A stretch of 37,055 nt of DNA from Anaerolineales bacterium (GCA_026996855.1 JALWJZ010000095.1:1-37055), one strand, 5' to 3'. Positions 1 to 37,055 are shown, counted from the stretch's first letter. The notes: generated by a model not told the origin, from the letters alone. Program-made: numbers and translations.

Positions 1-2
1 AG

Positions 3-305
3 GCCATCTTCGCGGCCCAGGACTTCGTGCGCGAGCACGGGGTCGGGCCGGTTCCGACGCATTTGCAAGACAGCCATCGGGATGGCCGGGCCCTGGGCCA
101 CGGCCAGGGCTACCGTTACCCCCATGACGAGCCGGGCCACTTCGTGCGGCAGGTCTATCGCCCGCCCGGGGCCCAGGCCGCGCGCTTCTACACGCCCTCG
201 GACCAGGGCTACGAGCAGACCATCGCCCGCCGTCTGCAGCAATGGTGGGGCGACGCCCCCGCGCCCGACGACGCCCGGCCTGAGGAACAGGATCATCTTG
301 CTTAA
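3..305 (+). CDS. rarA: Replication-associated recombination protein A, C-terminal end (partial)
   Basis: The frame is open from the window edge and ends with TAA, so the start lies upstream and only about 100 residues are visible. The segment GYRYPHDEPGHFVRQVY, followed by a RFYTPSDQGYE-like tail and a final W-rich helix, is the typical C-terminal tetramerisation region of RarA/MgsA. That family consists of AAA+ clamp-loader-like ATPases acting at stalled replication forks. The Walker motifs are outside the window and cannot be checked. The last 20 or so residues are acidic and poorly conserved. The next gene is convergent, with a hairpin between the two. The family call is fairly secure from the C-terminal motif alone. 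Confidence 0.85.
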   Translation, partial: AIFAAQDFVREHGVGPVPTHLQDSHRDGRALGHGQGYRYPHDEPGHFVRQVYRPPGAQAARFYTPSDQGYEQTIARRLQQWWGDAPAPDDARPEEQDHLA

Positions 306-422
306 CTCAATGCGTTGCAGCCACCTTTGTGGCCAGAGTCTGTCCGATCGCTCCCGTAGGGTGCTGTGCGGTATTGGCAATAGCCTGCACTCGGAGGTAT
401 ATCGTGAGACACGTCAAAACAA

Positions 423-452
423 CAGGGGAAGGGCGTGGGTGCCCTTCCCCTG
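423..452 (-). terminator. Rho-independent terminator of the His-rich SHOCT gene
   Basis: A perfect 12-base stem, CAGGGGAAGGGC with GCCCTTCCCCTG, encloses a 6-base loop. On the minus strand it is followed by TTGTTTTG, so it best terminates the minus-strand gene that stops at 476. It could also stop plus-strand rarA transcripts, but no T run follows on that side. Confidence 0.75.
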
Positions 453-475
453 CGTTCCTGGTGCGGCCCTGGGGC

Positions 476-691
476 TTAGCCCTGGTGCCCCTGGTGCTGG
501 GTCGTGCCCTGGGGGGCCTCCAGGTCCTTGAGTATCTGCAGGTACTCTTCCCTGGAGATTTCCCCGCGGGCGTAGCGCAGTTGCAGGATGCGCTTGGGGT
601 CTTCATGGGCCTGGGTCGCGGGCGTGGTTGCCGGGCCGTGCTGTTGGTGTTGGGTGTGTAAGGGGTCGAGATGGTGGTGATGTCCGCACAT
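476..691 (-). CDS. Small His-rich SHOCT-domain protein
   Basis: A 71-residue protein. Residues 1-20 are His-rich (MCGHHHHLDPLHTQHQQHG), which suggests metal binding. A short linker leads to a SHOCT domain at about 30-60 (DPKRILQLRYARGEISREEY). SHOCT is a roughly 30-residue helical module usually found at the C-terminus of small bacterial proteins and thought to mediate oligomerisation. There is no signal peptide or membrane segment. GGAGG lies 9 bases before the ATG and supports this start. The upstream minus-strand gene (797-1099) carries a nearly identical SHOCT domain, so the two are paralogues. They are separated only by a heptamer array. A divergent two-component system lies next to them. 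Metal binding is inferred from composition only. Confidence 0.75.
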   Translation of the reverse strand: MCGHHHHLDPLHTQHQQHGPATTPATQAHEDPKRILQLRYARGEISREEYLQILKDLEAPQGTTQHQGHQG

Positions 692-704
692 GGTGTGTCC
701 TCCA

Positions 705-796
705 GTAGTGGGTAAGTGGTCAGTGAACAGTGAACAGTGAACAGTGATCAGTGATCAGTGGTCAGTGGTCAGTGGTCAGTGGTGGGTGGGCAGTGG
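705..796. repeat. Heptanucleotide tandem array (GTGAACA/GTGATCA/GTGGTCA)
   Basis: Consecutive seven-base units change stepwise: three GTGAACA, two GTGATCA, then three to four GTGGTCA, grading into degenerate GTGGGTG units. The array exactly fills the space between the two SHOCT genes. It resembles the short tandemly repeated repetitive (STRR) sequences described in cyanobacteria. Arrays with the same 7-base period but other unit sequences occur at 2007, 30671, 32825, 33276 and 33600-33815. Confidence 0.85.
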
Positions 797-1099
797 TTAG
801 TTGGTGGAGCGGCCTTCCAGGTCGGCCAGCATTTGCAGGTACTCTTCCCGGGTGATTTCACCCCGAGCGTAGCGAATCTGGAGCAGTCGCTTGGGGTCCT
901 CGGTTTGGGCCTGGGCAGTGGCGCCGGACGTCGTGGTGGGCGTCACCCCGTTGGTGTTGCGCAGCAGCCAGCGAATGCCCCACACCACGGCCAGGATAAT
1001 GAGCACCCAGAACAGCAGGTTGAAAATCATGCCCAGCCAGCCCATGCCCATGCCGAAGCCCCACCAACCACCCCAACCGCCGCAGCAGCCTCCCATCAT
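797..1099 (-). CDS. Membrane-anchored SHOCT-domain protein
   Basis: A 100-residue protein. The N-terminus is rich in Met, Gly, Cys and Trp (MMGGCCGGWGG), followed by one hydrophobic helix at about 25-48 (MIFNLLFWVLIILAVVWGI), a Thr-rich linker and a C-terminal SHOCT domain (DPKRLLQIRYARGEITREEY). This is the common layout of one transmembrane helix plus a SHOCT tail. The start was chosen because AAAGGAGGTG lies just upstream. A second ATG at 1096 is equally possible. The SHOCT part is almost the same as in the His-rich protein at 476-691, pointing to duplication. It is divergent from the response regulator at 1326, so the 1100-1325 spacer probably holds both promoters. The role is unknown. 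Confidence 0.75.
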   Translation of the reverse strand: MMGGCCGGWGGWWGFGMGMGWLGMIFNLLFWVLIILAVVWGIRWLLRNTNGVTPTTTSGATAQAQTEDPKRLLQIRYARGEITREEYLQMLADLEGRSTN

Positions 1100-1325
1100 G
1101 ATGCACCTCCTTTTGCTTAGGGTTTGGTTCCTGAGGATGTTCTCGGTTCGTATCCTTCGCCCTCTATGGTAGGCGGCACCCGCAAAATTGGGGTCAAGGT
1201 CGTGTGAAGATTTGGTAAAGACCCACCGACGTCCTGCCAGGCGTGGGTATGATAACTTCGCCAACGCCCGACGATGCGCCATGCTGCTGTGTCCGGATAC
1301 CCCAGGCACGTGCTGGAGGGAACGC

Positions 1326-2006
1326 ATGTCGGCCACCATCCTCGTGGTTGACGACGAACCGGCCATCCGCCAGGTGGTCAAGGCGTACCTGGAAAAGGAA
1401 GGCTTCCGGGTCTACACCGCGGCCACGGGCACCGAGGCCCTGCAGGCCTTTCGGGCCTACCAGCCGGACATCGTGGTACTGGACATCATGCTGCCGGAAA
1501 TGGACGGCCTGGAGGTGCTCACCCGTTTGCGGCGGGAGTCCGAAGACATCTACGTCATCATGCTCACGGCCAAGACCGAGGAGACGGATCGGGTGGTGGG
1601 CCTGACCCTGGGCGCGGACGATTACGTGACCAAGCCCTTCAGCCCCCGGGAGTTGGTGGCCCGGGTCAAGGCCGCATTGCGCCGGTTGCGCAAAGCCCCC
1701 GAACCCCCAAAGCGGCTTCGGTTTCGGGGATTGGACATCGACGTCGCGGCCCGCCGCGTGTGGGTCCAGGGCCAGGAAGTCCACCTCACCCCCCGGGAGT
1801 TCGACCTCCTGGTGACCCTGGCCGAGCACCGGGGCTGGGTGATGACCCGAACCCAACTTTTGGAGCGCATCTGGGGCAGCACGTATGCCGACGCGCGGGT
1901 GGTGGACGTGCACATCGGGAACCTGCGCAAGAAACTGGGCCCCCTGGGGCAGTGGATTGTCACCGTGCGGGGGGTGGGCTACCGGTTCGATGGGGAAGAA
2001 GAGTAA
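1326..2006 (+). CDS. OmpR/PhoB-family response regulator
   Basis: 226 residues. The receiver domain (3-118) has the acidic pair D9-D10, phosphoacceptor D53 in VVLDIMLPEMDG, T81 in IMLTAKT and K103 in YVTKPF. A winged-helix DNA-binding domain (about 130-224) contains LTPREFDLL and ends in VRGVGYRF, typical of OmpR/PhoB regulators. GGAGGG stands 6 bases before the chosen ATG. The frame is open further upstream, but the receiver begins at this Met. The next gene is its histidine kinase, about 115 bases downstream across a heptamer array. The divergent SHOCT genes and the Met/His-rich sensor loop of the kinase suggest a metal or envelope stress signal. This is inference. Confidence 0.93.
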   Translation: MSATILVVDDEPAIRQVVKAYLEKEGFRVYTAATGTEALQAFRAYQPDIVVLDIMLPEMDGLEVLTRLRRESEDIYVIMLTAKTEETDRVVGLTLGADDYVTKPFSPRELVARVKAALRRLRKAPEPPKRLRFRGLDIDVAARRVWVQGQEVHLTPREFDLLVTLAEHRGWVMTRTQLLERIWGSTYADARVVDVHIGNLRKKLGPLGQWIVTVRGVGYRFDGEEE

Positions 2007-2085
2007 AGTCGGCGGTCCGCAGTCAGCGGTCGGCAGTCGGCAGTGCGCGGTCGGCAGTCAGCAGTCAGCAGTGCGCGGTGTGGGT
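2007..2085. repeat. Heptanucleotide tandem array (CAGTCGG/CAGTCAG)
   Basis: Degenerate seven-base units such as CAGTCGG, CAGTCAG, CGGTCGG and CAGTGCG follow the response regulator stop codon immediately and fill most of the gap to the kinase gene. They share period and style with the array at 705-796. The array is transcribed within the operon and has no open frame that looks coding. Confidence 0.8.
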
Positions 2086-2122
2086 GGTGGGCCGCGCCCA
2101 GCACCAATCGTGAGGTGAGGTC

Positions 2123-3361
2123 ATGGTCAAGGTGCTTCGTCGATGGGGTGAAACGTTGTGGGTGGCCTTCCAGCGGCGTTTGGGCTGGAAACTCTTCGTC
2201 TCTTACCTGGCGGTGATTTTCGTGGGCGGCGTGACCCTGTGGTGGGCCGGGTGGTCCGTGGCCCCTTCGGCCTTCGAGCGGCACCTCGCGGCCATGGCCC
2301 GCAGCATGGAGGCCATGATGTCCCGAGGCCACGGCATGATGATGGACGAAGACGGGAACCGCTGGCGTGAGGACCCCAGACAACTGGAACGGGACCTGTT
2401 CCTCAACTTCCGGGCCGCGATTCGCGAGGCCCTGCTGCGGGCGGTGCTGGTGGCCGGCCTGGCCGCGCTGGCCGTGAGTTGGTTCGTCACCCGGCAGATC
2501 GTCGCGCCGGTGCAGGCCATCTCCAGGGCCAGCCGGCGCATCGCAGAAGGCCATTACGAAGAACGGGTCGCGGTGCCCGGAGACTTCGAACGGGGGGTGT
2601 TCGACGAACTGGGGGAACTGGCCTGGAACTTCAACCGTATGGCCGAACAACTGGCCCGCACCGAAGAGGCCCGTCGCCAATGGCTGGCCGACATCTCTCA
2701 TGAAATGCGCACCCCCCTGGCCTCCATCCGGGCCTACGTGGAAGGCCTGCTGGATGGCGTACTCCCGCCCGAACCCCAGGTGTATGCGCAAATCCTGGAA
2801 GAAGTGCAGCGGCTGCAGCGCTTCGTGGACGACCTGCGGGAAGTCAGCCGGATGGAAGCCGGGGCCCTGAACCTGCAACCCACACGCGTTTCCCCCCAGG
2901 AACTCCTGGAGACCGCGTACCGCCGCTTCCTCCCCGCGTACCAGGAAAAGGGTGTGCATCTGGAAATGGAAGTGGAAGCGGGGCTGCCCGACCTGTGGGT
3001 GGACCAGGAACGGATGCTGCAAGTCTTCAGCAACCTGCTGGAGAACGCGCTGCGCTACACCCCGGAAGGCGGTCGGGTGACCCTGCGGGCCCGACGCGCG
3101 GGGCCCCGCCGGGTGCGCTTCGAGGTGCAGGATACGGGTGTGGGCATCCCGCCCGAACACCTGCCCCACATCTTCAAGCGCTTCTACCGGGTGGAACGCT
3201 CCCGGTCCCGGGCCTACGGCGGCAGCGGCCTGGGGCTGACCATTGCCCGGCTCCTGGTGGAGGCCCACGGCGGCCGCATCTGGGCCGAAAGCCCCGGTCG
3301 GGGCCGGGGGAGCACCTTCATTGTAGAAGTGCCCTCCCGGGAACCAGAGGGTGCACATTGA
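2123..3361 (+). CDS. HisKA sensor histidine kinase with Met/His-rich sensor loop
   Basis: 412 residues. Order: TM1 (about 23-43), a short extracytoplasmic loop (about 45-105), TM2 (106-122), HAMP (123-180), and HisKA with phosphoacceptor H193 in DISHEMRTPLAS. The HATPase domain follows, with its N-box (NLLENALRYTPEGG), G1 (DTGVGIP), F-box (FKRFYR) and G2 (GGSGLGL). The loop is only about 60 residues and its middle is crowded with Met and His (MARSMEAMMSRGHGMMM). Such composition is seen in copper or silver sensors, but no specific family motif is visible. GAGGTGAGGT precedes the ATG. The gene is the partner of the response regulator at 1326. It ends at TGA with no clear terminator before the convergent gene. 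Confidence 0.93.
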   Translation: MVKVLRRWGETLWVAFQRRLGWKLFVSYLAVIFVGGVTLWWAGWSVAPSAFERHLAAMARSMEAMMSRGHGMMMDEDGNRWREDPRQLERDLFLNFRAAIREALLRAVLVAGLAALAVSWFVTRQIVAPVQAISRASRRIAEGHYEERVAVPGDFERGVFDELGELAWNFNRMAEQLARTEEARRQWLADISHEMRTPLASIRAYVEGLLDGVLPPEPQVYAQILEEVQRLQRFVDDLREVSRMEAGALNLQPTRVSPQELLETAYRRFLPAYQEKGVHLEMEVEAGLPDLWVDQERMLQVFSNLLENALRYTPEGGRVTLRARRAGPRRVRFEVQDTGVGIPPEHLPHIFKRFYRVERSRSRAYGGSGLGLTIARLLVEAHGGRIWAESPGRGRGSTFIVEVPSREPEGAH

Positions 3362-3480
3362 AGCGTTGCATCAGGATGATGAGCAGTGGGCAGGTGTTCG
3401 ACGTCAATGCGGCAGGTGTGTAGGGTGCACCGGCAACACACAATCTGGTTAGAAGGCTAAAGAACTTTGGGATTTGCGAG

Positions 3481-3517
3481 GCCTGGTTTTCATTCCCAGG
3501 CTGCAGGTGTGCCTGCA
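3481..3517 (-). terminator. Two small hairpins between convergent genes
   Basis: GCCTGG...CCAGGC (3481-3501) and TGCAGG...CCTGCA (3502-3517) form adjacent 6-base stems just beyond the stop of the minus-strand phosphotransferase gene. Neither has a T run, so termination activity is uncertain. The rest of 3362-3522 shows nothing recognisable. Confidence 0.3.
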
Positions 3518-3522
3518 TGGGG

Positions 3523-6069
3523 TCATGCACTCAGCAAAGCGCGCACCGCGTTGGCGTCGGGCAGGGTGAGGGCTTTCTGGGCCAGGACTTGGGCCTCTTT
3601 CAGGGAGATTTCCCGAATGCGGGCTTTGGCTTCTGGGATGGCATCGGGTACCATACTCAGGGTGCGCAGACCCAAACCCAACAGCAGGGGCAGGGCCTGC
3701 AAATCGCCGGCCAATTCCCCACAAATGCTCACGGGAACCCGGCGTTTTTCCCCTACCTGCACGGTGCGGTGGATAAGGTGCAGCACCGCGGGATGGAGGG
3801 CATCGGCCAGCAGGGCCACCTGGGGGTGGGTGCGGTCCGCGGCTAAGGTGTATTGGGTCAGGTCGTTGGTGCCCAGGCTGAAGAACTGGACACCGGCGTC
3901 CACGAAGTGCTCCAGGATGAACACCGCGCCCGGAATCTCCACCATGATGCCCAGGGGCGTTTCCGGGTTATAAGGGAGGCCTTCCCGCGCCAATTCGGCC
4001 TGCACCTCCCGAAAGTGTCGCAGCGCCTGTTTCCATTCTTCCACCAGAGCCACCATGGGTAGCATGATGTTCACCCGGTAGCCGTGGGCCGCACGCAGAA
4101 GGGCGCGAAGTTGGGTGCGGAACATATCGGGATAGGCCAGGCTGAGGCGCACCCCCCTCAAGCCCAGGAAGGGGTTTTCCTCTTGCAGGTTGAGGTAGGG
4201 GATGGGCTTGTCGCCGCCGATGTCCGCGGTGCGAATGGTCACAGGGTGGGGCGCCAGGGCATCGAAAATTTCCCGATAGGCTTCGATTTGTTCTTCTTCG
4301 GTGGGCGGCTGGTCGCGTTCCACGTACAGGAATTCGGTGCGCACCAGGCCGGAACCCTCGGCGCCCATTTCCGCGGCTTTGCGGGCTTCGGTCGCGTTGC
4401 GCACGTTGGCCAGCACCGCGATGCGGACGCCCTCCCGGGTCACGGCCGGTTCGTGGGCATGGGCCCGGGCCTGGGCCTTTCGGGTTCGCTGTTCTTCCAT
4501 CTGCCGGCGCAAACGTTCCTGCACCGAAGGCGCAGGATTCACCCATACGATGCCCTCCTGCCCGTCCAGCCCCACGGTCACATCGTCGGGAATGTGCAAA
4601 ATGCCCGCTTCCAGGCCGGCCACCGCGGGGATGCCCATGCCCCGAGCCAGGATGGCCGCATGGGTGGTCGGGCCGCCTTTGACCGTAGCCAGCCCCAGCA
4701 CGTTATCCGAATTCCATTGCAAAACGTCCGAAGGCTGCACGTCTTCTGCGATGAGGATGGCAGGCCGGGGCGGAATGTGCGTTTCTTCCACCACCCCCAA
4801 CAAGGCCCGCAACAGCCGGGCGCCCACGTCCCGAATGTCCTGGGCACGTGCCCGAAGCAGAGGGTCTTCCAGGGCTTCCAGTTGGGCGGCCAGTTGATTC
4901 ACCGTGACGTAAACAGCCTGGGCCGCGTTGCGTCCTTCCTGGAAAATGCGCCGGTGGACGCCCTGGGTCAGGGTAGGGTCTTCCAGCACCATGCGGTGCG
5001 CGGTGAAGATTTCCGCATGCTCCGGTCCAATGCGGCGCCGCGTTTCTTCGTAAAGCCCCTGAATTTCCTTCAGGGCCCGGTCCCGTGCCTCCAGAAACCG
5101 GTGCCATTCGGCCTCCGGGTCTTCCGCGGGAGTCTGCGGGACCTGGGGCAACCGGGGGCGATGTACGTACGCCGGGCCCAGGGCCACGCCGGGCGCAATG
5201 GCCACTCCGAAATACACGGTGCCCTCTTCGGGTCGTATCTCCACCCGGGGTTGTGCTTCCGTGTGGACAGGTGGCGAAGCCGGAGCAGGCGCTTCTTCGT
5301 GTAGTTGAATCAGGAATTCTTCCAACGCGGCCAGGGCCTCCCGGGCCTGCGGCCCCCAGGCCATAAGATGAACCCGATGCCCCTGACGTACACCCAGGGC
5401 CAGCACCTGGTTCAGGCTGCGCGCGGGTACGGGTTCGGTGCCTCGGGTTTCATTGGCCACCCACACCTGGGCCTGGGGAAAGCGGCTGACCAATTGGACG
5501 AACTGGGCCGCGGGTCGGGCGTGCAAACCCAGGGGGTTGGACAGGGTGACGTGGGTTTCCGCGTCCGGCGGCGAAGTGGGCCGCTCCTCTTCGGGGGGCA
5601 GGGCTGCCTCCGCGCCGCCCTCGACGGTTTGAGATGCCGCGGTGTCTTCCGGGGCAGGTTGCGGCAGGCCGCTTTTGACCTGAAGGGCTTGCCGGGCTTC
5701 CCGAAGGATTTCCGAGAGGGGAACGCCGGCCGCAGCCAGGGTGGCCGCGGTGACGGCGCCTTCCACCAAAGGAGCGGGGGAAAGATACACGCGTTTCCGT
5801 TCTTCCGGAGACAGAAAGTCCAGGGCCGTTTCCGCACTGAGCACCGCGCTGCCCAGGTCCATGAAGACGACCACGGCTTCTACGTCTTCTCGATGGAGCA
5901 GCTCTCGCAGCGCTTCCTGGATGTCTACCGGATTGGTCCCCAAAGGTTGGATGGGGTCTTTGGTCCCCGCGGCCACGGCTATGGGAATCAAAGGTGCCAC
6001 CTGGCGCATCAAATCCCGCACACCTTCGGCCAGGGCCCGACTGTGCGCGACCAACAAAAAACCGATCAT
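3523..6069 (-). CDS. DhaM-HPr-Enzyme I fusion (PEP-dependent phosphotransferase)
   Basis: 848 residues in three parts. Residues 1-130 are an EIIA-Man/DhaM-type domain with the acceptor His at 9 (LLVAHSRALAEG). Residues about 172-255 are an HPr domain with H183 in PLGLHARPAAQF. Residues about 285-848 are Enzyme I with the phospho-His H470 in KGGPTTHAAILARGMGIPA, the PEP-binding GSGLVRTEFLY, and GTNDLTQYTLAADR near the C-terminus. This is the DhaM layout, where phosphate from PEP passes EI-HPr-EIIA to the DhaL-ADP of dihydroxyacetone kinase. A Pro/Ala-rich linker separates EIIA from HPr. DhaK and DhaL are not in the window. The neighbour upstream is degV, which often sits near Dak-type genes. 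The transcript seems to start at its own promoter near 6110-6145. Confidence 0.9.
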   Translation of the reverse strand: MIGFLLVAHSRALAEGVRDLMRQVAPLIPIAVAAGTKDPIQPLGTNPVDIQEALRELLHREDVEAVVVFMDLGSAVLSAETALDFLSPEERKRVYLSPAPLVEGAVTAATLAAAGVPLSEILREARQALQVKSGLPQPAPEDTAASQTVEGGAEAALPPEEERPTSPPDAETHVTLSNPLGLHARPAAQFVQLVSRFPQAQVWVANETRGTEPVPARSLNQVLALGVRQGHRVHLMAWGPQAREALAALEEFLIQLHEEAPAPASPPVHTEAQPRVEIRPEEGTVYFGVAIAPGVALGPAYVHRPRLPQVPQTPAEDPEAEWHRFLEARDRALKEIQGLYEETRRRIGPEHAEIFTAHRMVLEDPTLTQGVHRRIFQEGRNAAQAVYVTVNQLAAQLEALEDPLLRARAQDIRDVGARLLRALLGVVEETHIPPRPAILIAEDVQPSDVLQWNSDNVLGLATVKGGPTTHAAILARGMGIPAVAGLEAGILHIPDDVTVGLDGQEGIVWVNPAPSVQERLRRQMEEQRTRKAQARAHAHEPAVTREGVRIAVLANVRNATEARKAAEMGAEGSGLVRTEFLYVERDQPPTEEEQIEAYREIFDALAPHPVTIRTADIGGDKPIPYLNLQEENPFLGLRGVRLSLAYPDMFRTQLRALLRAAHGYRVNIMLPMVALVEEWKQALRHFREVQAELAREGLPYNPETPLGIMVEIPGAVFILEHFVDAGVQFFSLGTNDLTQYTLAADRTHPQVALLADALHPAVLHLIHRTVQVGEKRRVPVSICGELAGDLQALPLLLGLGLRTLSMVPDAIPEAKARIREISLKEAQVLAQKALTLPDANAVRALLSA

Positions 6070-6109
6070 GCCCGGCTACCCTCAAGGATGCATGCAAAGG
6101 CCAAAAGGA

Positions 6110-6145
6110 CCTCGATTGTGTAAAGTATACTACACAAAACCGAGG
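6110..6145 (-). promoter_or_regulatory. Palindromic operator overlapping a promoter -10 element
   Basis: TTGTGTA (6116-6122), 8 bases, then TACACAA (6131-6137) form a perfect inverted repeat, flanked outside by a second pair CCTCG (6110-6114) and CGAGG (6141-6145). On the minus strand the centre reads TAGTATACT, a good -10 element for the phosphotransferase gene, which starts about 55 bases further on. A repressor bound here would cover the promoter. No good -35 is visible, and the regulator is unknown. Confidence 0.55.
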
Positions 6146-6185
6146 TCATCGGACAGATGTCCCGCCTATTGTCCAATTCAGGAGC

Positions 6186-6211
6186 AAAAAGGCCCTCGTC
6201 CAGATAGGGCC
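6186..6211 (-). terminator. Rho-independent terminator of degV
   Basis: On the minus strand GGCCCT and AGGGCC pair around a 9-base loop and are followed directly by TTTTTGC. It lies about 80 bases past the degV stop and just before the phosphotransferase promoter, so the two genes have separate transcripts. Confidence 0.8.
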
Positions 6212-6288
6212 ATGCGGCCCGTTCGTAAACGACCCGGGAAAGGGTCAATCCCCCGGAGGGGATGGAAACACCCTTTGGAGAGCCCTGC

Positions 6289-7143
6289 TCACAGGCCCGC
6301 CATGTAGCAAAGCCCCAGGGTTCCGGGGCCCAGGTGAACGCCCACGGCCGGGCTGACGGTGGTGTAGTAAATCTCTTCGGGCTGAAAGCGCTGGATGGCC
6401 ATGTCCATGAGTTTTCGGGAAGCCTCCTCCGCATCCACGTGCAGCGCGGCCAGGCGCACAGGACGGCGGCCGGCGATGCGCTCTTCCAGCAAATCCAGCA
6501 ATCGGCTCAGGGCTTTGCGCATGGTGCGCACCTTGCCCGCCGGCACGATTTTGCCATCCTCCAGGGTCAGCAGGGGTTTCAGATTCAACATGGTGCCCAA
6601 AAATCGGGCCGCACCGCCGATGCGCCCCCCCCGATGCAGGTATTCCAGGGTATCGACCACGAAAAGCACGTTGGTGTGCTCACGAGCCTTTTCGGCCAGG
6701 GCCTTGGCTTCCTCCAGGGTCATGTTGGGGTTCTCTTCCAGCGCCCGGGCCACGGCCAGAATTTGGAACCCCGTAGCCATGGCTACCATCTTGGAGTCCA
6801 CGACTTCGATGCGGGCTTCGGGCAGCATTTCCTTGGCCTGCTGCGCCGAACCAAAAGTACCGGAAAGACCGGAACTGAGCGTAATGGTCAGGATGTCGTA
6901 TCCCTGTTGGTGAAGTTTCTTGAAAACCTCCAGGAAGTCCTGAGCAGGGGGCTGGGACGTGGTCGGCAGGGTATCCGAGGTCTTCAAGCGTTGGTAGATT
7001 TCTCGCGGTGTGATGTCGATGCCGTCGCGATACGTCTTGCCTTCCCAGATGATGCGCACCGGCACGATGTGAATCCGGTATTGCTCCACCAATTCCTGAG
7101 GCATGTAAACCGTGCTGTCGGCAACCAGGGCAATGGGGGACAT
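6289..7143 (-). CDS. DegV-family fatty-acid-binding protein
   Basis: 284 residues, the usual DegV length. The N-terminus IALVADSTVYMPQEL and the segment LTITLSSGLSGTFGSAQ are the two DegV ligand-site motifs. DTLEYLHRGGRIGGAARFLG and LNLKPLL in the second half complete the family signature. DegV proteins bind fatty acids. The firmicute FakB members present them to a DhaK-related kinase (FakA). No FakA is visible here, but the next gene downstream encodes a DhaM-type phosphotransferase, so a link to Dak-like kinases encoded elsewhere is possible. AGGAGG stands 10 bases before the ATG. A terminator at 6186-6211 ends the unit. Confidence 0.92.
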   Translation of the reverse strand: MSPIALVADSTVYMPQELVEQYRIHIVPVRIIWEGKTYRDGIDITPREIYQRLKTSDTLPTTSQPPAQDFLEVFKKLHQQGYDILTITLSSGLSGTFGSAQQAKEMLPEARIEVVDSKMVAMATGFQILAVARALEENPNMTLEEAKALAEKAREHTNVLFVVDTLEYLHRGGRIGGAARFLGTMLNLKPLLTLEDGKIVPAGKVRTMRKALSRLLDLLEERIAGRRPVRLAALHVDAEEASRKLMDMAIQRFQPEEIYYTTVSPAVGVHLGPGTLGLCYMAGL

Positions 7144-7232
7144 GGGACTTGCCTCCTAAAGAAACGGGATGTGCCGTTTGGCTATCTATACAACCCGTAA
7201 CCAGCAAAGGGGGCGCGCATATTTGAAACGAA

Positions 7233-7264
7233 AACCTGGGGCGGTGACCAAACCGCCCCAGGTT
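7233..7264 (-). terminator. Rho-independent terminator of the btuF-like gene
   Basis: A perfect 13-base stem, AACCTGGGGCGGT with ACCGCCCCAGGTT, surrounds a 6-base loop. On the minus strand it is followed by TTCGTTT. It lies about 65 bases past the stop of the lipoprotein gene at 7329. Confidence 0.85.
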
Positions 7265-7328
7265 GGCGCTCCCGCCTTTTGTGGTTCAGGTTGCGAAGGG
7301 GCGAGCAGGCGTCCCTTCATCCATCGGT

Positions 7329-8405
7329 TCACTGTGCCTCACATACCAATTCCACGGCTGCCGGGTCGGGTTGCGGCGGCAGTTGCGCACAGAACAGGTC
7401 AGGATGGAAGAGAACGGCCAGGGTCTCCAGGCCGTTTACCATGCGGGGACCGGGCACGCTCAACAAATACGGGTTGAAGGGATAGACCCGGCCCGCCTGC
7501 ACGGCTCGGATGGCTCCCCATCCGGGACGCTTGGCTACCTCTTCGGGGGTGACGCCATAAGGGGCATCGGCCAGCAGGATGATGTCGGGGTTGAGTTCGA
7601 TGATTTTTTCCGCACTGATTTGGGCCCAGGGGGCATCCAACACCTGACCGCCCAGGTTTTCGCCACCCGCAGTGCGAATGGCATAATCGATGAAGGTCCC
7701 CGGGCCGGAGGTCCAGGGGTTGGCCGGGTCGGTGGCATCCAATTCGTAAAAGACCAGCGGACGCTCCTCAACCTGAGCCACGGCTTCCTCCACGGCCTGC
7801 ACCCGTTCCTGGAGTTCGGCCACCAGTTCGTCCACCTTTTCCTCACGACAGGTCAGCCGGGCCAGGTCCTTCAGGTTGTCGAAAAGTCCCTGGAAATCCT
7901 TGGGGTTGGCCTGCCAGTAGACGGTCAGGCCGGCTTTTTGCATTTGCACCACCTGGTCCTGCGAGATGATTTCCGCAGCGATGACCAAATCCGGCTCCAG
8001 AGCCAACATGGCCTCCAACGGGAGGTCCTGCCACAGGCTGCCGATGTCGGGGATGTTTTCCACTTCGGGAGGATATTTGGAGTTGGAATCACGGCCCACA
8101 ATCCGATCCCCGGCGCCGATGGCGAACAAGCTCTCGGTGATGGAGGGAGCCAGGGAGATGATGCGCTTCGGGCACTCTTGAAGCACGATTTCCGTTCCCA
8201 GGTCATCGGTGATGACGACCGCGGGAGCAGGTGTTGGGGTAGGCTCCGGGGTGGCCGTAGGCGCGGGCGTTGCCGTGGGTTGAGGTTCGGACGTGGGTGT
8301 GGCAGGCCGGGAAGTAGGCGCAGGCTCGGGGGTGGCCTTCCGACAAGCAGTCAACACCGCCATGACCATGAAAACCACCCCAAAGGAAAGGAACCACCGA
8401 CGCAT
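7329..8405 (-). CDS. btuF: BtuF-like cobalamin-binding lipoprotein of an ABC transporter
   Basis: 358 residues. A lipoprotein signal peptide ends in the lipobox LTAC (Cys about 21). A roughly 45-residue Thr/Pro/Ala linker follows, then a periplasmic-binding domain of the vitamin B12/siderophore class: ITDDLGTEIVLQ, PKRIISLAPSITESLFAIGA, LEAMLALEPDLVIAA, and ELNPDIILLADAPYG near the C-terminus. The protein would deliver cobalamin or cobinamide to a BtuCD permease. The cobalamin riboswitch in its leader makes the substrate fairly clear. AGGAGGTGACCT precedes the ATG. No btuC or btuD is adjacent: degV follows after a terminator, so the permease must be elsewhere. The linker length is typical of monoderm-like lipoproteins exposed on the outer face of the membrane. 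Confidence 0.88.
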   Translation of the reverse strand: MRRWFLSFGVVFMVMAVLTACRKATPEPAPTSRPATPTSEPQPTATPAPTATPEPTPTPAPAVVITDDLGTEIVLQECPKRIISLAPSITESLFAIGAGDRIVGRDSNSKYPPEVENIPDIGSLWQDLPLEAMLALEPDLVIAAEIISQDQVVQMQKAGLTVYWQANPKDFQGLFDNLKDLARLTCREEKVDELVAELQERVQAVEEAVAQVEERPLVFYELDATDPANPWTSGPGTFIDYAIRTAGGENLGGQVLDAPWAQISAEKIIELNPDIILLADAPYGVTPEEVAKRPGWGAIRAVQAGRVYPFNPYLLSVPGPRMVNGLETLAVLFHPDLFCAQLPPQPDPAAVELVCEAQ

Positions 8406-8473
8406 AGGTCACCTCCTATCAGTGGAATGTGCGGAACGGGTGACCCGCGCGGTGCTCCACCTCGGAAAACAAC

Positions 8474-8502
8474 CACCCCTTCGCGTTTTGCGCGAAGGGG
8501 TG
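8474..8502 (-). terminator. Terminator hairpin of the B12 riboswitch expression platform
   Basis: A perfect 12-base stem, CACCCCTTCGCG with CGCGAAGGGGTG, has a 5-base loop. On the minus strand GTTGTTTT follows. It lies between the cobalamin aptamer and the btuF-like start codon, where a ligand-controlled transcription terminator is expected. The T tract is interrupted by G, so it may be a moderate terminator. Confidence 0.65.
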
Positions 8503-8569
8503 AAAACGCTATGGCACCGAGGTGCGCGGCACCAGCGCGTTTCCACGCCCTTCCGCGAGGGTGTGGAAA

Positions 8570-8760
8570 CCGACCGAGGCGGGCGACCTGGCTTCCCACC
8601 GCGCTACGGGGGCCTTGGAGAAACGGGCCGCTTTCACCGTTGCGGGTGGGTTACAGTTGCGGGACAGCGCCGGACTTTCACCGGCTTCGCCGTGGAGGGC
8701 CTTTTCGAGCCTCTCCACGCCCCTCCCATCCGGGGGCAGGGGCACCTCGGCCGACCTCAC
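8570..8760 (-). promoter_or_regulatory. Cobalamin riboswitch aptamer
   Basis: On the minus strand the conserved core reads GCCGGTGAAAGTCCGGCG, then CTGTCCCGCAACTGTAACCC (the B12-box region), and later GTGGGAAGCCAGG. These are the signature blocks of the AdoCbl riboswitch. A closing helix can form between CCGAGG near 8750 and CCTCGG near 8575. Downstream are two further hairpins and the terminator at 8474-8502, then the btuF-like gene. High cobalamin should shut off uptake. Confidence 0.92.
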
Positions 8761-8786
8761 CCATGATGGAATTTTGTTCGGCGCCC

Positions 8787-8814
8787 ATTCTACCCCCTTT
8801 GTGTGTCCCGTCAA
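8787..8814 (-). promoter_or_regulatory. Sigma70-type promoter of the riboswitch-btuF transcript
   Basis: On the minus strand TTGACG (8814-8809), a 16-base spacer and TAGAAT (8792-8787) give a near-consensus promoter. Transcription would start near 8779, placing the whole cobalamin aptamer inside the leader. Confidence 0.75.
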
Positions 8815-8879
8815 GGCGAGCATGCATGTCCAGGTGTTTTCAAAATCCAACAAAAATAGCAAAGAACCGGCGCCTTTTC

Positions 8880-8957
8880 TCACGGAGGCCCAGAGAACAC
8901 AGGGAAAACTTTGGCCTTCTCCAGCAAATACTCCGTGTTCTCCGCGGCTCTGTGTGA
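8880..8957. repeat. Imperfect inverted repeat (palindromic intergenic element)
   Basis: TCACGGAGGCCCAGAGAACA (8880 on) is matched in inverted form by TGTTCTCCGCGGCTCTGTGT ending at 8957. The two arms, each about 26 bases, are separated by a 25-base centre. It lies between the divergent promoters of btuF and rpsT and contains no gene. The arms resemble intergenic palindromes that recur in many bacterial genomes, but copy number cannot be judged from one copy. Confidence 0.6.
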
Positions 8958-9001
8958 GCCTTTATTGGTACATGCAAAACGCCTGGGGCGCGCAAAATTG
9001 C

Positions 9002-9030
9002 TGGACAAAGCCTCTGCCTCGCGCTACAAT
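9002..9030 (+). promoter_or_regulatory. Promoter of rpsT
   Basis: TGGACA, a 17-base spacer and TACAAT. The expected start is near 9037, giving a leader of about 34 bases before the rpsT start codon. Confidence 0.65.
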
Positions 9031-9070
9031 GGGGTGTCGCTCAAACCTTTGAACCACCGGGAGGTGAGCC

Positions 9071-9373
9071 TTGCCGAATACACCTTCTGCCAAGAAGCGC
9101 CTGCGCCAAAGCGAAAAGCGTCGGTTGCGCAATCGTTGGTTCCGCGGGCGGGCCAAGACTTTTATCAAAAAGGCCAAACGCGCCATCCTGGCCGGGGATG
9201 TGGAAAATGCTACGTATTACACCCAACTGGCCGTCAAGGCCCTGGACAAGGCCGCGGCCAAGGGGATTCTCCACAAGGGCAATGTGGCCCGTCGAAAAAG
9301 CCGCTTGATGCGACAACTCAACGCGTTGCTTCGACAACAGGAGGCCCAGGCCCCCGAGGAAACCGCCGCTTAA
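9071..9373 (+). CDS. rpsT: 30S ribosomal protein S20
   Basis: 100 residues, a highly basic helical protein with the S20 layout: PNTPSAKKRLRQSEKRR at the N-terminus, KTFIKKAKRAI in the middle, and KGILHKGNVARRKSRLMRQL near the end. It binds 16S rRNA in the 30S body. The start codon is TTG, fixed by GGGAGGTGAGCC directly upstream and by the family N-terminus. The S20 gene of Escherichia coli also starts with UUG, where it contributes to translational autocontrol, so a similar arrangement is plausible here. The acidic, Gln-rich tail (QEAQAPEETAA) is a local extension. It is monocistronic, with its own promoter and terminator. Confidence 0.95.
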   Translation: MPNTPSAKKRLRQSEKRRLRNRWFRGRAKTFIKKAKRAILAGDVENATYYTQLAVKALDKAAAKGILHKGNVARRKSRLMRQLNALLRQQEAQAPEETAA

Positions 9374-9512
9374 TCCCGTCGGGTCTCCTGGTCATGGCGA
9401 CGCACCTTGAAAGGGGTTCGCTACCCTTGAAAGGGTCGAATTCCTTCTGTCGGTCCCAAAGCAACAACTCCGGGCACGCGGCATTATGCGCGTGGCCTTT
9501 GGATGTTTCCCT

Positions 9513-9543
9513 GGGGACGGCTCTCTTTCGCCGTCCCCTTTTT
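9513..9543 (+). terminator. Rho-independent terminator downstream of rpsT
   Basis: GGGGACGGC and GCCGTCCCC form a 9-base stem with an 8-base loop and TTTTT directly after. The 140 bases between the rpsT stop and this hairpin hold no gene. They include two copies of TTGAAAGGG of unknown meaning. Confidence 0.85.
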
Positions 9544-9630
9544 CTTTCCCGTAAAGGTTTGTTGCGATCTCACGATATTCCCCATAGGGATGGTTTGCGT
9601 TCAAAATTTCGTTGAAGGAGGAGCATCGCC

Positions 9631-10863
9631 ATGAAGGACATGCCTGGACTCGGAACGCTGGCCGTGCACGGCCTGGAAGAAGCCCACGTATGGGGTGCCC
9701 ACGTGATGCCCGTGTTTCAAACGTCTACTTTTGTCTTTGAAAACGTGGACGAAGCCCAGGCTGTGTTTGAAGGGGAAAGGCCGGGCTATATCTATTCCCG
9801 CCTGGCCAATCCCAACGTAGAGGAAGCGGCACAGCGCATTGCCTTGCTGGAAGCCTACGACTTATGGAAAGCCCAACCCCATGCCGACCCGCGAGCATTC
9901 GCGGCAGGGCGCCTGTATCCTTCGGGTATGGGAGCCATTGCCGCGGCCTTTCTGGCTCTGTTGGAACCGGGCCAGGTGGTGGTGGCCCAGCATCGCAGTT
10001 ACGGTGCCACGTACCGGTTCCTGGCCAACCTGCTGCCCAAATGGGGCTTTCGGGTGCATTGGGTGTACGAGACCCACACCGAAGCCTGGGCGCGCGCCCT
10101 GGAAGAGGCGGGTGAGGCCGCGCTGGTCTATGCCGAAACCCCTTCCAACCCTACGCTGGACGTCGTGGATTTGGAAGCCGTAACCCAACTGGCCCACGAG
10201 CACGGTGCCAAGATGATGGTGGACAACACCTTTGCCACGCCGTACAATCAGCGACCCCTGACCTGGGGGGTGGATGTCGTGGTGCACAGCACCACCAAGT
10301 ACCTGGTCGGCCACGGCGTGGTGGTGGGGGGCGCCGTGGTGGCCCGAGACCGCGCCTGGGTGGAAGAAAAACTCGCACCCCTCTCCCGCACCATGGGTTT
10401 CAGCACCTCGCCTTTCGATGCCTGGCTTACCCAGTTGGGCATGAAAACCCTGCACCTGCGGGTGCCCCGCCACAACGCGAACGCTCAGGCGCTGGCCGAA
10501 TTCCTGCAAGAGCACCCCAAGGTGGCTCGCGTCCTTTATCCCGGTTTGCCTCAGCACCCGGGTCACGCCGTGGCCCGTAAGCAAATGGTCGGCGGCTTTG
10601 GTGGCATCGTTTCCTTCGAACTCAAAGGAGGTTACGAGGCCGCGTTGCGCTTCCTGGAAAACACCCGTTGGAGCAGCCTGGGTGTAAGCCTGGGTAACGT
10701 GGACACTCTGGTGCAGCATCCCGCCAGTATGACCCACCGCAAGGTGCCCCGGGAGGAGCAGTTGCGCATGGGCATCACTCCCGGGCTGATTCGCCTCTCC
10801 ACGGGCATCGAAGACACGGAAGACCTGCTCAAGGACGTGGCGCGGGCTTTGGAAAAGGTCTGA
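9631..10863 (+). CDS. Cys/Met-metabolism PLP-dependent enzyme (gamma-lyase/gamma-synthase class)
   Basis: 410 residues of the fold-type I Cys/Met metabolism family. Visible landmarks are YIYSRLANPN (55-64, the phosphate-binding Tyr/Arg of the neighbouring subunit), YPSGMGAI, YAETPSNPTLDVVDL, D198 in VDNTFATPYNQRPL, and the PLP lysine K223 in HSTTKYLVGHG. The C-terminal half contains HPASMTHR and GLIRLSTGIED. Members are methionine gamma-lyase, cystathionine gamma-synthase/lyase and O-acetylhomoserine sulfhydrylase; the sequence alone does not separate them. GAAGGAGGAG precedes the ATG. The gene stands alone between two terminators, so context does not identify the substrate. Confidence 0.92.
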   Translation: MKDMPGLGTLAVHGLEEAHVWGAHVMPVFQTSTFVFENVDEAQAVFEGERPGYIYSRLANPNVEEAAQRIALLEAYDLWKAQPHADPRAFAAGRLYPSGMGAIAAAFLALLEPGQVVVAQHRSYGATYRFLANLLPKWGFRVHWVYETHTEAWARALEEAGEAALVYAETPSNPTLDVVDLEAVTQLAHEHGAKMMVDNTFATPYNQRPLTWGVDVVVHSTTKYLVGHGVVVGGAVVARDRAWVEEKLAPLSRTMGFSTSPFDAWLTQLGMKTLHLRVPRHNANAQALAEFLQEHPKVARVLYPGLPQHPGHAVARKQMVGGFGGIVSFELKGGYEAALRFLENTRWSSLGVSLGNVDTLVQHPASMTHRKVPREEQLRMGITPGLIRLSTGIEDTEDLLKDVARALEKV

Positions 10864-10873
10864 GCCAATTGTG

Positions 10874-10918
10874 CCAGGGCGGAAAGGACGACCAACATGC
10901 CTTTCCGCCCTGGTTTTT
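10874..10918 (+). terminator. Rho-independent terminator of the PLP-enzyme gene
   Basis: A perfect 14-base stem, CCAGGGCGGAAAGG with CCTTTCCGCCCTGG, has a 12-base loop and ends in TTTTT. Confidence 0.9.
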
Positions 10919-11004
10919 GCCCTTTCGAGGCCGGTCTACCCCCGCAAAAAGCGGGGCATCGCAACGAACAGCCCCTGGACTTCGGACAGGGTGGGAAGTG
11001 GGAA

Positions 11005-11038
11005 GGCCGAAGGCCCACAAGGTGGAAGGCCCTCGGCC
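11005..11038 (-). terminator. Hairpin downstream of the MaoC-type gene
   Basis: GGCCGAAGGCC and GGCCCTCGGCC pair with one mismatch, just past the stop of the minus-strand gene at 11048. On the minus strand TTCCC follows. The T run is poor, so termination is likely but not certain. Confidence 0.45.
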
Positions 11039-11047
11039 AACATAGGA

Positions 11048-11509
11048 CTACGCCTCACCGGTGGGTCGGCGGAGGAACATCACCACCCGCTCGAACTCCA
11101 CCACCACGGTGCCGTCCTGCTTTCGCCCGATGTGCTTCAGCCGTACGATGCCCGCATTGGGCCGGGATTTGGAAAGCCGCTTCTCCAGGACCTCCGTCTC
11201 CACGTACAGGGTGTCGCCGTGGAACATAGGATTGGGGTGACGTACCTTTTCATAGCCCAGGTTGGCGATGATGGTGCCCTCCGTCAAATCCGCGACGGTA
11301 AGCCCAGTGGCCAGGGCCAGGGTGAGCAACCCGTTGACGATGCGCCGCCCAAAGACCGTACGGGCCGCGAAGTCTTCGTTCAGGTGCAGGGGTTGGGGGT
11401 TCATGGTCAGGGCACAAAAGAGCACGTTGTCCGCCTCGGTGATGGTGCGGCCCAGAGGATGCCGAATCTTCATACCCACTTCCAGGTCTTCGTAATACTT
11501 GCCCGGCAT
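11048..11509 (-). CDS. MaoC-type hydratase (mesaconyl-CoA hydratase-like)
   Basis: 153 residues forming one hot-dog domain. The N-terminus is MPGKYYEDLEVGMKIRHPLG. The hydratase loop reads TMNPQPLHLN, followed by FGRRIVNGLLTLALATGL. In classical R-specific enoyl-CoA hydratases the motif is G-D-x-N-P-x-H. Here the Asp position carries Asn, as I recall for the mesaconyl-CoA/methylfumaryl-type branch. The strand GDTLYVETEVLEKRLSKSRP is typical of MaoC proteins. GGGAGG precedes the chosen ATG. The frame is open 44 codons further upstream, but that part runs into the tRNA terminator and is not conserved-looking. It is monocistronic. The substrate is uncertain. Confidence 0.85.
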   Translation of the reverse strand: MPGKYYEDLEVGMKIRHPLGRTITEADNVLFCALTMNPQPLHLNEDFAARTVFGRRIVNGLLTLALATGLTVADLTEGTIIANLGYEKVRHPNPMFHGDTLYVETEVLEKRLSKSRPNAGIVRLKHIGRKQDGTVVVEFERVVMFLRRPTGEA

Positions 11510-11623
11510 GATCGACCTCCCGGTAGCAGGATGGGAATCGCTGGACAAGGGTATCCTACCACGTTGTGGCGGGCACATTCCCGTCGAAGTTGTCGGGGTT
11601 AAGGTGTGTTGTGTCTTTTCCAA

Positions 11624-11656
11624 CAAAAAAACGGGTCGCAAGACCCGTTTTTACAA
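11624..11656 (-). terminator. Rho-independent terminator of tRNA-Asp
   Basis: ACGGGTC and GACCCGT enclose a 4-base loop with TTTTTT following on the minus strand. On the plus strand TTTT also follows, so it may work both ways. It ends the tRNA transcript just upstream of the MaoC-type gene. Confidence 0.85.
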
Positions 11657-11662
11657 AAAAAG

Positions 11663-11738
11663 CGGCCCCGACGGGATTCGAACCCGCGATCTCCGCCTTG
11701 ACAGGGCGGCGTGTTAGGCCAGGCTACACCACGGGGCC
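11663..11738 (-). tRNA. tRNA-Asp (GTC anticodon)
   Basis: On the minus strand a 76-base cloverleaf can be folded. It has a 7-base acceptor stem (GGCCCCG with CGGGGCC), a D arm, an anticodon stem CCGCC-CTGTCAA-GGCGG giving anticodon GTC, and a T arm with GGTTCGAATCC. The discriminator is G, as expected for Asp. The terminal CCA is not encoded: a run of T follows. A consensus promoter and a terminator frame the gene. Confidence 0.95.
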
Positions 11739-11768
11739 GTTCATCAAAAGCCTGTTTGGGCATGGGTT

Positions 11769-11796
11769 AGTATACCAAAGGCGCAAACCCCGTCAA
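11769..11796 (-). promoter_or_regulatory. Promoter of tRNA-Asp
   Basis: On the minus strand TTGACG (11796-11791), a 16-base spacer and TATACT (11774-11769), a strong sigma70-type promoter about 30 bases before the tRNA. Confidence 0.8.
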
Positions 11797-11828
11797 GCCT
11801 TGAATCCGAGCTCCGATCCTTCGACCCG

Positions 11829-11871
11829 GAGGGGGTATGAAAAGGCGGGTGCTGCCCTTTCATACCCCCTC
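11829..11871 (-). terminator. Strong hairpin after the flavoprotein operon
   Basis: A 14-base perfect stem, GAGGGGGTATGAAA with TTTCATACCCCCTC, has an inner GGC/GCC pair. It lies 40 bases past the stop of the 55-residue gene. No T run follows on either strand, so it may act as a transcript end stabiliser or a weak terminator. Confidence 0.5.
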
Positions 11872-11910
11872 TTCGGTTCCCAACGGGAGCACCACCTTTT
11901 CCTCCGGCCC

Positions 11911-12078
11911 TCAGGAACGCTTGCTGTGGTCCACGGCTTTCAAAATCTTGATGTTGAGCACGATGAACCGCCAGAGTTGGTACAGCTTGTTGTTCATCAG
12001 CGCCCGGTCTCGAGGAGAAATCTCGAAGCGCGGGGCCTTGGCTTCCTCCTGCTGTTGCGCTTTGGTTTGTTCGCTCAT
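11911..12078 (-). CDS. 55-residue protein downstream of the SQR-like flavoprotein
   Basis: A 55-residue protein, unrecognised. The first 16 residues are polar and Gln/Glu-rich. They are followed by PRFEISPRDRALMNNKLYQL and an amphipathic or weakly hydrophobic helix (WRFIVLNIKILKAVDHSK). GGGAGGG lies 6 bases before the ATG. The frame is open upstream, but the ribosome site and short spacing (59 bases) to the preceding flavoprotein gene favour this start. The position in the same transcript and a helix suited to lie on a membrane surface suggest a small partner or membrane tether of the flavoprotein. That role is inference. Confidence 0.7.
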   Translation of the reverse strand: MSEQTKAQQQEEAKAPRFEISPRDRALMNNKLYQLWRFIVLNIKILKAVDHSKRS

Positions 12079-12137
12079 GGCATCCCTCCCAAACCAGGAA
12101 ATGACGGGTGCGGGCAAGGCGAACCAGCGCCTCCCCA

Positions 12138-13580
12138 TCATTCGGGGATGATGCGCCACCCCGGCAGGCCCTTGAACTTGTACATGAAGGTGTAGTGAAT
12201 CAGGGCCTTCATCCAGGCGCCGCTCAGGCCCATTTCCATGTGGGTGACGAAGAGGTCCCGGCCTTCTTCGTTGGGGTAACGCCGGAAGTCCGGCACCACG
12301 GGATACACCACGATGACCACCGCGGAGCCGTCCCACAGGGAATCGCCCATGGAGGCCACGCACGCGGCGAACATCTCGGACATGCGCTCGTCGTGGGTCA
12401 TGCGCCCGCGCTTGATTAAATCCACGATGTTCAGGGCTACCAACCGACCGATGATGCCGGAAATCATACCCGTGCGAGGCGGTGCCGGAGCGATTTTGGT
12501 GCCGTTGGGCGTGGTGTGGGGCACGGAAATGGGACCCGGCGGGGCAAAGGCAATGCCCGCGGCGAAGATGTTGGGGTAGTAGGGATTTTGGTAAACGGCG
12601 GGCCAGGCGTCGGGGTTGCGTTCCAGGCGCTCGAAGGGCAGGCCGTAAATACCATCCACCAACACAAAGCCCGAAGGATTGAAAACGCGTTCCTTCAGGT
12701 CCTCGCCGTTGGGCCCCAGCACCTTCATGTGCAGCCCCTGCCCTTTGAACTGAGGGATGAGCATGGCAAAGTCGAAGGTGGTTTCCCCATAATTACCGTC
12801 CCTGTCCTCCCAGTAAATGCGTCCTGGCTCCACCTTGAGCGCGGCCCGGCCGATTTCCCATTGGATGCCGAAGTCTCGGAAGATGGCCTCCATGAATTCC
12901 GCGCTGGAAACCAGGCGCCCCTTGTGTCGGGCCTTGATGCCCCGAATGCCGAAATCGCCCAGGGCCGGTTCGTTGGAGAAATACACCAGTTCCACCCGGT
13001 CTCGTAAACCGCGCCGTACCAAATCCTTGTGCACGTTGGTGATGTACTCGAAGGCCGCGCCCTGGCAGGTGGCGGTGCCGTGCCCCGTGCCGATGACGAA
13101 GCGGGCCCTGGCCCCGGTTTCCAGTCGCTTCACCCACTCCAGATACGCATCCCGGGTTTGAACCGCGTGGTCCAGGGTGCAGATGGAGTAGGTGTTGCCC
13201 GTGGCCGGGCCCAGGCCCGGGGTGGCCTCGAAATTCAAATACGGCCCGGTGGCGATGAGGAGATAATCGTAGTCCAGCCGGGCCTGACCGCCCTCGGCCT
13301 TTTCCACCACCACGTACTGTTCTTCGGGTTCCGGGTGAATCTCCGTCACCCGCCCCTGGACGAAGTTCACGTGCTTGCGTCGGTACACCGGCTCCAGAGG
13401 GATGATGGTTTTCTTGGGGTCCATACGACCCACGCCAACCCACACCCACGAAGGGACGAAGCCGAAGTAGTCGTACTTGTTGACCACGGTAATCTCGTGT
13501 TTCTTGCCCAGGTAATGACCCAGGTACAGGGCCGCGGTATGCCCAGCAAAACCTGCACCGACCACCACAACTTTGGCCAT
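12138..13580 (-). CDS. Sulfide:quinone oxidoreductase-like FAD flavoprotein
   Basis: 480 residues with a two-dinucleotide-binding-domain flavoprotein layout. The FAD-binding N-terminus is [19 protein letters not shown] (2-20), a second glycine-rich segment is [10 protein letters not shown], and an FAD C-terminal motif is [20 protein letters not shown] and [10 protein letters not shown] match the positions of two of the three redox cysteines of sulfide:quinone reductases. The third, normally a Cys in the GVCVAIPP-like segment, appears as Ala (GIAFAPP). The enzyme may therefore not form the usual Cys-Cys sulfur bridge. It also resembles the longer SQR-like proteins of archaea and thermophiles. 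GGGAGG precedes the ATG; an in-frame upstream Met is less well placed. A 55-residue gene follows in the same transcript. Confidence 0.8.
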
Positions 13581-14008
13581 GGCTGTCCTCCCGTAAAAAA
13601 GTCTTGGGGACGCCTTCCCCTGCACCAACGCCACATGGCAGGATTCGACGCACCCCCTGCATTTCGTTCAAGGAAAACCCTCCCACGCAGGGGAAAATTC
13701 GCCCTTTACAACCAAGCGGCGTTCGGTTTGGAGAACCAGGCTACGGGAGGGCAGCGACCGGAGCGCCGCAATGCACAAATTCGCATGGCGTTCACCTGCA
13801 TCTTGTTTGGCCTGGAAAGATAGGGTAAACCATCGACACAACGGGCAATTCGAGGAAAGGCGCTTCCCTTCTGGTTAACCACCGGGACGGGCTCGGAGCC
13901 ATGCGCGTTTGAGGTAAGATGAAGGGGATGGTGATGGAGTGCCCGTCTGCATTGTAAAAAGGATAACACATTTCTCGCCGAACGGGTGGTATTTGGGGTG
14001 AAAATACG
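13581..14008. other. Divergent intergenic region
   Basis: A 428-base spacer between the SQR-like gene (leftward) and rsmI (rightward). A possible leftward promoter, TTGAAC-N17-TCGAAT, can be read on the minus strand about 70 bases before the flavoprotein start. No convincing rightward -35/-10 pair, gene, RNA or repeat was found. Confidence 0.4.
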
Positions 14009-14854
14009 ATGAGCAGGCTTTTTGTGGTTTCCACGCCCATTGGCCATTTGAAAGACATTACGCTGCGCGCCCTGGAAGTGTTGAAACAGGTGGCCTGGAT
14101 TGCCGCGGAAGACACCCGCAGGACCCGCAAGTTGCTGGCCCATTACGGCATCGAAACGCCGCTGATCTCCTTTCACGAACACAACAAGGCCCGGCGGCTT
14201 CCCCAATTGTTACGTCGACTGGCCCGAGGCGAAGCGGGCGCGCTGGTTTCCGACGCGGGCACGCCCCTCATCAACGACCCCGGTTATGAGTTGGTGCGGG
14301 CAGCCATCGAGGCAGGATACACCGTGGTACCGGTGCCCGGCCCCAGCGCGGTACTGGCCGCGCTGGTGGCCTCGGGTCTGCCCGCGGAGCGGTTCCTCTA
14401 CCTGGGTTACCTGCCCCGCAAGCCGGGGGAGCGGCGCCGCGCGCTGGCCGAGGTGGTCCACCTGCCCTACACCCTGATTTTCCTGGAAACGCCCCAACGC
14501 CTGGCCGCCGCGCTGGAAGACATGGCCGCGGTCCTGGGGCCGGAGCGCCGCGTCGCGGTGGCCCACGAACTCACCAAGGTGCACGAGTCCTTCTTCCGGG
14601 GCACCCTGGCCGAGGCCCGGGATTACTACCGCCAGCACCCACCTCGCGGGGAATTCACCCTGGTGGTGGAAGGCGCGCCTCGGCAAACCTGGACCGACGA
14701 AGACGTGGACCGGGCCATTCGCGAGGGGCTGGCCCGGGGGGAACGGCCGAAAGACCTGGCCAAAGCCCTGGCCCAGGCCACGGGGCGGCCCCGCAGCGAC
14801 CTGTACCGTCGCATTCTGGCTTTGCGTACGGAAGGCGACAATGCCCCTGCTTAG
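14009..14854 (+). CDS. rsmI: 16S rRNA (cytidine-1402-2'-O)-methyltransferase
   Basis: 281 residues. RsmI methylates the ribose of C1402 in the 30S decoding centre using S-adenosylmethionine. The tetrapyrrole-methylase-type fold is clear from LFVVSTPIGHLKDITLRAL at the N-terminus, AAEDTRRTRKLLAHYGI, LVSDAGTPLINDPGYELV, VVPVPGPSAVLAAL, FLYLGYLPRK, and ELTKVHESFFRGTLAE. The C-terminal 60 residues form the usual small helical domain. The ribosome site is weak (GGGGTG 8 bases before ATG), but the start agrees with the family N-terminus. The 3' end overlaps cobS by 14 bases, so the two are translated from one transcript. Confidence 0.95.
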   Translation: MSRLFVVSTPIGHLKDITLRALEVLKQVAWIAAEDTRRTRKLLAHYGIETPLISFHEHNKARRLPQLLRRLARGEAGALVSDAGTPLINDPGYELVRAAIEAGYTVVPVPGPSAVLAALVASGLPAERFLYLGYLPRKPGERRRALAEVVHLPYTLIFLETPQRLAAALEDMAAVLGPERRVAVAHELTKVHESFFRGTLAEARDYYRQHPPRGEFTLVVEGAPRQTWTDEDVDRAIREGLARGERPKDLAKALAQATGRPRSDLYRRILALRTEGDNAPA

Positions 14855-15626
14855 TCCACGCGAAGGAATATGGCACCGGGTTTGGCACCATCCCTTCGTC
14901 GCTTCCTTCTGGGCGGCGTGGTCCCTGCTTACCGTGTTGCCCGGGCCGCGCGGGCAGGACCCCTGGCCCGAAAAGGCCTGGGTGTGTAGCGTGGTGTGGT
15001 TCCCCCTCATAGGGGGTATACTGGGCGGCCTTCTGGCCCTGCTGGATGTCCTTCTGGACTCGTTTCCATTTCCCCCGTTGGTGAAGGGTGGATTGTTGGT
15101 CCTGTTTTACCTGGTTCTGACCCGCGGCCTGCATCTCGACGGCCTGGCCGACGCGACCGACGGGCTTTTTGGCGGGTGGGACCCCCAGCAGCGGCTGGAC
15201 ATCATGCGGGATGCCCGCATCGGCGCCTTTGGCGCGGCCGCGGTGGGGTTGGCCTTGCTGCTCAAGGCCGCGGCCCTGGCCGCGGTGCCCCGGCCCGCTT
15301 TGTGGGCGGTGCCGGTGTGGTCCCACTGGGCCATGAGCGCGATGGTGGTGCTGTTTCCCTACGCCCGGGAGCAGGGCCTGGGGAAACCCCTGGCCGCGCG
15401 CTCGGCCCGGTGGCGCCTGGTGCCCGGCACCCTGCTGGCCCTGGGCCTGAGCGCGTTCTGGTGGCCCTGGGGCTGGGGCCTGGGCGCGCTCGCGAGCACC
15501 ACGGCCTGGCTCTTCGCCACCTGGCTGCTGCGTCGGGTTCCGGGCTTCACCGGCGACCTGTACGGCGCGCTGGCCGAAATCTACCAGACCCTGGCCTGGG
15601 CGCTCTTGAGCATGATGGGGAAATAG
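14841..15626 (+). CDS. cobS: Adenosylcobinamide-GDP ribazoletransferase (cobalamin synthase)
   Basis: 261 residues, a multi-span membrane protein. It joins adenosylcobinamide-GDP to alpha-ribazole (phosphate) in the last steps of B12 assembly. The family signatures are HLDGLADATDGLFGG (about 97-111, with the metal-binding Asp residues) and DIMRDARIGAFGA (about 120-132). Five to seven hydrophobic segments surround them. The start overlaps the end of rsmI by 14 bases in another frame. The rest of the nucleotide-loop pathway (cobU, cobT, cobC) is not in the window. Together with the riboswitch-controlled btuF-like gene this suggests salvage or synthesis of cobalamin. No riboswitch precedes this gene. 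Confidence 0.94.
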   Translation: MPLLSPREGIWHRVWHHPFVASFWAAWSLLTVLPGPRGQDPWPEKAWVCSVVWFPLIGGILGGLLALLDVLLDSFPFPPLVKGGLLVLFYLVLTRGLHLDGLADATDGLFGGWDPQQRLDIMRDARIGAFGAAAVGLALLLKAAALAAVPRPALWAVPVWSHWAMSAMVVLFPYAREQGLGKPLAARSARWRLVPGTLLALGLSAFWWPWGWGLGALASTTAWLFATWLLRRVPGFTGDLYGALAEIYQTLAWALLSMMGK

Positions 15627-15645
15627 GAGGTTGCAAAGGTCCCCC

Positions 15646-16275
15646 TCACCACTGGGTGCGTTGTTCCTTCCATACGTCGGCTTCGTTGTGGTACCCGGCT
15701 CGCTCCCAAAAACCGGGGCGGTCTTCTGCGGTGAATTCCAGGCCCCGAAGCCACTTGGCCCCCTTCCAGAAGTAGGTCACCTTGAGGCCTTCCCGGCCCG
15801 GCAGGGCGCCGATGACGCCCCGCACCGGGTAACCGTGCTCCGGGGTCAGGGGTTGGCCGTTGTAGTGGGTGGCCAGGAGGAAGTTGTCCTGCAAGACCAC
15901 CTCCAGGGGCAGGTTCGCGGTGAAGCCGTACTCCGCGTGCTGGATGACGTACCGGGCCGTGGGCTTGAGGCGCAAAATCCCCTGAGCCACCAGATCCTTC
16001 ACCAAAACCCCCTCCCACACGGTATCGAACTTGCTCCAGCGGGTGACGCAGTGGATGTCCATGGTCACCCGTCGGCGGGGAAGGCGGAGGAATTCATCCC
16101 AGGTGAAATGCCGGGGTTCTTCCACCTCGCCCCAGATGAGGAAATCCCAGGTGGCGGGGTTGAATTCCGGCACCGGGCCGTAATGCAGTACGGGAAACTT
16201 GCGGGTCAGGGCCTGGCCGGGGGGCAGACGGCCGGCTTCGGCCATATGACGTTGTTGGGTGAAACGGTCGAACAT
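15646..16275 (-). CDS. Sulfite-oxidase/MsrP-family molybdopterin oxidoreductase without signal peptide
   Basis: 209 residues. The sulfite oxidase-type Moco domain is recognised from LIWGEVEEPRHFTWDEFLRL, the molybdenum-ligating Cys in MDIHCVTRWS (about residue 76), WEGVLVKDLV, and YPVRGVIGALPGREGLKVTY with the final HNEADVW. The length fits the small bacterial branch related to MsrP (YedY), which reduces oxidised methionine in the envelope. Unlike MsrP, no twin-arginine signal is present: the protein starts MFDRFTQQRHMAEAG. It is probably cytoplasmic, and its substrate is unknown. AAGGAGG lies before the ATG. It is the last gene of the rpsU-infA-rsmG run, 67 bases after rsmG. Confidence 0.88.
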   Translation of the reverse strand: MFDRFTQQRHMAEAGRLPPGQALTRKFPVLHYGPVPEFNPATWDFLIWGEVEEPRHFTWDEFLRLPRRRVTMDIHCVTRWSKFDTVWEGVLVKDLVAQGILRLKPTARYVIQHAEYGFTANLPLEVVLQDNFLLATHYNGQPLTPEHGYPVRGVIGALPGREGLKVTYFWKGAKWLRGLEFTAEDRPGFWERAGYHNEADVWKEQRTQW

Positions 16276-16342
16276 GCCGGGGCCTCCTTCACGGGCGAAA
16301 CACTGGACGGGTGCGGGGGACTTTCCCCAGCGGAAGAAAGGG

Positions 16343-17059
16343 TTACAGCGGGCGCTTGGCAGGAATGCCGGGTTTGCGGGGGTATCGGGGCGGTGTGGGC
16401 CGCTCCTTTCTCATGCAAACCAACATGCGCCGGGCCGGAAGCCCGGGAACCTCCACGGGAACGATGCGTTCCAGGGCGCCGCCCAGGGTTTCCAGGGCTT
16501 TTTGGGCTTCCCACACTTCTTGCGGTGCCTTGGGGCCTTTGTAGGCCACGGCCCGGCCGCCGATGCGGGTGAAGGGGAGCAGGTATTCGGCCAGGGTGGG
16601 CATGGGCGCCACGCCCCGGGCCACGGCCAGGTCGTAGGCCTCGCGATGCTCGGGCGTGTGGGCCGCGCGCTCGGCCCGTTCCACCACCAGGCGCACATCG
16701 TCGAGGCCCAGGGCCTCCAGCACCGTTTCCAAAAACCGGGCGGTTTTCCGGGACGATTCCAGCAGGGTCAGGCGCAGCGCGGGAAAGACCAGTTTGAGGG
16801 GAAGCCCGGGAAAGCCGGCCCCAGTGCCCACGTCCACGAGATGCAGGTCGTCCAGGGGCCCCAGGGCCTTGACCAGGCTGAGGGAATCCAGGAAATGATA
16901 AACCACCACACGCTCCGGCGTGCGGTGGGCCGTCAAATTCATGCGTTGGTTCCATTGAAGGAGGAGGTCCAGGTAGGTGAAAAAAGCATCCCCCTGTGCA
17001 GGGGTGAGTTCGATGCCCAGCCAGTCCTTCACCTGCGCGCGGAAGCGGGCAGGGTCCAT
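16343..17059 (-). CDS. rsmG: 16S rRNA (guanine-527-N7)-methyltransferase
   Basis: 238 residues. RsmG adds a methyl group to N7 of G527 in 16S rRNA using S-adenosylmethionine. Landmarks are LLLQWNQRMNLTAHRTPE, HFLDSLSL, VDVGTGAGFPGLPLKLVFP (the SAM-binding glycine motif), LLESSRKTARFLE and DLAVARGVAPMPTLAEY. The C-terminal extension is Pro/Arg-rich and not conserved. It begins 3 bases after the infA stop, so it is translationally coupled to infA. Its usual partners gidA/parA are absent here. Confidence 0.95.
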   Translation of the reverse strand: MDPARFRAQVKDWLGIELTPAQGDAFFTYLDLLLQWNQRMNLTAHRTPERVVVYHFLDSLSLVKALGPLDDLHLVDVGTGAGFPGLPLKLVFPALRLTLLESSRKTARFLETVLEALGLDDVRLVVERAERAAHTPEHREAYDLAVARGVAPMPTLAEYLLPFTRIGGRAVAYKGPKAPQEVWEAQKALETLGGALERIVPVEVPGLPARRMLVCMRKERPTPPRYPRKPGIPAKRPL

Positions 17060-17062
17060 GGG

Positions 17063-17296
17063 TCACGTGGTGACCTGTTTCTTATAGCGGTACACGATGC
17101 GTCCCCGGGTCAGGTCGTACGGGGACATTTCCACCTTCACCCGATCCCCCAGCAGGATGCGGATGTAGTGCTTCCTCATGCGGCCCGACAGGTACGCCAG
17201 GATTTCCTGGCCGTTGTCCAGCCGCACCCGGAACTGGGTATCGGGCAGGGCTTCCACGACCGTACCCTCGACTTCGATTTTGCCTTCCTTGGCCAT
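17063..17296 (-). CDS. infA: Translation initiation factor IF-1
   Basis: 77 residues forming an S1-type OB-fold: [36 protein letters not shown] and [20 protein letters not shown] match IF-1 along its length. It binds the A site of the 30S subunit during initiation. GGAGGAGG stands 7 bases before the ATG. It lies 30 bases after rpsU and 3 before rsmG, so the three translation genes form one unit, away from the usual ribosomal protein cluster position of infA. Confidence 0.96.
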
Positions 17297-17326
17297 GGCG
17301 GACCTCCTCCTTCCGGGCGGACGGGG

Positions 17327-17545
17327 TTATTTTTTCTTTTTACCCAACAACATGCGCTTGCGCAACTTCCGACGCAACCGGCGGATGGCCTTTTTCTTCT
17401 TCAAACGCTTGAGTTCGCTCTTGGAAATGTACCAGCGCTTGCGTTTCACCGCGCTCAAAATACCTGCCTTGGCCACCTGTTTCCGGAAGCGTTTGAGCAA
17501 TTCTTCCGGGTTCTCATTGTTCCGAGCGAAAACTGTAACGGGCAA
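17327..17545 (-). CDS. rpsU: 30S ribosomal protein S21
   Basis: 72 residues. S21 helps mRNA pairing near the 3' end of 16S rRNA. The N-terminus VTVFARNNENPEELLKRFRK and the basic middle VKRKRWYISKSELKRLKKKK are typical, and the tail is all Lys/Arg. The start is TTG, chosen because AAAGGAGGTG lies 5-6 bases before it and the family begins at this point. Upstream codons in the same frame are not conserved-looking and pass through the promoter. It is the first gene of the rpsU-infA-rsmG transcript. Confidence 0.92.
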   Translation of the reverse strand: MPVTVFARNNENPEELLKRFRKQVAKAGILSAVKRKRWYISKSELKRLKKKKAIRRLRRKLRKRMLLGKKKK

Positions 17546-17587
17546 GACACACCTCCTTTGTGCAAATTTCGGGATGACGCGGGCTTC

Positions 17588-17593
17588 ATTATA
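17588..17593 (-). promoter_or_regulatory. -10 element of the rpsU operon
   Basis: TATAAT on the minus strand, 43 bases before the TTG start codon of rpsU. The expected -35 position has no good match. Confidence 0.5.
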
Positions 17594-17881
17594 GCCGAAT
17601 TCGTTGGGTTGTGGGTAGGAAAACCCCTCATCGCATGTGTGCAAATGTTGCCGGAATCAGGCCGGCTTCAATGAATGGTACGGTTTGGGCAACCTTTACG
17701 GGCGGGTCTTTTGGAATGCCTTAGTTGGAATGTTTGTAGACCGCGGCCGCCAGAGCTTCCTCTGTTGACCTGATCGCCTCCCATTGGTCCGCCGGGACAC
17801 CTCCTCCCTTCCGTCCCGGTGGTGCCATCCCATTCATCGGATTGGCCGCGAATGCAGTCGGCTGTTTGGTCAGGACTCGCA
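17594..17881. other. Intergenic spacer between the rpsU operon and the crp-like gene
   Basis: About 290 bases without a supported gene. A small hairpin, GCCGG/CCGGC, lies near 17652-17670. No terminator with a T run for the crp-like gene, no tRNA and no known RNA motif were seen. Short open frames here lack ribosome sites and family resemblance. Confidence 0.4.
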
Positions 17882-18571
17882 TCAGTCATCGCCCCAAGCC
17901 AAGCGTTCCAAAGCGGCGCGATCCTTCAAAACCAGATACCGTCGTTGAATATCCAAGAATCCCTTTTGGGCTAAACGCCGTAATACTCGACACACATATT
18001 CCGGGCTGGCCCCGACCAGGTCCGCCATTTCCTCCAGGGTAATGCGGCGAGTAATGGGTTGCTCGTCTTCTTGAACTGGAAGGTATTCCACCAATACACG
18101 AGCCACTCGACGCATTACATCGTGGAATGTCAAGGTATATAGGATATCGCGCACCCGGCGCATCCAACTCACCATTTCCCGGTTGAGGGCCCACAGTGCT
18201 TCGGGATGTTGCACCAGCAACGGTCGAACGACCGTTCGAGGCCACCAGAAAACCCAACCACTTAAGGTGATCTCAAAACTGGCCGGGGAGGGGCCGTCGT
18301 CGAACAGGCCGTGCCCCCATATGACCTGGCCTGTACCCAAGTGAAAAACCACCTGACGACGTCCTGATGGGGCAAGCAACACCCACCGGCCGCTGCTCAT
18401 CACCAATATGGCAACGCATGGCCAGGATTGGCCTTGATGTACCAGGATTTCTCCCTTCTGGACGGCCCGGGGACGGGCGGTTCTCCTTAGTACTTCCTGT
18501 GCCGTGGGAGGAAGTAGCCCAAATACGGGATGTTGACGCAGCAGCGTATGCAGGTGTTGATACGGAACCAT
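17882..18571 (-). CDS. Crp/Fnr-family transcription regulator
   Basis: 229 residues. An N-terminal cyclic-nucleotide-binding-type beta-roll (about 15-125) contains KGEILVHQGQ and VFHLGTGQVIWG. A dimer helix (about 125-160) follows. A C-terminal winged helix has ITLEEMADLVGASPEYVCRV as its HTH and RRYLVLKDRAALERLA at the end. The Arg/Ser of the cAMP pocket and the Fnr N-terminal Cys cluster are absent, so the signal is unknown. No good ribosome site precedes the ATG. It is divergent from the eight-helix membrane protein at 18713, with an inverted repeat in the spacer that could be its operator. Confidence 0.88.
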   Translation of the reverse strand: MVPYQHLHTLLRQHPVFGLLPPTAQEVLRRTARPRAVQKGEILVHQGQSWPCVAILVMSSGRWVLLAPSGRRQVVFHLGTGQVIWGHGLFDDGPSPASFEITLSGWVFWWPRTVVRPLLVQHPEALWALNREMVSWMRRVRDILYTLTFHDVMRRVARVLVEYLPVQEDEQPITRRITLEEMADLVGASPEYVCRVLRRLAQKGFLDIQRRYLVLKDRAALERLAWGDD

Positions 18572-18607
18572 GGGAAAACTTGCACAAAGTCAAAGACTTG
18601 GTTCATC

Positions 18608-18643
18608 TCGGAATATATACTGATTTTCGAAAGCGAATTCCGA
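18608..18643. promoter_or_regulatory. Inverted repeat in the crp-like/membrane-protein spacer
   Basis: TCGGAAT (18608-18614) and ATTCCGA (18637-18643) are perfect inverted copies 22 bases apart. They sit midway between the divergent crp-like gene and the membrane protein gene. The TATATT between them, on the minus strand, could be the crp-like -10. They may be two half-sites for a dimer or a looped operator. Confidence 0.4.
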
Positions 18644-18712
18644 CCTGAGGGAAGCCTTCCAGCGCAAGATGCCTAAATCATGATACCAAAATTCCTTCCA
18701 GGAGGTACAGCC

Positions 18713-19612
18713 ATGAGTGGCAAGACCACCCCTACCCAACGACGTGTGTTGGCAGCCATCTCGGTGCTGATGGGTTTGTATCTAATGCTCGTTGCGCCTT
18801 TCCAGGTGTTGGACAACCTGAATCCCTGTTTGCGCGCGTTGATCGAAGTCTGGCAGGTGGTGGAACCCGATGGCGTCTGGGATACACCCGTACCCATCTT
18901 GACCGTGACTTTCCATGTGTGGATGGCGCTTTTCGTGTTTGCAGGAGCGGTGTTGGTCGTCATCGCCAAAGACATTGTCGCGGACAAACCCTGGGCCCGG
19001 CCTTTGGCGTTGGCCCTACTGTCATTGCCGGCCATCGGGGGCTTGTCGTTTGTGATTCCCTGGATGGTGTTGGTCGTGCGTCAACCGGATGGTAGCAAGA
19101 ACCCCGCGGCCGGTATGGCGCCGGGGCTGCCCATCATGGTATTGGGTCTGATCGCATACTTCCTGATGCTTCTTCTGGAGAAAAGCGATGCCAAGACCAA
19201 ACTCGCCCAGGTGCTCCTGTTTGGCTGGCTGGGCATTACGGCCGGCATGGTATACATGAACGCTCAACATGGTGTGCGCTATTTCCTGCACAACCCCAGT
19301 GCACCCTACTTCGACCCCAAATATAGCCACCCGGAGCTCTTCCTGGGAGGGTATGTCTTATATGCTTCGACCGCGCTTTTCGTCGTCGCTATTGGCTTTT
19401 TGGCTGCCCGGCACTCCATGGGCTGGTATGTGGGCGTGACCGGTGCACTCATGACGGCGGTGGTCATGTTCCTGGTGTTCCTGGATAGACAGCAGGCCGG
19501 TGCTTCGGGAGCGGTCGAGTGGCTTCGTGGTGCGCTTCTGGCCGTAGTGCTGTTGGGTTTACTCCTGACCCCAGCTATTCAACGTCGTGTCCTGGGACGT
19601 TCTCTTCTTTAG
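18713..19612 (+). CDS. Multi-pass membrane protein of unknown function
   Basis: 299 residues with about eight hydrophobic spans (roughly 10-31, 63-86, 95-118, 128-147, 157-176, 203-226, 229-249 and 264-284). The longest soluble stretch lies between spans 1 and 2 (DNLNPCLRALIEVWQVVEPD). A second lies between spans 5 and 6 and is rich in His, Tyr and Pro (AQHGVRYFLHNPSAPYFDPK). No transporter or enzyme family was recognised. AGGAGG stands 8 bases before the chosen ATG; an upstream in-frame ATG at 18680 lacks a site. It is divergent from a Crp/Fnr regulator, which probably controls it. The 3' end overlaps the decayed transposase. Confidence 0.8.
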   Translation: MSGKTTPTQRRVLAAISVLMGLYLMLVAPFQVLDNLNPCLRALIEVWQVVEPDGVWDTPVPILTVTFHVWMALFVFAGAVLVVIAKDIVADKPWARPLALALLSLPAIGGLSFVIPWMVLVVRQPDGSKNPAAGMAPGLPIMVLGLIAYFLMLLLEKSDAKTKLAQVLLFGWLGITAGMVYMNAQHGVRYFLHNPSAPYFDPKYSHPELFLGGYVLYASTALFVVAIGFLAARHSMGWYVGVTGALMTAVVMFLVFLDRQQAGASGAVEWLRGALLAVVLLGLLLTPAIQRRVLGRSLL

Positions 19613-20383
19613 ATGACAGACCCTGCGCGGTGAGCAACTGAGCCGCCGGGACCTTACACCCCGCAAAGGGAAAGAGCGGAGACATGCCGCCGGTGAAGAG
19701 TTCGCGTTGCAGCCGCGCTTTGACCTCGCCCGAGATTTCTTTCGGATGCAGGCGTAGGCGTTGCAAAACCAAAGCCACATGCCGCACCAAGGTTTGATTC
19801 ACACAACACGGACGCGCCGCCGAACCGCAGAACGGTTTCGCGTCTCGGAACAAGGTCTCGATGGGCCAGCGGCGACGTTTCCTCAACACAAGGGTGGTTA
19901 GGTCCCTGTCCAAGTCATTGGTTGCCAGCACCTTCCCCTTCCCGTGACGATTCCTGGCCACGACCAGAGGGAGGGTGCCATACTTGGGCAGATACGGGCC
20001 CGCAGTTGCAGGCGGGCCCGTTCCTTCAATCGTACCCCGTGGCCCAAGGACGCGGCCTTTTGGCGCCGGTTACGGTCATGGTCGGTCGTGTTGGGGTGGA
20101 GCACGTCGACCCAGGTCAAGCCCAGCCGGTTGACTCGCTTGGTCAACCAGCCCGCGGTATTGTCAAGGACATGAATCAGCGGTCCCGCCTGGAGCACTTC
20201 CACGATTCTCTCCCCTAACACCTTGGTCTGCCTGGAGCAGCCAAAAAATTTGGGCGAATGCTTGGTGACCATGAACCCCATCCAAGGACATGCTTGAGCA
20301 TCGCGAGACGCCTGGACTGGGATAGGATGCGTGCTCTCTCCTGCCCAGGCTTCAAATTCAGGGGGAATGTTCAGGTTTAAACG
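19575..20383 (-). pseudogene. Decayed transposase (frameshifted)
   Basis: The minus strand encodes a broken transposase. The 5' part (20383 to about 20030) reads RLNLNIPPEFEAWAGESTHP, then MGFMVTKHSPKFFGCSRQTK and VLDNTAGWLTKRVNRLGLTW. The 3' part (about 20030 to 19575), in another frame, reads YLPKYGTLPLVVARNRHGKG, then LRKRRRWPIETLFRDAKPFC, the C-terminal RRWxIExxFRD pattern of IS4/IS701-like DDE transposases. A frameshift near 20000-20050 and a stop codon at the head show that it is inactive. The remaining length is short for the family. Its 5' end is duplicated at 25403-25590. Confidence 0.75.
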
Positions 20384-20468
20384 TTATTTTGTTGCCCTTC
20401 AATACCGAATTTGTCAACCAACGGTGGACTTGGCTTACTTGGGCTGAATCCTACAATGCCTAATAAAG
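20214..20468. repeat. Transposon-end/promoter cassette, copy 1
   Basis: About 255 bases are closely similar to 25403-25656. Both begin in the transposase 5' coding part (TAACACCTTGGTCTGC) and run through CAATACCGAATTTGTCAACC into a promoter. The last 59 bases also match copy 3 at 23876-23934 in the upstream block TTTGTCAACCAACGGTGGAC. The downstream half is diverged, but the promoter elements are kept. Confidence 0.85.
20430..20457 (+). promoter_or_regulatory. Promoter of the first exported-protein set (cassette copy 1)
   Basis: TTGGCT, a 16-base spacer and TACAAT. The same spacing and hexamer pattern occur in the other two cassette copies (23896 and 25618), each before an exported-protein gene. 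Confidence 0.65.
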
Positions 20469-20473
20469 GTAGT

Positions 20474-20490
20474 CCTCCCATGTAAGGAGG
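20474..20490 (+). promoter_or_regulatory. Hairpin covering the ribosome site, with a start-stop ATGTAA in the loop
   Basis: CCTCC (20474-20478) can pair with GGAGG (20486-20490), the Shine-Dalgarno of the gene at 20497. The loop contains ATGTAA, a start codon followed at once by a stop. The stem is only five base pairs, so control of translation is possible but unproven. Confidence 0.4.
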
Positions 20491-20496
20491 GAAGAA

Positions 20497-21327
20497 ATGA
20501 AAGTGAAAACGAAAATCCTCCTGTTCTTTTTCGCTCCCCTTATGGGTTTCCTATTCGGCTTTCTTAGCCAGGCACAGGTTCCCCCTGAAATTGAGAAACG
20601 TCTGGGGAGTCAGGACCCGGCGCTGGCTGCAGTACAAACGAGAAAAATACGTGAGCCGCGCGTTGAGCAGGCCTTTTTACGTATGTTGAACAGCCACCGT
20701 TTTTGGCATACGTTGTACGTCGCCACGCAATTGACCCTCATACCCGAGGGCAAAACGGCCACCACGTTCGTGGAAAAATTCTGGTTGCAACAGCCCTATT
20801 GGGCCCGCCACGAAATATATGTACCAGGCAAAGAACAGGCCCTTCATATAATGGTGATTACGCCTTCGTCTCGAATGTTTCACACCTCCGAAGGAATTAC
20901 GGAAAACGACGTTGCCAGAGGTCCCGACGATATCCAGCAGGAACTGGCTATGCTCCCAAAAACTCTTTACCAACTCCCGCCCCTGATATCGATAGACCAT
21001 CCTCTTCGCCGGGCGCTGCTTAGCCATACCGCGGATTACCTTTTTCCCGCACCTTTTGCCCAACGTACCGATACCCGGCACCAGTTTGTCTTCCTGGGGG
21101 AAGGGGCTTTCCTGAATCGTCCTGTGTGGAAAATTCAGATTCTCTTTGAGCCCGATTCCCCACAGTCTGCCCAATGGACATTGTGGGTGGATCAACAGAC
21201 GGGGATTGTTCTCAAAGCCGAAAGTGGACCCTATCCAGGAACGCCTACAGAATACTTCCAGGTATTGCAATTTCAACATAATCCGGTGCTTTCCAGGAAC
21301 ATTTTTGCCTGGGAGGGACGACCATGA
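20497..21327 (+). CDS. Exported LolA/RseB-like protein, set A
   Basis: 276 residues. The N-terminus is basic, then hydrophobic (KILLFFFAPLMGFLFGFLSQ), and ends in a likely signal peptidase site near AQA, so the protein is exported. The mature part is about 250 residues. Its second half has alternating strands such as RPVWKIQILFEPDS, WTLWVDQQTGIVLKAE and PTEYFQVLQF. This pattern is seen in the half-barrel LolA/RseB/MucB family, which binds lipids or lipoprotein signals outside the membrane. The resemblance is structural in style, not a strong motif match. GGAGGGA precedes the ATG. The stop overlaps the next start (ATGA). A second protein of this type is at 24029. Confidence 0.65.
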   Translation: MKVKTKILLFFFAPLMGFLFGFLSQAQVPPEIEKRLGSQDPALAAVQTRKIREPRVEQAFLRMLNSHRFWHTLYVATQLTLIPEGKTATTFVEKFWLQQPYWARHEIYVPGKEQALHIMVITPSSRMFHTSEGITENDVARGPDDIQQELAMLPKTLYQLPPLISIDHPLRRALLSHTADYLFPAPFAQRTDTRHQFVFLGEGAFLNRPVWKIQILFEPDSPQSAQWTLWVDQQTGIVLKAESGPYPGTPTEYFQVLQFQHNPVLSRNIFAWEGRP

Positions 21328-21782
21328 AGAAAATATTGGTTGTTTCGTTCTTGCTTTTTACGCTGGCTTATCCTGTAGGTGTCCTCGCGGGGAGCTATCT
21401 TTATCAAGGTGAATGGACGCTGCACCACCGCGGCGGCGCTTATGGAAACTATCCGGCATGGTACCGTGAACGTTGGCCCGGGGAATGTTATGGGAATTTT
21501 TGCCGGCGGGCCCGGTTATACTCTGTTTATGCCCAATCCTTATGGGCATGGGATCCCTTCCGATATGTGGGAAAGTGGGATCGGTGGTATGCCTATATCC
21601 CCGGAGGTGCCAATCCAGGAGGTGATGAAGGCGCCTTGGTGCGTTATTATGTCCATGAAGGAACTTCTCATTCTTGGTGGGTGGCTGTCAATCAGCGTGC
21701 TCGGGCTGGGCAATGGGTCTATTTGGGTTATTCCGATACAAACAATACTCCACAAGGTCTGAGTATCGATGAAAAATGCTAG
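21324..21782 (+). CDS. Small exported protein with golvesin-like domain, set A (in-frame stop)
   Basis: 152 residues to the first stop. A signal peptide (KKILVVSFLLFTLAYPVGVLA) is followed by an aromatic-rich mature part. The C-terminal half, WYAYIPGGANPGGDEGALVR, then YYVHEGTSHSWWVAVNQRA and GQWVYLGYSDT, resembles the golvesin C-terminal-like beta-domain found in secreted proteins (pattern Y-x-V-H...VNQ...W-V-x-LG). The start overlaps the upstream stop by 4 bases (ATGA). The frame is interrupted by TAG at 21780. It then continues for 23 coding-looking codons to TAA at 21849, one base before the next gene. The visible protein is probably truncated, or TAG is read through. Confidence 0.7.
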   Translation: MKKILVVSFLLFTLAYPVGVLAGSYLYQGEWTLHHRGGAYGNYPAWYRERWPGECYGNFCRRARLYSVYAQSLWAWDPFRYVGKWDRWYAYIPGGANPGGDEGALVRYYVHEGTSHSWWVAVNQRARAGQWVYLGYSDTNNTPQGLSIDEKC

Positions 21783-21851
21783 TACTACAACCATATTACC
21801 TGTGGCGCTTTTTTCGCGTACTGGGATCTCATGCGGGTGTATGATCGTTAA
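21783..21851 (+). other. Continuation of the golvesin-like gene beyond an amber codon
   Basis: In the same frame as 21324-21782, the 22 codons after TAG read YYNHITCGAFFAYWDLMRVY plus two more residues before TAA. The aromatic and Cys content matches the preceding protein. The TAA is followed by G and the ATG of the next gene, so the original stop was probably here. Confidence 0.55.
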
Positions 21852-21852
21852 G

Positions 21853-23046
21853 ATGTCCTGGAGCCTGCTCTTTTTGGCGCTGATTTTGATGGGGTGTGGT
21901 CGGGTATATACTCCGGCTACGTCCCCATTTGCGCCTGAAACGCCTTCGCCCCCAACGGTAAAGGCTACCCCCTTGATTTCGCTCTCCGAGGTCGAGGTCT
22001 CCTCGGAAAACGGAACTGGATGGTGGGTGGTGCAACAAGTGGCCGCCGAAGCCGGTTCTGGTCTGTGGTATTGGGTACCTGCAGGCAATTTGCCCGATGA
22101 GGCATCCCTCCTCCCTCTACCCGCTTGCCCTGATACGACGGCATCCGCTACTCCGCCACCCGATGCCCCACCGGGTTTTAGGAAAAACAAAAGGCCGGAA
22201 ATTCTGCAGGTCCTTTGGGTAGCACCGCATCGGTTCGTGTATCTATGCATCTCGCCCCACCACAACGGATGGTGCCCTCCAGAAGCCTCCTGTGCCTTCT
22301 TATGGGACCGCCAAAAAGGACTTCGTCATAGCGCGGCTTTTTATGCACGCAATTTGTTTTCCCGGGTATGGCTCGCGCGTTATGGGGAGGATACATGGAT
22401 CGCTTTTCCCTGTCTCAGCCAAGATGGCTCATGGGGCGTGTGTGAAAGTCGATTTGGAACTCCGGACGTGCGTTTTCTCTTTTCCCTGGAAAACGCTGAA
22501 ATCTTGGCCCGTCATCCGGAGCGTCCACTTTTCGCTTTGCGAGAACCTGTTTCAGGCTGTGATATGTACGGAAGCGTTCGAGAGGGATTTCGCTTGGTCT
22601 TTGTCAACGGCGAGACCCGGGAACGCCGGACGTGGACCGGCTTTGAAAAGGCACTGGGACGTTCACCTACGTGTGCGCCCAAGGCAACAGGAACCCTGCA
22701 GGGTTGGTTTCGGTGGGAATTTGTGGGTTGGAATCCCCGGAATCCAGACGAATTTGCGGTCCTGGTTTTTCTTTATCCCGAAAACACGCCCGCGGACCGT
22801 CCTTTGGATGATCTGCGTGCTCGCAAAGTGCTTTTGCTTGCCCAGCCCGAAGTGCGTTCCCAAATTCCCCTACCTGACGGTTTGCACTGCTCTCTATGGG
22901 CGCCGAAGGGGAACGGCTTCCTCTGCCGAGAGGAGAACCCGCCTTTTGCTTATGTGTGGCTGGATCGCCAAGGAAACTTGCGCCAACGATGGCCTATGCC
23001 CGAAGAGTTCCGGGTGGTTCAATGGGCGGGGAATGCCTCTCGATAG
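21853..23046 (+). CDS. Lipoprotein of unknown function, set A
   Basis: 397 residues. MSWSLLFLALILMGCGRVY is a short lipoprotein signal with lipobox LMGC (Cys 15), followed by a Thr/Pro/Ser linker. The mature part is rich in Trp, Cys and short strands (LARYGEDTWIAFPCLSQDG, FRWEFVGWNPRNPDEFAVLV and WAPKGNGFLCRE), as in beta-propeller or WD40-like surface proteins. No family was recognised. The start was chosen because it gives a complete lipobox and sits one base after the likely true stop of the preceding gene (TAAGATG). A Met at 21841 is the alternative. A second lipoprotein of similar size and style is at 28433. Confidence 0.75.
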   Translation: MSWSLLFLALILMGCGRVYTPATSPFAPETPSPPTVKATPLISLSEVEVSSENGTGWWVVQQVAAEAGSGLWYWVPAGNLPDEASLLPLPACPDTTASATPPPDAPPGFRKNKRPEILQVLWVAPHRFVYLCISPHHNGWCPPEASCAFLWDRQKGLRHSAAFYARNLFSRVWLARYGEDTWIAFPCLSQDGSWGVCESRFGTPDVRFLFSLENAEILARHPERPLFALREPVSGCDMYGSVREGFRLVFVNGETRERRTWTGFEKALGRSPTCAPKATGTLQGWFRWEFVGWNPRNPDEFAVLVFLYPENTPADRPLDDLRARKVLLLAQPEVRSQIPLPDGLHCSLWAPKGNGFLCREENPPFAYVWLDRQGNLRQRWPMPEEFRVVQWAGNASR

Positions 23047-23089
23047 GCCAATCAAGAGAAAGTGACCACTTTGCAAAACCCCACTAAAA

Positions 23090-23362
23090 TTGGAGGGAGG
23101 CCGGGGCTGGCAGGCCATATGTGCCAACCCTGGCTTGGCCGTCTTGATGCTGGGCGTTTACCTAAGCGTTAGCCTGCGAGCAGGCGAGCTTCTCGGGCTA
23201 TGGACGGTGCCGCCTCGTTGGCGGGTGTGCATTTTGATGGCCGGGATTGGCGGCTTCTGGGCATGGCGAGGTCTCGGAAGACGCTTCGATAAAATCTTTT
23301 ATCCCTTGCTGCTTTTGAATTTCGGTATTCAATGGATAGGCCACGGAGGTTTTCTGTGGTAG
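23090..23362 (+). CDS. Small membrane protein, first of a tandem pair
   Basis: At most 90 residues, with two to three hydrophobic spans. NPGLAVLMLGVY, LRAGE, PPR and IFYPLLLLNFG line up with the next gene (NPPLTFLFIALY, LRAGE, PPR, LFPLILLDMG), so the two are tandem paralogues. Compared with its partner, this copy lacks the first membrane helix. The only usable start is a TTG at 23090 without a ribosome site, so it may be a 5'-truncated remnant. It may otherwise be expressed by coupling from upstream. Function unknown. Confidence 0.55.
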   Translation: MEGGRGWQAICANPGLAVLMLGVYLSVSLRAGELLGLWTVPPRWRVCILMAGIGGFWAWRGLGRRFDKIFYPLLLLNFGIQWIGHGGFLW

Positions 23363-23688
23363 GGAAACTCCTTTTGGAGGCTGTTTTCCTCCTTGGACTT
23401 GCCTATGCATTGCACCTTGACGTGCAAAAGACCTTTGGGGGATGGAAAACGTTTTGGCGAAAGAATCCGCCATTGACTTTTCTATTCATTGCATTGTATA
23501 GCACTTTCCTCCTGCGGGCAGGGGAAGATTGGCTGGGTTGGCGTCCGCCCAGGGTGCTTGGGTGGGCGTGGATGGCCATGGGGGTGTTGGCTGGCATTCT
23601 GGCCTGGCCCAGGCCAGGGAATCGCTTGGCAAAAGTGCTTTTTCCTCTCATCCTGTTGGACATGGGCGCGGTGTGGGCCTTTGCGTAG
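23356..23688 (+). CDS. Small membrane protein, second of a tandem pair
   Basis: 110 residues with about four hydrophobic spans: VGKLLLEAVFLLGLAYAL, LTFLFIALYSTFLL, MAMGVLAGILAW and VLFPLILLDMGAVWAF. GGAGG lies 6 bases before a GTG start that overlaps the stop of the preceding paralogue. An ATG at 23332 in the same frame lacks a site. It shares NP-x-L, LRAGE, PPR and FPL-x-LL with the first copy. No known family was recognised. It is probably the last gene of the set A transcript. Confidence 0.65.
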   Translation: MVGKLLLEAVFLLGLAYALHLDVQKTFGGWKTFWRKNPPLTFLFIALYSTFLLRAGEDWLGWRPPRVLGWAWMAMGVLAGILAWPRPGNRLAKVLFPLILLDMGAVWAFA

Positions 23689-23875
23689 ATCCTCCTTTCC
23701 TTCCCCAAAAGGATTACCGCAGATTACTGTTTCTTCCATAGAGACGGACATGGCCTGCAGAAGTGGTGGCCATATGACTGCGGTGTAAGCATTTTCTACA
23801 TGCCCAATAACCAGCGCTGCATGGAACCCACCACGCGGCTCTTTTCGGCAATCCAAGCCTTCGCCTTGATTGGGG
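23689..23875. other. Spacer with an open but unsupported reading frame
   Basis: In the frame of the preceding gene the DNA stays open past its TAG up to 23922. It reads a coding-looking stretch (DYCFFHRDGHGLQKWWPYDC, then GVSIFYMPNNQRC), but there is no start codon or ribosome site. It may be a gene remnant joined to cassette copy 3. No family was recognised. Confidence 0.35.
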
Positions 23876-23934
23876 TTTGTCAACCAACGGTGGACTTGGC
23901 CCCCTCCTGGCCCGCCCTATAATGCGTTGTAGAA
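23876..23934. repeat. Promoter cassette, copy 3 (short)
   Basis: 59 bases, identical to 25598-25656 from TTTGTCAACC to GTTGTAGAA. Unlike the other two copies it has no transposase sequence attached. It stands before the second exported-protein set. Confidence 0.9.
23896..23923 (+). promoter_or_regulatory. Promoter of the second exported-protein set (cassette copy 3)
   Basis: TTGGCC, a 16-base spacer and TATAAT. It would give a leader of about 100 bases before the gene at 24029. Confidence 0.7.
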
Positions 23935-24028
23935 GGTTGAATTTTATAGGCCACCTGATGGGTATAAGGGAATTGAACCGAGCCTGTCCCAATCTCGTTT
24001 ATCTGCTCAAAACAGGGGAGACTGGAAA

Positions 24029-24895
24029 ATGTTGAGGAATCAAAGGAAGACGTTTGTGTGGTGGGCCGGCTTGGCGGCCCTGGTGGTATTGGTCCTGGGG
24101 TTGTGGGGCCTGCCCCATCAGGCCCGGAGCGAACCACTGTTGCCCACTTTTGTGCCCACGCTGGCTCCAGTGACGGTGATGCCCTTGCAACGACCGTACG
24201 AGCAGGTTGCCCCCGACCTGGCAGCATTGCAGGCCATTTTTGAGGAGAAATTGTACGACCGGGCGCAGCCCTTCCTGGAGAAAAGTAAAGGAAAGTGGGT
24301 ACATATCGCCATAGAGGTGAAACGAGCGAACATTTACAAAGGAAAATCCCTGCTTCCTCCCGAAAGCAGGGTAGATCGATGGATCCAGGTGAGCGAGGAT
24401 GGTAGGGTAGCACAAATGTTCACTATAGAATGGGATAAACATGAACGCATCGTGCAGATGACCTTGAGCCGGGGGCTGAAAGGAGAATGGAATTCGATCG
24501 CTGGCTATCTCGAATGGCCCTTTGATAAGTTTCCAGACTCCCTCGCGTATTGGATACAGTTAGACTCCAAACGTTTAGGACGCAAAGGGCCTTTCTTTTG
24601 GTCTCAGAACGAAGGGTTATTCATCGTGTCGCATCGGTACCGGAAGGAGCCTCCGATGATGCCCGCACAATCCACCTTGGCTTATCCGATTGCCGAAGTG
24701 GAGTATCGGTGGGAATACAGCCTGAAATCGGGGTTGCTGCAGCGCCATGAAATGCGCTTGATCCTGTCCAATGGCCATCTCATTACGGAACTCCAAGAAC
24801 GCTATCAATACCAGATTGCCGATGCTTTGCCCTCAAAGGTGCAACCTCTATTTGAACACGCAGAGCATCAGTTTCTGCAAGGGAACCGAAAATGA
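24029..24895 (+). CDS. Exported LolA/RseB-like protein, set B
   Basis: 288 residues. An N-terminal hydrophobic stretch (WWAGLAALVVLVLGLWGLP) acts as a signal peptide or anchor, followed by a Pro/Thr-rich neck. The mature part starts with strands such as KGKWVHIAIEVKRANIYKGK, VDRWIQVSEDGRVAQMFTIE and VEYRWEYSLKSGLLQRHEMR. These recall the beta-half-barrel of LolA/RseB-type proteins. GGGGAG lies before the ATG. It has the same position as the protein at 20497: first gene after a promoter cassette, followed by a small exported protein. Sequence identity between the two is low by eye, so common descent is an inference. Confidence 0.6.
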   Translation: MLRNQRKTFVWWAGLAALVVLVLGLWGLPHQARSEPLLPTFVPTLAPVTVMPLQRPYEQVAPDLAALQAIFEEKLYDRAQPFLEKSKGKWVHIAIEVKRANIYKGKSLLPPESRVDRWIQVSEDGRVAQMFTIEWDKHERIVQMTLSRGLKGEWNSIAGYLEWPFDKFPDSLAYWIQLDSKRLGRKGPFFWSQNEGLFIVSHRYRKEPPMMPAQSTLAYPIAEVEYRWEYSLKSGLLQRHEMRLILSNGHLITELQERYQYQIADALPSKVQPLFEHAEHQFLQGNRK

Positions 24896-24926
24896 GGACA
24901 TCTCGGCACTAAAGGAGGAGGGTGTT

Positions 24927-25394
24927 ATGGAGGGACAAAGAACAATCCCTCATTTTCGTCCGATCCTGCTCGCGTGGAGCCTTGGTGCATGGATATTGAT
25001 GGTAGGGGCCGTGCTCGCCGGTACGGATGTGGCCTGGAGTACCATTTATGGAGTGAGCATCCAAGGGGTGACTCTGGCCCGGGAATGGAACAATTATAGT
25101 TGGATCGCTCGGGTCTGGGAATCAGCCTCTTCGCCCATCGTGACCATCGGTTACCGATGGTGGTCCGTGGGCCAATATTGTCATGGATGGGGATGGTCCT
25201 TTTACAGAACGTTCCCTGGGTCGGTAGATCATTATGATGACCGGCATTACAACCATTTTGGACCCAAGCCGTGGGTAGGGTGTAACACCGCCCTTTCCGT
25301 AATGAGTCAAGCACGTCACGAGTTCGGTCACTGCAATCCTCTTGGGGAGTGTGACACCAAGTTTCTGCACACCATTGCGTGGGATGAGCATTGA
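24927..25394 (+). CDS. Small exported aromatic/Cys-rich protein, set B
   Basis: 155 residues. A signal peptide (FRPILLAWSLGAWILMVGAV) ends near VLAG. The mature part is rich in Trp, Tyr and His and has four Cys spread over QYCHGWGWSF, WVGCNTAL, GHCNPLGEC. It could form disulfides or bind metal. No family was recognised. AAAGGAGGAG precedes the chosen ATG, 31 bases after the gene at 24029. It occupies the same slot as the golvesin-like protein of set A, but I see no clear sequence similarity between them. The gene stops 9 bases before cassette copy 2. Confidence 0.65.
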   Translation: MEGQRTIPHFRPILLAWSLGAWILMVGAVLAGTDVAWSTIYGVSIQGVTLAREWNNYSWIARVWESASSPIVTIGYRWWSVGQYCHGWGWSFYRTFPGSVDHYDDRHYNHFGPKPWVGCNTALSVMSQARHEFGHCNPLGECDTKFLHTIAWDEH

Positions 25395-25402
25395 TTTTTT
25401 GT

Positions 25403-25656
25403 CTAACACCTTGGTCTGCTTGGAGCAGCCAAAAATTTTGGGCGAACGCTTGGTGACCATGAACCCCATCCAAGGAGATGCTCGAGCCTCGCGAGATGCC
25501 TGGACTGGGACAGGATGCGTGCTCTCTCCTGTCCAGGCTTCAAAACCAGGGGGAATATTTGAGTTTAAACGCCATTTCGCCACCTTTCAATACCGAATTT
25601 GTCAACCAACGGTGGACTTGGCCCCCTCCTGGCCCGCCCTATAATGCGTTGTAGAA
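25403..25656. repeat. Transposon-end/promoter cassette, copy 2
   Basis: The left 190 bases encode, on the minus strand, the 5' end of the transposase seen at 20214-20383 (KWRLNSNIPPGFEAW, then MGFMVTKRSPKIFGCSKQTK). It breaks off after about 55 codons. The right 59 bases are the promoter block shared with copies 1 and 3. The transposase fragment is cut at its 3' side by the end of the set B gene. Confidence 0.85.
25618..25645 (+). promoter_or_regulatory. Promoter of the short exported protein/regulator unit (cassette copy 2)
   Basis: TTGGCC, a 16-base spacer and TATAAT, 37 bases before the start codon of the gene at 25682. It may also drive the two-component genes that follow. Confidence 0.7.
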
Positions 25657-25681
25657 AACCCTTTTCACGAGGAGGTGGGTC

Positions 25682-26038
25682 ATGCGTTATCCTAAACTGG
25701 GATGGGTGGTTGGGGCGGCTCTTTTCCTCTTGGTGACCGCCCTGGCGGTATGGCCGGTCATGGCCCAAGAAGGGCCTTCTCACATTGTGATTCCGGCCGA
25801 ACAGAACCTGGTCCTTCATTCGGCGGACGAGTTGGCCGATGTGCTCCGCAAACAAGGCATGGATGAGGCTTCTATCCAGCGCGTCCTCGAACTGGAACGG
25901 CGCATCGAACGCGCCCACGCGCAAGGCCTCTCCTATGAGGAACTCCGGCGCAATATGGAGCAATGGATTCAGGAACTCTTCCCGAAGAACCCCACCCCGG
26001 ATGCAGGTACCTCTTTTCAAGATACGCTTCGTCCTTAG
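25682..26038 (+). CDS. Short exported helical protein next to the two-component system
   Basis: 118 residues. The signal peptide (GWVVGAALFLLVTALAVWPV) ends at MAQ. The mature part of about 90 residues is charged and largely helical (VLRKQGMDEASIQRVLELER, RRIERAHAQGLSYEELRRNM), possibly a coiled coil or CpxP/Spy-like periplasmic sensor partner, and ends in a Pro-rich tail. GAGGAGGTGGG lies before the ATG. The two-component genes begin 63 bases downstream. A small exported helical protein before a sensor kinase suggests a regulatory ligand, which is inference. No family was identified. Confidence 0.7.
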   Translation: MRYPKLGWVVGAALFLLVTALAVWPVMAQEGPSHIVIPAEQNLVLHSADELADVLRKQGMDEASIQRVLELERRIERAHAQGLSYEELRRNMEQWIQELFPKNPTPDAGTSFQDTLRP

Positions 26039-26101
26039 CCGGAATACAAAGCCCCGGAGTGTACAAAAGAACGATGCCCTTCGGAGTCTTCCAAAGGAAA
26101 A

Positions 26102-26782
26102 ATGCGGGCTTTATTGGTGGAAGATAGCGCCCATTTCGCCCGGGCTCTACGGTTGGGACTGCGCAACCACGGTTTCGCCGTGGATATTGCGGCGAACCGA
26201 GAGGAGGCCATGTTCAAATTCGCAGTCCATGACTACGATGTCGTGATTCTGGATCTGCGCCTGCCCGACGGTCACGGTTTGGACCTGTGCCGTTGGATGC
26301 GGGAACGGGATGCCCACATTCCCATTTTGATCCTGACCGCGCTGGACCGCCCTGAAGATATTGTGACCGGCTTGAATGCCGGCGCCGATGACTATGTGGT
26401 CAAACCTGTGGACCTGAACGTGCTGGCGGCCCGGTTACAGGCCCTGTTGCGACGGGCAAGGCCGGTGCAGGGGCCTGTTCTCCAGTGGCGCGACCTGCGT
26501 TTGGACCCGGGCTCACGGCGCGCCTGGCTGCGTCATCGTCCTTTAGAACTCAGGCCTCGCGAGTTCGACATTTTGGAGTATCTTATGCGCCACGCCGGGC
26601 GCGTGGTTACCCCCGAAGAACTTATGGAGCACGTATGGGGCGAAGACATTGACGCCTTTTCCAATGTGGTGCGGGTTTACATCCACAACCTTCGCCGAAA
26701 GTTGGGTGATTCCCCGCAATCGCCGCAATACATCGTTACCGTGAAAGGTCGTGGTTACCTGTTCGGCCCCCAAGAGCAATGA
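26102..26782 (+). CDS. OmpR-family response regulator of the island
   Basis: 226 residues. The receiver has E7-D8, phosphoacceptor D51 in VVILDLRLPDGHG, T79 in LILTALD and K101 in YVVKPVD. The C-terminal winged helix contains LRPREFDILEYLMRHAGRVV and ends in VKGRGYLFG. AAAGGAAAA precedes the ATG. The stop overlaps the kinase start (ATGA), so the two are translationally coupled. The likely targets are the nearby exported-protein genes, because three of their transcription units share one promoter block. No direct evidence ties the regulator to that block. Confidence 0.93.
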   Translation: MRALLVEDSAHFARALRLGLRNHGFAVDIAANREEAMFKFAVHDYDVVILDLRLPDGHGLDLCRWMRERDAHIPILILTALDRPEDIVTGLNAGADDYVVKPVDLNVLAARLQALLRRARPVQGPVLQWRDLRLDPGSRRAWLRHRPLELRPREFDILEYLMRHAGRVVTPEELMEHVWGEDIDAFSNVVRVYIHNLRRKLGDSPQSPQYIVTVKGRGYLFGPQEQ

Positions 26783-27963
26783 AAGCACTTTTCCGGCGAA
26801 GCCTGCGCTTGCGTTTGAGCCTGTATACAGGGCTGATTCTGTTGGGCCTGGGAGGCGCGCTTTTCGTTTACTTGCTGCTTCTGCCTCACTGGTTGGTCAC
26901 CGGGTCGTTTTCTCAGGAACTTCGCCTTCATGGCCCTGCCTCGGCATCCACCCCGCCACACCCCCAGCCATCCGGTGCGGAACATTCCTCGCCTGCCCAT
27001 ACGTTTTTCGTTGTCACACAATCCGCCCTTCAATCTCGCACGACCTTTTGGATGTACGGCCTGGTGGGAACCCTCTTGCTTACGCTTTTCGCCGCGCTGC
27101 TCACTTATGTGGTCACCCAGCGTGCCTTCCGGCCCTTGTACCATCTCTACCAGCGCGTGGCCCACTTATCGCCAGACGCTTTGCCCGCCCAACTCCCCCT
27201 TTTCAGTTCCGACGAAGAGATTGCCACGCTTACCCAGGCCTACAATCTGCTGCTGGAAAAAGTGCACCGAACCCTGCAAGCCCATAACCAATTCGTGGCC
27301 GATGCGGCCCATGAACTGCGTTCTCCCCTGGCCGCATTGCGCGTCCAGAGCGCCACCCTCGCCCAATGGGAGCATTTGAATCCCCAGGAGCGCCGGCAAA
27401 TCTTGCAAGACATCCAAGACATGCTGGATCAACTGGAGCGCACCGTTTCTGCTTTACTCCTGCTTTTACACGAACCCGATGCCCGGTTTGAAGAAACCAC
27501 GGATTTGGCCCACCTGGCGGAACAAATTGGCAAGGAATTTCAGGAACGGGCCCGGCGTCTTGGCATTCGGCTGCACCTGGATGTAGAAGCCCCTGCCCTG
27601 GTGAAAGGGTACCGGCCGCTGTTACGCGTCGTCCTGCGTAATCTGATGGAGAACGCGTTGCTTTACAACGACCCTGGAGGCTCGGTTACGGTACAGGTCC
27701 GCGTACGTCCCGGATATGTGTTGCTCCAGGTTTGTGATACGGGATGGGGCATCGCCGAAGACGAACTGCCGCATATCTTCGAACGGTTCTACCGAGGACA
27801 AAAAGCCCAAACGAAGCCCGGCAGCGGCCTGGGCCTGGCTGTGGTGAAGCGCATCGTTGCCCTGCATCGAGGCGAGATGGAAGTCGAAAGTCAACCCGGC
27901 GAGGGATCCTGTTTCCGGGTGCGCCTCCCTCGGCATCAAAACGCTGATTTAACGGGGGCTTAA
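26779..27963 (+). CDS. Sensor histidine kinase of the island
   Basis: 394 residues. TM1 (about 15-37), an extracytoplasmic loop (about 40-90) rich in His, Pro and Ser, TM2 (about 91-112) and HAMP (about 113-167). HisKA has H178 in DAAHELRSPLAAL. HATPase has NLMENALLYNDPGG, DTGWGIAEDELPHIF, FERFYRG and GSGLGLAVVKRI. The layout equals QseC/CusS-type kinases. The sensor loop is too short for a folded domain, so it may sense through partners such as the small exported protein at 25682. Coupled to the response regulator by a 4-base overlap. Confidence 0.93.
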   Translation: MKALFRRSLRLRLSLYTGLILLGLGGALFVYLLLLPHWLVTGSFSQELRLHGPASASTPPHPQPSGAEHSSPAHTFFVVTQSALQSRTTFWMYGLVGTLLLTLFAALLTYVVTQRAFRPLYHLYQRVAHLSPDALPAQLPLFSSDEEIATLTQAYNLLLEKVHRTLQAHNQFVADAAHELRSPLAALRVQSATLAQWEHLNPQERRQILQDIQDMLDQLERTVSALLLLLHEPDARFEETTDLAHLAEQIGKEFQERARRLGIRLHLDVEAPALVKGYRPLLRVVLRNLMENALLYNDPGGSVTVQVRVRPGYVLLQVCDTGWGIAEDELPHIFERFYRGQKAQTKPGSGLGLAVVKRIVALHRGEMEVESQPGEGSCFRVRLPRHQNADLTGA

Positions 27964-28042
27964 CGCCCATCTTGCTAAACTGTCCTCCGTACGGTCGGCG
28001 GTCGGCCCTTCGTAACAGGGTTTTGCCGAGGGAGGGCGCAAA

Positions 28043-28279
28043 ATGGACCTGAATTTATCCCGCCGTGAGCGGGAAGTATGGCAATTGCTCATCGCCGGAA
28101 AAAGCAACAAGGAGATTGCCCGCCATTTAGGGATTTCACCCAGTAGCGTCAAGACGTATTTGCATCGCCTGTATCGCAAATTGGGTGTGTCGAGTCGGGT
28201 GGAAGCCATTTGTCTGTATTTTAGGGTGTATTATCGTGTCCCCGTCTCAGGGGATGGGTTTGTAGAGGAGGTGGCCTAA
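28043..28279 (+). CDS. Stand-alone LuxR-type helix-turn-helix protein
   Basis: 78 residues. Almost the whole protein is a GerE/LuxR HTH: LSRREREVWQLLIAGKSNKE, IARHLGISPSSVKTYLHRLY and RKLGVSSRVEAI, with no receiver or ligand domain. Such single-domain regulators resemble GerE. The tail (RVYYRVPVSGDGFVEEVA) is unusual. GAGGGAGGG stands before the ATG. It lies 79 bases after the kinase gene and before a lipoprotein gene, so it may be part of the same regulatory circuit. Confidence 0.88.
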   Translation: MDLNLSRREREVWQLLIAGKSNKEIARHLGISPSSVKTYLHRLYRKLGVSSRVEAICLYFRVYYRVPVSGDGFVEEVA

Positions 28280-28432
28280 CTTGCTATGAATTGAAGAAGC
28301 CCATGAGGGACGTGGCAGAAAAGAATGCTGTTTTGTCAGGCTCTCGAAAACCGATTCACCTGGATCTGAGCGCCCTTTCCGTCTTGCCGTTTTACCGCAT
28401 CGCCCAACTTAAATCGTGGGTTCAACTTTTCA

Positions 28433-29683
28433 ATGAAAAGGGTCTTATTTTTGCTGTTCGGGGGATTATTGTTGCTGGCCCGGTGCCAGAAGTCCGTACC
28501 CCCAACCACATCTATTTCCGGGGCAACGGACACGTTGTCTCCGGAATTATGGGAAGTCGGTCATGGTACCCCCACCCCTATGACATTGTACGCGACGCAG
28601 GTATCCCTGAACGTCAGGCAGGCAATACCCGTCTCCCGCGCCCACATGGCTGGCGCCCTTGAGGTAAAGGGAATTTTTGGACCCGATCTGGCTTGGGATG
28701 GCTCCATTCTATGGATGCTCGAAGATTTCGCCATCCGAGGTTATGACGTCATTTGGGACCGGACGCTTTCCGCACCATTTCCCCCTCCCGCGGAAGGATG
28801 GCGTTATACTTCCGCGGGATTCATAGGCGGCCAAAACGGGTGGCTGGTCTTCCTGGAAGTACCTGGATACGCTCTGCCTTCCCAATGGAAATTGCACGCA
28901 TACCATCCTCGTAAGCAAACTCACAAATTGCTGCTATACGAACAGGGGGTCTCACCCCCCGCATATTCCTTTGATGGCCGTTCCGTGTTGATTACTTATG
29001 TGAAACAAGGGGGCCAACAAGGATGCGATGCGTCCATCCTGCTTCGGATAAATGTGAAAACAGGGGAGCGCAAAGTTTTGGAATCCCACTGCGTTGGTGG
29101 AGAGGAGTCCCATTTTGTGTGGCGTATCGGTGTGCATGAAGGCGACCATATTGCGGTAGAACAAATGTGGCTTGAAGCAGGGCATCAAAGTCGGTTATTG
29201 CTTTTGCGCTTTTCCGGGGAATGGGAGCGGGTTCATCTTCTCTCAGATGAGAACAATAGCAGCCCGGTCTTGGCCTGGCCCTGGTTGGCCTGGAGGCGAT
29301 CTTCGGCCCATGAATGGCCGCGATGGGTGGGGGTATACCACTGGCAGCAAGATGTTTTCTGGTTGATTGAAACACCCCGATTCACCGAAGAAGCGTTATA
29401 TTCCATCCTGCCCAAGGCGCCTCTGTTGTGCTCCGATTATGTCGTATGGTTATATGGAGGCCCGTTGGTTCCCCCACGCGCTTTTCTGTACCGGCTTCCT
29501 CAGGGGCCTTTGTTTTCGGTTCAAGTGCCGGAACCATGGGATTGGAACGGGAAGCGAGCGCTTGTATGCAATGATGCGTGGATGGCTTGGGTTCTGGACC
29601 GAAAGGAGGGGCGGCTTCCTGGGGAGGTCACCACTTATCGTGTGGAATGGATGCCGCTATCCGTATTGGAAGCAATGGAATAA
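28433..29683 (+). CDS. Lipoprotein of unknown function (beta-propeller-like)
   Basis: 416 residues. MKRVLFLLFGGLLLLARC is a lipoprotein signal with Cys 18 in LARC, followed by a short Ser/Thr linker. The mature part has repeated short strands with Trp (LAWDGSILWMLEDFAIRGYD, GFIGGQNGWLVFLEVPG, VLAWPWLAWRRSS and YVVWLYGG), as expected for a beta-propeller, plus two Cys near CDASILLRIN and ESHC. No named family was recognised. The ribosome site is poor (CTTTTCA before ATG), but the lipobox supports the start. It resembles in size and style the lipoprotein at 21853. It is the last gene of the island, ended by a strong terminator. Confidence 0.75.
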   Translation: MKRVLFLLFGGLLLLARCQKSVPPTTSISGATDTLSPELWEVGHGTPTPMTLYATQVSLNVRQAIPVSRAHMAGALEVKGIFGPDLAWDGSILWMLEDFAIRGYDVIWDRTLSAPFPPPAEGWRYTSAGFIGGQNGWLVFLEVPGYALPSQWKLHAYHPRKQTHKLLLYEQGVSPPAYSFDGRSVLITYVKQGGQQGCDASILLRINVKTGERKVLESHCVGGEESHFVWRIGVHEGDHIAVEQMWLEAGHQSRLLLLRFSGEWERVHLLSDENNSSPVLAWPWLAWRRSSAHEWPRWVGVYHWQQDVFWLIETPRFTEEALYSILPKAPLLCSDYVVWLYGGPLVPPRAFLYRLPQGPLFSVQVPEPWDWNGKRALVCNDAWMAWVLDRKEGRLPGEVTTYRVEWMPLSVLEAME

Positions 29684-29723
29684 ACTTATACCAACTTTTT
29701 TGCAAAGTGAGCCATGGGTATGA

Positions 29724-29767
29724 AAATAAATTGAGGGAGCGGCGAAACGCCCCCTCAATTTATTTTT
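29724..29767. terminator. Bidirectional terminator between the island and valS
   Basis: A perfect 14-base stem, AAATAAATTGAGGG with CCCTCAATTTATTT, has an inner GGCG/CGCC hairpin. Runs of T follow on the plus strand, and AAAA precedes it, so it can stop transcripts from both sides. Confidence 0.85.
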
Positions 29768-29786
29768 CTCAAGCACCCTCTCAGAG

Positions 29787-29824
29787 AAGACATGGGGGAT
29801 GGTTGGAGCCATCCCCCATGTCTT
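29787..29824 (-). terminator. Terminator of valS
   Basis: A perfect 16-base stem, AAGACATGGGGGATGG with CCATCCCCCATGTCTT, abuts the valS stop codon and has a 6-base loop. The minus-strand tail TCTCTGAG has few T, so it may work together with the next hairpin. Confidence 0.7.
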
Positions 29825-32812
29825 TTACCCCGCCAACTGCTTCCGCAGGGTCTCCGCCTCTTCCCGGAAGCGGGCCAGTTTGTCCCGTTCCTTCTGCACC
29901 ACGTGGGCCGGGGCCTTCTGGCTGAAGGGGCTGGCCAGGAGTTTCTCCAGCCGCGCAATCTGGGCTTCCACCTCGGCCAGGCGCTTTTGCAGCCGCGCCC
30001 GGGTTGCTTCATCCATGGGAATGCCCAGGTACGCGGTCCAGGACCCGGCCACCACCGCCGCGCCCGTGGGCTTTTCGTCGGTTCGTTCTACGATATGCAA
30101 GTGGGCTTCGTCCAGGGTGGCCAGGAAGGCCAGCGCGGGGGCCATTTCCCGAAGCGCAGGGGCATCCGCACCGGCCACCACCGTGGCTTGCAAGCGCTGT
30201 TTTTGGGGCAGGTCGTTTTGCGCCCGGTAGTTGCGGATGGCCCGCACCAGGCCCTGGAAGGTTTCCATGAAGGCCAGCACCCGGTCCGCGTCTTCGGGCA
30301 GGGGTTCGGCCTGGGGCCATCGCGCCACCATGAGCATTTCGGGCCAGCCGCCCTGGGGGGTGAAGTTGGGGTTGTCCGCGCCAAAGGCCACCACCACCGC
30401 GGCCTTGAGGTAGCCCCAGAGGGCCTCGGTCACGAAGGGGATGAAGGGATGCAACAGGCGCAGGCTGGTTTCCAGCACTTTCACCAGGGTCTGCACCGTG
30501 GTGTAGGCCCTTTCCCCGCCCTGGCGCACCTGGGTCTTGGCGATTTCCAGGTACCAGTCCGCGAAATCGTTCCAGAGGAACTCGTAGAGCACCTTGCCGG
30601 CCTCGCCGTACAGGTGCCGGTCGAAGAGCCGCTGCACCGCCTCCATCGTCTGGTTCAGGCGGATGAGGATCCAGCGGTCGGCGGTCGGCCGTCGGCCGTC
30701 GGCCGTTGGCCGTTGGCCGTCCGCTGTCCGCTGACGGCTGACGGCTGTCGGCTGTCGGCTATCGGCTATCTGCCCAATCATCCTCAACACCGCCCGCCCC
30801 ATGTTCCAGAGTTTGTTGATGAACTTCTGGTTGCCTTCCACCTTCTTCATGCTCATGTTCAGGTCGTTGCCGGGGGCCACGCCCACCAGCAGGGTGAAGC
30901 GCAGCGCGTCGGTGCCGTACTTCTGGATGACGTCCAGGGGGTCAATCACGTTCCCCAGGGTCTTGCTCATCTTGCGGCCGTACTCATCCCGGATGAGGCC
31001 GTGCAGGTACACCAGTTCGAAGGGGATTTCCCCCATGTGCTCCAGCCCAGCCATAATCATGCGGGCCACCCAGAAGAAGAGGATGTCGTAGCCCGTTTCC
31101 ATCACGGTGGTGGGGTAGAAATAGCGCAGGTCGGGCGTATCCTCGGGCCAGCCCAGGGTGGCGAAGGGCCAGAGCGCGGAGGAGAACCAGGTATCCAACA
31201 CGTCGGGGTCCTGCACCAGGTCGGTGCTGCCGCACACGGGGCAGCGTGCGGGCTTCTCCAGGCTCACGATGGGCCGGGCCTTCAAACCCACGGTGATGCG
31301 TGCCGCTTTGCGGAAAATTTCCTCGGCGGAAAGTCCCGCGGCCCGCAGTTCCGCGTAAGTGGTGGTGTCAAAGGTGCGCCCGTTGTGTTCCAGGGGCGGG
31401 ATGAAGGTCACGTGGATGTGCTCGGCCTGGGGCCGGCCGTCTTCGGCCTTGCACTCCGCGCAGTACCAGGCCGGGATGCGATGACCCCACCAGAGTTGGC
31501 GGGAGATGCACCAGTCGCGGATGTTCTTCATCCAGTTGCGGTACACCTTGGCGAAGCGTTCGGGCACGATGCGGATTTTGCCCTCTTCCATCACTCGCAG
31601 CGCGGGCTCGGCCAGGGGCTTGATTTTCACGAACCACTGCACCGAGGCCATAGGCTCGATGGGTTCGCCCCCGCGTTGGGCGATGGGGATGCGGTGCTTG
31701 TAGGGCTTCACGCCCAGGGTGAGGCCGGCCTTTTCCATGTCTTCCCAGAGGCGTTTGCGCGCTTCAAAGCGGTCCAGACCTTCATACGGTCCGGCGTGTT
31801 CGTTCATGCGGCCCCGTTCGTCCATCACCAGGATGATGGGCAGGCCGTGGTCCTTGCCGATTTCGAAGTCCACGGGGTCGTGGCCGGGGGTGATTTTGAG
31901 CGCGCCGGTGCCGAATTCCCGGTCCACGCGCGGGTCGGCAATCACGGGGATTTTCCGCCCCAGGATGGGCACCACCACCTCTTTGCCCACGTACTTCTGA
32001 TAGCGCTCGTCTTCGGGATGCACGGCCACCGCGGTATCGGCCAGAATGGTCTCGGGCCGGGTGGTGGCCACGGGGATGTAGTCTCCGGAGCCGTCGGCCA
32101 GCATGTATTTGAAGAAGTACAGTTTGCCGCCCACCTGGTAAAGGCTCTGGTAATGCTTCAGGGACATGCCTTCAGGCGCTTCGGTGGGAGGCCTGGTGCC
32201 GTCGATTTCCACGTACTCCACTTCCAGGTCGGAAACCGCGGTTTGCAAACCGGGGGACCAGTTGATGATGCGGTAGTCCCGGTAAATCAGGCCCTTTTCC
32301 CACAGGTGCACGAACGCGGTGAGCACCGCGCGGTAGTAGCCTGGGTCCAGGGTGAAGGCCAGGCGGGTCCAGTCGCAGGAAGCGCCCATGCGGCGGATTT
32401 GCTTGATGATGATGCCGCCGTACTTTTCCTTCCATTCCCAGACGCGCTTTTCAAAGGCCTCACGGCCCAGGTCGTAGCGGGTCTTGCCCTCTTTGGCCAG
32501 GGCCTTTTCCACCTGGAGTTGGGTGGCGATGCCCGCGTGGTCGGTGCCGGGCACCCAGAGGGTGGGTTCGCCCCGCATCCGGTGGTAGCGAATCATGAGG
32601 TCTTCCACGGACAGCATCATGGCGTGGCCCAGGTGGAGTTCGCCGGTCACGTTGGGCGGCGGCATGGCAATCACGAAGGGCTTCACCGAGGGGTCGAAGC
32701 CGGGCTTGTTGGGGTCGTTCCAGGGCTGGAAGTAGCCCTTCTTCTCCCATTGCTCGTAGATTTGGGGTTCCAGGGTGTGGAAGTCGAAGGTTTTGGGAAA
32801 GTCGTGGGGCAT
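29825..32812 (-). CDS. valS: Valine--tRNA ligase with in-frame repeat insertion
   Basis: 995 residues. Class I synthetase: PPPNVTGELHLGHAMM (HIGH motif, HLGH at 60-63), an editing (CP1) domain, K614-M-S-K-T (KMSKS), and a C-terminal helical anticodon domain ending in a short coiled coil (RARLQKRLAEVEAQIARLEK). It charges tRNA-Val and hydrolyses misacylated Thr-tRNA-Val. Between the catalytic part (VLRMIGQI) and the anticodon domain (DRWILIRLNQTMEAV) there are about 33 extra residues (681-713) of low complexity (QRTADGQRPTADGRRP). They are encoded by heptamer repeat DNA with no frame break. GAGGAGGTG precedes the ATG. The gene follows a four-helix-bundle gene, with a Val-type T-box leader upstream of both. 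Confidence 0.96.
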   Translation of the reverse strand: MPHDFPKTFDFHTLEPQIYEQWEKKGYFQPWNDPNKPGFDPSVKPFVIAMPPPNVTGELHLGHAMMLSVEDLMIRYHRMRGEPTLWVPGTDHAGIATQLQVEKALAKEGKTRYDLGREAFEKRVWEWKEKYGGIIIKQIRRMGASCDWTRLAFTLDPGYYRAVLTAFVHLWEKGLIYRDYRIINWSPGLQTAVSDLEVEYVEIDGTRPPTEAPEGMSLKHYQSLYQVGGKLYFFKYMLADGSGDYIPVATTRPETILADTAVAVHPEDERYQKYVGKEVVVPILGRKIPVIADPRVDREFGTGALKITPGHDPVDFEIGKDHGLPIILVMDERGRMNEHAGPYEGLDRFEARKRLWEDMEKAGLTLGVKPYKHRIPIAQRGGEPIEPMASVQWFVKIKPLAEPALRVMEEGKIRIVPERFAKVYRNWMKNIRDWCISRQLWWGHRIPAWYCAECKAEDGRPQAEHIHVTFIPPLEHNGRTFDTTTYAELRAAGLSAEEIFRKAARITVGLKARPIVSLEKPARCPVCGSTDLVQDPDVLDTWFSSALWPFATLGWPEDTPDLRYFYPTTVMETGYDILFFWVARMIMAGLEHMGEIPFELVYLHGLIRDEYGRKMSKTLGNVIDPLDVIQKYGTDALRFTLLVGVAPGNDLNMSMKKVEGNQKFINKLWNMGRAVLRMIGQIADSRQPTAVSRQRTADGQRPTADGRRPTADRWILIRLNQTMEAVQRLFDRHLYGEAGKVLYEFLWNDFADWYLEIAKTQVRQGGERAYTTVQTLVKVLETSLRLLHPFIPFVTEALWGYLKAAVVVAFGADNPNFTPQGGWPEMLMVARWPQAEPLPEDADRVLAFMETFQGLVRAIRNYRAQNDLPQKQRLQATVVAGADAPALREMAPALAFLATLDEAHLHIVERTDEKPTGAAVVAGSWTAYLGIPMDEATRARLQKRLAEVEAQIARLEKLLASPFSQKAPAHVVQKERDKLARFREEAETLRKQLAG
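30671..30772. repeat. Heptanucleotide array inside valS
   Basis: About 14 seven-base units (GGTCGGC, CGTCGGC, CGTTGGC, CGTCCGC, TGACGGC, TGTCGGC, TATCGGC) lie within the valS coding region. They are read as a Arg/Ala/Asp/Pro/Gln-rich linker. The total length keeps the frame. The units resemble the arrays at 32825 and 33276. Confidence 0.9.
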
Positions 32813-32824
32813 GGGGCACCTCCT

Positions 32825-32900
32825 CTTTGGCCGTTGGCCAGTCGCCGTTGGCTGTGGATTAGGTGGCCGTTGGCCGTTTGCCGTCGGCCGTTGGTTTATT
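32825..32900. repeat. Heptanucleotide array between the four-helix gene and valS
   Basis: Degenerate GGCCGTT/GGCCGTC units fill the spacer between the stop of the four-helix-bundle gene and the ribosome site of valS. The last units overlap the stop codon region of the four-helix gene. Confidence 0.8.
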
Positions 32901-33264
32901 TTGTGGATTGAAGCACACTTTGGCGAAGGCGGAAGAGCATTTTGCGAATTCGCGTTAACGAATCCATAAGCGCGTTGTAGTCCTCCGTAGCGAGGTAACC
33001 CAGGCGATGAGCAAGTTCCAGCAGGGTATCGGCTTCCGCCGCAGAGCCTAAAGCGATATCCAAATGACGGGCGAAAATTTTGACGCTGCGTCCGTGTCCC
33101 TCGGCGATGTTGGCAGGAATGGACGTTACCGCTCGTCGTAATTGGTCGACTATATGGAAGCGTTTAGTGTCCGGGAACATTCGCGTCGTTTGATAAATTT
33201 GCTCCACAAACTCCATAGCCATGTTCCACACGTCCAGGTCACGATAGGAGCGTAATGAAGGCAT
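32896..33264 (-). CDS. Four-helix-bundle protein (23S rRNA intervening-sequence type)
   Basis: 122 residues. The family is recognised from LRSYRDLDVWNMAMEFVEQI, FPDTKRFHIVDQLRRAVTSI, PANIAEGHGRS and a C-terminal helix with LLELAHRLGYL. It belongs to the S23/IVP family of small four-helix bundles, first seen inside 23S rRNA intervening sequences; relatives include the Avd protein of diversity-generating retroelements. The function of free-standing members is unknown. AAAGGAGGTG lies before the chosen ATG; a Met 16 codons upstream falls within repeat DNA. The gene is flanked on both sides by heptamer arrays and sits between a T-box leader and valS. This suggests insertion of the gene with its repeats. 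Confidence 0.88.
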   Translation of the reverse strand: MPSLRSYRDLDVWNMAMEFVEQIYQTTRMFPDTKRFHIVDQLRRAVTSIPANIAEGHGRSVKIFARHLDIALGSAAEADTLLELAHRLGYLATEDYNALMDSLTRIRKMLFRLRQSVLQSTK

Positions 33265-33275
33265 ATTCACCTCCT

Positions 33276-33484
33276 TTCGGCCGTTGGCCGGTGGTTTTTG
33301 GCCGTTGGCCAATGGCCGGTGGCCGTTGGTTTTTGGCCGGTCGCCGGTGGCTGGTGGTTGGGAGCCGTCGGCCGGTGGTTGGGAGGCCGTCGGTCACCGG
33401 CCATCCCTCCACCATCGGCGAACGGCCGTCGGCCACCGGCCATCCCTCCACCATCGGCGAACGGCCGTCGGCCACCGGCCATTA
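33276..33484. repeat. Heptanucleotide array with a 39-base tandem duplication
   Basis: GGCCGTTG, GGCCGGTG and GGCCGTCG-type units upstream of the four-helix-bundle gene. Inside it a 39-base unit starting CCGGCCATCCCTCCACCATC occurs twice in tandem (33397-33435 and 33436-33474), followed by a partial third start. No spacers are present, so it is not a CRISPR array. Confidence 0.85.
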
Positions 33485-33492
33485 ACCAAAAT

Positions 33493-33526
33493 CCCCCACC
33501 CCTCCGCGAGGACGGAAGGATGGGGG
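33493..33526 (-). terminator. T-box-controlled terminator
   Basis: On the minus strand CCCCCATCCTTCC and GGAGGGGTGGGGG pair with two mismatched or wobble positions and are followed by ATTTTGG. It lies 17 bases after the conserved T-box sequence, the place where the leader terminator is expected. Confidence 0.75.
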
Positions 33527-33965
33527 ACGTACGCGCTTCCGCGGTACCACCTCGCTTCGCCGGGGTTTTCCCCGACGCGCTCGGCGGGAGGGGCCGGGTA
33601 TAGGCCGTTGGCCGGTCGCTGTTGGTTGGGAGCCGTGGGCCGTTCACTGATGGCCGGGGGTAAGCAAAAGATGCGACCGGCGCTCGGCCGATGGCTACCG
33701 GCCGCACTCCCTGGGCTGTAACGGGCTCCCCCGGGCCGCTCTACTGACCGGTATCAGGTGTGGCCATTAGCCATCCGCCGTCGGCCATCGGCCAACGGCC
33801 GTCGGCCGCCACTGCCGGCGTTCTGCGGCCACAAAGCCGGGCGACCTTCAGCGTCCCTGAAAACCGAGGGAAGGTCTCAGCCTGCCGCCTTCCCCTCTCT
33901 GTCGGCCGGTAACGCCTACTCCTCCCGGCTTGAAACGGCAATGGATGGCGTTGTGTGCCAAGGTA
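33527..33965 (-). promoter_or_regulatory. T-box leader (valine type)
   Basis: On the minus strand the conserved antiterminator sequence GAGGTGGTACCGCGGAAGCG is present (33536-33555). Its TGGT bulge would pair with the ACCA end of an uncharged tRNA with discriminator A, as in tRNA-Val. Further 5', GGAGGAGTAGG, ACAGAGAGGGGAAGG and GCTGAGACCTTCCC are typical Stem I blocks. GTC at 33845-33843, followed by a purine, is a suitable Val specifier codon. Heptamer-type sequences (33600-33660 and 33760-33815) lengthen the linker between Stem I and the antiterminator. Uncharged tRNA-Val should allow read-through into the four-helix gene and valS. Confidence 0.88.
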
Positions 33966-33971
33966 ACTGCC

Positions 33972-33980
33972 ATTATACCA
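33972..33980 (-). promoter_or_regulatory. Extended -10 promoter of the T-box transcript
   Basis: TGGTATAAT on the minus strand is an extended -10 element. The -35 region is not consensus. The expected start is near 33965, just before Stem I. Confidence 0.65.
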
Positions 33981-34111
33981 AAATTGACGGATTTGGAGCA
34001 TTTTTTGTTTGTTTGCACGCTTTGGACGCACAACACCACGTCCTCCCCGAGGCGTGTCGCACCAGGTGCCCCCGTGCACGGTTCCCGGTGGGGACCTTCT
34101 GGAGGCTTTTG

Positions 34112-34143
34112 CAAAAAGAAAGCGGGCGACTCGAGTCGCCCGC
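34112..34143 (-). terminator. Terminator of the molybdenum hydroxylase gene
   Basis: A perfect palindrome (34122-34143), GCGGGCGACTC followed by GAGTCGCCCGC, is followed on the minus strand by TTTCTTTTTG. It lies about 35 bases after the gene stop. Confidence 0.85.
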
Positions 34144-34176
34144 CTCTTTAGTCGGCCAGAAATTGGGATGCGCCCG

Positions 34177-36429
34177 CTAACCCGAGGCCACCGGTTGGCG
34201 ATGCAGGGCAGCGTGGACCCGTTCGGGAAGCAAGGGGAAGGTGTGGAACCAGATGCCCGTAGCATTGCGAACCGCATGAATCACGCCCGGAGCCACGGGA
34301 AGGAAGGGCATTTCACCCATGCCCCGAGCGCCCCACGGCCCCAAGGGGTCCGGGTGCTCCACAATGATGCTGCGCACCCGCGGGGGCACGTCCAGGATGG
34401 TGGGGATGAGGTACGTGGAGAGTTTGTCGGTGAGCACGTATCCGTCCTTCATGATGAAGTTTTCCAGGAGCACCCAGCCCAGCGCCTGCACCACGCCACC
34501 CTCGATCTGGCCTTTCACCAGCCTGGGGTTGATGGCCCTGCCCACGTCGTTGGCGGAAATCACGTCCACCACTCGCACCTGGCCGGTCTCGGTGTCCACT
34601 TCCACCGCGAAAGCCTGAGCCACGTACCCGTAGGCGAAGTTGGGTTCGGATTTGCCCGTTTCCGGGTCGTAGGGGGTGGTGCGGGGCGGACGGTACACAT
34701 ACTCGCCCACCGCGGGGCGCTCCTCGTCCCGCCATTTCTCCAGCGCAATTTTGGCCGCGCCGCGAATCGCGTTCCCGGCCATGAAGGTGAGCCGGGAAGC
34801 CGAAGCGCTGCCCGAGTTCTCCGTCACCGCGGTATCCGAAAGCACCAGGTGCACCTTCTCCAAAGGCACGCCCACGGCCTCCGCGGTCATTTGCGCGAAC
34901 ACCGTGTGCGCGCCCTGGCCCACTTCCGCGCCCGCGTAGTACAGCACCACCCGGTCGATTTCTGCGCCGCCGTGCAGTTCGATGCGGGCCCAGGAGTTTT
35001 CCGGGTAACCGAAGGAAAAGCCCACGTTCTTGAAACCGCATGCGAACCCGACGCCCCGTTTGATGTGCGGTGCCGGGGGTGTTTCCCATCCGGGCCATTT
35101 GGCGTCGGCCTCGGGCGGGCGGTGCCAACCCTTTTCTTCGTCGTATTCCCATCCCGCTTCTCGGGCCGCCGTGGCAATCACCTCCCGGATGCTCACGCCT
35201 TTGGGAATGGGCGTGCCCACGGACATGATGGAGCCTTCCCGGAAGGCGTTGCGCATGCGGATTTCCACCGGGTCCATGCCCAGGGCCTCGGCCAGTTTGT
35301 TCACCTGACTTTCCGCCGCGAACAGGGCTTGCGGTCCGCCGAAGCCCCGGAACGCGCCCGCGGGGACGTTGTTGGTGTACACCGCGTACGCGTCCACCCA
35401 CACATTGGGGATTTCATACGGGCCGGTGCTGAGCAGGGTGGCATTCCCCAACACTTTGGTGGAGGTATAGGCATACGCGCCGCCGTCCGCGACGAGTTCC
35501 ACCTTGGCCGCGGTGATTTTGCCATCCCGGGTAGCCGCCCATTTGGTGCGAATCACGAAAGCGTGCCGCTTGTGATGGCCGATGATGGACTCTTCCCGGC
35601 TCCATACGATTTTGACGGGCCGGTAGATGCCCCGCTGGGAAAGTCGCCATACGGCCAGGGCCAGCACGATTTGGATGGACATGTCTTCCCGGCCGCCAAA
35701 CGCGCCGCCGATGGCCGGGTAGATGACCCGGATTTTTTCCTCGGGCAGTTGCAGCGCGTGGGCGATTTGCTCCCGGTCCTCGTGGGTCCACTGGCCGGCC
35801 ACCACGATGGTGATGCGGCCTTCTTCGTCCACGTAGCCGATGCCGGCTTCGGGTTGCAGGTAGGCATGTTCCTGCATGGGGGTTCGGTATTCGGTTTCCA
35901 CCACCACGTCGGCTTCGGCAAAGGCCCTGTCCACGTCCCCCTTGCGAATGCGGTAGCGGCAGAAGATGTTGGAGCCTTTGTCGGGATGCAAGAGGGGCGC
36001 GTCGGGTTGCATGGCCTCCAGCGGGTCGGTGACCACGGGCAGGTCCTCGTAATCCACCTGGATGAGTTCCAGGGCCCGGGCCGCGATTTCCTCGCTCTCG
36101 GCCACCACCAGGGCCACCTGGTCGCCCACGAAGCGCACCCGGTCCGCGTAGGGCTTGTTGGAGCCGGGGCCGCACAGCACGGGTTGGTCCGGCATGATGA
36201 GGCCATACTCGTTGTTGGGCACGTCCTTGGCGGTGAACACCGCGACCACGCCAGGCAGCGCCTCGGCCCGAGAGGTGTCGATGCGGCGGATGCGAGCATG
36301 GGGCCGATGCGCAAAGAGGATTTTCATATACAACTGGTCGGGGTGGTCGAAATCGCCAGGGTATTTGGTTTCGCCGGTGACTTTGCCCACCGCGTCAACC
36401 CGGGGAATGGAACGTCCGATGATGGACAT
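34177..36429 (-). CDS. Xanthine dehydrogenase-family molybdopterin-binding subunit
   Basis: 750 residues. The large Mo subunit of the xanthine oxidase family hydroxylates heterocycles or aldehydes, passing electrons to FeS and FAD subunits. N-terminal a/b-hammerhead: [20 protein letters not shown] and [15 protein letters not shown]. The Moco-binding region has [29 protein letters not shown] and [24 protein letters not shown] follows, and GARGMGE near the C-terminus holds the catalytic Glu. AGGAGG precedes the chosen ATG; the frame is open further upstream into the neighbouring gene. The FeS and FAD subunits are not adjacent, since a terminator follows and a gamma-glutamyltransferase precedes it. 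The substrate is unknown. Confidence 0.92.
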
Positions 36430-36475
36430 GGGCTGCCTCCTTGTGAAAGGCGCTTTCTTCCATTGTAATCCAAGT

Positions 36476-37055
36476 TCATGGCTCCTGGGGAAAGACCACC
36501 ACGCCTGCACCCCCGCGACGGGAATCGCCCGCGGCTTCCCAGGCGCGGCCCTGGCGGCAGGCCACCGCGTGGGCGCCGCCGAAAAACAGGCTTTTGCTGG
36601 GCCAGGGCTTCACCCGATAACCCCAATAGGCCAGCACGTCCACCGTCGGTTGGGGAATGCCGAATTCCAGTTGATATTCGTTGTCCGCGTCCAGGTGGGC
36701 GCGCGGGGCTTCCACCGCCTGTTTCAGGGGGAGGTGGAAATCCAGGTAGGCGCTGAGCACCTGCATAATGGCGGTGCGAATGCGCGCACTACCCCCGCTA
36801 CCCACCACCAACGCGCTCCCGTCCTGGTGCAGGGCCAGGGTGGGGGTCATCATGGTGCCCAGGCGGGTGCGGGGCGGCAGGCGGTGGTACCCCTCCGGGT
36901 TCAGGTCCCACTCGCCCAGCATGTTGTTGAGTTGAACGCCCGTACCCGGCACCACGAAACCCGCGTCTTCCCCTGCGGTCATGGTCATGCTGAGCATCAG
37001 GCCCGAAGCGTCCAAAGCGCTGATGTGGGTGGTGTTGGGGTGGGTGGGGATTTCC
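36476..37055 (-). CDS. Gamma-glutamyltransferase, C-terminal part (partial)
   Basis: About 190 residues from the window edge. The segment [17 protein letters not shown] contains the autoprocessing Thr, which becomes the N-terminal nucleophile of the small subunit. [15 protein letters not shown] and [10 protein letters not shown] with [20 protein letters not shown] are typical of the Ntn-hydrolase family. [15 protein letters not shown] and [20 protein letters not shown] form the end of the domain, and DSRRGG is characteristic. The enzyme cleaves gamma-glutamyl amides. The gene starts beyond the window; the large subunit and any signal peptide cannot be seen. It is followed by the molybdenum hydroxylase, 46 bases downstream. 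Confidence 0.92.

Follow-up and report, generated by a model that had tools for sequence, protein, structure and literature searches.

The analyzed DNA, referred to here as the window, is a 37,055-nt stretch from an Anaerolineales bacterium (GCA_026996855.1 JALWJZ010000095.1:1-37055). Within it, the 20-mer TTTGTCAACCAACGGTGGAC occurs exactly at 20410-20429, 23876-23895 and 25598-25617, each time on the plus strand, against a chance expectation of 0.00. No fourth copy was found in the window or in the 2.56-Mb assembly when up to 3 mismatches were allowed. All three copies are followed by the promoter-like arrangement TTGGCY-N16-TAYAAT, and the next start codon lies 39, 105 and 36 bases past the -10 hexamer of copies 1, 2 and 3, respectively. 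The first protein encoded behind each copy carries an N-terminal signal-like sequence as judged by eye. Alignment of copies 2 and 3 demonstrated identity over 59 bases. These findings bear out the initial annotation, made from the sequence alone, which had reported the identical segment at the three positions, the hexamers behind every copy, a signal-peptide gene 40-105 bases downstream and the 59-base identity. The features of the locus are listed in Table 1.

Table 1. Features around the three copies of the block; functional names are predictions.
Feature	Position	Strand	Details
Broken transposase remnant (IS701-like), ending beside copy 1	19600..20409	-	NCBIfam IS701 E 3.9e-5, below curated cut-off
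Putative operator-promoter copy 1	20410..20457	+	Dyad GTCAACC-AAC-GGTGGAC 20413-20429; -35-like TTGGCT 20430-20435; spacer 16; -10 TACAAT 20452-20457
Copy 1 gene 1: exported protein, predicted LolA/RseB fold, 276 aa	20497..21327	+	Model pTM 0.73; Foldseek LolA 3.2e-7, RseB 3.4e-7
Copy 1 gene 2: small Trp-rich exported protein, 152 aa	21324..21782	+	50% identical to matching gene of the G004 operon
Copy 1 gene 3: probable lipoprotein	21769..23046	+	
Putative operator-promoter copy 2	23876..23934	+	59-nt block identical to copy 3; dyad 23879-23895; TTGGCC 23896-23901; TATAAT 23918-23923
Copy 2 gene 1: exported protein, 288 aa	24029..24895	+	Weak likeness (21-22% identity) to a G009 gene preceded by the operator and to a G004 gene
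Copy 2 gene 2: small exported Trp-rich protein, 155 aa	24927..25394	+	
Shorter remnant of the same transposase end, beside copy 3	25403..25597	-	Homology to copy 1 remnant
Putative operator-promoter copy 3, upstream of two-component operon	25598..25656	+	Dyad 25601-25617; TTGGCC 25618-25623; TATAAT 25640-25645
Copy 3 gene 1: small exported helical protein, 118 aa	25682..26038	+	Kept before the regulator in relatives
Copy 3 operon: OmpR/PhoB-type response regulator, candidate operator binder	26102..26782	+	Pfam Response_reg/Trans_reg_C
Copy 3 operon: sensor histidine kinase	26779..27963	+	Pfam HisKA/HATPase_c
Copy 3 operon: small single-domain GerE/LuxR-type HTH protein, 78 aa, second candidate binder	28043..28279	+	tblastn; Pfam GerE 6.5e-22

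Copy 3 stands before a two-component system whose response regulator and kinase genes overlap and belong to one operon. A gene for a small GerE-type helix-turn-helix (HTH) protein lies behind the kinase gene in all four orthologous operons seen. The small exported protein encoded first behind copy 3 gave no Pfam match and no PDB fold match at E <=0.001 (the model is of low confidence, pLDDT 67.5), and a search of the exported-protein family against GTDB contigs returned only three already-known relatives.

Comparison of the DNA flanking the three copies placed transposase remnants beside copies 1 and 3. The segments 20215-20434 and 25403-25622 are 90% identical over 220 nt, and the likeness of the remnants to the IS701 family is weak, with an E value well under the curated cut-off. 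The initial annotation had described copies 1 and 2 as joined to transposase 5' ends. This was confirmed for copy 1; the second such copy is copy 3, since the DNA upstream of copy 2 has no resemblance to the remnants and its open reading frames have no transposase match. A transposase end upstream of copy 2 was therefore rejected. The conserved block sits outside the transposase reading frame. No candidate transposon-end inverted repeats matching at 11 of 15 positions or better were found, and neither a target-site duplication nor an intact element was identified. A search of 31 genomes for the transposase C-terminus matched only two others, one through a short fragment and one distantly. The transposase remnants account for neither copy 2 nor the sites in relatives described below.

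The boundaries of the repeats are sharp. When copies 1 and 3 are compared in stretches of 20 bases, 14-20 match across the transposase side and the putative operator, whereas only 6-9 of 20, the background level, match directly past TTGGC. The homology of these two copies thus ends at an abrupt junction with no drift, so that the earlier description of copy 1 as having kept the hexamers while diverging in the spacer is accurate for the hexamers and not for the spacer. The homology between copies 2 and 3 has sharp limits on both sides, and 25 bases are common to all three copies. Copy 3 looks like a mosaic in which a transposase side of the copy 1 type and a promoter side of the copy 2 type are joined within the common 25 bases. 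Recombination between operators or copying aided by an insertion sequence would each yield such a mosaic.

Orthologues of the copy 3 operon, comprising the exported protein, a response regulator 64-72% identical to that of the window, the kinase and the GerE-type HTH protein, were found in three relatives (G004, G006 and G015). A variant of the block stands directly upstream of each of these operons (TGTAAACCAACGGATGACTTG, TGTAAACCTTTGGACGACTTG and TGTCAACCAAGGTGGACTTG, respectively). In a further relative, G010, the element lies upstream of the same exported protein, of which only the first codons are present before the contig ends. In all, four other members of the family have the element upstream of the copy 3 operon or of the gene that begins it, and no transposase of the remnant type was detected beside any of these four elements. 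The consensus of the element is TGTMAACC-N(2-3)-GGNNGAC-TTG. The sites in relatives were revealed solely through the orthologue route; a search of 60 relatives with the exact 24-mer, allowing up to 3 mismatches, gave no match, the sites there having either a deletion or more mismatches than that. Near-orthologous regulators (at least 64% identity) were found only in G000, G004, G006 and G015, with the element before the operon in each, and no such dyad was found upstream of four regulator paralogues of 52-57% identity. No close regulator was found in G009, which is 62% complete, or in G010, where the contig breaks within the operon.

A search of 301 genomes of the order with the exact motif TGTMAACCNNNGGNNGACTTG returned seven matches, the window accounting for three and G004, G006, G009 and G010 for one each. 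All seven fall within one family, and the reversed control pattern gave one match. In G009, two sites are separated by 2.1 kb: one is followed by an exported-protein gene and a small exported gene in a layout like that of the copy 2 pair, and the other by a gene for an exported DUF2690 protein. Two additional dyads, found in G006 and G010, stand before lipoprotein genes and lie farther from the -10 hexamer. Matches with a 2- or 4-base spacer in G001, G008, G006:C24 and G009:C108 were judged to be due to chance or coding, reversed-control matches in these searches being about equally frequent in several genomes, and a near-match at G010:C200 was rejected because the DNA there looks coding. The initial annotation had proposed that the genome and its relatives be searched and the downstream genes tabulated; in this tabulation, exported-protein genes stand behind 11 of 11 accepted sites. 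The block did not prove to occur widely beside intact transposases, a distribution that would have spoken against the earlier reading, and the sites in relatives are free of such a transposase. In G004, the counterpart of the copy 1 operon is preceded by a different promoter that lacks the element; therefore, that gene is not an obligatory member of the putative regulon.

A -10-like hexamer lies 16-17 bp past TTGNNN at all eight sites (copies 2 and 3 counted once), and the summed match to TATAAT was 37 of 48, compared with an average of 16.8 and a best value of 27 among 20,000 shuffles. The spacers between TTGNNN and the -10 hexamer are not conserved. Thus, the dyad and the position of the -10 hexamer are kept while the intervening sequence changes, as expected of an operator-promoter. 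With the transcription start assumed to lie 7 bases past the -10 hexamer, the center of the dyad falls at about -43 in the window and about -44 in relatives, which is the position of a class II activator. Column permutation gave p=0.028 for a 7-3-7 dyad, a modest value obtained from seven related sequences, and among tandem direct repeats, which at about 10-11 bp characterize direct-repeat operators of the OmpR/PhoB type, the best offset was 11 bp and did not rise above chance (p=0.60). Of these two predicted arrangements, the dyad is the better supported. In G015, a 1-base deletion in the middle of the motif changes the spacing to 7-2-7.

Collectively, these data suggest, with considerable confidence on our part, that the block is the operator and core promoter of a small two-component regulon. 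The presence of the same element before the same sensor operon in four other species points to a regulator binding site and not to a transposon end. Of the two origins offered by the initial annotation, an operator-promoter of the local two-component system is favored by the position of the block before the orthologous operon in four relatives, free of the transposase, and by the restriction of the exact motif to this family. The other origin, an outward promoter that was spread from a transposon end, lacks support: the transposase is absent beside copy 2 and in all the relatives, and the conserved block lies outside the transposase frame.

In the proposed mechanism, a dimer of a protein encoded by the copy 3 operon, either the OmpR-type regulator (26102) or the GerE-type HTH protein (28043), would bind the 17-bp dyad GTMNNCC-N3-GGNNGAC. 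This sequence directly adjoins a weak -35 element (TTGNNN) and would be centered about 43 bases before the predicted start, from where the bound protein could recruit RNA polymerase to the -10 hexamer 16-17 bp past the -35 element. Through copy 3 the system would control itself (autoregulation), and through copies 1 and 2 it would place two neighboring exported-protein operons under the same signal. It is highly likely that the three switches enable a single sensor system to activate its own operon together with both neighboring exported-protein operons. Binding, activation rather than repression, and co-regulation are what we infer from the sequence; for joint control of the exported-protein genes, the support consists of the motif and its placement, the same putative operator being found before the regulator operon and before other exported-protein operons.

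Two explanations would dispense with an operator altogether. The block could be an outward-reading insertion-sequence promoter that was spread by transposition and drives its neighbors accidentally or was later kept. Consistent with this, copies 1 and 3 lie at the 5' side of transposase remnants that share the 220-nt homology, and the homology between these copies stops at the -35 element, as would be the case for a mobile end supplying a -35 element. However, copy 2 and the sites in five relatives lack such a transposase, copies 2 and 3 share the -10 hexamer and more bases past the point where copies 1 and 3 part, and the transposase C-terminus matched only two others among the 31 genomes, whereas the element tracks the two-component operon; we regard this origin as very unlikely. 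Still less probable is that the block is merely the 3' end of a duplicated small HTH gene (LSTKGGL in G009), kept by coding conservation and without operator function. At both G009 sites, LSTKGGLD is indeed encoded close to where a frame for a GerE-type HTH protein ends, the two differences between them within the motif are synonymous, and the block in the window can be read as LSTNGGLG. However, the sites in the window, G004, G006 and G015 have no HTH frame before them, the HTH gene there lying behind the kinase gene; the same frame would read CKPTDDL or CKPLDDL in G004, G006 and G010; and the deletion in G015 falls in the middle of the motif. Since the bases are kept and the residues are not, coding constraint alone does not explain the motif, although at the two G009 sites, which overlap the 3' end of the small HTH frame, coding could supply part of the constraint.

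Two other proposals are compatible with an operator-promoter. One is a historical addition, in which an adjacent insertion sequence, or recombination at its copies, moved a native operator and its -35 element between operons and so enlarged the regulon. The mosaic structure of copy 3, whose halves meet in the 25 bases common to the three copies, and the G004 version of the copy 1 operon lacking the element are consistent with such copying. However, the same pattern would arise from ectopic recombination or gene conversion between pre-existing operators, neither an intact element nor a target-site duplication was found, and the element beside copy 3 is truncated; we consider such assistance possible, at somewhat below an even chance. 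The other proposal is a variant of the operator reading, in which the small GerE-type HTH protein rather than the OmpR-type regulator binds the dyad, with the kinase pathway acting through the HTH protein or the HTH protein acting by itself. A 7-3-7 dyad (7-2-7 in G015) abutting the -35 element at about -43 or -44 resembles NarL sites (PMC7419079), and the HTH gene is kept in all four operons and, in G009, immediately precedes both sites. On the other hand, the OmpR-type regulators AgrR, CopR and PcoR can bind dyads and autoregulate (PMC7380067), and the response regulator here is just as well conserved and is what a kinase normally pairs with. Binding by the HTH protein comes close to an even prospect in our judgment, and both proteins are retained as candidate binders.

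The predicted operator was compared with those of known systems. The GerE-type regulator NarL recognizes inverted repeats of the 7-2-7 form that adjoin the -35 element and are centered at -44.5 at ogt (PMC7419079). The sites described here share with the NarL-activated E. coli promoters ogt and yeaR the inverted 7-base half-sites, the contact with the -35 element and a center near -44, and the binder at those promoters is a dimer of a GerE-type HTH protein (PMC7419079), as one of the two candidates here would be. A 7-base inverted repeat is thus present at the class II position, as placed from the predicted start and at the modest significance given above. However, the half-site is GTMNNCC and not the NarL heptamer, the spacing is 3 bases except in G015, where it is 2, the small HTH protein lacks a receiver domain, and the operon's full response regulator belongs to the OmpR type. 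Within the OmpR family, AgrR, CopR and PcoR bind dyads, and AgrR does so at a class II position with positive autoregulation (PMC7380067). An OmpR-family regulator tied to a dyad is common to those systems and to this one, where the OmpR-type regulator is one of two candidate binders; the AgrR box is a 6-4-6 repeat (ATKACANNNNTGTMAT), unlike the dyad here, and no linked metal-resistance genes were seen in this locus.

In gene layout, the copy 3 operon recalls the envelope stress systems CpxP-CpxR-CpxA and ZraP-ZraS-ZraR, in which a small exported helical protein is encoded beside the regulator-kinase pair. However, the copy 3 exported protein has no Pfam or PDB-fold match to CpxP, Spy or ZraP, and the response regulator scores far under the CpxR cut-off. 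With insertion-sequence-borne outward promoters the block shares a promoter-like sequence at the edge of a transposase remnant; in contrast to these, it is kept in relatives without such a transposase and lies outside the transposase frame.

The proposed regulon is new, whereas the kind of system is known. A search of the literature for operators in Anaerolineae retrieved no paper and brought up no such regulon; the element provides a testable operator, and hence a definition of the regulon, for a sensor system of an uncultured Chloroflexota family. The exported LolA/RseB-fold and small secreted proteins of this family could be located through their switch. A bolder and, in our view, unlikely extension is that a GerE-type HTH protein without a receiver domain serves as the output of an OmpR-type system, and that the operator-promoter, about 59 bp long, moves as a cassette and is copied with the aid of recombination or insertion sequences before new exported envelope-protein operons, such that the regulon grows and reshuffles between species. 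On a small scale, the mosaic seen in copy 3 illustrates how an operator and its promoter may come to be copied before new operons.

The genome of a second family member, G004, carries on one contig (C100, locus L026) a repeat of ~120 bp containing TTGACA...TAAAATG, found at two places, both before genes of the exported-protein type (table). Further places in this contig seem to hold sequence resembling the repeat. This promoter-bearing repeat, distinct from the block of the window, precedes genes of a similar kind.

Places of the ~120-bp repeat in G004:C100 (L026)
Place	Position (strand)	Gene downstream
First	Upstream of 6872 (-)	Relative of the copy-1 gene
Second	Upstream of the gene ending at 2990 (-)	Another exported-protein gene

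Comparison of the exported protein of the copy-3 operon (window 25682-26038) with loci L023 (4873-5508) and L024 (546-1214) revealed a Trp/Cys-rich C-terminal domain of ~90 residues, which was present in the G004 and G015 proteins and absent from those of the window and G006. At ~7060 and ~9169 on the minus strand of a G009 contig (C115, L045), both operators were overlapped by the end, encoding the residues LSTKGGL, of a small GerE-type HTH reading frame that is present in duplicate.

Long reading frames occurred on both strands at window 29825-32812 and 34177-36510. By Pfam, those on the minus strand encoded a protein resembling valyl-tRNA synthetase and a molybdopterin-binding subunit of a dehydrogenase; the plus-strand frames there had no match. 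Window 23090-23700, which encodes small membrane-protein reading frames of no known family, had an 82% identical second copy in its own genome (G000:C77:10552-11166).
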